Source: a virus
IMG/VR virus record: IMGVR_UViG_3300045738_002450
Span: 1 to 37,691 of that record
Reading direction: 5' to 3' (one strand)
Length of the DNA: 37,691 nt
The notes under the pieces: generated by a model
Databases searched by the model: none
What the model was told of the DNA's origin: nothing
The model's input: the letters and a program-made list of their open reading frames with translations, nothing else
Program-made: the position numbers and the translations under genes
Shown here: positions 1 to 37,691 of the stretch, in pieces
Layout of the letters: every line of letters begins with the position of its first letter
How positions within the stretch are numbered: position 1 is the stretch's first letter

Positions 1-921
1 ATGACGAAAGCCCGTTTTGAAATAGCCTTTGAGGGCGATCCATTTGACGATGGCGAGATCGATGTCCGTGATCTTGCTCCTACTCTCCTCGCATTCGGCA
101 ATGTCGTGCAGGCGGCGAATAAAGCACTCAACGGCGATCGCGCTGATGCTCGTCTCAAAGTCGCAGCAACCGATCAGGGGTCCTTTGTGGCCGCACTTAC
201 GATGGATGTCGGCTGGTTAACTGACATGTTGGACGCGGTGAATGCTCACCCTCAGCGCGTTGTCGCTGCTGACAAATTAATGGACCTGCTGATCAAGGCC
301 GGGGGCATTGTGAGCGGCGGAGCGGTCGGCCTCTTTACCGCAATCAAAGTTTTGAGAGGCAAACGGCCGGAAAAGGTTGAGCCACTGGGTGATGGAACCA
401 CCCAAATAACGATCAACCACACAACGTTTGTTGTTGATGATCGCACAGTTGCTCTGTTGCAGGACCTACCCACGCGAGAAGCTGTTGAAGACCTCGGAGC
501 GAAGGCGGCGCGTGTCGATGGCCTCGATAGTCTACGCATTGGTGTAGACAGTGGAGATTTCGACGCGGTTCGTCTTTCTCGCAGTGATCTTCAGGCTCTC
601 AAGGTGCCGCCAGAGCCGGATGAACCGGATACTGAGGTCACCCACCGTGATGCATGGTTAAAGATTGTTTCGGTTCATTTCCGTGACGGGTACAAATGGC
701 GTTTTTCGGATGGTGGCGAGCGACCGTTTACTGCGGAGATGGAAGATACCGACTTTCAGAATAAAGTGCAGGAAGGTCTTGTGACTCTGAATGCCAACGA
801 CGCAATTCGCTGCCGGCTGCGCGAAGAGCAGTCGCTATCAGCGTCCAGCCTGCTCAAGGTTGTTTATGTCGAAGAAGTGTTGGAGTATCGCCCTGGGGCA
901 CGTCAGATGAGTTTGCTCTGA
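1..921 (+). CDS. Unknown 306-aa protein, possible cargo or defence-associated
   Basis: The frame is open from the first base of the window to a TGA at 919-921. The N-terminal ~90 residues look like a compact alpha/beta domain beginning FEGDPFDDGEIDVRDLAP. Residues ~95-120 form a Gly/Ala/Val-rich hydrophobic stretch, and the C-terminal ~90 residues look like a beta-rich domain with YKWRFSDGGERPF. I see no catalytic motif. Proteins of this size and style occur as accessory genes near prophages and defence islands, but that is a memory of context and not a demonstrated function. It lies on the far side of the integrase gene, so it may be flanking host DNA. The start is the first base shown and an upstream start cannot be excluded. 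Confidence 0.6.
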   Translation: MTKARFEIAFEGDPFDDGEIDVRDLAPTLLAFGNVVQAANKALNGDRADARLKVAATDQGSFVAALTMDVGWLTDMLDAVNAHPQRVVAADKLMDLLIKAGGIVSGGAVGLFTAIKVLRGKRPEKVEPLGDGTTQITINHTTFVVDDRTVALLQDLPTREAVEDLGAKAARVDGLDSLRIGVDSGDFDAVRLSRSDLQALKVPPEPDEPDTEVTHRDAWLKIVSVHFRDGYKWRFSDGGERPFTAEMEDTDFQNKVQEGLVTLNANDAIRCRLREEQSLSASSLLKVVYVEEVLEYRPGARQMSLL

Positions 922-1057
922 CGCGTTAGCTTATTACTGACACACCAGTTCACGCTCATGTGCCGCTCCTTGCTCCACGTCGTTTATCATATTGCGTCCA
1001 CATGAACGCCGCTACTTTTTGCAAAATAACACGACCATGCAGAGGAAAAAATTCGGA

Positions 1058-1435
1058 ATGAGCGACGAGAATTTATATACTAAAATTCTTCAGTGGGGAT
1101 ACGACCGTGTTGATACCGGAGTAACCTACGCCAATTTCGAAAAGTTCATTATGGAGCTTGGAGTTGAAGTGGGAAGTTCGAGGCAGAATGCGCTCTTTCT
1201 TGAACTTTTTGATCACATGGAAAAAAATCTAGTCCCTCACGCAAAACAGCAAGCCATAAGGAACAATGAGTTTTTTCATTTGAACATTGATGCCACTTTT
1301 CGCCATTTGGAACGAATAGAGCTTACGGAGGCGCGGGAGGGATCAAGACGGGCATTACTGTGGGCGAGAGTTTCTCTGGGCGCTGCGATCTTCGTGGGCG
1401 CAGCCCAAATCTTTCTTGGGTTCTTTGGTTGTTAA
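1058..1435 (+). CDS. Small protein with C-terminal membrane anchor, unknown function
   Basis: This 125-aa protein starts at an ATG with AGAGGA at 1041-1046, 11 nt upstream; in-frame starts further upstream have no better ribosome site. The first ~95 residues are charged and helical. The last ~25 residues contain a hydrophobic segment (SLGAAIFVGAAQIFLGFF), so the soluble part probably faces the cytoplasm with a C-terminal anchor. It sits 107 nt upstream of a trypsin-like protease gene on the same strand. The DNA is more AT-rich than the phage genes, consistent with separate acquisition. No family recognised. Confidence 0.55.
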   Translation: MSDENLYTKILQWGYDRVDTGVTYANFEKFIMELGVEVGSSRQNALFLELFDHMEKNLVPHAKQQAIRNNEFFHLNIDATFRHLERIELTEAREGSRRALLWARVSLGAAIFVGAAQIFLGFFGC

Positions 1436-1542
1436 GCCGGAAAAGAAAGTTCATGTGATATTGGTTCTGAAAATAGCTAAAAATTGGTAAGAATCTACGT
1501 ACCAAGGCCGTTAGAGTTCAGGACGGGAAGAAAGTAAGGAAA

Positions 1543-2325
1543 ATGACTAAATCTGTGCATGAGGGATCTGCCGCTGCGTTTAAGATTTTCATGTATTGTG
1601 ATGAGGATGAATTGTCACAAGGTACTGGATTTCTTTATGGGTACGCTGAAAGAGTTTATTTGGTAACCAACAGGCATAACATTTCAGGGCGGAACCCAGT
1701 TACAGGCAGTTTTCTAGATGGCGATAAGCTCCAGCCAAATTGGCTGCGCGCAGGCATCAGGGTTCCCGGGCCTGAAGGGATTGAAACAGCAGAAGTTGCA
1801 TTCGGATGGGGGTACAGTGGAACTGAAGTTTGGCTCGAGCACCCCACGGGGCCTAGTGTAGACGTAGTAGCGTGCGATGTTTCCGAGTTTTTCAAGGAAC
1901 GCTCTGGTTCACCAGTTAAAATAAATGAAATTAGTTCTGACCTTTATCGCGTCGAAGTGGCAGATGAGGTTTTTCTTCTAGGCTATCCGTTAGGTCTGCA
2001 TCTTGACGATTTCCCTATTTGGAAACGTGGAACTATCGCGTCGGAACCAGCCCTTGATTACGAGGGTAAGCCGATGATGCTAGTCGATACTGCGAGCAAC
2101 AAGGGAATGTCTGGATCTCCGGTGATCTTGCGGAAAAGTAATGGTATGCTGGCTAATGGAGATCAGGTGTTTGGCGGAGATCTCGGCTTTCAATTTGTTG
2201 GGGTTTATTCGGGCCGTGTTGCTCCAAAGGGTGACTTGGATGCTCAATTGGGTATGGTGTGGCGGGCTGACGTGGTTGAGGAAATTATAGTGGCTAACAC
2301 CCAATATGAGCCTCCGAAACGCTAG
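1543..2325 (+). CDS. Trypsin-like serine protease
   Basis: This 260-aa protein has the layout of a chymotrypsin-fold (S1-like) protease. Residues 28-30 give GTGF. The catalytic His is H45 in VTNRHN, the likely Asp is D107 in SVDVVA, and the nucleophile is S190 in the GMSGSP motif. No signal peptide is visible, so it is probably cytoplasmic. AAGGAAA just upstream of the ATG is a good ribosome site. Cytoplasmic trypsin-like domains of this kind occur as effectors or partners in bacterial defence loci (family knowledge). Here it neighbours a small membrane protein and a DUF6602-type protein, which would fit such a locus but does not prove it. The gene is AT-rich relative to the prophage. Confidence 0.75.
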   Translation: MTKSVHEGSAAAFKIFMYCDEDELSQGTGFLYGYAERVYLVTNRHNISGRNPVTGSFLDGDKLQPNWLRAGIRVPGPEGIETAEVAFGWGYSGTEVWLEHPTGPSVDVVACDVSEFFKERSGSPVKINEISSDLYRVEVADEVFLLGYPLGLHLDDFPIWKRGTIASEPALDYEGKPMMLVDTASNKGMSGSPVILRKSNGMLANGDQVFGGDLGFQFVGVYSGRVAPKGDLDAQLGMVWRADVVEEIIVANTQYEPPKR

Positions 2326-2447
2326 CCTAAGCTATGTTAAATGACATACTAGCTTGTTGACTTTGTGGGTCGGCGTTCACTACTCGAAGCTTGTGTCCTC
2401 TTCCTTCTGCCGTATCGCGGGCTCACCAATTCTGCTACAGATGCGAA

Positions 2448-3467
2448 ATGGAACCTACAGACCAAAAAAAGCACGACCTGGCTGAATATATCGAAGAAAT
2501 TCAGTCGGCTCTTTCGCAGGACTACAAGCAGATCCAAAAGCGGGTCAAAGAGGATCCGGGCACCGCTGGGGACCAGGCAGAAGAAACTTGGGCTGAGGTT
2601 CTCCGCAGATGGTTGCCTGAGCACTTTCACGTTGTCACGAAAGGACGGATTATTGGTTCTTCAGGCACGGCGTCAAGTCAGATTGACGTTCTTGTCCTTT
2701 GGCCAAACTACCCACCATTACTGTTGAAAAAAAAGCTCTACATCGCAAGCGGTGTTGCGGCCGCGTTTGAGGTAAAGCTCACGCTCAAACCGCATCACAT
2801 TAAAAAGGCATTTGAGACTGCTATTCAGCTGAGTGAAATAACTGAAGATGAGCACTTCAAGCGGAAAAATAGAAAGCGGCGTAAGGGCGAGAACTTTGCC
2901 TACGAGGAATATCACAGAATTTTCGAGTACGGCATCTTGGCGCACTCTTACGAGACTTCCGATAGTTCGAAGGCCATGGACGCTATCACAGGAAGAATAA
3001 GATCACTGGACGCCGACTTGGTGAAGCATCCGAAGCAAATGATTGATTTGGTTTGCGTGCACGGCCTTGGCTCGTGGGTGAGTGAGCGTAAAGCGATAGC
3101 CGAGTTTCTCATTGAAACACCGGGTGGGCCAAATCTGTTCGAATTGCATCACCAGCAGCATCCCGTAACAACCTACGTCGCGCATTCCAAAGATAAATGG
3201 GGTAAGAACAGCAGTATCTATCACAACTTCTCACCACTGGGAGCCTTTCTCGCTCAACTTTATAGAAAGTTGGCGCGGACGGACGCATCTTTGCTGCCGC
3301 TTGCAAACTTCTATTCAACTACGCTCTCTACCGGGCGCGGTGGCGGCCCGGGTTCCAGGCTCTGGACGGAGCTTACTACGCCAGATGAAATCTGGGAAAT
3401 GTCGGCTGGCATACGGGCTGGAAAAGGCACCATAGCCGATGAGGACTACAGCTTCTTAGGTTTTTAG
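2448..3467 (+). CDS. DUF6602-type protein
   Basis: This is a 339-aa protein. An acidic N-terminal helical stretch is followed at about residues 40-110 by a segment with GDQAEETWAEVLRRWLP, SSQIDVLVLWP and AAFEVKLTL. The D...ExK spacing (IDVLVLWP ... AFEVKLTL) resembles the core of PD-(D/E)XK nucleases, and the overall pattern matches what I know as DUF6602. Nuclease activity is inference. The start at 2448 is chosen because the protein becomes family-like there; an in-frame TTG at 2391 has no ribosome site. It converges with the integrase gene, leaving only 40 bp between them. It may be host flank or prophage cargo. Confidence 0.6.
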   Translation: MEPTDQKKHDLAEYIEEIQSALSQDYKQIQKRVKEDPGTAGDQAEETWAEVLRRWLPEHFHVVTKGRIIGSSGTASSQIDVLVLWPNYPPLLLKKKLYIASGVAAAFEVKLTLKPHHIKKAFETAIQLSEITEDEHFKRKNRKRRKGENFAYEEYHRIFEYGILAHSYETSDSSKAMDAITGRIRSLDADLVKHPKQMIDLVCVHGLGSWVSERKAIAEFLIETPGGPNLFELHHQQHPVTTYVAHSKDKWGKNSSIYHNFSPLGAFLAQLYRKLARTDASLLPLANFYSTTLSTGRGGGPGSRLWTELTTPDEIWEMSAGIRAGKGTIADEDYSFLGF

Positions 3468-3507
3468 TCGTAGAGCTTTGCCGGAAGTCCCATTTGAAAA
3501 GACTTGG

Positions 3508-4596
3508 CTACTCATCGCCGACGACCTTCAGTTTGCTCCGGCGCTCCTCAGGTAACTCCGGCCGGAAGTCCCAGCCGTGCTTCAGCAGGCGCTCGGACAG
3601 ATCATCGGGTGCTAGCTTGCGGTACCGGTTCGCCATGTCAGCTTTTGACCACCCCCCTTGGTCCATGAGGCTGCCGAAATCGCGCGTCTGAGCGTAGAAC
3701 CACGTCGCCCAGGTGTGGCGCAGCACATGCGGAGTCACATCGTCGCCCAGGCCTGCCAAATCGCGCGCCTTGTTGAAGGCAGTCTGCATCTGGCCACCGC
3801 CACTCTCGATCAGCTTAATTTCCTTCCCGTATGGCGTCCGGAACATACGCCCCTTGATCGGAAGGTCGCCCATAAGCTCAACCGATCGTTCTGGGAGCTT
3901 GACCCATCGCGCGGAGCTTCGTGTTTTCCCGGCTCCTACCTCGATCGCCGGGATCCACAGCTGCGAGCTGCCCGGGTTCCAATCATCGACGTTGGCGGCG
4001 AAGCACTCGCCTGTCCTGCAGCCGGAGCCGAGAAGAAATGCGATCTTTGCCAGTGTGTACGGTTCCGGGTTCGAATGCCTGGGCAGCGTGAGCGTTGCGG
4101 CCGCGCTCAAAAGTGCTTCGGCCTCCTCAGGTGTGAGCCAGCGCACCCGCTTGTTATCCGTGGACGGCCGACGTCGATTGCCTTGGGCCCATCTGATTAC
4201 CGCGGTGATTGGCACCCGTACCTGTCGCCTGACCGTGTCAGCTGCGCGCCCGGGATAGATGGCGACACCAGTTTGGACGATATCCGCTTCGTCAATGTCC
4301 TCGATCATGGTGGTTTCTCCAAAGTGGCGGATCAGTTTGGGCAGAAACCGTGCCTCGCCACCCGCGTCGACGTACCCTTTTGCCGCTGACCAGAAAGGTG
4401 TGCCCGCAGCCTGTGCTACTGGATTGAGACGACGGTCCCAGAGTTCGCGGTAGATCTTCTCCGCTTTCGCGGTTGCGATTCTCTTGAGGCTCTTGTCACG
4501 GATGCCAAGGCGTCGGCGAACCCGCTCGCCTTCGATGTAGAAATCGACTTTCCAGCCCCATTTTTCGTCCCAGATCGGGTCGTAGTCTTTACGCAT
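3508..4596 (-). CDS. int: Tyrosine recombinase (phage integrase)
   Basis: This 362-aa protein carries out site-specific recombination between attP and attB. The catalytic set is readable: R194 in GCRTGE, K224 in GAGKT, H290 and R293 in TPHVLRHTW, W316 in GGW, and nucleophile Y325 in MANRYRKL. Residues ~1-60 form an arm-binding-like N-terminus and ~70-140 a core-binding SAM-like domain. The ATG is preceded by a good GAAAGGA ribosome site. It is the last gene of the leftward operon and its 3' end faces the short gap 3468-3507, the usual place for an attachment site. Its first 180 bp overlap the upstream HTH gene in another frame. Confidence 0.93.
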   Translation of the reverse strand: MRKDYDPIWDEKWGWKVDFYIEGERVRRRLGIRDKSLKRIATAKAEKIYRELWDRRLNPVAQAAGTPFWSAAKGYVDAGGEARFLPKLIRHFGETTMIEDIDEADIVQTGVAIYPGRAADTVRRQVRVPITAVIRWAQGNRRRPSTDNKRVRWLTPEEAEALLSAAATLTLPRHSNPEPYTLAKIAFLLGSGCRTGECFAANVDDWNPGSSQLWIPAIEVGAGKTRSSARWVKLPERSVELMGDLPIKGRMFRTPYGKEIKLIESGGGQMQTAFNKARDLAGLGDDVTPHVLRHTWATWFYAQTRDFGSLMDQGGWSKADMANRYRKLAPDDLSERLLKHGWDFRPELPEERRSKLKVVGDE

Positions 4597-4781
4597 GCCA
4601 ATTCCTTTCTGATTTGCGCAATGTGTTCTGGGTAGAAAATCTTTTTCTTCCCGCGCAGCTCATAGTGCGGATGATTTTTGACAATAGCTACGAGATGTCG
4701 CCGACAGACCCCGAGCGCGGCTGCGGCACCGTTCATATCGAGGGGTTCGATCACCCATTGGGGGAGGGTTTGGGCATTCAT
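4416..4781 (-). CDS. Small HTH DNA-binding protein, excisionase-like candidate
   Basis: This is a 121-aa protein. Residues ~14-55 (MNGAAAALGVCRRHLVAIVKN, followed by KKKIFYPEHIAQIRKEL) read as a winged helix-turn-helix of the AlpA/excisionase type: helix-turn-helix plus a basic hairpin and a terminal helix. The last ~60 residues are Ser/Thr/Arg-rich low complexity and are read out of frame from the integrase start. Only the N-terminal half is therefore likely to be functional. It starts with a 4-bp ATGA overlap with the gene upstream. Position directly before int suggests control of excision, by inference. A transcription factor role is the alternative. Confidence 0.6.
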   Translation of the reverse strand: MNAQTLPQWVIEPLDMNGAAAALGVCRRHLVAIVKNHPHYELRGKKKIFYPEHIAQIRKELACVKTTTRSGTKNGAGKSISTSKASGFADALASVTRASRESQPRKRRRSTANSGTVVSIQ

Positions 4782-5050
4782 GTGCTGATCACCTTGTACT
4801 GTCCTGGCATAAGCCGGAGCGGTTTCGCGTGGGGGGCGGTCACTTCGATGCAGCGGGTACCAAACTCTCGCGCTGTCACCGTGCCGATCTCGGCATCTTG
4901 GAGCGTTGTCCTGGCAAAGCGGACCTGGTCGCCGATCTCGGGGAAATGGAAAGGTGCCCTCGAGCAGTAGGGGGAGCTCGAGGGCAAAGTTGCCGTCGCG
5001 GGGACAAGTGTTGCGACGGTGGCAGGAACCTGCGGGCGCTGGGCGTTCAT
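4778..5050 (-). CDS. Small beta-rich phage protein, unknown function
   Basis: This 90-aa protein has a Pro/Ala/Thr-rich N-terminal ~30 residues followed by a likely small beta-barrel with GDQVRFARTTLQDAEIG and CIEVTAPHA. It starts at 5050, giving an ATGA overlap with the TSCPD gene, and it ends in an ATGA overlap with the HTH gene, so it is translationally coupled on both sides. A longer in-frame extension to 5200 is Arg/His-rich and lies inside the TSCPD gene, so I reject it. No family recognised. Confidence 0.6.
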   Translation of the reverse strand: MNAQRPQVPATVATLVPATATLPSSSPYCSRAPFHFPEIGDQVRFARTTLQDAEIGTVTAREFGTRCIEVTAPHAKPLRLMPGQYKVIST

Positions 5051-5391
5051 GCTTCGATCACCCCGCGCAGTATGTCGTTGGCAGTCACTCCGATGACGGA
5101 GGAGGGCATTTCGGTGCCGAGCACTGGAGTGGTCGACAGGCTTTTGGCAATCGCGGCCGGATCCACGCCGTGCTGAAGGAGGAGACTGATGAGGACGCAT
5201 GCGTCCTGGATCGCGTGTTGCAGCTGCGAGCCGTTGCGTTGACCGTCAGCGTAGAACACTTCAACCGGCCGTGCCGTCGTTTCATCCAGCCCGATCGTGA
5301 CATGGAAGCTGTGCTGTGCAGTCTCAGTCTTCCATACCACTTCGCGCGTGATCGACGGCCGTCGGTTGGGTGGGCGCTGACGATCGCTCAT
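5047..5391 (-). CDS. Stand-alone TSCPD-domain protein
   Basis: This 114-aa protein matches the TSCPD domain found at the C-terminus of B12-dependent (class II) and some other ribonucleotide reductases. The visible signature is RRPSITREVVW, then FHVTIGL with PVEVFY, then DACVLISLLLQHGV and an LxxG-type helix. The reductase catalytic barrel is absent here, so this is an orphan accessory domain. Its job is unknown; a regulatory or binding role is inference. The start at 5391 overlaps the upstream stop by ATGA. The gene is coupled into the integrase operon, an unexpected place for a nucleotide-metabolism domain. Confidence 0.7.
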   Translation of the reverse strand: MSDRQRPPNRRPSITREVVWKTETAQHSFHVTIGLDETTARPVEVFYADGQRNGSQLQHAIQDACVLISLLLQHGVDPAAIAKSLSTTPVLGTEMPSSVIGVTANDILRGVIEA

Positions 5392-5663
5392 TGCATGGCA
5401 CCTTCGATGTCGAGGTGCATGAGGCCGAGTTCGCTTATGCTGGCGTTCCTCTGATCCGGCAGGCCGGTGATCACCAGCAGCTGCATCTTGCTCAGTCTCT
5501 CGATCGTGCTTTGGGCATGGCGTTTTTTGAAATCGGGGTTCATCGCAGTCCAGCACTGATCCAGCGGGTTCTGGGAGGGCATCTCAATCAGCCCACCTTC
5601 GTTGATCGATCGGTGTGCGTCTTTGAGCGCGGCCAGCTGTTCGTCGGTCAGACGGGCACTCAT
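5388..5663 (-). CDS. Unknown 91-aa protein of the integrase operon
   Basis: This is a short, helical, charged protein beginning MSARLTDEQLAALKDAHR. It has no cysteines forming a metal site, no membrane segment and no motif I recognise. It is joined by ATGA overlaps to the genes on both sides (5660-5663 and 5388-5391), which strongly supports that it is translated. It should be expressed with the integrase operon under the operator at 5898-5913. Confidence 0.6.
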   Translation of the reverse strand: MSARLTDEQLAALKDAHRSINEGGLIEMPSQNPLDQCWTAMNPDFKKRHAQSTIERLSKMQLLVITGLPDQRNASISELGLMHLDIEGAMQ

Positions 5664-5866
5664 TGCTGCGTTTCCGCAGTAAGGAGCGCCAGGCGTCTCT
5701 GGTTCACGCTGTGACCGCGCGCGGCCATGAGGGTCATCCAGGCTAGCCGGCGCAGTATGGGGCGGTCGTGGTATTGTTCAGGGTTCGCGGCAACTGCCCG
5801 CGCGTTGCTGATCATCTGCCCAGATGGCTTCGCCTGGGGGATGGTTGGGATCGCTTGAGTGTGCAT
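5660..5866 (-). CDS. Unknown small protein, first gene of the integrase operon
   Basis: This is a 68-aa protein. The start at 5866 is fixed by a strong GGAGG site seven bases upstream. The alternative start at 5905 would lie upstream of the predicted transcription start. The sequence contains EQYHDRPILRRLAWMTLMAARGHSVNQRRLALL, in short stretches a basic amphipathic helical region, which could contact nucleic acid. It overlaps the next gene by ATGA. No family recognised. Confidence 0.6.
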   Translation of the reverse strand: MHTQAIPTIPQAKPSGQMISNARAVAANPEQYHDRPILRRLAWMTLMAARGHSVNQRRLALLTAETQQ

Positions 5867-5889
5867 AATCGCCTCCGTTGCTATCGGAG

Positions 5890-5918
5890 ACATTAAAGGG
5901 GACATTTGTCCCCGTCAA
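5890..5918 (-). promoter_or_regulatory. Leftward early promoter for the integrase operon
   Basis: Read on the minus strand, TTGACG (5913-5918) and TAATGT (5890-5895) are separated by exactly 17 bp. The palindromic operator fills the spacer, so a bound repressor would block polymerase. Transcription would start around 5883, leaving a leader that carries the GGAGG of the first gene. Confidence 0.65.
5898..5913. promoter_or_regulatory. Repressor operator O1
   Basis: GGGGACATTTGTCCCC is a 16-bp palindrome, perfect apart from the central two bases. It follows the pattern GGGAC-N4-GTCCC also seen at 5928-5941 and, with one mismatch, at 7357-7370. It lies between the -35 and -10 of the leftward promoter. 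The likely ligand is the HTH repressor at 6954-7295 or the Cro-like protein. Confidence 0.7.
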
Positions 5919-5927
5919 TAATAAATA

Positions 5928-5941
5928 GGGACTATTGTCCC
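5928..5941. promoter_or_regulatory. Repressor operator O2
   Basis: GGGACTATTGTCCC matches the same GGGAC-N4-GTCCC pattern. Its centre is 29 bp from the centre of O1, close to three helical turns, so two bound dimers would sit on nearly the same DNA face and could cooperate. It lies just upstream of the leftward -35. Confidence 0.65.
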
Positions 5942-5993
5942 CTATTCGGTATAGCTGAGGGCCGTAGAACTTATCTTTTCACTTGGAATCAAT

Positions 5994-6024
5994 GATGGGG
6001 CTCCGCCGGTGGCGGGGCCTCATC
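5994..6024 (-). terminator. Strong hairpin after the zinc-ribbon gene
   Basis: A 14-bp stem (two G-T pairs) with a 3-nt loop lies 22 bp beyond the stop of the gene at 6047-6772. It would insulate the immunity transcript from the integrase operon promoter. There is no clear U-run after it on the minus strand, so it may be an RNA-stabilising hairpin or a weak terminator. Confidence 0.5.
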
Positions 6025-6046
6025 GCTGATGAAAACAGTGCAAGGA

Positions 6047-6772
6047 TCAGTTGAGGCTGCGAACTTCGCTAAATTTAAATACAAACTCAGGCCGCGAGAT
6101 TTTGCTGTTCAGTAGAAAGTTCTGGGTGGAAATGCACCCTTCTGGATCGGTGAAAAATTCGCCCGAAAACGTGACGCTATCACCCGGGGAAAGCGCGCTT
6201 ACGTCCGCGAACAGGCCGGTACCTGGTTCGATCAACGTTCCTGTGCCTATGTCCGAGATTGCGTTGTTCCAAGTTGAAACCCATGCATCTTTTTCGAGGG
6301 TGACCACCAGAACTCCTTTTCCGTCGCCGTTCGCTTTGATGCTGTAGATTGTGCCGTGCCAGTCGTTAACGCGTTTCCCGCTTGGCAGTATTTCACAAAT
6401 GGTCCGTTCCCGCGATGCGAGTGCTGCGCCTTTTTGCATGTCGTTCGCGGCTGCGTCTGCGGCTTCCCGAGCCGCGGCGACGGCAGTAAGGAATTTTTGC
6501 TGTGATGTGGGGGCCGGATCCGGCGTGACGGTTTGAGGGGTGCTCGCCGCCTGGGTATCAGTTGCTTCATTCTGAGCGGCTGCAGGTGCAGCGGGTTCGT
6601 CTGGGGAAGGTATAATGAGGCCCAATATAAAAAGGAACGCAAGGATCGCGCCGACCGTCTTCAGTGTCTTCATTATAAAGCCGCTTTTCAGCTTTTGTCC
6701 GCAGTGCGGACAGGTCTTGGCGGTCGATGAGACCTCTTTTCCACAAGTTTTGCATGATTTGAGTGAGGCCAT
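6047..6772 (-). CDS. Zinc-ribbon, single-TM protein of the immunity region
   Basis: This is a 241-aa protein. A C4 zinc ribbon lies at the N-terminus (C7, C10, C21, C24: CKTC then CPHC). A transmembrane segment follows at ~36-54 (LKTVGAILAFLFILGLII). Next comes an Ala/Pro/Thr-rich linker at ~57-95, then a beta-rich ~140-residue domain with TICEILPSGKRVNDWHGTIY. The ribbon is probably cytoplasmic and the large domain periplasmic. It is encoded between repressor and integrase operon, a position where temperate phages often keep genes expressed in the lysogen. A superinfection-exclusion role is a reasonable guess but is not shown by sequence. A general host-type zinc-ribbon protein is the alternative. 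Confidence 0.7.
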   Translation of the reverse strand: MASLKSCKTCGKEVSSTAKTCPHCGQKLKSGFIMKTLKTVGAILAFLFILGLIIPSPDEPAAPAAAQNEATDTQAASTPQTVTPDPAPTSQQKFLTAVAAAREAADAAANDMQKGAALASRERTICEILPSGKRVNDWHGTIYSIKANGDGKGVLVVTLEKDAWVSTWNNAISDIGTGTLIEPGTGLFADVSALSPGDSVTFSGEFFTDPEGCISTQNFLLNSKISRPEFVFKFSEVRSLN

Positions 6773-6953
6773 TTTGCATTCCCATAATTCGCTTTTTTGT
6801 TAAACGCCGGGTCGCTCGGCGCAGCATATGGTAGCTCAGGTTGAAAAAGTGCGCGACACCCTATGGTGGCATTGCATCATTAATTTGTTCTTGTTACGTT
6901 CTTTTTTAAGCGGTCGCTCAGGCTGTTGTTGGGGGTAGCTGTGGCCGAGAAAA

Positions 6954-7295
6954 TTATTCTTGATCTGAAGGAGGTTGCTCAGATTCGCTCTTCTCGGCGG
7001 CAAGTTGAGCTTTTGCAGCGGTTATTAGAAAGCTCCGAGCACGATCTGATAGCGACTCTAGAAGTCCCAATATCTCATCTTGGTCTGACGCTTTTCGACC
7101 CGAAATAAGTTGCTCGGTGGTGAGGCCAAAGTACTTAGCCACCTTCATCGCGTCTTCGACATTGGTTGTTCTGGATTCGATTTGTTTCAGCTTCTTGAGC
7201 TGTTCGTAAGAGACACCTGATCCTTCGGCGACCTGCCGTAGCGAGGTGCCAGTTTCTTCCAGCTTTTCCAGCAGCGCTTCGCGAAATGTTCTCAT
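6954..7295 (-). CDS. Short HTH repressor (CI-like, no protease domain)
   Basis: This is a 113-aa protein. An XRE-type helix-turn-helix occupies residues ~5-65, with SLRQVAEGSGVSYEQLKKLKQ as the recognition region. It is followed by a short helical tail rich in Ala/Glu/Ser. The S24 autoprotease domain of lambda-type repressors is missing, so RecA-stimulated self-cleavage is not expected. Induction would need an antirepressor or another signal. It is divergent from the Cro-like gene, with operators in the shared region. There is no strong ribosome site before the ATG. It is the best candidate for the lysogeny repressor. Confidence 0.75.
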   Translation of the reverse strand: MRTFREALLEKLEETGTSLRQVAEGSGVSYEQLKKLKQIESRTTNVEDAMKVAKYFGLTTEQLISGRKASDQDEILGLLESLSDRARSFLITAAKAQLAAEKSESEQPPSDQE

Positions 7296-7324
7296 GACCC
7301 CATTAGTACCTTCGGGCCTGAAAT

Positions 7325-7353
7325 TTCGTAAGGCGACGGATGTCCCTTGACAA
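7325..7353 (-). promoter_or_regulatory. Promoter for the repressor gene
   Basis: On the minus strand TTGTCA (7348-7353) and TACGAA (7325-7330) are 17 bp apart. Its -35 overlaps the -35 of the rightward promoter base for base, so the two polymerases would compete. Transcription would begin about 25-30 nt upstream of the repressor ATG. Confidence 0.45.
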
Positions 7354-7377
7354 AAGGGGACTATAATCCCCTAGTGT
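7347..7377 (+). promoter_or_regulatory. Rightward early promoter
   Basis: A perfect TTGACA lies at 7347-7352 and a weak -10 (TAGTGT) at 7372-7377, with a 19-bp spacer filled by an operator. Transcription would start at or within a few bases of the ATG at 7384, implying a leaderless message. A TATAAT at 7362-7367 is only 9 bp from TTGACA, so it could be used only with a poor -35 further upstream. Confidence 0.5.
7357..7370. promoter_or_regulatory. Repressor operator O3
   Basis: GGGACTATAATCCC matches the GGGAC-N4-GTCCC operator pattern with one mismatch. It sits in the spacer of the rightward promoter, the same architecture as O1 in the leftward promoter. A further half-site GTCCC (7342-7346) lies just upstream. 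Confidence 0.6.
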
Positions 7378-7383
7378 GCCGCT

Positions 7384-7587
7384 ATGACATCGAATGAATT
7401 CAAAACATTTATCGAGGAAGAGGCTCGCAAGCGCGGATGCTCTACCACGACGCTTTGCGGCAAGGCCGTTGGCAATAACCGGCTCTATCGAAACCTCGCA
7501 GGTGGCGGCAGCTGTACTCTCGATATCGCTGCAAGGTTTAAGGCCTACGTGGAGGCGAACCCTGCGCCAGCTAAGCGGGCGGCATGA
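7384..7587 (+). CDS. Cro-like small HTH protein, probably leaderless
   Basis: This is a 67-aa protein. Residues ~15-45 (RGCSTTTLCGKAVGNNRLYRN) form a short helix-turn-helix of the kind found in small phage regulators. The ATG lies 14 bp after the operator and there is no Shine-Dalgarno sequence, consistent with a leaderless transcript. It opens the rightward early operon opposite the repressor gene. By position it should act like Cro, lowering repressor synthesis. That role is inference. Confidence 0.65.
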   Translation: MTSNEFKTFIEEEARKRGCSTTTLCGKAVGNNRLYRNLAGGGSCTLDIAARFKAYVEANPAPAKRAA

Positions 7588-7829
7588 ATGCACTCCTGTC
7601 GATGCATTGGCCCCTGAGCGCCGTTTTGCTTTGTATCCCCTGCCGGGCTGTCCGGTCACCTGGGGCGAAATCCTTGCCGCTTTTTTCCGTATTTCAGCGG
7701 CTTGGAACCTCGAGGCGGGTGTTGGAGCCCGCCGCGCATGAGTTGAGTTTGGTAGGCTCAGGCGAGTGCGCGCCTGCGGTCGGGGGGTCGGTCTGCGATC
7801 TTCCGGCCGTGCTCGAGGTGTCAGCATGA
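7584..7829 (+). CDS. Possible small coupled gene, doubtful
   Basis: An 81-codon frame fits exactly between neighbours, with ATGA overlaps at both ends (7584-7587 and 7826-7829). Its protein is poorly structured in appearance and Cys/Pro/Ser-rich. Another frame through 7562-7741 reads more like a protein (ending with TWGEILAAFFRISAAWNLEAG) but has no clear start. The stretch may instead be a degraded gene or leader region. Confidence 0.3.
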   Translation: MNALLSMHWPLSAVLLCIPCRAVRSPGAKSLPLFSVFQRLGTSRRVLEPAAHELSLVGSGECAPAVGGSVCDLPAVLEVSA

Positions 7830-8170
7830 CTGCTCTTTCTCCAAATTCGCCGATCGTCATCTATGTGAATGGCTCGGGTTCCGGTGATCATGTCACCGTT
7901 GGGCCTGGTCAGGCGAGCGGACCTTCCTCCGCCAATCACGGGCGGTACGATCCGTACGAAGTGCACCGTGAATTTCCCGCCCGCTGGCAGGCATACATAG
8001 TCGCCAATTATCGGAACATCGGACACGTCACTAGCGTGTTCGGAGTGTCCGAAAGAACCGCCAGAAACTGGTGGAAAGGCGAATTCGGGGCCAATGGCGG
8101 ACACGTCGCGGTCGCCATGCGCGAGCACGGTCAGATCGCGTTCCAGATGCTTTTTGCGGAGGCTGCATAA
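7826..8170 (+). CDS. HTH-containing early phage protein
   Basis: This is a 114-aa protein. A flexible Gly/Ser-rich N-terminus (~1-40) leads to a helical domain with a likely helix-turn-helix at ~66-85 (TSVFGVSERTARNWWKGEFG), then a helix ending in HGQIAFQMLF. It starts at an ATG with a GAGGT ribosome site, rather than at the longer in-frame start at 7766, which is Arg/Gly-rich and out of character. Such short HTH proteins are common early genes in alphaproteobacterial prophages. A role in early transcription or DNA binding is inferred. Confidence 0.65.
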   Translation: MTALSPNSPIVIYVNGSGSGDHVTVGPGQASGPSSANHGRYDPYEVHREFPARWQAYIVANYRNIGHVTSVFGVSERTARNWWKGEFGANGGHVAVAMREHGQIAFQMLFAEAA

Positions 8171-8171
8171 C

Positions 8172-8402
8172 ATGCTGTTTTCGCATATTTTTTTGACCTG
8201 CTTCGGACTTATCGCCGGACTTATGTCGGGACTAATCGCTATCGCCCATGCTGCACAGCAGCAAATTTGGTTTGCGGTTAGTCAAACAATTATCAGCCTT
8301 TTCAGATACGTACCGCTTTTTTTCCTTTCGAGCGGTACGGGCAGTCCTGGCAGGGTGGGGACCCTGCTGGGCAAAAACTTTCTCCGAGGTGCCACGTCAT
8401 GA
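8172..8402 (+). CDS. Small membrane protein, unknown function
   Basis: This is a 76-aa protein with two hydrophobic segments: ~4-28 (IFLTCFGLIAGLMSGLIAIAH) and ~36-55 (WFAVSQTIISLFRYVPLFFL). It starts one base after the previous stop with GGAGG ten bases upstream. It ends in an ATGA overlap with the next small gene. Its early-operon position argues against a holin. No family recognised. Confidence 0.5.
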   Translation: MLFSHIFLTCFGLIAGLMSGLIAIAHAAQQQIWFAVSQTIISLFRYVPLFFLSSGTGSPGRVGTLLGKNFLRGATS

Positions 8403-8551
8403 CCGTGAATGAATACTTGCGCTTGTTCGACGGCTTGAGCGAACGCCAGATCAGGCGGGCGGTTACGATCAGCCTTTACCTGTTGAAGCGTTCAAAGCGA
8501 CGAGCCCGTGTCTCATTTTCGGACACGGTTTCTTTCGGGGGGACGCTATGA
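8399..8551 (+). CDS. Very small basic early protein
   Basis: This is a 50-aa protein beginning MTVNEYLRLFDGLSERQI and rich in Arg/Lys. It has a predicted amphipathic helix with RRAVTISLYLLKRSKRRAR and could bind nucleic acid. It is bracketed by ATGA overlaps at 8399-8402 and 8548-8551, which is the main evidence that it is real. No family recognised. Confidence 0.55.
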   Translation: MTVNEYLRLFDGLSERQIRRAVTISLYLLKRSKRRARVSFSDTVSFGGTL

Positions 8552-9396
8552 GCCACAAAGCGACAAACTGGTTTTCAGAGGTCCCGGCTGACGCATTAAC
8601 GTCAGGCGAGTTTCGCGTCCTGTTTTTTCTTGCTGACTGTCACAACCCCAGCAAGGGGTGCTTCCCTGAGCAGAAGTTTCTTCGCGTTAAGACAGGCCTG
8701 TCGAATGGGGGGCTGAATAAATGTCTAAACGGCCTCGAAACGAAGAAACTGATCCGCCGAAAACAGCGGTTTAACCCACAAACCAAAGAACGGCTGTCCA
8801 CCCTGTACATCCTGGGGTGTGACGAGGATCTGGATACCGAGCCAACTCCACTAAGTGGAGATGGGTCCAACTCCACTTTTGATGCCGATCCATCTCCACT
8901 TTTAGGCCAAACCCAACTCCACCCCAGTGGAGACAAACCTGTAAGGGAACCAGTAAAGGAACCTTGCGCGTCGGAAACCGACCCGCAAACAGATGCTTTT
9001 TCCAAAGATTTGACAGAGCAGCTGCTGGATCTCCATCCACGCCCTGGTGATCCCATCGAGACCGAGGCGGCGCTGAAAAAGGCGATTGCGGCCGGCACCT
9101 CGCCGGAGGTCATCATCTCGGGGGCCCGTGCCTACGCCGAAGAGCAAAAGGGAAACTCGCCGCGCTATGTGGCCTACTCGCAAAATTGGATAACCCGCAA
9201 AGGCTGGGTGCCCTTTGCTCCGAAGTCAGCGGCCGAGAGCTCTGCGAACGCCGAGGCCGTCAACAACCGCTGGGCCAACTGGATCAAAGATAAGGCCGTG
9301 AGCGCGGTCCACTGTTCGCCCCGTGTTGCCCACCAGCTGTGCCTTGATGGGAAGGTCACCGTCGACGAGTGCCGTGCCGCGGGGATCAACCTATGA
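8548..9396 (+). CDS. Phage replication initiation protein (winged HTH)
   Basis: This is a 282-aa protein. Residues ~1-95 form a winged helix-turn-helix of the phage replication organiser type, with SGEFRVLFFLADCHN and LKVKTGLS-like FLRVKTGLSNGGLNKCL, then a wing containing RKQRFNPQTKERLSTLY. A low-complexity linker (~97-150) has repeated Ser/Thr-Pro-Leu segments. The C-terminal ~130 residues are helical. The family initiates phage replication by binding the origin and recruiting host helicase; the helicase must come from the host, as none is encoded here. An origin could lie in the repeated linker DNA (8843-8945), where TCCACTT-type words recur, but this is tentative. Confidence 0.65.
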   Translation: MSHKATNWFSEVPADALTSGEFRVLFFLADCHNPSKGCFPEQKFLRVKTGLSNGGLNKCLNGLETKKLIRRKQRFNPQTKERLSTLYILGCDEDLDTEPTPLSGDGSNSTFDADPSPLLGQTQLHPSGDKPVREPVKEPCASETDPQTDAFSKDLTEQLLDLHPRPGDPIETEAALKKAIAAGTSPEVIISGARAYAEEQKGNSPRYVAYSQNWITRKGWVPFAPKSAAESSANAEAVNNRWANWIKDKAVSAVHCSPRVAHQLCLDGKVTVDECRAAGINL

Positions 9397-9677
9397 GCGC
9401 CGTCCACAACGACCCCGCTTCGAATGGCACCACCTTCGGTCGCGTCACCGTGACCGTCGATCTGGCAGCCGGCGATTGCATGATCCACGGCACCCGACCT
9501 GGTCCGATCGCGGACGTGCCGGTGCGCAAACGCTTTCACTCGATCGATGAAATTCAGGGGGCCTATCAGGTCCAGCTTGGATTGTCCGCGAGCGATCCGG
9601 CCGCGGGTGATGTGGCTCGGGCTCTCAAGTTCGCGGCGCAGCAGCTGCAAAACGCGAAAGGCCGCAAAAATGGATAA
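9393..9677 (+). CDS. Unknown 94-aa early protein
   Basis: It starts with an ATGA overlap at 9393 and ends overlapping the next gene by 8 bp. The first ~60 residues are beta-rich (GRVTVTVDLAAGDCMIHG), and the rest is one or two helices (AAGDVARALKFAAQQLQNA). It sits between the replication and ParB-like genes, so a DNA-transaction role is possible. No motif recognised. Confidence 0.6.
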   Translation: MSAVHNDPASNGTTFGRVTVTVDLAAGDCMIHGTRPGPIADVPVRKRFHSIDEIQGAYQVQLGLSASDPAAGDVARALKFAAQQLQNAKGRKNG

Positions 9678-10530
9678 CGCCGAACAATTCCGTCCCGTTG
9701 ATCTGTCTGTGTTCCACGCTTCGGCACATATGGCACCGAATGATGGGGACGATGCCCCGGAGCTGCTATGGGTTCCGATCTCGGCCCTGGTCTTTGACGA
9801 TCGCTACCAGCGGAACATCGAGCAGCGCGGCCGGTCCAACATTCTCAAGATTGCGAAGAGCTTCGATTGGGGGCGGTTTACTCCGCTTTTGGTCGCTCCG
9901 GTAAACGGCGGCAAGCTCGCAGTGATCGATGGCCAGCACCGCGCGCATGCTGCTGCGCTTCGGGGGCATCGACGTGTGCCGGCTATGGTCTGCCAGATGT
10001 CCCTGAAGGAGCAGGCTCAGGCGTTCGCCTGGGTGAACGGCAACGTCACGGCCGTCTCTGGTTTTCACATCTATCGAGCAGCTCTCGCCTCCGAGGAGCC
10101 GTGGGCGGTCAACTCACAGGCCGCGGTCGCAGCTGCTGGGTGCCGGCTCATGCATGGGAATTCGTCAGCTTCGATGAAGAAACCCCGCGATCTGTACTGC
10201 ATCTCCACAATCAGGAAGCTGGTCGACAACCGCCGCGCAGAGACGGTGACCCGCGCGCTCGACGCTCTGTCGAAGTCCGCCCAGGGTGACGACGTCCATA
10301 TGTACTCTGCTGACGTGCTGGGGCCGTGGCTGTCGGTTGTGGATCAGTTCCACAAGGTTCCCACTTCGGTCCTGGTGGAGTTTATCAACGCAAACTCTTT
10401 CGACAGCATTTTGCGCGGTGTCTCGAAGTTGCGCGAAACGCCCGAACACTTCCGCAGCTCAGGCCGCGCGCTATTCGAGCGCTCCCTGGTCGCACTGTTC
10501 AAGAAATACATGCGGGAGCGGGTGGCTTGA
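9670..10530 (+). CDS. ParB/sulfiredoxin-fold phage protein
   Basis: This is a 286-aa protein. The N-terminal ParB-like domain spans ~35-120: WVPISALVFDDRYQR, then FDWGRFTPLLVA, then the signature VIDGQHRAHAAALRG, which forms the phosphate-binding GxHR-type loop. The remaining helical half may be a DNA-binding or partner domain. ParB-fold proteins include partition CTPases and nucleases; no ParA is present, so plasmid-like partition is unlikely. A DNA-processing role in replication is inference. The start at 9670 is preferred over 9547 because homology-like sequence begins here and the upstream extension lies within the previous gene. Confidence 0.75.
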   Translation: MDNAEQFRPVDLSVFHASAHMAPNDGDDAPELLWVPISALVFDDRYQRNIEQRGRSNILKIAKSFDWGRFTPLLVAPVNGGKLAVIDGQHRAHAAALRGHRRVPAMVCQMSLKEQAQAFAWVNGNVTAVSGFHIYRAALASEEPWAVNSQAAVAAAGCRLMHGNSSASMKKPRDLYCISTIRKLVDNRRAETVTRALDALSKSAQGDDVHMYSADVLGPWLSVVDQFHKVPTSVLVEFINANSFDSILRGVSKLRETPEHFRSSGRALFERSLVALFKKYMRERVA

Positions 10531-10910
10531 CTGAACGCATGACCGCGGCCGAGTTCGCTGCAATCCAAACCCAGCCCAAAAAGCAGAAGTATGGGGCCGT
10601 GCGCAAAGAGCTTGATGGCATAAGTTTCGATTCCAAGCATGAGGCTCGGTGTTACGCCGGTCTGCGCCAGCTCGAGCGGGTCGGGAAAATTGCCGACCTC
10701 CAGCTGCAGGTGAAGATCCCCTTGTTCGGCCGCGATGGTCCGTTGCGCACCCGCACGGGGAGACACATGAGGCTGACGGTCGATTTTGCCTACACCGATC
10801 TGGAAACAGGGTTGCGCGTCTACAAGGATGCCAAGGGCACTCCAACAAGAGACTATGAGGTTCGCCGCGCTGTCGCGCAGGCCCAGGGCATCGAGGTGGT
10901 CGAAGTATGA
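10527..10910 (+). CDS. DUF1064 phage endonuclease-like protein
   Basis: This is a 127-aa protein matching the DUF1064 family, small phage proteins with a PD-(D/E)XK-like core. The visible elements are FDSKHEARCYAGLRQLE (the usual S-x-x-E-A), VKIPLF, RLTVDFAY and VYKDAKGTPTRDYEV, giving a D...DxK set. Such enzymes probably resolve or trim branched replication DNA, a role known only by analogy. The likely start is TTG at 10527, giving a TTGA overlap with the ParB-like gene and a GGGAG site 8 bp upstream. The ATG at 10539 is too far from that site. Confidence 0.7.
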   Translation: MTERMTAAEFAAIQTQPKKQKYGAVRKELDGISFDSKHEARCYAGLRQLERVGKIADLQLQVKIPLFGRDGPLRTRTGRHMRLTVDFAYTDLETGLRVYKDAKGTPTRDYEVRRAVAQAQGIEVVEV

Positions 10911-11197
10911 CGGATGTACTGACCACAATGGATCGCGTTCGCGTCTATGCCGCGGTTTCGCCCGAGGTCACGATCGACAACAAGACGGCGACGGTTCTCT
11001 GCACACTAGCTGATGTCGGAGTTCGAGCTCATCGTCTTGCCGAGCGGGAGGCGGAGCTGAAGAAAGGCCTCGACACCCTTCGGATCGGCCGTGAGCGCCT
11101 GAAGCACGATACAGAATATTTGGAGGGCGTTCGGCGCACCGCGATGGCCGCATTTGCGATCGGGATTTTGAGCGCTCTATTTTCGGTGTTTGTATGA
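10907..11197 (+). CDS. Small coiled-coil protein with C-terminal membrane anchor
   Basis: This is a 96-aa protein. Residues ~40-76 are a charged coiled-coil-like helix with many Arg/Glu (RLAEREAELKKGLDTLRIG), and residues ~78-96 form a hydrophobic anchor (TAMAAFAIGILSALFSVFV). It has ATGA overlaps at both ends. The function is unknown. The early-operon location suggests interference with a host membrane process or anchoring of a replication partner, as inference only. Confidence 0.55.
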   Translation: MTDVLTTMDRVRVYAAVSPEVTIDNKTATVLCTLADVGVRAHRLAEREAELKKGLDTLRIGRERLKHDTEYLEGVRRTAMAAFAIGILSALFSVFV

Positions 11198-11895
11198 AGG
11201 CTCACCAATTGCTTGATCTCGCAGTCGCTTGGATGCGTGAGACCTATCCCGGATCGCTGATCGTGAATGAGTTCAGTGTCGCCGATTGGGGTGGTGCCCG
11301 TGTCGATGTCGCGGCAATCACCGAGAACGAGATCGTCGGTGTAGAGATCAAGGGAGACGGAGACAGCCCAGCGCGTCTGGATCTGCAAGGGCATGTGTAT
11401 GGCCGTGTCTGTCGCAAGATGTGGTTACTGCCCAGCGCTGGGCTGCAGGATAAGTGCTTTGGCAAACGCCCTGCCGGATGGGGACGCCTGGAAGTCATCG
11501 ATGGAGCAGTTCGCCCCTACAACCGCGCAACAAAGCTAGGGGAGCGCATCCCAACGCCTCGGGGGGGATACACCTACGAGACCTTGCGAGACGAGAGCAG
11601 GTTTGACCCGTGTGCCCCATCGGAGGGGAAGTTCCTGTGTCCACGCAGTATGTGCGGCACCTTATGGCGCGACGAGCTCTTTGCGATCGCCAAGGCGTAC
11701 CAGCTGAAGGTCACGCAGCGGCCGCACGTCCATATCCTGACTGATGTGATTTGCGAGCAGCTGCCCGCCCCTGCGATACACACAGCAATGATCGAGGCTC
11801 TGCGCCGTCGTGTCTGGCGCAAGCCTATCATCGACACGCGGTTTCATCCTGGCGCGCTGGGCGACGTCCAAGAGACTACGGGGACGCTGCTATGA
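11194..11895 (+). CDS. Nuclease-like protein (PD-(D/E)XK, sce7726/MmcB-like)
   Basis: This is a 233-aa protein. The N-terminal ~75 residues contain VNEFSVADWGGARVDVAAI followed by IVGVEIKGDGDSPARLDLQG. This D...ExK arrangement, with a basic tail, is typical of small restriction-like nuclease folds such as sce7726 and MmcB. The last ~100 residues include a Cys-containing region (FDPCAPSEGKFLCPRSMCG) that could bind zinc. It precedes an MT-A70 methylase gene by an ATGA overlap. A paired modification/nuclease activity is possible but unproven. A catalytic role rests on the D/ExK reading alone. Confidence 0.5.
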   Translation: MKAHQLLDLAVAWMRETYPGSLIVNEFSVADWGGARVDVAAITENEIVGVEIKGDGDSPARLDLQGHVYGRVCRKMWLLPSAGLQDKCFGKRPAGWGRLEVIDGAVRPYNRATKLGERIPTPRGGYTYETLRDESRFDPCAPSEGKFLCPRSMCGTLWRDELFAIAKAYQLKVTQRPHVHILTDVICEQLPAPAIHTAMIEALRRRVWRKPIIDTRFHPGALGDVQETTGTLL

Positions 11896-12524
11896 GCGCG
11901 ATGGCAGAGTTTGTTGGTCTGCGCCCGTATGGCGGCTTTGATTTGATCATGGCTGACAATCCTTGGCGCTTTGACCTGTATTCCGCAGCTGGTGAGGCGA
12001 AGGCTCCGCAGGCGCACTATGACTGTATGAGCCTGGACGATCTGGCAGCTTTGCCGGTTGAGGCCGTCGCAGCGAAGGATTGCCTTCTCTGGCTTTGGGC
12101 GCTGAACCCGATGTTGCCGCAGGCTCTACGGATCATGGACGCCTGGGGCTTCGAGTTTAAGACGGCCGGCACGTGGGTGAAGCGGACCAAGCACGGCAAG
12201 GACTGCTTTGGTACCGGCTATGTTCTGCGCTCATCGAATGAGCCGTTCCTTATCGGGACGAGGGGGTCGCCGAAGACGACGCGTTCCACCCGGTCAACAA
12301 TCCCCAGCTATGACGACGGGTTCCATTCGGATGGCACGGCTTGGCCTGCCAGTTCCATCACGATCGAGGCAAAGGCGCGCGAGCACAGCCGGAAGCCGGA
12401 TGAGGCTTTTGCGGCCGCAGAGGGACTGATGCCCAATGCGAAGCGCCTAGAGATGTTTTCACGCCAATCCCGGCAGGGTTGGACGGTTTGGGGTAATGAG
12501 ACGGGGAAATTTGATGCGGCGTGA
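11892..12524 (+). CDS. MT-A70 family adenine N6-methyltransferase
   Basis: This 210-aa protein has the MT-A70 pattern. FDLIMADNPWRF at residues 16-27 carries the catalytic tetrad as DNPW instead of the common DPPW. It is followed by HYDCMSLDDLAALPV, then LLWLWALNPMLPQAL, WGFEFKTAGTWVK, and a C-terminal half with SNEPFLIGTRG and REHSRKPDEAF. The family transfers a methyl group from SAM to adenine in DNA (phage members) or RNA. The probable phage role is to protect its DNA from restriction or to mark replication. The start at 11892 gives an ATGA overlap; the longer frame is non-coding in appearance. Confidence 0.85.
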   Translation: MSAMAEFVGLRPYGGFDLIMADNPWRFDLYSAAGEAKAPQAHYDCMSLDDLAALPVEAVAAKDCLLWLWALNPMLPQALRIMDAWGFEFKTAGTWVKRTKHGKDCFGTGYVLRSSNEPFLIGTRGSPKTTRSTRSTIPSYDDGFHSDGTAWPASSITIEAKAREHSRKPDEAFAAAEGLMPNAKRLEMFSRQSRQGWTVWGNETGKFDAA

Positions 12525-12900
12525 TCTGGTGGCAAGATTGCCGGAATCGGTTGAGGAAATTGCGGAGGTGCTCGGGCGCGACAAGGCGCTTGAGTTCATC
12601 GGGAAGCTGCCCCCTTCGGGTTCGCGGTCCTGGCGCGTCTGCGTCTACATCCCCAAGCGCATTTCTCTGGACCATAAGCTGGTCCAGCTGCTCGGATGGC
12701 AGGATGCCTGCAAGATGGTCTACGCCTTTTCGGGAATGATCCTGCAGCCAAGTAATTGCCGGTTCATCCATCGGAAGCACCGCGATCGGGAGATTGTACG
12801 GATGCAGGCCGAGGGCATGGATATTGCCGAGATTGCCGATCGCGTGGAGCTTTCGACCTATCGGGTTCGCGAGATCATCGCGCTGCAGGGTGGTTCCTGA
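12514..12900 (+). CDS. Mor-like transcription activator
   Basis: This is a 128-aa protein. A central segment resembles the Mor/C dimerisation core (RVCVYIPKRISLDHKLVQLLG). It is followed by a helix-turn-helix at ~98-122 (RDREIVRMQAEGMDIAEIAD, then ELSTYRVREII) very like the Mor family of phage Mu. Mor and C proteins switch on middle and late transcription. The gene ends the early operon directly before lysis and head genes, so a late activator is a fitting role. The ATG at 12514 has CGGGGA six bases upstream; an ATG at 12496 is an in-frame alternative. A binding site is not identified. Confidence 0.6.
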   Translation: MRRDLVARLPESVEEIAEVLGRDKALEFIGKLPPSGSRSWRVCVYIPKRISLDHKLVQLLGWQDACKMVYAFSGMILQPSNCRFIHRKHRDREIVRMQAEGMDIAEIADRVELSTYRVREIIALQGGS

Positions 12901-12953
12901 TGGCGTGTCTGGACGATTTTTCATTTCAACAAAGCAAGGGGGCCGTGTCGTGA
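12900..12953 (+). CDS. 17-codon linking micro-ORF
   Basis: The frame starts by TGATG overlap with the Mor-like gene and ends by GTGA overlap with the amidase start. It encodes a 17-residue peptide (MACLDDFSFQQSKGAVS). It may simply carry ribosomes across the junction. An identical-length micro-ORF links the methyltransferase and terminase genes at 16216. Confidence 0.35.
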   Translation: MACLDDFSFQQSKGAVS

Positions 12954-14002
12954 GCGGAAAGATGAAGCGCGTGATTGCGCATTGGACAGCTGGGGCGGGT
13001 CGCGCCTCGAGGGAGGATAAGGAGCACTACCATCTCATGGTCGAATACGACGGGTCGGTGGTGCGTGGCAAAGAGGATGTAGAGGATAACATCGTCACGT
13101 CTGATGGTGATTATGCAGCCCACACGTTGCGGCTCAATACCGGGTCGATCGGGGTCGCCATGTGCGGCATGCGCGGCGCTGTAGAGCATCCCTTCGATGC
13201 TGGGCCGTCACCGCTCAACGAGGCGCAGTTCAACGCGTTCTGTAAGCTCGTTGCGGACCTCTGCGTTGAGTATGGCATCCCTGTGACGCCCCAGACTGTT
13301 CTGACGCATGCTGAGGTGCAGACAACGCTCGGGGTCCAGCAGCGTGGCAAATGGGATGTTGCGCGCTTGCCCTGGCGCGATGACTTGCGCGGCGCGCGAT
13401 CCGTAGGCGATTACATGCGGCAGCGCATCACCTTGATGCTGGGCGGTGTCGAAGTGCTCCAGACCAACCGGCCTACCCTACGCTTCGGCGACAAGTCTGT
13501 GGATGTTGGCGTGTGGCAGGTAGAGCTGTCCGATCGCGGCTACCACCTGGGCCGTGCTGATAAGGACTTCGGCCGGCTGACCCGCGCTGCCACCTTGGCT
13601 TTCCAGGCTGACAATGGGTTGCCGTCTGACGGCGTCGTTGATGCTGACGATTGGCTTCAGGTGGTCAAAGCTGCGCCGCGGCCGGAGCGTTTCGTCACCC
13701 AAGAGGAAATTGACCGGGAGAGCGGTACCGCCCAGGACGCGCAGATGACGGCGCGTGTTGGCGACCTTGTGGGCATCGGTGGTGTCGCCGGGATCGCTAC
13801 CCAAGCAAAGCAGGCTGGTGACGCCGCGCAGGCCGCGTCTGGAGTCATGGGGCAGCTTAGCGCGATGGTGACCGAGCATTGGCCTGCCCTGCTGCTGTGC
13901 GGGCTCTGCGTCGTTGCATGGTTCGCACTCCGAGCACTCGGATATTCTACCCGTCGTCGCCGGCTGCGGGATGCACGTGAAAACAGGAGCCTCGCACGAT
14001 GA
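12950..14002 (+). CDS. Endolysin: N-acetylmuramoyl-L-alanine amidase with PG-binding domain
   Basis: This is a 350-aa protein. The amidase_2-like domain spans ~1-165. Zinc ligands are suggested by H11 (AHWTAG) and the His in LTHAEV, with KWDVARLPW closing the site. A peptidoglycan-binding domain (~180-240) has KSVDVGVWQVELSDRGYHLG and FQADNGLPSDGVVD. Residues ~310-335 form a C-terminal transmembrane helix (WPALLLCGLCVVAWFALRAL) followed by a very basic tail, so it may be membrane-tethered until release. The GTG start at 12950 has AAGGGGG upstream and overlaps the micro-ORF. It cleaves the MurNAc-L-Ala amide in the cell wall at lysis. Confidence 0.85.
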   Translation: MSGKMKRVIAHWTAGAGRASREDKEHYHLMVEYDGSVVRGKEDVEDNIVTSDGDYAAHTLRLNTGSIGVAMCGMRGAVEHPFDAGPSPLNEAQFNAFCKLVADLCVEYGIPVTPQTVLTHAEVQTTLGVQQRGKWDVARLPWRDDLRGARSVGDYMRQRITLMLGGVEVLQTNRPTLRFGDKSVDVGVWQVELSDRGYHLGRADKDFGRLTRAATLAFQADNGLPSDGVVDADDWLQVVKAAPRPERFVTQEEIDRESGTAQDAQMTARVGDLVGIGGVAGIATQAKQAGDAAQAASGVMGQLSAMVTEHWPALLLCGLCVVAWFALRALGYSTRRRRLRDARENRSLAR

Positions 14003-14193
14003 ACCTATCAACCTTAAAAGAAACGGCCGGGCTTATCGCTGACTTCGCCTTGGGATATTTTCTGGTCTGGGCATTCATTGCATTCATTCTTTGGGATGCA
14101 GGATGGATGACGATGCCGAGTGCTCGTCTGGTCGGCGCAATCGCCTTGTATTGGACTTGCCACCCTTACTTCAAAAAGAGCGCATCCGAATGA
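13999..14193 (+). CDS. Candidate holin (two-TM protein)
   Basis: This 64-aa protein has hydrophobic segments at ~11-36 (LIADFALGYFLVWAFIAFIL) and ~43-56 (ARLVGAIALYW), and a short charged C-terminus. It is coupled by ATGA to the endolysin gene and by ATGA to the inner spanin gene. Size, topology and position fit a holin that permits endolysin activity. No sequence family is recognised. Confidence 0.55.
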   Translation: MNLSTLKETAGLIADFALGYFLVWAFIAFILWDAGWMTMPSARLVGAIALYWTCHPYFKKSASE

Positions 14194-14435
14194 TCGGCCT
14201 GTTCGCACATCGGTTCATGCGCTCGGCATGGGGTCGCTACCTCATGCTCGGCATCGCCATCTTGGCTGGCCTGAAAGGCTGGGGCGAGATCAAAGAACGG
14301 GACGGACGTCGTGACGCTAAATCGCGTCAGTCCCTCGATACCATCAAAACCATGAGGAGGATGCAGGATGCGGGTTCTGCCGTTGCTACTGATCGTCGGT
14401 CTATCGTTGATCGCTTGCGTGAAGGAGGGCTCTAG
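14190..14435 (+). CDS. Inner-membrane spanin (Rz-like)
   Basis: This is an 81-aa protein with an N-terminal transmembrane helix (~17-31, RYLMLGIAILAGLKGWG) followed by a charged helix of ~50 residues that would cross the periplasm. The topology is that of an i-spanin. Its last 68 bp overlap the lipoprotein gene in another frame, the classic Rz/Rz1 arrangement. The start at 14190 is an ATGA overlap. Together with the next gene it should fuse inner and outer membranes at the last step of lysis. Confidence 0.65.
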   Translation: MIGLFAHRFMRSAWGRYLMLGIAILAGLKGWGEIKERDGRRDAKSRQSLDTIKTMRRMQDAGSAVATDRRSIVDRLREGGL

Positions 14436-14586
14436 CGTGTTGCCGGGCGTGAAGGAATACTCGCGCGCGGTCCAGGCGCAGGCCGCTGATGAGCTCGAGG
14501 CACTGCCCGAGGGTTCGGTGCTGCCGGTGTTGATTGGCGACTATGCCGTGCTGCGTGAGCAGCTGCGCGCAGGGGGGGCACACTGA
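14368..14586 (+). CDS. Outer-membrane spanin lipoprotein (Rz1-like)
   Basis: This is a 72-aa protein. The signal peptide MRVLPLLLIVGLSLIAC ends in a lipobox (LIAC) with C17 as the lipidated residue, and the mature part is ~55 residues. The gene begins inside the i-spanin gene in a different frame, with AGGAGGA upstream of the ATG. This overlap and the lipobox identify an o-spanin. Unlike many Rz1 proteins the mature part is not Pro-rich. Confidence 0.65.
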   Translation: MRVLPLLLIVGLSLIACVKEGSSVLPGVKEYSRAVQAQAADELEALPEGSVLPVLIGDYAVLREQLRAGGAH

Positions 14587-14723
14587 TGTGGGGGATTGCC
14601 TTTTCGTGGCAACCGAGCGCTTGGCGCTTTGGTCGGCGCGACGCATACGATGATGTTCTCGATCGCATTGTGGGTGTCTGGTGGTGCTGCGGTCCTGTGG
14701 CGATTTGTTATGACTATGAATAG
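14586..14723 (+). CDS. Tiny Trp/Cys-rich protein, possible
   Basis: A 45-codon frame starts by TGATG overlap with the o-spanin gene and ends at TAG 14721-14723. The peptide begins MWGIAFSWQPSAWRFGRRDA and continues with a Trp/Cys cluster (VWWCCGP). The coupling supports translation; the function is unknown. An overlapping alternative frame at 14596-14847 is less protein-like. Confidence 0.4.
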   Translation: MWGIAFSWQPSAWRFGRRDAYDDVLDRIVGVWWCCGPVAICYDYE

Positions 14724-14731
14724 CCCACAGA

Positions 14732-14762
14732 AAAAACGGGTCCTTCCTCGGGGGGAGGGGCC
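14732..14762 (-). terminator. Leftward-facing terminator-like hairpin
   Basis: Read on the minus strand, a 9-bp stem (GGCCCCTCC pairing with GGAAGGACC, 6-nt loop) is followed by CG and six Ts. This is a good rho-independent terminator against antisense transcription. On the plus strand no U-run follows, so rightward late transcription should pass. Confidence 0.5.
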
Positions 14763-14839
14763 AGTGGGTTGTCACGGTCGCAAAAAACAATTTGTGGGTG
14801 CGCCATTTTTTCCATTTCGTTTCGTTTTAGGAGCAGCGC

Positions 14840-16219
14840 TTGTCTGATCTGATTTCTTACACCGACGTCGAGATGTTGCCGCCTGGTGACCTGACGCCGT
14901 ATGACCGAAACTCGCGGACCCACAGCTCTGAGCAGGTCAGCCAGATCGCGGCATCGATCCGCGAGTTCGGGTTCACCAACCCGGTGCTGGTCGGCGAGGA
15001 CGGCACCATCATCGCCGGCCACGGTCGGGTGCTTGCAGCCTTAGAAATAGGGATGTCGCAGGTTCCGTGCCTCAGAATTACCGGCCTGTCAGACGAGCAG
15101 CGGCGCGCCTATATCATCGCCGACAACAAGCTGGCGCTTAACGCCGGGTGGGATGATGAGCTGCTGAAGCTGGAGCTTGGCGAGCTGCGCGATCTGGGAT
15201 TTGACCTCGGGGTTGTGGGCTTTGATCAATCCGAATTAGACGAACTTTTTGTCGATCTCGACGGCCTGGAAGAGGAAGGAAAAACCGAAGACGACGAGGT
15301 GCCGCCGATCGGGGGGGACTTCGTTTCTCGGCGGGGCGATGTTTGGGTTTGCGGTGATCACCGGATCATGTGTGGCGACTCCACGGTCATGTCCGACATC
15401 GAGCGGCTGATCGGTGACGAGCTGGTCGATATGTGCTGGACCGATCCGCCCTACAACGTGAACTACGAGGGCACGGCCGGCAAGATTGAGAACGACAACA
15501 TGGGCGCGGACGCGTTCCTTGCCTTTCTGACCGATGCTTTTGTTTCTGTGTTCTCGGCCGTCAAGCCAGGCGGGGCGCTCTATGTCGCCCATGCTGACAC
15601 CGAGGGGCTGCCGTTTCGCACAGCCTTCAGCTCCGCGGGCTTCAAACTGTCTGGCTGCCTGGTCTGGGTGAAGCCGAGCCTTGTTCTCGGTCGGTCGGAC
15701 TACCAGTGGCGGCATGAGCCGATCCTTTACGGCTGGAAGCCAGGCGCACCGCACCGGTGGTTTGGCGGCCGTAAGCAGACAACGGTCATCGATGCAGAGG
15801 ATCTGCCGTTCGTCGTCAATGAGGACGGGTCGCTGTTGATCGACACGGGATCCGGCCATCTACGCGTCTCAGGTTCTGACCTTCAGGTCGAGGAGCTGGT
15901 GTCGTCGGTGCTGCGCCACGAAAAGCCGAGCCGCAATACCGAGCACCCGACAATGAAGCCGGTCGGGCTGGTGATGCAGTACCTGAAGAACAGCAGCCGG
16001 CGCGGTGATCTGGTCCTGGATCCTTTCGGCGGTTCGGGGAGCACGATGATTGCGGCGCAGAAGATCGGCCGCGTTGCTAGGCTGATGGAGCTGGATCCAC
16101 GGTTCGCGGATGTGATCGTGAAACGCTGGCAGGATTTCACCGGGGGGCAGGCTGTCCTGGAAGGCACGTCCGATCGCTTTGACGATCTGCGCGGCAAACG
16201 TGGGGAGGCTGGCAAGTGA
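14840..16219 (+). CDS. ParB-domain DNA methyltransferase (N4/N6, beta-class order)
   Basis: This is a 459-aa fusion. Residues ~5-95 form a ParB-like domain (NPVLVGEDGTIIAGHGRVLAALEIG). Residues ~165-450 form a SAM-dependent methylase with catalytic DPPY at 202-205 (TDPPYNVNYEG), HPTMKPVGL at 369-377 and the SAM-binding DPFGGSGS at 394-401. DPPY before FGGSG is the beta-class order seen in CcrM-like enzymes. The target site cannot be read. Likely roles are protection from restriction or marking DNA for packaging, since it lies just before the terminase genes. The TTG start at 14840 is supported by AGGAG six bases upstream. Confidence 0.85.
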   Translation: MSDLISYTDVEMLPPGDLTPYDRNSRTHSSEQVSQIAASIREFGFTNPVLVGEDGTIIAGHGRVLAALEIGMSQVPCLRITGLSDEQRRAYIIADNKLALNAGWDDELLKLELGELRDLGFDLGVVGFDQSELDELFVDLDGLEEEGKTEDDEVPPIGGDFVSRRGDVWVCGDHRIMCGDSTVMSDIERLIGDELVDMCWTDPPYNVNYEGTAGKIENDNMGADAFLAFLTDAFVSVFSAVKPGGALYVAHADTEGLPFRTAFSSAGFKLSGCLVWVKPSLVLGRSDYQWRHEPILYGWKPGAPHRWFGGRKQTTVIDAEDLPFVVNEDGSLLIDTGSGHLRVSGSDLQVEELVSSVLRHEKPSRNTEHPTMKPVGLVMQYLKNSSRRGDLVLDPFGGSGSTMIAAQKIGRVARLMELDPRFADVIVKRWQDFTGGQAVLEGTSDRFDDLRGKRGEAGK

Positions 16220-16269
16220 CAGGGCGCGTAGGTTGGCTGCCCGCGCTGGATTGCTCGGATGTTGAATGA
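16216..16269 (+). CDS. 17-codon micro-ORF coupling methylase to terminase
   Basis: A GTG start overlaps the methylase stop as GTGA, with GGGGAGG seven bases upstream. The frame ends by ATGA overlap at 16266, the start of the small terminase gene, which has no ribosome site of its own. Translation of this 17-residue frame (MTGRVGWLPALDCSDVE) would deliver ribosomes to the terminase start. Confidence 0.45.
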   Translation: MTGRVGWLPALDCSDVE

Positions 16270-16772
16270 GCAGCTCGGGCAATCCAACATATCCGGTCAG
16301 CGTGATTGCGAAGCTGCTGAAGCTGACCGAGCGCCGGGTCCAGCAGCTGTCGAAGGAGGGCGTGATCCCGAAGGCCGAACACGGCCGCTATGAGCTTGCG
16401 GCCGCGGTTCAAGGCTATGTCGGGTACCTGCAGGAACGGATCGCGCCGCGCGGTGCCGACGGTGATCCCGAAAAGGCCGACTATCATACCGAGAAGGCGC
16501 GGCTGACCAAGTCGCAGGCTGACATGGCAGAAATGGAAGCGGCGAAGATGCGCGGAGCGCTGGTGGATGCCGAGCAGATGAAGGAGGCGCTGGATCTGGT
16601 GGTCGCCGAGGTGCGCGCCAATCTATTGAACAACGCGCCCACTCGGATCGCGGCGCGCGCGAAGTCAGAAAAGAAAGAGGCATCGATCAAGCTCATTGCG
16701 AAGGAAGAAATTGGCGCGGCTCTGCGCAAGCTGTCGACCACTGATCCGACTTCGCTGGTGGAAGCTGACTGA
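16266..16772 (+). CDS. Terminase small subunit (Nu1-like)
   Basis: This is a 168-aa protein. A winged helix-turn-helix lies at the N-terminus (~8-50, YPVSVIAKLLKLTERRVQQL), then a helical, charged stretch (~70-105) for assembly and a C-terminal tail that would contact the large subunit, as in lambda Nu1. It recognises the cos region and recruits the large subunit. The cos site was not identified. The gene is coupled to its neighbours by ATGA and TGATG overlaps. Confidence 0.75.
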   Translation: MSSSGNPTYPVSVIAKLLKLTERRVQQLSKEGVIPKAEHGRYELAAAVQGYVGYLQERIAPRGADGDPEKADYHTEKARLTKSQADMAEMEAAKMRGALVDAEQMKEALDLVVAEVRANLLNNAPTRIAARAKSEKKEASIKLIAKEEIGAALRKLSTTDPTSLVEAD

Positions 16773-18691
16773 TGTCCTGGCCGTTTGGTAGCGCCGCTCT
16801 GATGGTGGCCACCTCGTTTCTTGCTGGCTTGGCACCGCCCCCTGATTTGAAGCCGTCCGAGTGGGCGGAGCAGTCTGTTCAAATCCCCGTCGGCAACGCG
16901 ATCCCTGGTCTGATCAGTTTCGACAACGCGCCGTATCAGCGCGAGCCATTGGACATGACGGCCGACCCATCGTGTCACCGGATCACGCTCAAATGGGGCG
17001 CGCAGGTTGGCAAGACGCAGTTGGCGCTCTGCGCTCAGGGTTTCAAGATCGTGCACGATCCTGTGTCGCAGCTGATGATGCAACCGTCTGAAGGCGATCT
17101 CCAGACATGGCTGACCACCAAGTTTAACCCGCTGGTCGAAGCCAACCCCGACCTTGAGACGCGGATCGCCACGCCTCGGGCACGCAAGGGGGTGAACAAC
17201 ACGCGGATGAAGTCCTACCCGGGAGGCTTCATCATGTTCGCTTGGTCCGGATCGCCTAAGACGCAGCGCGGCCGGTCAGCGCCGTTCATCGTCTGCGATG
17301 AAACCGACGGCTACGATCGCACGGCCGAGGGCCATCCTGTGGGTTTGCTGTGGGAGCGGGCCAACACCTTTGATGATCAGCGCAAGCTGGTAGAGATTTC
17401 GACGCCGACAATCCGCGGGATTTCGTGGATCGATCACGCCTACGAGCAGGGGGATCAGCGTCAGTTCCATGTGGCCTGTCCGCACTGCGATGCCGTCCAG
17501 ACGATCGAGTGGTCAAACGTCAAATGGGACAAGAACGCGGACGGCGAGCACATGCCCGAGAGCGCCTACTATGAGTGCCGTGCGAATGGCTGCGTTTGGT
17601 CGGACACCGATCGTTACTTTGCCATCCGAAACGCCGAGCGGCTGGGGCATGGGTGGAAGGCAAAGAAGCCGTTTCGGGGGCATGCGTCCTATCATCTCAA
17701 CGGGCTCTATTCCTGCTTTGTGAAATTGAAGATGATCGTGCAGTCGTTCTTGGACAAGAAAGCGGCCGGGGATCTGCAGACCTTTGTTAACGTCACGCTT
17801 GCGGAAGCCTGGGAGGAAGAGGCCGAGACGCTCGAGGTCGAGCAGCTGATCGCGCGGGCCGAGCCGTTCCCATCGAAGGTTCCGATGGAAGTCGGCGTCC
17901 AGACCTGCGGTGTCGACATGCAGGAGGATCGCCTCGAGCTTGAGCGCGTCGGCTGGGGGTTGGGCGAGGAAAGTTGGAGCCTCGATCATCAAGTCTTCTG
18001 GGGCGATCCGCTTAAACCCGAAGTCTGGAACCAGCTCTTTGACTATCTCGATCAAACCTTCGAGCACGAATCCGGGGCGCAGATGCGGATTGCCTCGGCC
18101 TGTGTCGATACCGGTGGTTCCGGTGGCCTTACCCAAGCAGCCTATGAGCAGCTACGCGGGAAGCAGCGGCGCAATATCTTTGCCATCAAGGGGGGCAAGG
18201 GGTGGGACAATCCGATCGCGTCCGCGCCGAAGAAGTCCAAGTCGGGCAAGCGCGCGCGGCCGGTGACCTTGTTCACGATCGGGGTCAATGACGCCAAGCT
18301 GATTGTGATGCGCCGGGCAAAGCAAGACACGCCTGGGCAGGGCTATTGCCACTGGCCTGTCGATCGGGATCCGGAGTGGTTTCACCAGCTGACGGCCGAG
18401 CGGTTGGTGACCCGGTTCGTGCGGGGCTTCCCAATCCGCGAGTGGAAGAAAACCCGCGACCGAAACGAGGCGCTCGATTGTCGGGTCTATGCCTATGCCG
18501 CGTTGAAAATCTTGAACCCGAATATCTTGGTGCGTCTGCGCCGGCTCAAACCCGACGACGATCATGTTGCGGAGGATGAAACGGCCGCGGGGGAACCGCC
18601 AGAGGAAGCGAAGCCAAAGGCTCGCAAGACTAGGCGAGGTAAAACGCGCCGCACACGACCTCGTGGATCAGGGCGGATCAACAATAGGTAG
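16772..18691 (+). CDS. Terminase large subunit, GpA family
   Basis: This 639-aa protein is the packaging motor and cos endonuclease. The N-terminal ATPase has Walker A WGAQVGKTQ (75-83) and Walker B FIVCDETD (172-179). The C-terminal nuclease region contains CGVDMQEDRLELERVGWG, then CVDTGGSGG and NEALDCRVYAYAA, whose Asp residues form the metal site in this family. The last ~45 residues are a basic tail rich in Arg/Lys/Pro that includes GEPPEE, encoded by a copy of the dispersed 17-bp repeat. GpA-type enzymes imply cos rather than headful packaging. Confidence 0.92.
   Translation: MSWPFGSAALMVATSFLAGLAPPPDLKPSEWAEQSVQIPVGNAIPGLISFDNAPYQREPLDMTADPSCHRITLKWGAQVGKTQLALCAQGFKIVHDPVSQLMMQPSEGDLQTWLTTKFNPLVEANPDLETRIATPRARKGVNNTRMKSYPGGFIMFAWSGSPKTQRGRSAPFIVCDETDGYDRTAEGHPVGLLWERANTFDDQRKLVEISTPTIRGISWIDHAYEQGDQRQFHVACPHCDAVQTIEWSNVKWDKNADGEHMPESAYYECRANGCVWSDTDRYFAIRNAERLGHGWKAKKPFRGHASYHLNGLYSCFVKLKMIVQSFLDKKAAGDLQTFVNVTLAEAWEEEAETLEVEQLIARAEPFPSKVPMEVGVQTCGVDMQEDRLELERVGWGLGEESWSLDHQVFWGDPLKPEVWNQLFDYLDQTFEHESGAQMRIASACVDTGGSGGLTQAAYEQLRGKQRRNIFAIKGGKGWDNPIASAPKKSKSGKRARPVTLFTIGVNDAKLIVMRRAKQDTPGQGYCHWPVDRDPEWFHQLTAERLVTRFVRGFPIREWKKTRDRNEALDCRVYAYAALKILNPNILVRLRRLKPDDDHVAEDETAAGEPPEEAKPKARKTRRGKTRRTRPRGSGRINNR
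18590..18606 (+). repeat. Dispersed 17-bp repeat, copy 1
   Basis: GGGGAACCGCCAGAGGA is exact here, inside the 3' end of the large terminase gene (coding GEPPEE) and 91 nt upstream of the start of the connector gene. The other copies are at 21410, 25030, 29171 and a variant at 35932. Confidence 0.9.
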
Positions 18692-18697
18692 TCAGGT

Positions 18698-19237
18698 TTG
18701 CTCCATCAGTTTCCCAGCTCAGTCACGGCCGGCTTAAGCATCAAGGCCGAGGTGCATGTCGATGCATATCCGGCACCCGAGTGGACGTTGACGGCGATCA
18801 TCCGTGGTCCGTCCTCGATCGATCTGGAAGCGGCACCGCTCGGGTCTGGGCATTTGTTCGCCGAAACCGCGGCCGTCACCTCGGGTTGGGACGCTGGCAC
18901 CTATGCGGTGTCGGTCCGTGCTGTCTCGGGGGAGGATGTACATGAGGTCGAAGCCGGCCAGCTGACTATCGCTGCGGATCTGGTGTCGGTCGATGCCGGG
19001 TTTGAGGCACGTGGTCACGCGCAGCGGGTGCTTGCCTCGATCGAGGCGGTCATCGAGGGGCGCGCGACGAAGGATCAGGAAAGCTACGCGATCAACGGCC
19101 GGTCGCTGGTCCGTACATCGATTGCTGATCTGTTGTTGCTGCGCGATCGGTACAAGCGCGAGATCGCGCGCGAGAGCCCCAATGGAAAACGCCGACGTCT
19201 GACCGGCCGGCAGGTTAAAGTGAGGTTTGGTCGCTGA
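18698..19237 (+). CDS. gpW-like head-tail connector with N-terminal beta domain
   Basis: This is a 179-aa protein. Residues ~1-92 look like an immunoglobulin-type beta sandwich (SVTAGLSIKAEVHVDAYPAP, GTYAVSVRAV). Residues ~98-155 are helical and resemble lambda gpW, which has a helix, a beta hairpin with a GR motif and a second helix (VLASIEAVIEG ... YAINGRSLVRTSIADLLLL). gpW closes the portal after packaging. Position between large terminase and portal matches lambda W. The likely start is TTG at 18698, six bases after the terminase stop. The extra beta domain is unusual for gpW. Confidence 0.55.
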   Translation: MLHQFPSSVTAGLSIKAEVHVDAYPAPEWTLTAIIRGPSSIDLEAAPLGSGHLFAETAAVTSGWDAGTYAVSVRAVSGEDVHEVEAGQLTIAADLVSVDAGFEARGHAQRVLASIEAVIEGRATKDQESYAINGRSLVRTSIADLLLLRDRYKREIARESPNGKRRRLTGRQVKVRFGR

Positions 19238-20865
19238 TGTTTGGTTTTGGTAAAGCGCGCGAATCCGGCGAAGGCAATCGCCAGGAGCCGAGCGCGCCCG
19301 TGGTCATGGTCGAGAGCTCGATCCCGAAAGTGAGCCGGCGCAATAAGCCTATGCGCCCGGCGGTGGGTCAGCGCGGGTTCGACGCTGCGATCTCGGACAG
19401 GCTCACGTCTAATTGGTCAACCACTCCGCTGACCGCTGACCAGGTCATTGACCGCAATCAGCGCGTCCTGGTCGCGCGCTCGCGCGAGGAGGCGCAAAAG
19501 AACGACTATCTGAAATCCTTCCTGCGTCTGTGCGATCAGAATATTGTCGGTCACCGCGGCTTTGCGCTTCAGGCGCAGGCGCGTGACAATAACGGCGGGC
19601 TCGATCGGGGGGCAAACGAAGCGCTCGAGGCGTGGTGGCGCAAATGGCAGCGGGCTTCTAACTGCGATATCACTGGCAAACGCAGCTTTCGGATGATCTG
19701 CAAGGGTGCGGTCAAAACCGCTGCCAAAGACGGCGAGTTCATGATCCGCGAAATCCGCGGCCGTAACGCGGGGCCCATGCGCTATGCGCTGCAGGTGCTG
19801 GATCCGCAGCGGTGCCCGGTCGACTATAACGTTGATCGTCTCGCAAATGGTCGTTTCGTGCGCCAGGGGATTGAATTCAGCCGGGAAGGTCGGCCGCTGG
19901 CGTTCTACTTCATGACGGGTGATCCGGCCGGCTCCGGCTACACGTTCAACGGGACCAGCCTCGATCGGGTGCCGGCCGATGAGATCATTCATGGGTTCCT
20001 GGAAGATATCACAGGCCAGCGCCGGGGCATTCCCTGGGCGGCCACGTCGCTGTGGCGTCTGCACATGCTGGGCGGGTTGGAAAACGCGGCGCTGACCAGC
20101 GCGCGGACCGGCGCGTCGGTCGGTGGTTTCCTCGAGTGGGAAGAAGGCTATGGGCCTGAACCCGATGAGGAACAGCAAGAGGACGAAGAGCTCTACATCG
20201 AAAGCGCGGGTGGTGTGTTCCAAGAGCTGCCGACGGGCCTGAAATCAAAGGCATTCACCCAGCAGTATCCCTCGGGCGAGTTCGCCCCGTTCCATAAGTC
20301 GATGCTGCGCGGTGCCGGTGCCGGCATGGGCGTGGCCTACGTCAGTTTCGCCAACGACCTTGAAGGGGTGAATTTCAGCTCGATCCGCCAGGGCGTTCTG
20401 GATGAGCGTGATCACTGGATGGATCTGCAAGAGTGGCTGATCGAGACGTTGATCGATCGCTGCTATCAGTCGGCGCTGGAGCCGGCGCTGTTGATGGGGC
20501 TGGTCGTGAACAATTCGATCCGCCTGCGTCCGGAGCGCATCGAGAAATTCCGCAATGTCTATTGGCAGGGCCGTCGGTGGGCATGGGTCGATCCGACCAA
20601 GGACGTGAAAGCGGAAATCGACGCCAAGAACAACATGCTCACATCGCCGTCTGAAATCATCCGGCGTCGCGGTGATGATCCTGACACCACCTGGCGCACC
20701 TACGCCGACGATATCCAAGCCATGCGCAAGGCCGGCATTCCCGATGAATTCATCATGGCCTCGGTTCTGGGCGTGGTGCCTGGCGCTGTTCGGCCGCCAG
20801 CTGGCGAAGCAAATCAAGAAGAGGACGAGTCCGATGACAAAAATGAAACTCCTGACGCAGAATAG
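19237..20865 (+). CDS. Portal protein (lambda gpB family)
   Basis: This 542-aa protein forms the dodecameric ring at one head vertex. Typical lambda-family portal features are present: SRRNKPMRPAVGQRGFDAA, the long helical RNQRVLVARSREEAQKNDYLKSF in short stretches, HRGFALQA, VLDPQRCPVD, HGFLEDITGQRRGIPW and the AYVSFANDLEGVNFSSIR segment near residue 370. The start is TGATG-coupled to the connector gene. The acidic C-terminus overlaps the protease/capsid gene by 32 bp. Confidence 0.9.
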   Translation: MFGFGKARESGEGNRQEPSAPVVMVESSIPKVSRRNKPMRPAVGQRGFDAAISDRLTSNWSTTPLTADQVIDRNQRVLVARSREEAQKNDYLKSFLRLCDQNIVGHRGFALQAQARDNNGGLDRGANEALEAWWRKWQRASNCDITGKRSFRMICKGAVKTAAKDGEFMIREIRGRNAGPMRYALQVLDPQRCPVDYNVDRLANGRFVRQGIEFSREGRPLAFYFMTGDPAGSGYTFNGTSLDRVPADEIIHGFLEDITGQRRGIPWAATSLWRLHMLGGLENAALTSARTGASVGGFLEWEEGYGPEPDEEQQEDEELYIESAGGVFQELPTGLKSKAFTQQYPSGEFAPFHKSMLRGAGAGMGVAYVSFANDLEGVNFSSIRQGVLDERDHWMDLQEWLIETLIDRCYQSALEPALLMGLVVNNSIRLRPERIEKFRNVYWQGRRWAWVDPTKDVKAEIDAKNNMLTSPSEIIRRRGDDPDTTWRTYADDIQAMRKAGIPDEFIMASVLGVVPGAVRPPAGEANQEEDESDDKNETPDAE

Positions 20866-22897
20866 CGGCTTGGCCGCTGCGTTGATCGGCACCGCGCTGA
20901 CCCGGTCCGTGACCGTGGAGCAGGTCAACGCCAACCGCGGCGGAGCACCGTTGCGCCGGCAGGCGGCTGTGCGCACGATCGATGAAGAGGCGCGCACCGT
21001 TGAGGTGGCGTTCAGCTCTGAGGAGCCGGTGGCGCGTTGGTTCGGCGATGAAATCCTAGACCACTCGCCGGGGGCAATGTCCGACGCGCGCCTGCGCAAT
21101 GGCGCTGCCGTGCTCTGGAACCACAACCCCGATATCCAGATCGGTGTGGTCGAGACATCGTCGGTCGATGGCGATCGTCGGGGCCGTGCTGTTTTGCGCT
21201 TCGGCCGTTCCGCCAAGGCCGCCGAAATCTGGGCCGATATTGTGGACGGTGTAATCCGTCACGTGTCGGTCGGCTACTTCGTGCGCGCAATCAAAACCGA
21301 AGAGGTCGAAGGCGAGCGCGACAAGGTCACGATCACCGATTGGGAGCCGTTTGAAATCTCGATGGTGAGCGTTCCTGCAGATGCATCCGTGGGGGTCGGT
21401 CGATCGGCGGGGGAACCGCCAGAGGAACCGACCGGCGATGGCTCCAATACTCCAAAGCATTCTCAAACGCGCACAGCGCAAACTGAAACAGAAGGATCAG
21501 GCGATATGAAAATTCGCATTCTCCGCAACGCAGCCGGTCACCTGGTCCGTGCCAAGGTGGACGACAACGGCAACATCGTGGAAGAGATTGAGGTGCTTGA
21601 GCGGGCATCCGAAACACAAGCGCTGGTGACGCGCGGCCAAGAAGCCGAGCAGACCCGCGTTGCGGCATTGCTGGAAATGGGCGAGCAGTATTCGGCGCAG
21701 CAGCTGGCAGCTGATGCGATCCGCGGCAGCACGTCCGTCGATGAATTCACCCGCACTCTGCTCGATCACGTTGGTGGTGGGCGCGGGAATGGCAACGGCA
21801 ACAGCGGCCGTTCCGATGATAATGGCAACCGCGCATTGGATGACAACGCAGGCGTCGTTGGCATGACGGACTCCGAGGTGGGTCGGTTTAGCTTTCTTCG
21901 CGCAGCTCGGGCCTTGCTCAATCCAAGCGACCGGTCAGCACAAGCCGCAGCTGCATTCGAATTCGAAGCATCGGCGGCCGCGCAGGAAACGATGGGGCGC
22001 AGCTCCGAAGGGATCACAGTCCCCGTCGACGTCCTGACCCGCGCGCTGAATACGTCGACCTCCGGTGCCACGCCGGGCGACACAGGCGGGTTCTTGATCG
22101 ATACCAACCTGGCCACGCAATCCTTCATCGAAATGCTTCGCAACCGCGCCACGTTGCTGCAGCTGGGGACGCCGATGGGCGGTCTGGTCGGCAATCTGGA
22201 TGTGCCTGGTCAAACCGGCTCGGGCAACGTGTTCATTGTCGGTGAAGACGAAGATGTCGGCGAGGGCAGCATGGACGCTGGGCTGGTCAAAATGAGCCCG
22301 ACCACCATTGGTGTCTTTGGCCGGGTGACGCGTCGCATGATGCAGCAGTCTTCGATGGATGTTGAGCTGCAGTTCCGTAGCTCTTTGGCAACGGATCTGG
22401 CGCTCGGTATCGATTGGTACGGCTACTATGGCGACGGCGTCGGGAATAACCCGCTGGGCATCTTGAACCACTCCGGTATCAACGCCGTGGCCTTCGCGGA
22501 TATTCAGCCGACCTATGCGGAGATCATCGAAATGGAGAGCGAGGTCGCACTCGACAACGCTCTGACGGATTCGGTGCGCTACGTGGGTAACTCCAAGTTC
22601 CGCGGTCACTGTAAGTCGACCGAGAAGTTTGCCAACTCGAATGGCCAGACGATCTGGGAAGACGGCGGTACCGTAAATGGGTCGACAGCCGAAATCACCA
22701 ACCAGTTCGATAACGGCGATGTGCTGTTTGGCAACCTGCGCGATGTCTACATCGGTCTGTGGGGTGCGCTGGATATCCTGGTCGATCCCTACACCCAGTC
22801 GCTGTCGGGGACGCGCCGCGTTGTGCTGCACCAGGACTTCGATATCGCCGCGCGCCGCACCGAGAGCTTCTGCCTCGGCCGCAAGCCGACGGCATAA
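20834..22897 (+). CDS. Fused HK97-type prohead protease and major capsid protein
   Basis: This is a 687-aa polyprotein. The protease (~25-190) has likely catalytic His H97 (LWNHNPD) and Ser S145 (RHVSVGYFV), with a third acidic residue in WEPFEISMVSVPADA. A linker (190-224) holds GEPPEE encoded by the dispersed repeat. From M225 the capsid half includes a helical scaffold-like region with a Gly/Asn-rich stretch (~310-335), then an HK97-fold coat domain (~420-687, GGFLIDTNLATQSFIEMLRN and LGIDWYGYYGDG). The protease probably releases itself and the coat during maturation. The start at 20834 overlaps the portal gene. Confidence 0.88.
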   Translation: MTKMKLLTQNSGLAAALIGTALTRSVTVEQVNANRGGAPLRRQAAVRTIDEEARTVEVAFSSEEPVARWFGDEILDHSPGAMSDARLRNGAAVLWNHNPDIQIGVVETSSVDGDRRGRAVLRFGRSAKAAEIWADIVDGVIRHVSVGYFVRAIKTEEVEGERDKVTITDWEPFEISMVSVPADASVGVGRSAGEPPEEPTGDGSNTPKHSQTRTAQTETEGSGDMKIRILRNAAGHLVRAKVDDNGNIVEEIEVLERASETQALVTRGQEAEQTRVAALLEMGEQYSAQQLAADAIRGSTSVDEFTRTLLDHVGGGRGNGNGNSGRSDDNGNRALDDNAGVVGMTDSEVGRFSFLRAARALLNPSDRSAQAAAAFEFEASAAAQETMGRSSEGITVPVDVLTRALNTSTSGATPGDTGGFLIDTNLATQSFIEMLRNRATLLQLGTPMGGLVGNLDVPGQTGSGNVFIVGEDEDVGEGSMDAGLVKMSPTTIGVFGRVTRRMMQQSSMDVELQFRSSLATDLALGIDWYGYYGDGVGNNPLGILNHSGINAVAFADIQPTYAEIIEMESEVALDNALTDSVRYVGNSKFRGHCKSTEKFANSNGQTIWEDGGTVNGSTAEITNQFDNGDVLFGNLRDVYIGLWGALDILVDPYTQSLSGTRRVVLHQDFDIAARRTESFCLGRKPTA
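21410..21426 (+). repeat. Dispersed 17-bp repeat, copy 2
   Basis: An exact copy lies in the linker between the protease and capsid halves of the fused gene (coding GEPPEE), 79 nt upstream of the internal capsid start candidate at 21506. Confidence 0.9.
21492..21508 (+). promoter_or_regulatory. Internal ribosome site and start for capsid-only product
   Basis: AAGGA at 21492-21496 stands nine bases before an in-frame ATG at 21506, which opens the capsid half (MKIRILRNAAGH). Initiation here would give a ~463-aa capsid precursor without the protease. Confidence 0.45.
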
Positions 22898-22903
22898 CGA
22901 TCT

Positions 22904-22926
22904 GAGCCGGCCGATCAGGCCGGTTC
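22904..22926 (+). terminator. Hairpin after the capsid gene
   Basis: GAGCCGGCC pairs with GGCCGGTTC around a 5-nt loop (one G-T pair), six bases past the capsid stop. There is no U-run directly after it. It may stabilise capsid mRNA or act as a partial terminator that raises capsid output over downstream genes. Confidence 0.45.
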
Positions 22927-22961
22927 GCTCCCTCTGACCTCTTTAATCTTAGGATTTCAAA

Positions 22962-23249
22962 ATGGCTGAAAAGACAGTGAAAGTTAAAATCACCTCCGCG
23001 ATCGCGATTGCGGGCAAAATCAAAACGCCTGGCACCACGGTGGAGATTGGGGAGGATCTGGCAAAGAACCTGATCAACCGCGGCCGCGCCGAGCTGGCGA
23101 AGGGCAAGGCTGCCAAAGCTGAAGGCGAACTGGGCAAGATGAAGGTCGCGGACCTGAAGGTTATCGCGGCCGAGCTTGAAATTGACGGGTATGACGGCAT
23201 GAACCAAGCCAAGCTGATTGCCGCCATCGAAGAAGCGCGCGACGCGTAA
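22962..23249 (+). CDS. Small head gene with Rho_N/HeH-like C-terminus
   Basis: This is a 95-aa protein. The N-terminal half is a small beta domain (KVKITSAIAIAGKIKTPG, then a helix with LAKNLINRGRAEL). The C-terminal ~40 residues (MKVADLKVIAAELEIDGYDG, then LIAAIEEA) look like the two-helix HeH/Rho_N fold found in several phage head genes at this position. It occupies the place of lambda FI, between capsid and FII. Function in packaging or head completion is inferred. Confidence 0.55.
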   Translation: MAEKTVKVKITSAIAIAGKIKTPGTTVEIGEDLAKNLINRGRAELAKGKAAKAEGELGKMKVADLKVIAAELEIDGYDGMNQAKLIAAIEEARDA

Positions 23250-23252
23250 CCC

Positions 23253-23588
23253 ATGCCCCATCCCGATTGGGAGGACATCTCCGCTTTTTTCGAGCTCGAG
23301 GAATTTGCCACCACGGCAAGCATCACCAGAGCTTCGGAAAAGGTGGCAGATGTCCTTGGCATTTTTGACGATCCAAGCCAGATGGCGACCTTGGGCGAGT
23401 TCGAATTCGACGGCCCAGGGCCGCGGTTCGTTTGCCGCGAAGACGAGGTGTCGCAGGTTCTGCGCGGCGACACGGCCGTGATCGAGGGGCGCACCTTCGA
23501 TGTTCTGGAGGAGCCACAGTTGGACGGTACGGGGATCGCCACGCTGATCCTGGCAGTGCCGAATGTGATCTACAATGCTGGCCTTTGA
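23253..23588 (+). CDS. Head-tail joining protein (lambda FII-like)
   Basis: This is a 111-aa protein. The C-terminal ~70 residues are a small beta-barrel (FEFDGPGPRFVCREDEV, GDTAVIEGRTFDVLEE, TGIATLILA) as in the FII family that links the filled head to the tail. Its position after the capsid and before a Z-like gene is as in lambda. It overlaps the next gene by 14 bp. Confidence 0.6.
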   Translation: MPHPDWEDISAFFELEEFATTASITRASEKVADVLGIFDDPSQMATLGEFEFDGPGPRFVCREDEVSQVLRGDTAVIEGRTFDVLEEPQLDGTGIATLILAVPNVIYNAGL

Positions 23589-24108
23589 TTTTGACGACGG
23601 TCAGCTCGACAAGATCGCGGCCGAGTATGCGGCAACCCCCAAACAGGTAGACCTCTCTCGATCGCGCGCGCTGAAGCGCACGGCCGCGACCCTTCGGCGT
23701 ATGGCGTCCACTGGCCTGCAGACGGAGCTCGGGCTGCGGAATGCTAAGGCGCTGCGCCGTCGCCTGAAGGAGTACAAGGTGGGCAAGGGTAACAACGCTT
23801 TGAAGCTGTGGTTTGGTGCCAATGATCTGCCGGTGTCAGCATTCAAAGGCCGGCCGCAAAAGGTCGATGGCGGGATCAAATTTGGCGACACGATGGTCCA
23901 CGGCGCGTTTTTTGCGAAGGTGGGTGGTAAGCGCAAAGTCATGAAGCGGTACGGGTCGAAGCGATGGGCGATCGGCGAGGCGACGCTGTCGGTTGCCGAT
24001 CGGATGATGATCTACCTCGAGGACGAGGTCTTTGTGGATATCGACAGCATCTACATGAAGCATTTTCTTGCTGAAATTCGGGCGCGCACAATCTTGGGAG
24101 TTGGATGA
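23575..24108 (+). CDS. Minor tail protein Z-like
   Basis: This is a 177-aa protein with a basic N-terminal helical region (SRSRALKRTAATLRRMAS) and a beta segment with WFGANDLPVSAFKGRPQK, the usual pattern of the prophage minor tail Z family, and then FFAKVGGKRKVMKRYG. In lambda, Z acts at the head-proximal end of the tail. Here it belongs to the lambda-like block that abuts a P2-type tail, so it probably forms part of the neck. It overlaps the next gene by ATGA. Confidence 0.65.
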   Translation: MLAFDFDDGQLDKIAAEYAATPKQVDLSRSRALKRTAATLRRMASTGLQTELGLRNAKALRRRLKEYKVGKGNNALKLWFGANDLPVSAFKGRPQKVDGGIKFGDTMVHGAFFAKVGGKRKVMKRYGSKRWAIGEATLSVADRMMIYLEDEVFVDIDSIYMKHFLAEIRARTILGVG

Positions 24109-24641
24109 TGGCTGAAGCACTTGATTTGGGCGCTGCCCTGGACACGGTCGTGGCCACGCTGGCGGCGGCGTTTCCGACCTTCAAGACGGTCGCGGCCGAA
24201 GATGAGACGCGCAAAACTTTGGAAGTGCCGGCCATCATCGTTCAGATGTCGGAGCTCGAGCCTGATCCCGACAAGGATCCGCATACGGGCCAGTTTCCGT
24301 GCCTGGTTCGGATCGAGGCGCGCATCGTGCTCGGGTACCGGACACCGAAAGTGCGGCGCGAGGTGCTGAAGGCAGCCGGCGCGCTCGCGGCCGCGGTGCA
24401 CAGTAACCGATTGGGGGTCGCCTGGGGCGCGGCCGCAGTCTTGGCTGTTGAACCAGATGAGTTTGCGCCGCAAGCGGACCAATATGACGTCTGGCGCGTC
24501 GAGTGGGCCCATGCGGCTGATATCGGTCCGAGTTACTTTATCGATGACGGGGTGACACCGTCGCAGCTGCTGACGTCCTGGTCACCGGATATTGGGCCGG
24601 CGCATGAGCAGGAGTATGTGGCGGAGGGCGGCGATGTCTGA
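24105..24641 (+). CDS. Probable tail terminator (lambda U-like position)
   Basis: This is a 178-aa protein with an alternating alpha/beta pattern: AALDTVVATLAAAFPTFKTV, then beta strands with VPAIIVQMSELEPDPD, FPCLVRIEARIVLGY, a helix, and VWRVEWAHAADIG. Size, gene order after Z and fold pattern suggest a tail terminator or completion protein that caps the tail tube. I cannot confirm it from motifs. Two adjacent ATGs (24105 and 24108) are possible starts. It is the last gene before the P2-type block. Confidence 0.45.
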   Translation: MMAEALDLGAALDTVVATLAAAFPTFKTVAAEDETRKTLEVPAIIVQMSELEPDPDKDPHTGQFPCLVRIEARIVLGYRTPKVRREVLKAAGALAAAVHSNRLGVAWGAAAVLAVEPDEFAPQADQYDVWRVEWAHAADIGPSYFIDDGVTPSQLLTSWSPDIGPAHEQEYVAEGGDV

Positions 24642-25023
24642 GTTCACCTTATCGCAGCTGATGCAGGCCGTGGAGCGCATGATAATGGTAGCCACGGTCA
24701 CGGCGCGCGAAGGCGATCGTGCCAAGGTCAAATGGGCTGACGGGGCGGAGAGCGATTGGCTTAAGATTGCGCAGCTCGGATCGGAGCAGCTGAAGTTCTG
24801 GATTCCGCCATCGGTCGGCACTCAGGTGGTGGTGCTTTCGCCTGGTGGCAATACTGCGCATGGCATCATCTATCCTGGTCCCTTTGCAGGTGGTGTGCCA
24901 GCCGGCAACTTTGCCGGCACGATCACCGGTACCGGCGATGTCGTGGCGTCCGAGATCAGCTTGGTGTCTCATGTGCATGGGGGCATTCAGCCTGGTCCTG
25001 GCGACACCGGCACTCCGAAGTAG
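24634..25023 (+). CDS. V: Baseplate spike protein V
   Basis: This is a 129-aa protein. The N-terminal OB-like domain (VATVTAREGDRAKVKWADG, SDWLKIAQLGS, FWIPPSVGTQVVVLSPGG) is followed by a beta-helix region and the C-terminal HVHGG motif (H113, H115), which binds iron at the spike tip in P2 gpV. It pierces the outer membrane during injection. The start at 24634 overlaps the preceding gene by 8 bp. A repeat copy lies 6 nt after its stop. Confidence 0.9.
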   Translation: MSEFTLSQLMQAVERMIMVATVTAREGDRAKVKWADGAESDWLKIAQLGSEQLKFWIPPSVGTQVVVLSPGGNTAHGIIYPGPFAGGVPAGNFAGTITGTGDVVASEISLVSHVHGGIQPGPGDTGTPK

Positions 25024-25029
25024 CGCAGT

Positions 25030-25046
25030 GGGGAACCGCCAGAGGA
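25030..25046 (+). repeat. Dispersed 17-bp repeat, copy 3
   Basis: An exact copy lies in the V-W intergenic gap, 6 nt after the V stop and 31 nt before the W start. It is not within either gene. Read past the stop, it is still in the frame of V and spells GEPPED. Confidence 0.9.
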
Positions 25047-25077
25047 TCGCAGCGCGTGTCCTGTCCAATGTGGGCGC

Positions 25078-25416
25078 ATGTATGGGATCAGCGCACTCAC
25101 AGGCCGTAAATTGGGCGGCATCGACCACCTCCGGCAATCCATCCGGGATATCCTGACGACCCCGATCGGGTCGCGGGTGATGCGTCGCGACTATGGATCC
25201 CGTTTGTTCGATCTTATCGACGCGCCGTATTCGTCAGCGACCAAGCTGGCGATCATCGCGGCAACGGCCGAGGCATTGATCACATGGGAGCCGCGTATCG
25301 ATGTGGACACTGTGACGCTTCGGACCTTTGAGCCTGGCAAAATCATCATTGATCTCAGCGGCCGCTATCTGCCCGACGGCCGCGAAGTCACCATTGCGGG
25401 GATCGAGGTCGGATGA
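25078..25416 (+). CDS. W: Baseplate wedge protein W (gp25-like)
   Basis: This 112-aa protein matches the gp25/gpW baseplate family: LRQSIRDILTTPIGSRVMRRDYGSRLFDLID in short pieces, with the typical TPIGSRVMRRDYGS, and a C-terminal beta unit (GKIIIDLSGRYLPDGREVTI). It forms part of the inner baseplate and nucleates sheath assembly. It ends in an ATGA overlap with J. No strong ribosome site is seen before the ATG. Confidence 0.9.
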   Translation: MYGISALTGRKLGGIDHLRQSIRDILTTPIGSRVMRRDYGSRLFDLIDAPYSSATKLAIIAATAEALITWEPRIDVDTVTLRTFEPGKIIIDLSGRYLPDGREVTIAGIEVG

Positions 25417-26315
25417 GCGCGTTCACGGCAATCAATCTTGAGCGTCTGCCCGCTCCGGTGATCATCGATCGCAAGGATTTTGAAACGATCCTGGCAGAAA
25501 TCAAGGCATGGCTGGTCGCGCGTGATCCAAGCCTCGTGCAGATCATGGGGTTGGAAAGCGAGCCGATCACCAAGGTACTAGAGGCATGGGCATATCGTGA
25601 GCTGCTGTTGCGGGCTGAAATTGACGATGCCGGCCGCGGCAACATGCTGGCGTTCGCGGGTGGTGCGCAGCTGGACCATCTGGCGGCGTTCTATGGTGTT
25701 GAGCGCGCGGTGATCCAGCCAGCCGATCCTGCGGCACTTCCGCCTGTGCCGGCCGTGCTCGAGGATGACGTCCGGTTCCGCTCGCGTGTGCAACTGGCAC
25801 TTGAAGGGTTCACCACGGCCGGGCCACGCGGGTCGTATGTGTTCTGGGGGCTGTCGGCCTCGTCCTTGGTGAAAGACATTAGCGTTGAATCGCCATCGCC
25901 TGGTCAGGTCCTGGTCACGGTTCTGTCGGATGACGGGGACGGCAGCGGCGATGCTGCGCTGATCCAGACGGTGTCTGACAAGCTGAATGACGAGGACATC
26001 CGGCCGCTGACAGATCAAGTCATCGTGCAGGGCGCATCGATCGTGCCGTATCAGCTCGAGGCCGTGCTGACGCTCTATGAGGGGCCCGATGCGGATGTTG
26101 TGCGCGCGGCCGCTGAGGCGTCGGTTTCTGCGTTCGTTTGGGACCAGCACCGCTTGGGTCATGACATCACGGTTTCTGGGCTGCATGCCGCGTTGCATCT
26201 GGCGGGTGTGCAGAAGGTGACCTTGGTCAGCCCCGGCGCTGATCTTGAGATTGATGCGTCTGAGGCTGCCTATTGTACCTCGGTATCCGTGACTGTCGGG
26301 GGGCGTGATGTCTGA
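25413..26315 (+). CDS. J: Baseplate protein J
   Basis: This 300-aa protein is of the P2 gpJ/gp47-like family. Its signature is visible: an N-terminal helix, WAYRELLLRAEIDDAGRGNMLAF in short pieces, the AGGAQLDHLAAFYGVER element, EDDVRFRSRVQLALEGFTTAGP, GSYVFWGLSASSLVKDI, a strand with GQVLVTVLSDDGDG, and the two-domain C-terminus. It forms the baseplate wedge with W and I. It is coupled to W by ATGA and overlaps I by 8 bp. Confidence 0.92.
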   Translation: MSAFTAINLERLPAPVIIDRKDFETILAEIKAWLVARDPSLVQIMGLESEPITKVLEAWAYRELLLRAEIDDAGRGNMLAFAGGAQLDHLAAFYGVERAVIQPADPAALPPVPAVLEDDVRFRSRVQLALEGFTTAGPRGSYVFWGLSASSLVKDISVESPSPGQVLVTVLSDDGDGSGDAALIQTVSDKLNDEDIRPLTDQVIVQGASIVPYQLEAVLTLYEGPDADVVRAAAEASVSAFVWDQHRLGHDITVSGLHAALHLAGVQKVTLVSPGADLEIDASEAAYCTSVSVTVGGRDV

Positions 26316-26961
26316 TCTGCCCACCATTTTGCCGCCAAATGCGCAGGAGATTGAGCGCGAGCTGGAGCAGCTGTCTGGCCGCTTGCTCGGTTTTGGCGAT
26401 CCGATCGCAGCGCTTTGGGATGCGTCTGTATGTCCGGAGCACCTTTTGTCCTATCTGGCCTGGGGATTCTCGGTCGAAGTCTGGGACAGCAGCTGGAGCG
26501 TGGACCAGAAACGGCAGGTTCTTGTCGATGCGGTTCAGGTTCACCGAGCAAAGGGAACCGTGGGCTCGGTGCGCCGGGCATTGTCCGGCATCGGCTTTCG
26601 AACCGATATTTCCGAGTGGTTCGACTATGCCGGCGATCCGCACACCTTCCGCGTCGATGCGTTTGGTGAGCATGTGTTTGCGGCCGGCATGTCGATCGAC
26701 AGTCGCACCTTGGCGTTGGTCACATCGATCCTGGTCAATCTTAAACCTCAGCGCTCTCATTTCGAGCTCCGCATTGGGGAGCGGTTCGATACGGACGTGT
26801 ATGTTCGGTCTGGCGCGCGCGGTCGTACGCGCTCCGATTTGAGCCATGACCCCAATCCCCGGACGCGCGTGTCGGTCGGGACCACGCATATGCGGGTTGG
26901 GGCGCGGCCGCGCCAGATCAGCACAGTTTACCATGATGTTCAGCCAAGGGATGCCGCCTAA
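26308..26961 (+). CDS. I: Baseplate protein I
   Basis: This 217-aa protein is of the P2 gpI family: LPPNAQEIERELEQLSGRL, DPIAALWDASVCPEHLLSYLAW, then WDSSWSVDQKRQVL and HRAKGTVGSVRRALSGIG, which is diagnostic. The C-terminal ~60 residues are variable and Arg-rich. It helps close the wedge and anchors the tail fibre. A GTG three bases upstream of the chosen ATG is an alternative start; the GGGGGG run just before favours the ATG. Confidence 0.9.
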   Translation: MSDLPTILPPNAQEIERELEQLSGRLLGFGDPIAALWDASVCPEHLLSYLAWGFSVEVWDSSWSVDQKRQVLVDAVQVHRAKGTVGSVRRALSGIGFRTDISEWFDYAGDPHTFRVDAFGEHVFAAGMSIDSRTLALVTSILVNLKPQRSHFELRIGERFDTDVYVRSGARGRTRSDLSHDPNPRTRVSVGTTHMRVGARPRQISTVYHDVQPRDAA

Positions 26962-27476
26962 TGCCCACCACCATTCTCACCGATATCGCCGAGGCAAAAA
27001 TCACCCAGGCTGCCGGCTCAGGGTCGCAGGTTGCGATCACGCATGTGGCATTGGGTGACGGCAACGGGGCCAGCTACAACGGGGACTTTGACCAAACCGC
27101 TTTGCGACGGGAACGTGTCCGGGTGCCGATCGAGCGCCGGCATATTGTCTCGCCGAGCGCATGGCGCGTGAAGGCCGAGTTCGGGATCGACACTCTCGCA
27201 TTCGATGTCCGTGAAGCCGGGTTCTTTGATGCCGATGGGGATCTGATTGCGCTTTGCACGTTCCCCGCGGCCGAGGTCCGTCGCACCGGGGCGATCGTCT
27301 ATCTAATCGATCACGTGCTGAATTTTAGCCGGGTCGCCGAGGGGCTGATCATCGTCGAAGCACCCGATGACGATCTGTTCGACCACGTGGTTATCGATCT
27401 GGAAACGCAGGCGCTCACCTATTCCACCCAATACGATCTGCAGATGGCCGTGCGTGCCCTGCAGGCGGCAACTTAA
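26961..27476 (+). CDS. Tail fibre N-terminal (collar-type) protein H-like
   Basis: This 171-aa protein consists of the tail-collar fibre N-terminal domain only: ITQAAGSGSQVAITHVALGDGNG, then FGIDTLAFDVREAGFFDADG and a beta unit with AIVYLIDHVLNFSRV. In P2 the same domain begins the long fibre gpH, but here the protein stops after it. The receptor-binding part is likely the separate gene that follows. It attaches the fibre to the baseplate. Confidence 0.8.
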   Translation: MPTTILTDIAEAKITQAAGSGSQVAITHVALGDGNGASYNGDFDQTALRRERVRVPIERRHIVSPSAWRVKAEFGIDTLAFDVREAGFFDADGDLIALCTFPAAEVRRTGAIVYLIDHVLNFSRVAEGLIIVEAPDDDLFDHVVIDLETQALTYSTQYDLQMAVRALQAAT

Positions 27477-27488
27477 GAGGACGAAAAT

Positions 27489-28277
27489 ATGAGCATTAAC
27501 GATATCAACAATGCTGCAGCCGCGATGAACCAGCTGAAGGCGCGGTATGAGGGTTTTCTAGATGATGCGGATGCTGAGATCGCGCAGCGACAAGGTGCTT
27601 ATGACGGGCTTGCTGCGAACCTCACAGGCATTGTCAGAGGTCAGATGGATTTTGTTGCTAAAGTTGACCCAAATCTTGCCGAGTTCAGCCTTGTCGACAA
27701 CGGGACATTCCCGACTATCGCATCTGCAATCAATGCAGCGCCTTTCGGCAGTAATGTATTTATCAATCTGCCGCCTGGCGGCGAATATTCAATTGATGAA
27801 GCGATTACACTCAATGGGAAAAACGTCATTCTGTACAAGTTTGGGGCCGGTATTAACCCGGTGGTCAAGCCAACGGCCTATCTAACGGGAGGTGAAAACT
27901 ACTTCTTTGGATTCAGCGCCTCTCGCGGGGGGACAATCCGTTTTTCCTCTGTTGATGTGACATTTCCGGCAAAAGCTGACGAGGCGTATGGCTGGTCCAG
28001 CCTGGCAACGATGATGCGCTACAACCACGCAGGATTTTCACAATCTAGCTACTATCTTTCCACTATCACGGGTGCTGAAGGATTGGGTTTGACCAGCGCC
28101 CATGTGGGCGGTGTTGCTGTTTTGGGCCTTTACGGTTGCACGTTGGACGGGGCCATCTTCGGGGTGCGGAACGCCGACACCGGAGTGGCGATTATCTCTG
28201 CCAGTGTCGTCACTTTGACAAACGGGGCCGCCTTAAATCAAGGCGGAACGATCGGCGTAAACCTGCTAAAAACTTAA
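27489..28277 (+). CDS. Putative tail fibre or receptor-binding protein (beta-helix-like)
   Basis: This is a 262-aa protein. The N-terminus (~1-60) is helical and probably trimerises or docks on the preceding protein. From ~65 on there are pectate-lyase-like features (GTFPTIASAINAAPFGS, FINLPPGGEYSID), repeated Gly/Asn/Ser strands and aromatic residues, suggesting a parallel beta-helix. The DNA is visibly less GC-rich than neighbouring genes and codon use differs, as expected for a host-range gene exchanged by transfer. No fibre lyase active site is recognised. Confidence 0.6.
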   Translation: MSINDINNAAAAMNQLKARYEGFLDDADAEIAQRQGAYDGLAANLTGIVRGQMDFVAKVDPNLAEFSLVDNGTFPTIASAINAAPFGSNVFINLPPGGEYSIDEAITLNGKNVILYKFGAGINPVVKPTAYLTGGENYFFGFSASRGGTIRFSSVDVTFPAKADEAYGWSSLATMMRYNHAGFSQSSYYLSTITGAEGLGLTSAHVGGVAVLGLYGCTLDGAIFGVRNADTGVAIISASVVTLTNGAALNQGGTIGVNLLKT

Positions 28278-28286
28278 GGTGAATTA

Positions 28287-28685
28287 ATGTTTGATATCAC
28301 ACACGAAGGGCGTACGACGCTTTCTGTAGACCGCGAAGGCGCTTTGGCACTCGGGTATCCTGAAACCGTTATTGCGGTTGCCGAAGCCGGTATCCGAATG
28401 TCAGCTGTAAAAAACGAGTGCCGCCGTCGGATCTATGCGGCAGCTTCAGCTGAAACGCAGATGAATATGGCGACGGCTGCTGCGGTCATCTCTGCGAAAG
28501 AGGCCAGCGCTCGTTCAGAGGACGAGGCTGCTATCCTAACGGGGCTCGATGATGCGATCGGGTGGGTGGCGCAGATGCGCAGCCGTGTAACCGAGCTGGC
28601 AGACGATGCGGCGCTTGATATCGCTGATGACGCCAATTGGCCTCGCTTGCCGGATGGCGCGCGCGACGTCGTCGATAAGTTCTGA
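28287..28685 (+). CDS. Fibre-associated or tail-fibre assembly candidate
   Basis: This 132-aa, Ala-rich helical protein contains VKNECRRRIYAAASAETQMN, a pattern I associate with small phage proteins encoded directly after tail fibres. The rest is helical with acidic and aromatic residues (AIGWVAQMRSR). It has a weak ribosome site and a short 9-nt gap after the fibre gene. Chaperone activity is inferred from position; a structural role is equally possible. Confidence 0.5.
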   Translation: MFDITHEGRTTLSVDREGALALGYPETVIAVAEAGIRMSAVKNECRRRIYAAASAETQMNMATAAAVISAKEASARSEDEAAILTGLDDAIGWVAQMRSRVTELADDAALDIADDANWPRLPDGARDVVDKF

Positions 28686-28705
28686 GCCGGCTCGAGGTTG
28701 ATCCC

Positions 28706-29191
28706 ATGATCGCCTTGGCTTTCTACAAGGGGCACGGGCAGCTGCTCGATCGGGTGATCCGTTGGGTCACCCGATCTTCGTTCAGCCATGTCGAAATTCT
28801 GCGCGCGGTGCCGGCCATGTCTGACTATGGTTCTGAAGCGCGCGCCTGGTCATCGAGCGGCCGCGATGGCGGGGTGCGCGAGAAGTCGATCACCTTCAAA
28901 CCGGGGCATTGGGAGTTTGTTTCCATTCCTTGGGCGGAGCCGACCGCGATCGACCGGGTGATCGCCGAGATTGGCAATCCATACGACTATGCCGGCTTGC
29001 TGGCGTCACAGGCGCTGAACCTGCGCCGGCATCGACAGGGCCAGTGGTTCTGCTCCGAAATCTGCGCCCATGCCCTTGAGCTGAGTGCACCGCAGGAGCT
29101 GTCGCCAGGCGGGCTATATTGCCGTGTTTTGGAAATGAACCGCGCCTATCTCGCCGGCTGGACGCGCGCGGGGGAACCGCCAGAGGATTGA
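28706..29191 (+). CDS. YiiX/NlpC-P60-like permuted papain-fold hydrolase
   Basis: This is a 161-aa protein. H28 (SSFSHVEIL) and C116 (QGQWFCSEICAHAL) give the His-first, Cys-second order of circularly permuted NlpC/P60-like hydrolases of the YiiX/YebB type. NPYDYAGLLASQALN precedes the Cys. These enzymes cut peptide or lipid-type amide and ester bonds. Here it probably opens the murein at infection, or acts on the cell envelope at lysis. The last six residues (GEPPED) are encoded by repeat copy 4. Confidence 0.7.
   Translation: MIALAFYKGHGQLLDRVIRWVTRSSFSHVEILRAVPAMSDYGSEARAWSSSGRDGGVREKSITFKPGHWEFVSIPWAEPTAIDRVIAEIGNPYDYAGLLASQALNLRRHRQGQWFCSEICAHALELSAPQELSPGGLYCRVLEMNRAYLAGWTRAGEPPED
29171..29187 (+). 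repeat. Dispersed 17-bp repeat, copy 4
   Basis: An exact copy lies at the very 3' end of the hydrolase gene, whose stop TGA follows within two bases (29189-29191). It is 60 nt before the tail sheath start at 29248. Confidence 0.9.
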
Positions 29192-29247
29192 GCCGCGGTG
29201 CGGTGGAATGCTTGGGGCAACAGTTCACATCCGCAAGCGAGGTCACT

Positions 29248-30429
29248 ATGGCATTTCTTCACGGCGTCGAGGTCATCGAGATCGATGCAGGTCCACGTCC
29301 CATTCAGACGGTCAAGTCATCCGTCATCGGCATTGTGGGCACCGCGCCCGACGCCGATCCTGATGCATTCCCCCTAAACACGCCGGTCCTGGTCGCCGGC
29401 TCGCGCAAGGAAGCGGCCGGTCTGGACACCGTCGGTACCGCGCTTGGCACCTTGCCGGCCGCGATGGACGGCATCTTTGATCAGATCGGCGCGGTCGTCA
29501 TTGTTGTGCGGGTTGAGGAAGGGGCTACTGAAGCTGAAAGCCTGGCCAATGTGATTGGTGGCGTGAACGCCGTTGATGGCAACTTCGAAGGTGTACATGC
29601 CCTGGTTGGTGCTGAGAGCGTTGTCGGGTTTTCCCCGCGCATCTTGATTGCTCCTGGCTTTACCCACCAGCGCCCGTTGGACAACGCCAACCCGGTTGTC
29701 GCGGAGCTGCAGGGCATCGGGGACCGTCTGCGCGCTGTCATTATAGCCGATGGGCCCAATACCAACGATGCCGACGCGATCACCGCGGCCGGCGACTTCG
29801 GGTCGGATCGCATCTATCTGATCGATCCTTGGCACAAGGTTATGGTCGGGTCCGATATCGTGTCGGTGCCGGCTTCGTCCCGCGTTGCCGGCTTGATTGC
29901 TAAGGTGGATAACGACACTGGGTTCTGGGCATCGCCATCCAACAATCTGCTGGGCGGCGTGATCGGTACCAGCCGGCCGGTCGACTTCAAGCTGGGCGAT
30001 GCGAGTGCGCGCGCCAATCTGTTGAACGAGGCCAAGGTTGCCACGACGATCCGCCAGAATGGCTACCGTCTCTGGGGCAACCGGACCCTGACCGACGATA
30101 CCAAGTGGATCTTCCTCAGCGTTCGTCGCACGGCCGATATCATCAACGACTCGCTGTTGCGCGCTCACCTGTGGGCCGTCGATCGGGGCATCACCAAAAC
30201 CTACGTCTCGGACGTAGAGGAGAGCGTGAATGCCTACCTTCGGGATCTGGTCGCTTTGGGCGCGATCCTGGGCGGGCGGTGCTGGGCCGATCCGGACCTG
30301 AACTCGGCTGCAAATATCCAGCTCGGCAAAGTGTTCTTCAACTTTGATTTTACCCCGGTCTATCCGGCCGAGCATATCACGTTCCGTTCGCACCTGGTGA
30401 ACGACTACATCGAGGAGGTGTTTAACTGA
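29248..30429 (+). CDS. FI: Tail sheath protein FI
   Basis: This 393-aa contractile sheath subunit has the P2 FI pattern: MAFLHGVEVIEIDAGPRPIQ, SSVIGIVGTAPDADPDAFPLN, ILIAPGFTHQRPLDN, RVAGLIAKVDNDTGFWASPSNN and the C-terminal TLTDDTKWIFLSVRRTADII. The start at 29248 is set by the GCGAGGT site and the family N-terminus, and a 43-residue N-terminal extension is rejected. It wraps around the tube and contracts at infection. It is coupled to the tube gene by TGATG. Confidence 0.93.
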   Translation: MAFLHGVEVIEIDAGPRPIQTVKSSVIGIVGTAPDADPDAFPLNTPVLVAGSRKEAAGLDTVGTALGTLPAAMDGIFDQIGAVVIVVRVEEGATEAESLANVIGGVNAVDGNFEGVHALVGAESVVGFSPRILIAPGFTHQRPLDNANPVVAELQGIGDRLRAVIIADGPNTNDADAITAAGDFGSDRIYLIDPWHKVMVGSDIVSVPASSRVAGLIAKVDNDTGFWASPSNNLLGGVIGTSRPVDFKLGDASARANLLNEAKVATTIRQNGYRLWGNRTLTDDTKWIFLSVRRTADIINDSLLRAHLWAVDRGITKTYVSDVEESVNAYLRDLVALGAILGGRCWADPDLNSAANIQLGKVFFNFDFTPVYPAEHITFRSHLVNDYIEEVFN

Positions 30430-30935
30430 TGGCTGCTGAAGATATCCTGAAATATCTAAATCTGTTCGTTGATGGCCGTGGCCATGCGGGCAAGATCGAG
30501 GAATACAGCCCCCCTGACCTGACGGTTTCGACCGAAGAGTTCCGCGGGGGCGGTATGGACGCGCCCATCGATCTCGACATGGGCCAAGAGAAGATGACCA
30601 CGTCCTTCGTGCTCACATCCTACGATCGTGACGTGCTGTCCCTTTGGGGCATCAAAGACGGCTCGGTGGTTCAGCTGACGGCGCGCGGGTCGCTTGAAAG
30701 CCTAGATGGCACCAAGACGGCCGTGGCGCATCACATGCATGGCAAGATCATCTCGGTGGCGCGCGGTACCTGGGGTTCGGGGGCAAAGCCGTCGCTGACC
30801 TTCACTGTGAGCCTGCGGTACTACCGTGAGGTCCACGGTGGCGTCGATATCAACGAGATCGATGTCGTCAATATGGTGCGCAAAGTGCGCGGCGTGGATC
30901 AGCTCGCTGAGCACCGCGCAAACATCGGCCTGTAA
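30429..30935 (+). CDS. FII: Tail tube protein FII
   Basis: This 168-aa protein is of the P2 FII family: DILKYLNLFVDGRGHAGKIE, the strand-turn LTVSTEEFRGGGMDAPID, GSVVQLTARGSLES and a C-terminal VSLRYYREVHGGVDINEID. It forms the inner hollow tube. It starts by TGATG overlap with the sheath stop. Confidence 0.93.
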   Translation: MAAEDILKYLNLFVDGRGHAGKIEEYSPPDLTVSTEEFRGGGMDAPIDLDMGQEKMTTSFVLTSYDRDVLSLWGIKDGSVVQLTARGSLESLDGTKTAVAHHMHGKIISVARGTWGSGAKPSLTFTVSLRYYREVHGGVDINEIDVVNMVRKVRGVDQLAEHRANIGL

Positions 30936-30944
30936 GGAGCATTC

Positions 30945-31235
30945 ATGGACAATCAAACTAAGCCGGATTGGCTGGTCGAAAATGACGACGGGTCGCTCAC
31001 GATCAACTTTGAAAGCCGGCCGCCGAAGATCGACGGGACGGAAGTCAAAAGCCTGAAGATGCGCGAGCCGTTTGTCGATGATCAGCTGGCTGCGGATTCT
31101 GCCGGGTCCAGCAGCGCGCTGTCTGAAATCGCGCTGATTTCCAACCTGTGTGAAATCTCACCGGAAGCGGTGCGCTCGATGACCATGCGCCAGTACAGCC
31201 GGCTGCAGACGGCGCTCTCGGTTTTTATTGGCTGA
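30945..31235 (+). CDS. E: Tail assembly chaperone E
   Basis: This 96-aa protein is the shorter product of the P2-type E/E' pair that assists tape measure and tube assembly. It is largely helical in the C-terminal half (EIALISNLCEISPEAVRSMT) and ends SVFIG just after a run of five Ts. A frameshift there yields a longer form (see 31223-31363). Position between FII and T is that of P2 E. Its sequence is more acidic than P2 E. Confidence 0.8.
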   Translation: MDNQTKPDWLVENDDGSLTINFESRPPKIDGTEVKSLKMREPFVDDQLAADSAGSSSALSEIALISNLCEISPEAVRSMTMRQYSRLQTALSVFIG

Positions 31236-31363
31236 CCCGTGAACAAGTCCGGGCGGGGTCACTTCGGCTCGCCCGGCACACCGGATGGGCCGAGCGTGAA
31301 ATCATGGCCATGCCGGTCAGTCGTTTCATCTGGTGGATAGAAGGCCTTCCGAAGAATGAGTAA
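31223..31363 (+). CDS. E' extension of the chaperone (-1 frameshift product)
   Basis: In the -1 frame from the T-run at 31222-31226, reading FYWLTREQVRAG through SRFIWWIEGLPKNE to TAA at 31361-31363 gives a 46-residue tail. It ends 8 bp past the start of the tape measure gene. The P2-type E+E' protein is made by -1 frameshifting. The slip site here (G-GTT-TTT-A) is not the T-TTT-TTG of P2, so shifting is inferred from position and open frame. Confidence 0.65.
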   Translation, partial: FYWLTREQVRAGSLRLARHTGWAEREIMAMPVSRFIWWIEGLPKNE

Positions 31364-34331
31364 AAACCAACGCCTAAACGCAACGATCACGATTGGTTCG
31401 GTTCTCGAGCAATCGGTCAAGCGCAACATGGGTTTCCTAAAATCTGGGCTGTCCCAAGTCGGCGATGCGATCAAGGGTGTCGAGCGCCGGCAAAAGGAGC
31501 TCGATCGCCAGCGTAACGTTCTGCGCAAGCAGGGTCAGTCCGTTGAGCACCTCGATCGTGAGTATGAAAAGCTCGAGCGGACGCTGGTGGATCTGCGCCG
31601 CGCCCAGGAACGCTGGAACCGCGCGGCCGCAGCGTCGCGCCGTGTGGGGTCCACCTTCAGTAATATGGCATCTGGCATCGGCCGGAACGCGCGCCAGATC
31701 GCGATCGGTGCGACCTTGGCCGGTGGCGCAATCTTTGGCCTTGCCAATTCGACAGCGGATCTCGGGGATAACGTCGCCAAGACGGCCGACAAGCTGGGGA
31801 TCGGTCTGGGCGCGCTGCAGGAGCTGCGCTATGCGGCCGAGCGGTCAGGGGTCGCCACGGGCACCTTCGACGGCGCTTTGGAAAAAATGACCAAGAACAT
31901 CGGTCTGGCGCTCGAGGGGACCGGTGCCCAGAAGGATGCGCTGGACGCCTTGGGTCTTTCAGCCGGCCAGCTCGCTAATCAGCTGCCAGAGGAGGCGCTG
32001 GCCTCGATCGCGGACAAGCTGCAGGGGGTAGAGACGCAGGCGGAAAAGGCCGCGCTCGCAAACGATCTGTTCGGCCGGTCGGGTATCGGTCTGCTCAACA
32101 TGCTGAAGGACGGCTCTAAAGGGCTGACGCAGCTGCGCGAGGATGCGCGGCGCACCGGCTATGTGCTGTCGGATCAGGCCGCGCGGGATGCCGAAGTCTT
32201 TAAGGACACGCTGCTCGATACACAGCTGGTCATGGCCGGCCTGAAGAACACGGTCGGCTCTGCACTGATGCCGGTGGTGACGCGCTCTATGCGCCGCATC
32301 GGCGACGCTCTGGTGGGTAACCGGGCTGAGGTGGAGCGTTGGGCCAACGGGTTTGCTGATGGCGCTGAGAAGGCGCTTCCGGTCATCGGCGAGATTGCGT
32401 CGGGCATCGGTGCGATCGGGTCCGTGGTCTGGTCGGTGACCGAAGGCACGGCCGATATGATTGGCGGCTGGGAAAACTTCGGGATGGTGGTCGGGGCGGT
32501 TCTGGCGTCGCGTACGATCGTGCGTGTTGCCAAGTTTGGGGGCGCAGTGTTCAGCCTCGGCCGCGCCATGCTGTCCCTGGCCACAGCGTCGCCGATCGTC
32601 GTTGGTGCGATCCGGGCGATCGGGTCTGCTCTGGTCATGAACCCGATCGGGGCGGCGATCGCCGTCATCGCGGGTGGGGCATATCTCATTTACCGCAATT
32701 GGGAGAGCGTCGCGCCCTGGTTCAAAGGACTTTGGGGTGATGCGAAGGGGTACTTTCAGGGGTTTGGCAACTTCGTCGGGGGTGTCTTCACCGGAGATAT
32801 GGAACGCGCCGAGAAGGGTGTGCGGGCAATGTGGGACGACACCACATCGTTCTTCGATCGGACCTTGAGCGGCATTGGTGCCGTGTTCTCTGCGACCTAT
32901 ACAAACCTCATCAAGCCGGCGACCGATGCGATGGGGATCACTGGGCCAATCGAGGCAGCATGGCGGCAGGCTGGCAGCGTGTTGGGTCCGGTGCTGTCCG
33001 ATATCGGTTCGTACTATTCGGATCTGGGCGATGTGGTCGCTGGCACCTTTTCCGGTGATATGCAGCGCGCGTCAGATGGGCTCGGGCGCATGTGGAAGTC
33101 GGCGCGGTCGGTCATGGACGGGATCCTGGGCGGCATCGGCGACAGGTTCCGGTGGATCTATGACAATGTGATCAAGCCGGTGACCGATGCGATGGGGGTG
33201 ACCGCGCCGATCGAGCGCGTCTGGTCGACCCTTTCCGGTGCCATCGACACGACGCTCGGTGCGATCGGTTCCGTCTTCGACACGACCTGGTCTGGGCTGG
33301 TGAAACCGGTCATCGATGGGCTGGCTGCGACCGGTGGCATCGGGGCTGCGTGGGAGGCGGTCAAAACCGCCATTGATCCTGTGCTGACCTGGATCGGCGA
33401 CAAGTTCACCACGTTGATGACCTTGATCAAACCCGTGATCGAGGCGTTGAAATGGGGCTATGAGAACGCGCAGCGCGCCGGCAATGCGATCGGCTCGGCC
33501 GTTGGGTCTGCGGTGGCCACACGGGTTGAGCCTGGCAAAGTCTCGGGGCTCGGCAACACTGCGTCAAATGACAACGCGGCACCGATGACCAGCTCGGCCG
33601 CAGAGAAGCTATACGGAATCAAACCGCAGAAGAACGCCTTGGGCGGACCCTTCCGTCCTGGCTGGCACCTGACGGGCGAGCTCGGTCCGGAGCTCAAGTT
33701 CGAGAACCGCTCGGGGTACGTGGCGAACAACCGCGCTATGCGCCAGCTTGCCGGCTATGCCGATCGTGTCGGTTCTGTGTTTAGCCCGGCTGCGCGGTCG
33801 GTGAAAAAACAAGGCGCGCGTGTTCTGGATATGATGCGCGGAAGCGGCGGGGTCGCGCGGCCGGTCAGCAATCGCGGTGTAATGCCTGATAATCTGGGCC
33901 GCGGCAGCCCGAGGGTAAAAATTCCAGCGCAGCCGGCACGTCGCAGCAGCGCGGCCGCGCGGCCGGTTCGCGATGGAGGTGCCCGTGTCGTGGATAAACT
34001 GCGTCGCAGCAGCCCGCGGGTGGGTATTCCTGTGCAGCCGGCGCGGCGCATGGGATCCGCTCCGCTTACCTCGAGTGAACGCGGTCAGTCGCGCCGGCCT
34101 GATGTCGACGGCATGATGGCGCGCATCGAGGCCGTATTCTCCCAGACGGCCGCGCCGGCACTGGCAGCAGCTCCTGCGCAGGCATCGCAAACCGTCACCA
34201 ACCACTACACGATCAACGCGCCTGGGGCTGACGCTCATGAAGTCTTGCGGCTCCTGAAGCGTGAAGAGCAACGCAACGCCGGCAACGGTCTATTCGATCG
34301 CGCGCCGGCCACGGGGCCGTTTGGGAGATAA
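31356..34331 (+). CDS. T: Tape measure protein T
   Basis: This 991-aa protein sets tail length. Its N-terminal ~90 residues are coiled coil (RRQKELDRQRNVLRKQGQ). Hydrophobic membrane-like segments occur at ~120-140 (IAIGATLAGGAIFGLA) and ~390-450. The middle part (~470-700) has degenerate internal repeats around the phrases IKPATDAMGITGPIEAAW and IKPVTDAMGVTAPIERVW. Residues ~835-902 are a near-perfect 34-residue tandem pair. The start at 31356 overlaps E'. The length is close to the usual P2-type range or somewhat longer, suggesting a tail of similar or greater length than P2. Confidence 0.92.
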   Translation: MSKNQRLNATITIGSVLEQSVKRNMGFLKSGLSQVGDAIKGVERRQKELDRQRNVLRKQGQSVEHLDREYEKLERTLVDLRRAQERWNRAAAASRRVGSTFSNMASGIGRNARQIAIGATLAGGAIFGLANSTADLGDNVAKTADKLGIGLGALQELRYAAERSGVATGTFDGALEKMTKNIGLALEGTGAQKDALDALGLSAGQLANQLPEEALASIADKLQGVETQAEKAALANDLFGRSGIGLLNMLKDGSKGLTQLREDARRTGYVLSDQAARDAEVFKDTLLDTQLVMAGLKNTVGSALMPVVTRSMRRIGDALVGNRAEVERWANGFADGAEKALPVIGEIASGIGAIGSVVWSVTEGTADMIGGWENFGMVVGAVLASRTIVRVAKFGGAVFSLGRAMLSLATASPIVVGAIRAIGSALVMNPIGAAIAVIAGGAYLIYRNWESVAPWFKGLWGDAKGYFQGFGNFVGGVFTGDMERAEKGVRAMWDDTTSFFDRTLSGIGAVFSATYTNLIKPATDAMGITGPIEAAWRQAGSVLGPVLSDIGSYYSDLGDVVAGTFSGDMQRASDGLGRMWKSARSVMDGILGGIGDRFRWIYDNVIKPVTDAMGVTAPIERVWSTLSGAIDTTLGAIGSVFDTTWSGLVKPVIDGLAATGGIGAAWEAVKTAIDPVLTWIGDKFTTLMTLIKPVIEALKWGYENAQRAGNAIGSAVGSAVATRVEPGKVSGLGNTASNDNAAPMTSSAAEKLYGIKPQKNALGGPFRPGWHLTGELGPELKFENRSGYVANNRAMRQLAGYADRVGSVFSPAARSVKKQGARVLDMMRGSGGVARPVSNRGVMPDNLGRGSPRVKIPAQPARRSSAAARPVRDGGARVVDKLRRSSPRVGIPVQPARRMGSAPLTSSERGQSRRPDVDGMMARIEAVFSQTAAPALAAAPAQASQTVTNHYTINAPGADAHEVLRLLKREEQRNAGNGLFDRAPATGPFGR
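33858..34061 (+). repeat. Tandem 102-bp repeats in the tape measure gene
   Basis: Two 34-codon units (33858-33959 and 33960-34061) encode RPV...SPRVKIPAQPARR and RPV...SPRVGIPVQPARR. They are basic and Pro-rich, near the C-terminus of the tape measure. Units are alike in protein and less alike in DNA, so the duplication is old. Their number could change tail length slightly. Confidence 0.7.
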
Positions 34332-34333
34332 CG

Positions 34334-34747
34334 ATGGCAGAAGTCATGATGCAGCTCGGGTTCTTTCAGTTCTCCCTGGATAGCGCAGCCTACCAGCGGC
34401 TCAGTCGATCGGCTGAGTATCGGTGGGCCCGTCAGGCGCGGATTGGGACCAATGATGCGCTGCAGTTCACTGGCCTGGGCCCGGAGACTGTGGAGCTCGA
34501 GGGCGTGATCTATCCCCACTTTCGGGGCGGGCTGAAGCAGATCGACAAGATGCGCACACAGGCAAGCCTTGGGCTGCCGCTGCCCCTGGTATCTGGCATC
34601 GGTAAGGTGCTCGGCCTGTGGGTCGTGGAAGGCGTCACCGAGGGTCAGGAAGTCTTTGCCTCGCAAGGCATCCCGCATCGGCAAGATTTTACAATGAGGA
34701 TGGCAAGATATGACGGCGGTGTCCGATCTCTACTTCGTTTCTTCTGA
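34334..34747 (+). CDS. U: Tail protein U
   Basis: This 137-aa protein is of the P2 gpU family: MMQLGFFQFSLDSAAYQRLS, RWARQARIGTNDALQFTGLG, VELEGVIYPHFRGGLKQID and LGLWVVEGVTEGQEVF. It is needed for tail completion and baseplate attachment. The ATG has GGAGAT upstream. Its end overlaps X by 38 bp. Confidence 0.9.
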   Translation: MAEVMMQLGFFQFSLDSAAYQRLSRSAEYRWARQARIGTNDALQFTGLGPETVELEGVIYPHFRGGLKQIDKMRTQASLGLPLPLVSGIGKVLGLWVVEGVTEGQEVFASQGIPHRQDFTMRMARYDGGVRSLLRFF

Positions 34748-34934
34748 GGGCGATGTCCTGGACCAGGTCGTGGCTGCGCACTACGGGGACACCCTGGGCG
34801 GCAAGGTGGAGGCGGTTCTTGCTGCTAACCCTGGTCTGGGCGCGTTGGGGGCTGTGCTCGATCCTGGCGTTCGCATCCGGCTGCCGGATCTGGATACTTC
34901 AGAGCCTTCTGAAACGGCGCAGCTATGGGGCTGA
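34710..34934 (+). CDS. X: Tail protein X
   Basis: This is a 74-aa protein with a LysM-like fold (DVLDQVVAAHYGDTLGGKVEAVL, then the NPGLGALGAVLDPGVRIRLP loop), as in P2 gpX. Its start lies 38 bp inside U in another frame and its stop couples to D by TGATG. Confidence 0.88.
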   Translation: MTAVSDLYFVSSEGDVLDQVVAAHYGDTLGGKVEAVLAANPGLGALGAVLDPGVRIRLPDLDTSEPSETAQLWG

Positions 34935-35932
34935 TGGATTTTCGGCCGTTGGTGCAGGTCACGATCAACGGGGTTCCGCTGTCGGGCTTCGTGTTCTCGC
35001 AGCTGAGTTCGGTGCGCGTGTCCGATACGGCCGGCTTCATATCGGACACCGCTGAGATCACCTTCGCTAATACGTCGCCACTGTCGCGCTTTGCCATGCC
35101 GGAGCCGGGTGCCGAGGTCGCGATCGCCCTAGGGTATCTCGGGGAATTCTTGCAGATGGGGCTCTATATCGCCGATGAGGTCGAGGAGAGCTCGCCCCCT
35201 CGCATGATCACGGCCGTGTGCCGCGCCAAAGCGCAAGGCGAGACACAGAGCGGCTTTGCCCCGATCAGCCAGCAGAAGTCCCGGTCGTGGCCAGCTGGCA
35301 TGACACTTAAGGCGATCGTCACCACCATTGCCGGCGACAACGGGCTCGAGCCGGCCGTGACGGAAGCCGCGGGGTCCATCGTGCCTGGTCACATCGATCA
35401 GCTGGATGAAAGCGACCTGTCGGTTCTGACGCGTATTGCGGTGCTGCATGATCTCATTGCGAAGCCGGCCGGTGGCGTTCTCTATGTCGGTCGCAGGGCG
35501 GAGGGGGTGAAAGCCTCGGGGCAGCCAACGGCGGCAGTGGTGCTGCAGGAGGCCGATGTAACCCGCTGGTCAATGCGCCGGGGGCTCAGTGAGGCGACCG
35601 GTACAATCATCGCCACCTATCGGGATCTCGAGAAGGCCGAAGATGTCGAGGTGAAGGTCGGGGAAGCGGAGCCGGTGCGCCGGCTGCGCCAGCGGTTCCG
35701 CTCTGAGGAAGAGGCGCGCGCTGTCGCGACGGCCGAGTCGCGCCGTGCCGGCCGCGCGAAGGAGACGCTCGAGGTGGAGCTGCCTGGCAACCCCTCAATC
35801 GCGGCCGAGGGACGCTTAATCCCGATCGGGTTCAGCGCGGCCGCATCCGGCGTTTGGGTTGTGAAAACGGCGACCCATGAAGTCTCCGCGGGAGGCTATC
35901 GTACGATGGCCCAATGCGAGCGACCGGAGTAG
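34934..35932 (+). CDS. D: Late control protein D / baseplate hub
   Basis: This 332-aa protein is of the P2 gpD family. The N-terminus (FRPLVQVTINGVPLSGFVFS) and the middle (GYLGEFLQMGLYIADEVEES, QSGFAPISQQKSRSWPAGMTLKAIV in short pieces) form the hub of the baseplate. The C-terminal part has the gp27-like beta structures and VVKTATHEVSAGGYRTMAQCER. The start at 34934 gives TGATG coupling to X. Its stop TAG abuts repeat copy 5. Confidence 0.9.
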   Translation: MDFRPLVQVTINGVPLSGFVFSQLSSVRVSDTAGFISDTAEITFANTSPLSRFAMPEPGAEVAIALGYLGEFLQMGLYIADEVEESSPPRMITAVCRAKAQGETQSGFAPISQQKSRSWPAGMTLKAIVTTIAGDNGLEPAVTEAAGSIVPGHIDQLDESDLSVLTRIAVLHDLIAKPAGGVLYVGRRAEGVKASGQPTAAVVLQEADVTRWSMRRGLSEATGTIIATYRDLEKAEDVEVKVGEAEPVRRLRQRFRSEEEARAVATAESRRAGRAKETLEVELPGNPSIAAEGRLIPIGFSAAASGVWVVKTATHEVSAGGYRTMAQCERPE

Positions 35933-35948
35933 GGAACCCGCCAGAGGC
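35932..35948 (+). repeat. Dispersed 17-bp repeat, variant copy 5
   Basis: This variant reads GGGAACCCGCCAGAGGC, with three differences from the other copies. It starts at the last base of the D stop codon and lies 58 nt before the moron start. Orientation and position behind the last tail gene follow the other copies. Confidence 0.75.
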
Positions 35949-36006
35949 ACCATTTTGTCCACGCGGCCATCTTGGCCGGAAATGTCTGCACCTGGAGCCT
36001 GTCTGC

Positions 36007-36618
36007 ATGTCTGAAGAAGAAACCCCGCGCGCGGGGCTGATCAACTGGTCGGAGTGGCGAAAGGATGGCGGTAAGTTTTTCCGCATCACCGTCATTGGGG
36101 CCTTCGCTGCGTGGGGTGGTGCCTATGTCCCCGTGGTCAATGAGCTGGTGTTCTCACCCTGGCGCTTAGGCGACAAGGTGGATGCGAATACCCAGACGCT
36201 GTCGCACTTGGTCGAAGACGTCAAAGTGCTGCAGCGGCCGGATGTGATTTTTCGGATATCACGGTCGGATGTATTGGGGCCCCGGTGCGGGGGCGGGCGC
36301 AGCTGCGCGATCGAGGTTGAAATTGAGCGGAGTGAGGAGGGGCGAAACTGTCAGATTGTGCCGGGGAAGACCCTCTATTCCTTCCGCAACCCTCGCACCG
36401 ATGCCAGCTTGTACGTTCGCCTCGACCGGCCGGTGCAAAGTCAGAATGTCGGGTCAAAGCCAATCACATTCCAGTATCAGGTAACCGCGCCATATGGTTT
36501 GGAACCCAACGCAGAGTTTTGCTTGGAGCCGCTATACACAAGCTGCCCTGGTATGTCGGACGGGGATGCGGCGATCCGTGCAAACCGTAGCTGCACGGCC
36601 GTACCCGTTGAACGCTAG
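36007..36618 (+). CDS. Single-TM moron protein after the tail operon
   Basis: This 203-aa protein is of unknown family. Residues ~22-50 form a membrane segment (KFFRITVIGAFAAWGGAYVP). The rest is probably periplasmic and beta-rich, with several Cys (RCGGGRSCAIEVEI, RNCQIVP, EFCLEPLYTSC) that may form disulphides. It stands alone after the D gene and a repeat copy, so it looks like added cargo expressed late or in lysogeny. GGAG ten bases upstream supports the start at 36007; the extension to 35914 overlaps D and reads unlike a protein. A superinfection role is possible. Confidence 0.6.
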   Translation: MSEEETPRAGLINWSEWRKDGGKFFRITVIGAFAAWGGAYVPVVNELVFSPWRLGDKVDANTQTLSHLVEDVKVLQRPDVIFRISRSDVLGPRCGGGRSCAIEVEIERSEEGRNCQIVPGKTLYSFRNPRTDASLYVRLDRPVQSQNVGSKPITFQYQVTAPYGLEPNAEFCLEPLYTSCPGMSDGDAAIRANRSCTAVPVER

Positions 36619-36914
36619 GCTCATTGTAGAGGCGGCACGATTCCACTGTTGCAGAGACGGTTCTCTATGCGCCCTAGGGGCGGAATTTTTACAAATCAGC
36701 AAATGGCTGCGATGGATTGCGAAGCGTATACGTTCAGCGTCCACCTGGCTTTTGAACGGGGGCTGTGCCACGCTAAATAAGATAATCTGGAGGTCACTTC
36801 AAAACCGAGGGCTTTTGAGAGCGCGTGAGCGGTCCTTAACCTAAAGCGAAACTTGCAAGGTTTTGAGGGCGGCCCTATCGTTCGTAATCCGCTCATTTCT
36901 GGAGGGAAGATCTA
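36619..36914. other. Gene-free right-end region
   Basis: I see no gene in this ~300 bp. It contains a terminator-like hairpin (36670-36690), and inverted words CAAAACC and GGTTTTG and GTGAGCGG and CCGCTCAT. It is likely the boundary of the prophage, but no repeat shared with the gap behind the integrase gene was found by eye. Confidence 0.5.
36670..36690 (+). terminator. Terminator-like hairpin at the end of late transcription
   Basis: CGCCC pairs with GGGCG around a TAG loop and is followed by GAATTTTT. It is short, but with the T-run it fits a rho-independent terminator 50 bp beyond the last moron gene. Confidence 0.5.
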
Positions 36915-37691
36915 GTGACAAATGCTCCATTCGTTCGACCGAAAATCACGAAATTCTTTGAAGCAGAAATGTTACCGAATTATCAGCGGGGGAGCTTTTG
37001 GTTCGGCACTTTAAAGCGATACCGAATGATTGAGGCGAAAGAGACTGATATGGTCGTGGAGCCGCGCTTCTCTGATAGGCGAGAGGGCATCATCGAACAT
37101 GCACTGAACCTTGAAACGGGTTATGCAGCAAATATCAAAATAGGTAGTTCAAGCATTAGTAATTGCTTCTTCGAGGGTTTCGATACTGACATACTTGTGG
37201 CGCAGGAGTTTAACGAATTTACCTTTTGCGCCTCGTGGGGAGCTTATTCTCGTCAGCAGCACCTAGATATAAAAAATGGTTCAACAAGTGTGGCAGGGAC
37301 AAAATATCAAGGGAACCCTAAGCTTACACATTTTGCAGAAATCGACTTATTTGACTTTTTAGGCGCAGTAAGTTTGGAAGCGCCAAGATCGCCATTGTGG
37401 GCCACCACACTACCAGAAAACGAATATTTGCTTCATAGCCGTGTCGAATATGGGCGGACCGAAAGATCATTTTCTATTCCGCCGTCTTTTGACAGTAGTA
37501 GCATTGTTTTGAATGCCAATGATTATCTGCGAACATTGTTTACTAAACCACCCCACTTTTCACCGGAAAATGAATTTCGGGTAGTCCTGCGTGCCAACGC
37601 GCCGAATTCCCTTGAGGGTGATCCTGCGGGTATGAAATTGGTTCATAAGAAATTGCGTCGTTCCATACGAAGAATTGGGAGCCTCGACTGA
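36915..37691 (+). CDS. AT-rich accessory protein, DUF2971-like candidate
   Basis: This is a 258-aa protein. The layout resembles DUF2971 proteins: an N-terminal strand with a short loop (ITKFFEAEMLPNYQRGSFWF), an SDRREG phrase in place of the usual DP-E motif, then EFTFCASWGAYSRQQH in the middle, and a C-terminal FSPENEFRVVLR like the family's closing segment. Similarity is weak. The GTG start at 36915 has GGAGGGA seven bases upstream. The gene is much more AT-rich than the prophage and lies beyond the terminator, so it is flank or cargo. DUF2971 proteins occur in defence loci. Confidence 0.5.
   Translation: MTNAPFVRPKITKFFEAEMLPNYQRGSFWFGTLKRYRMIEAKETDMVVEPRFSDRREGIIEHALNLETGYAANIKIGSSSISNCFFEGFDTDILVAQEFNEFTFCASWGAYSRQQHLDIKNGSTSVAGTKYQGNPKLTHFAEIDLFDFLGAVSLEAPRSPLWATTLPENEYLLHSRVEYGRTERSFSIPPSFDSSSIVLNANDYLRTLFTKPPHFSPENEFRVVLRANAPNSLEGDPAGMKLVHKKLRRSIRRIGSLD

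Follow-up and report, generated by a model that had tools for sequence, protein, structure and literature searches.

A family of free-standing TSCPD proteins on phages and plasmids as possible modulators of the host class II ribonucleotide reductase

Introduction

Phages are well known to carry whole ribonucleotide reductases. The long C-terminal tails of class II enzymes consist of an IscU-like domain and a zinc finger, perhaps for oligomerisation, as described in an excerpt of PMC9669993. For one class II reductase (NrdJ), an excerpt of PMC5704485 reports that the tail is needed for the formation of tetramers and hexamers, which are induced by dATP and dGTP, and that it transfers electrons via a six-cysteine zinc finger, also between subunits. 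The same excerpt states that the tail also exists as a separate gene, NrdJb, and that a separately expressed tail failed to restore the TCEP-dependent activity of the truncated enzyme. A ribonucleotide reductase is mentioned in RcC phages in an excerpt of PMC8601537.

The window, i.e. the whole stretch of DNA analysed here, is a complete virus record of 37,691 bases. The initial annotation described in it an orphan gene for a TSCPD protein, tightly coupled to an integrase gene and unaccompanied by any reductase, whose product could act on the host reductase or tie integration and excision to dNTP levels. The gene, its homologues and their neighbourhoods were analysed computationally.

Results

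The TSCPD gene and its place in the window

The TSCPD gene was confirmed as real and its identity as correct. PF12637 (TSCPD) covers residues 22–90 of the 114-aa protein with 30.5 bits against a cut-off of 22.8 (E = 4.6e-7), bearing out the first assignment, and was the sole Pfam match at E ≤ 1. NCBIfam at E ≤ 1 gave two matches only, both to vitamin B12-dependent reductases and far under the whole-protein cut-offs, and PHROGs produced only a weak reductase match (E = 0.07). Sequence searches of the PDB returned 13 chance-level matches with the single protein (best E = 0.12) and one match with profile A1 (E = 6.7). The catalytic barrel of class II reductases is absent from the ORF and its model PF02867 found no match anywhere in the 37,691-base record, so the description as a separate small gene without a reductase holds. 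Apart from the ATG at 5391, the ORF list offers a longer start, a GTG at 5556 (169 aa); the ATG fits better because it creates a 4-base overlap with the upstream 91-aa ORF and because the homologues start at about the same place.

Table 1. Genes around the TSCPD gene of the window (positions in bases; L numbers denote homologous loci).
Feature	Position	Strand	Basis or remark
Tyrosine integrase, 362 aa	3508–4596	-	PF00589
121-aa ORF, helix-turn-helix (HTH)/excisionase-like by eye only	4416–4781	-	Overlaps the integrase gene by 181 bases
90-aa ORF, function not assigned	4778–5050	-	Overlaps the TSCPD stop by 4 bases; homologues in L006 and L007
Free-standing TSCPD (IscU-like class II reductase domain) protein, 114 aa	5047–5391	-	PF12637, model, alignment
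91-aa ORF, function not assigned	5388–5663	-	Overlaps the TSCPD start by 4 bases; homologues in L006 and L007
81-aa ORF, function not assigned	5660–5905	-	Homologues in L006, L007 and L010
HTH repressor-like protein	6954–7295	-	PF13443; heads the leftward gene block

The gene lies within a leftward block of small genes, bounded by the HTH repressor-like gene and the integrase gene, in which the ORFs of 81, 91, 114, 90 and 121 aa overlap their successive neighbours by 4 bases (Table 1). The phage is temperate and the TSCPD gene belongs to its lysogeny-side operon. The tight coupling to the integrase described initially holds only with the restriction that the 90- and 121-aa ORFs lie between the two genes. 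The 121-aa ORF, which found no Pfam match at E ≤ 1, shares positions 4416–4596 with the integrase gene, and a similar overlap is present in L006.

Several other regions of the window deserve mention. Its left end (1–3467) is a possible defence island with matches to PADLOC models: PDC-S42 (1–921, E = 3e-106), a PDC-S45-like protein (1543–2325) and a NucC/PD-DExK-like protein (2391–3467). The TSCPD gene itself had no PADLOC match. A zinc-ribbon protein with a likely membrane helix, as judged by eye, is encoded at 6047–6772 on the minus strand, and phmmer found no relative of it among the neighbour ORFs of the other 36 loci. The product of 14840–16219 on the plus strand resembles, by eye, what we take to be a ParB-N and DNA methylase fusion.

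Predicted structure

The AlphaFold model (mean pLDDT 82.8, pTM 0.73) comprises three strands, helices, a hairpin and a last helix, which by the order of elements is not an HTH fold; no DNA-binding (HTH) family of the kind found in recombination directionality factors or excisionases matched the protein in Pfam at E ≤ 1. Foldseek against the PDB gave no match at E ≤ 0.001. The Z values from VIA-align reached 6.6 for the C-terminal part of enzymes of the flavin disulphide-reductase type, presumably their dimerisation domain, and 5.2 for IscU chains; both may reflect just a common arrangement. The resemblance of the predicted fold to IscU is weak; an IscU-like domain has been published for the tails of class II reductases. 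In BFVD, the top four matches all had a probability of 1.00, two of them at E ≤ 0.001: a protein of 122 aa without a name, two short phage proteins (184 and 136 aa) that are called reductase, and a 799-aa Roseobacter phage reductase.

The presence of IscU chains among the structural matches, together with a cysteine (C65) conserved in 91% of 33 aligned free-standing sequences, might point to a metal or Fe-S scaffold protein. Such a function is hardly credible, as Z values this low may reflect no more than a shared arrangement and as the family has only 0–4 cysteines over 37 loci, with exactly one in 25 of the 37, and so lacks a set of Cys ligands. The scarcity of metal-ligand cysteines had already been remarked on in the initial annotation: the window protein has a single one, and the six-cysteine C-terminal zinc finger is absent. 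TIGR03905 is a small TSCPD protein with four cysteines; the NCBIfam matches of the window protein at E ≤ 1 consisted of the two models of B12-dependent reductases.

Relationship to the host NrdJ

Profile A2, built from 15 rows of the free-standing family, was applied to 14 genomes that have a free-standing gene, and in every one of them it matched long NrdJ frames at 42–45 bits (E between 2.5e-11 and 2.1e-10 for each genome); the shorter host reductases (about 770 aa) were not reported by this profile at E ≤ 10 with default filters. Judged by such profile scores, the homology of the free-standing protein to the NrdJ domain is clear. All six host tails examined, three from long NrdJ and three from shorter reductases, have the TSCPD domain followed by a Cys-rich finger, and in the long ones an LPxRR motif stands ahead of the domain. 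The free-standing proteins have kept this motif at their front, while the zinc finger is missing.

In an alignment of 33 free-standing and 15 NrdJ rows (L131, L067, L063 and L013 left out), 15 positions had an identical residue in 15 of 15 NrdJ rows and in 76–100% of the free-standing ones, 13 of them in at least 91%: R4, P8, R10, R11, T15, G34, E44, F46, G54, S69, L72, Q73, G75, G92 and S98. The charged or polar nature of several of these residues hints that a surface has been retained. Fourteen further positions, including D63 and C65, reach 70% in the free-standing family only, although at two of them, L7 and I103, the majority residue is the same in NrdJ. There are 31 positions which NrdJ conserves to at least 95% and at which even the commonest residue of the free-standing family stays below 50%. 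The free-standing gene is under purifying selection, with dN/dS of 0.03–0.46 in nine of 11 pairs, many of the dS values being saturated and the other two pairs having no finite dS.

A recent fragmentation from the host gene was considered and is not favoured by a tree of 65 rows, comprising 35 free-standing sequences (fragments L063 and L013 dropped) and, selected from the host reductases available, 15 long and 15 short ones. The long and the short reductases each formed one fully supported group, while the free-standing rows came together as one group in only 7% of the bootstrap trees and included several very long branches.

Co-occurrence with the host NrdJ was rejected as evidence. A long NrdJ frame (1214–1322 aa) was present in 18 of 18 genomes with a free-standing gene and known frame sizes, and five of the 19 order genomes with such a gene (G030, G063, G079, G173 and G250) had two TSCPD matches each, with frame sizes not given. 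This is uninformative because TSCPD matches occur in 386 of 390 genomes of the host order, mostly two per genome, and in 141 of 200 genomes of the phylum sample. The genome of E. coli, used as a control, had no match to PF12637.

Distribution of the free-standing family

By homology, the window protein is a member of a family of free-standing proteins found on phages, plasmids and prophages, with lengths of 100–144 aa (median 116; 35 loci). Twelve phage records were detected, 11 of Rhodobacter capsulatus phages and one of EBPR podovirus 2, and all 12 copies are annotated as 'ribonucleotide reductase'; a second query yielded 13 phage records, the additional one being a faecal phage. The two queries found eight and nine plasmid records, and virus contigs gave 16 loci with profile A1 and 15, mostly overlapping, with profile A2. 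The free-standing gene was present in at least 19 of 390 genomes of the host order at E ≤ 1e-14 (21 loci), at least four of 385 in the class sample and at least two of 398 in the phylum sample; these are lower bounds, with 11 or 12 candidates scored per genome, and the samples overlap (G001 is in all three). The class-level count leaves out three of seven matches (G567, G662 and G738), which were NrdJ frames of 1141–1235 aa. For G002, PF12637 detected two reductases and missed the copy at a contig end (L013).

All named hosts are alphaproteobacteria: Rhodobacter, Phaeobacter, Ruegeria, Paracoccus, Roseobacter, Yoonia, Rhodoplanes, Roseovarius and Chachezhania. No host is named for EBPR podovirus 2 and the faecal phage. 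A reductase barrel was found in none of 18 TSCPD-carrying records (the window, 11 of the 16 virus contigs, two phages and four plasmids), several of the virus records possibly being fragments.

Genomic neighbourhoods

After six duplicates were dropped, 37 of 43 loci remained for comparison; Pfam was applied to about 24 of their neighbour proteins and PHROGs to 10, several giving no match. A co-directional integrase gene lies downstream in four loci (window, +450 bases; L007, +815; L004, +1,518; L006, +2,855), and L062 has one on the other strand. None was found in the searched flanks of the other 32, some of which are short, by phmmer searches from few seeds with limited sensitivity. The integrases are of two types, one in the window and L006, accompanied by the overlapping 121-aa HTH-like gene, and the other in L004 and L007. 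The set of 81-aa, 91-aa, TSCPD and 90-aa genes is common to the window, L007 and L006, the last of which contains one additional ORF; relative to the window, L006 also has about 2.4 kb of other genes (8620–11016) between the TSCPD block and the HTH-integrase pair. In the copy on a Paracoccus plasmid, an integrase gene stands one gene further on, about 1.2 kb downstream.

A conserved pairing with the integrase was not found at this sensitivity, and the family as a whole gives no support to a function specific to integration.

The remaining neighbours were diverse. A gene for a single-strand binding protein (SSB) lies next to or near the TSCPD gene in five of the 37 loci and in four of eight plasmid records (partly the same loci); all finds of SSB were in one group of loci that resemble plasmids. 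DNA methylase genes are neighbours in L001, L008, L064, L129 and a Rhodoplanes plasmid, while other loci have a helicase (L061), a primase (L010), a RuvC-like protein (L066), a DHH phosphoesterase (L011), GIY-YIG-type nucleases (L119 and L121) or a PIN protein (L120). An AAA-ATPase and a nuclease are neighbours in RcHotPocket, and a Roseobacter litoralis plasmid has a DUF736 neighbour. A conjugation-operon context was seen in Ruegeria THAF33 and, by its SLT gene, in L124. On a Ruegeria plasmid (L147), the TSCPD gene at 3986–4411 overlaps a lytic transglycosylase gene by 4 bases, upstream of type IV secretion genes. What the loci have in common would appear to be an operon for early DNA metabolism or for establishment, and not integration.

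Neighbours such as SSB, methylase, helicase, primase, RuvC-like protein, DHH phosphoesterase and AAA-ATPase/nuclease, together with a 4-base overlap of the TSCPD gene with its upstream ORF in 17 of the 37 loci, make an accessory of replication or recombination a serious rival to an action on the reductase: the IscU-like fold would be reused as a protein or ssDNA adaptor in the element's DNA machinery, with no reductase contact. The partner, however, differs from locus to locus, with SSB confined to the plasmid-like group; moreover, positions conserved in the host reductases are also conserved here and Pfam gave nothing but TSCPD at E ≤ 1. An adaptor is rather unlikely.

A second, NrdJb-like lineage

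Two genomes from another class of the phylum encode an NrdJb-like TSCPD protein of 135–141 aa without the zinc finger. Its gene (L157, 5694–6116; L158, 5723–6127) has a divergent LexA-like gene on one side and, downstream on the other, genes for DUF2924, for a large serine recombinase and for a ParB-HTH-like protein (Pfam on L158 only). The order of TSCPD, DUF2924 and recombinase recurs in L181 and L182, which gave no match to LexA, and is thus present in four of four distinct loci with readable downstream sequence; L159 is apparently the same sequence as L157, and the sequence of L160 stops at the gene. A single inheritance would seem to account for the four loci. In the reverse direction, TSCPD was present at none of six plasmid DUF2924 loci, and a viral scan with DUF2924 found no relative.

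The NrdJb-like lineage is the strongest result against dismissing a link to recombinases. It can be added to the co-directional integrases of the window, L004, L006 and L007 and to that of the Paracoccus plasmid in favour of a factor tying integration or excision to dNTP levels. Such a factor is nevertheless very unlikely in view of the 32 integrase-free flanks, with their limits noted above, the varying type and distance of the integrase where it occurs and the outcome at the plasmid DUF2924 loci; in the window, the 121-aa HTH-like ORF overlapping the integrase gene is, by eye, the better candidate for an excisionase.

Discussion

We infer that the free-standing protein acts on or with the host reductase. 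The preferred reading, to which a probability of about 0.4 is given, is that it docks on the host NrdJ and alters its assembly and activity. It would represent the IscU-like (TSCPD) half of the class II reductase C-terminal tail, which a mobile element produces on its own. Within the host reductase, that half lies between the catalytic barrel and the electron-passing zinc finger, with the whole tail needed for tetramers and hexamers. Without the finger, docking and a change of assembly or turnover would still be possible, while carrying electrons would not, so that the free domain would keep only the assembly part. A modulator of the host NrdJ would be the most economical reading. Binding to NrdJ might take place in the early replication phase of the element or while it becomes established, and would shift the oligomeric state or activity of the enzyme such that the dNTP supply suits the element. 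Action in trans is not automatic, because in the excerpt of PMC5704485 the separate tail did not restore the truncated enzyme.

The same docking could also serve a decoy that shuts down the host NrdJ, for example to halt the DNA synthesis of the host or in competition with other elements: according to the electron transfer described in the excerpt of PMC5704485, a finger-less domain could cap oligomers that need the tail for transfer between subunits. A decoy is improbable, as none of the 18 records tested carries its own reductase and a dNTP shutdown would hurt the elements too, and as the gene also occurs on plasmids and in a lysogeny-side operon. For a modulator of NrdJ, raising the dNTP supply seems likelier than shutting it down.

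In a broader and more doubtful form, the proposal would be that alphaproteobacterial mobile elements encode a trans-acting subunit which re-tunes the host class II reductase via its oligomerisation domain only, and that this arose in at least two domain lineages. If true, it would constitute an auxiliary-gene strategy in which enzyme assembly is changed without bringing the enzyme, and a family consisting of the accessory domain only would be a cheap way to alter the host dNTP supply. In the literature searches made here, no description of a free-standing TSCPD protein as a reductase accessory domain was found.

Among the known systems, the closest is the C-terminal tail of NrdJ itself (CRD, the IscU-like/TSCPD domain plus zinc finger), with which the window protein has the TSCPD domain, the LPxRR motif and the 15 conserved positions in common; it differs in being a separate small gene product with neither catalytic barrel nor zinc finger. 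In the split class II reductases (NrdJa and NrdJb), the TSCPD domain of NrdJb is likewise encoded by its own gene, but the five NrdJb-like frames examined are longer (214–228 aa), contain 7–8 cysteines, are accompanied in four cases by a frame of 713–750 aa and reach at most 7.6 bits with profile A2, two of the five giving nothing at E ≤ 1. The whole class II reductases of roseophages were matched by the TSCPD query, so the domain is present in them; they are, however, annotated as full enzymes and were found with the NrdJb-like domain type. Proteins of Rhodobacter phages (RcOceanus, RcKemmy, RcHotPocket and others) and of EBPR podovirus 2, 37–49% identical to the query, belong to the same free-standing family, although their operons differ in containing an AAA-ATPase and a nuclease, or a methylase, with no integrase annotated in two stretches. 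The family is already in the databases, and its annotated name, 'ribonucleotide reductase', is misleading because no barrel is present in the two records tested. The recurring annotation is corrected accordingly: the product of this phage gene is not a ribonucleotide reductase.
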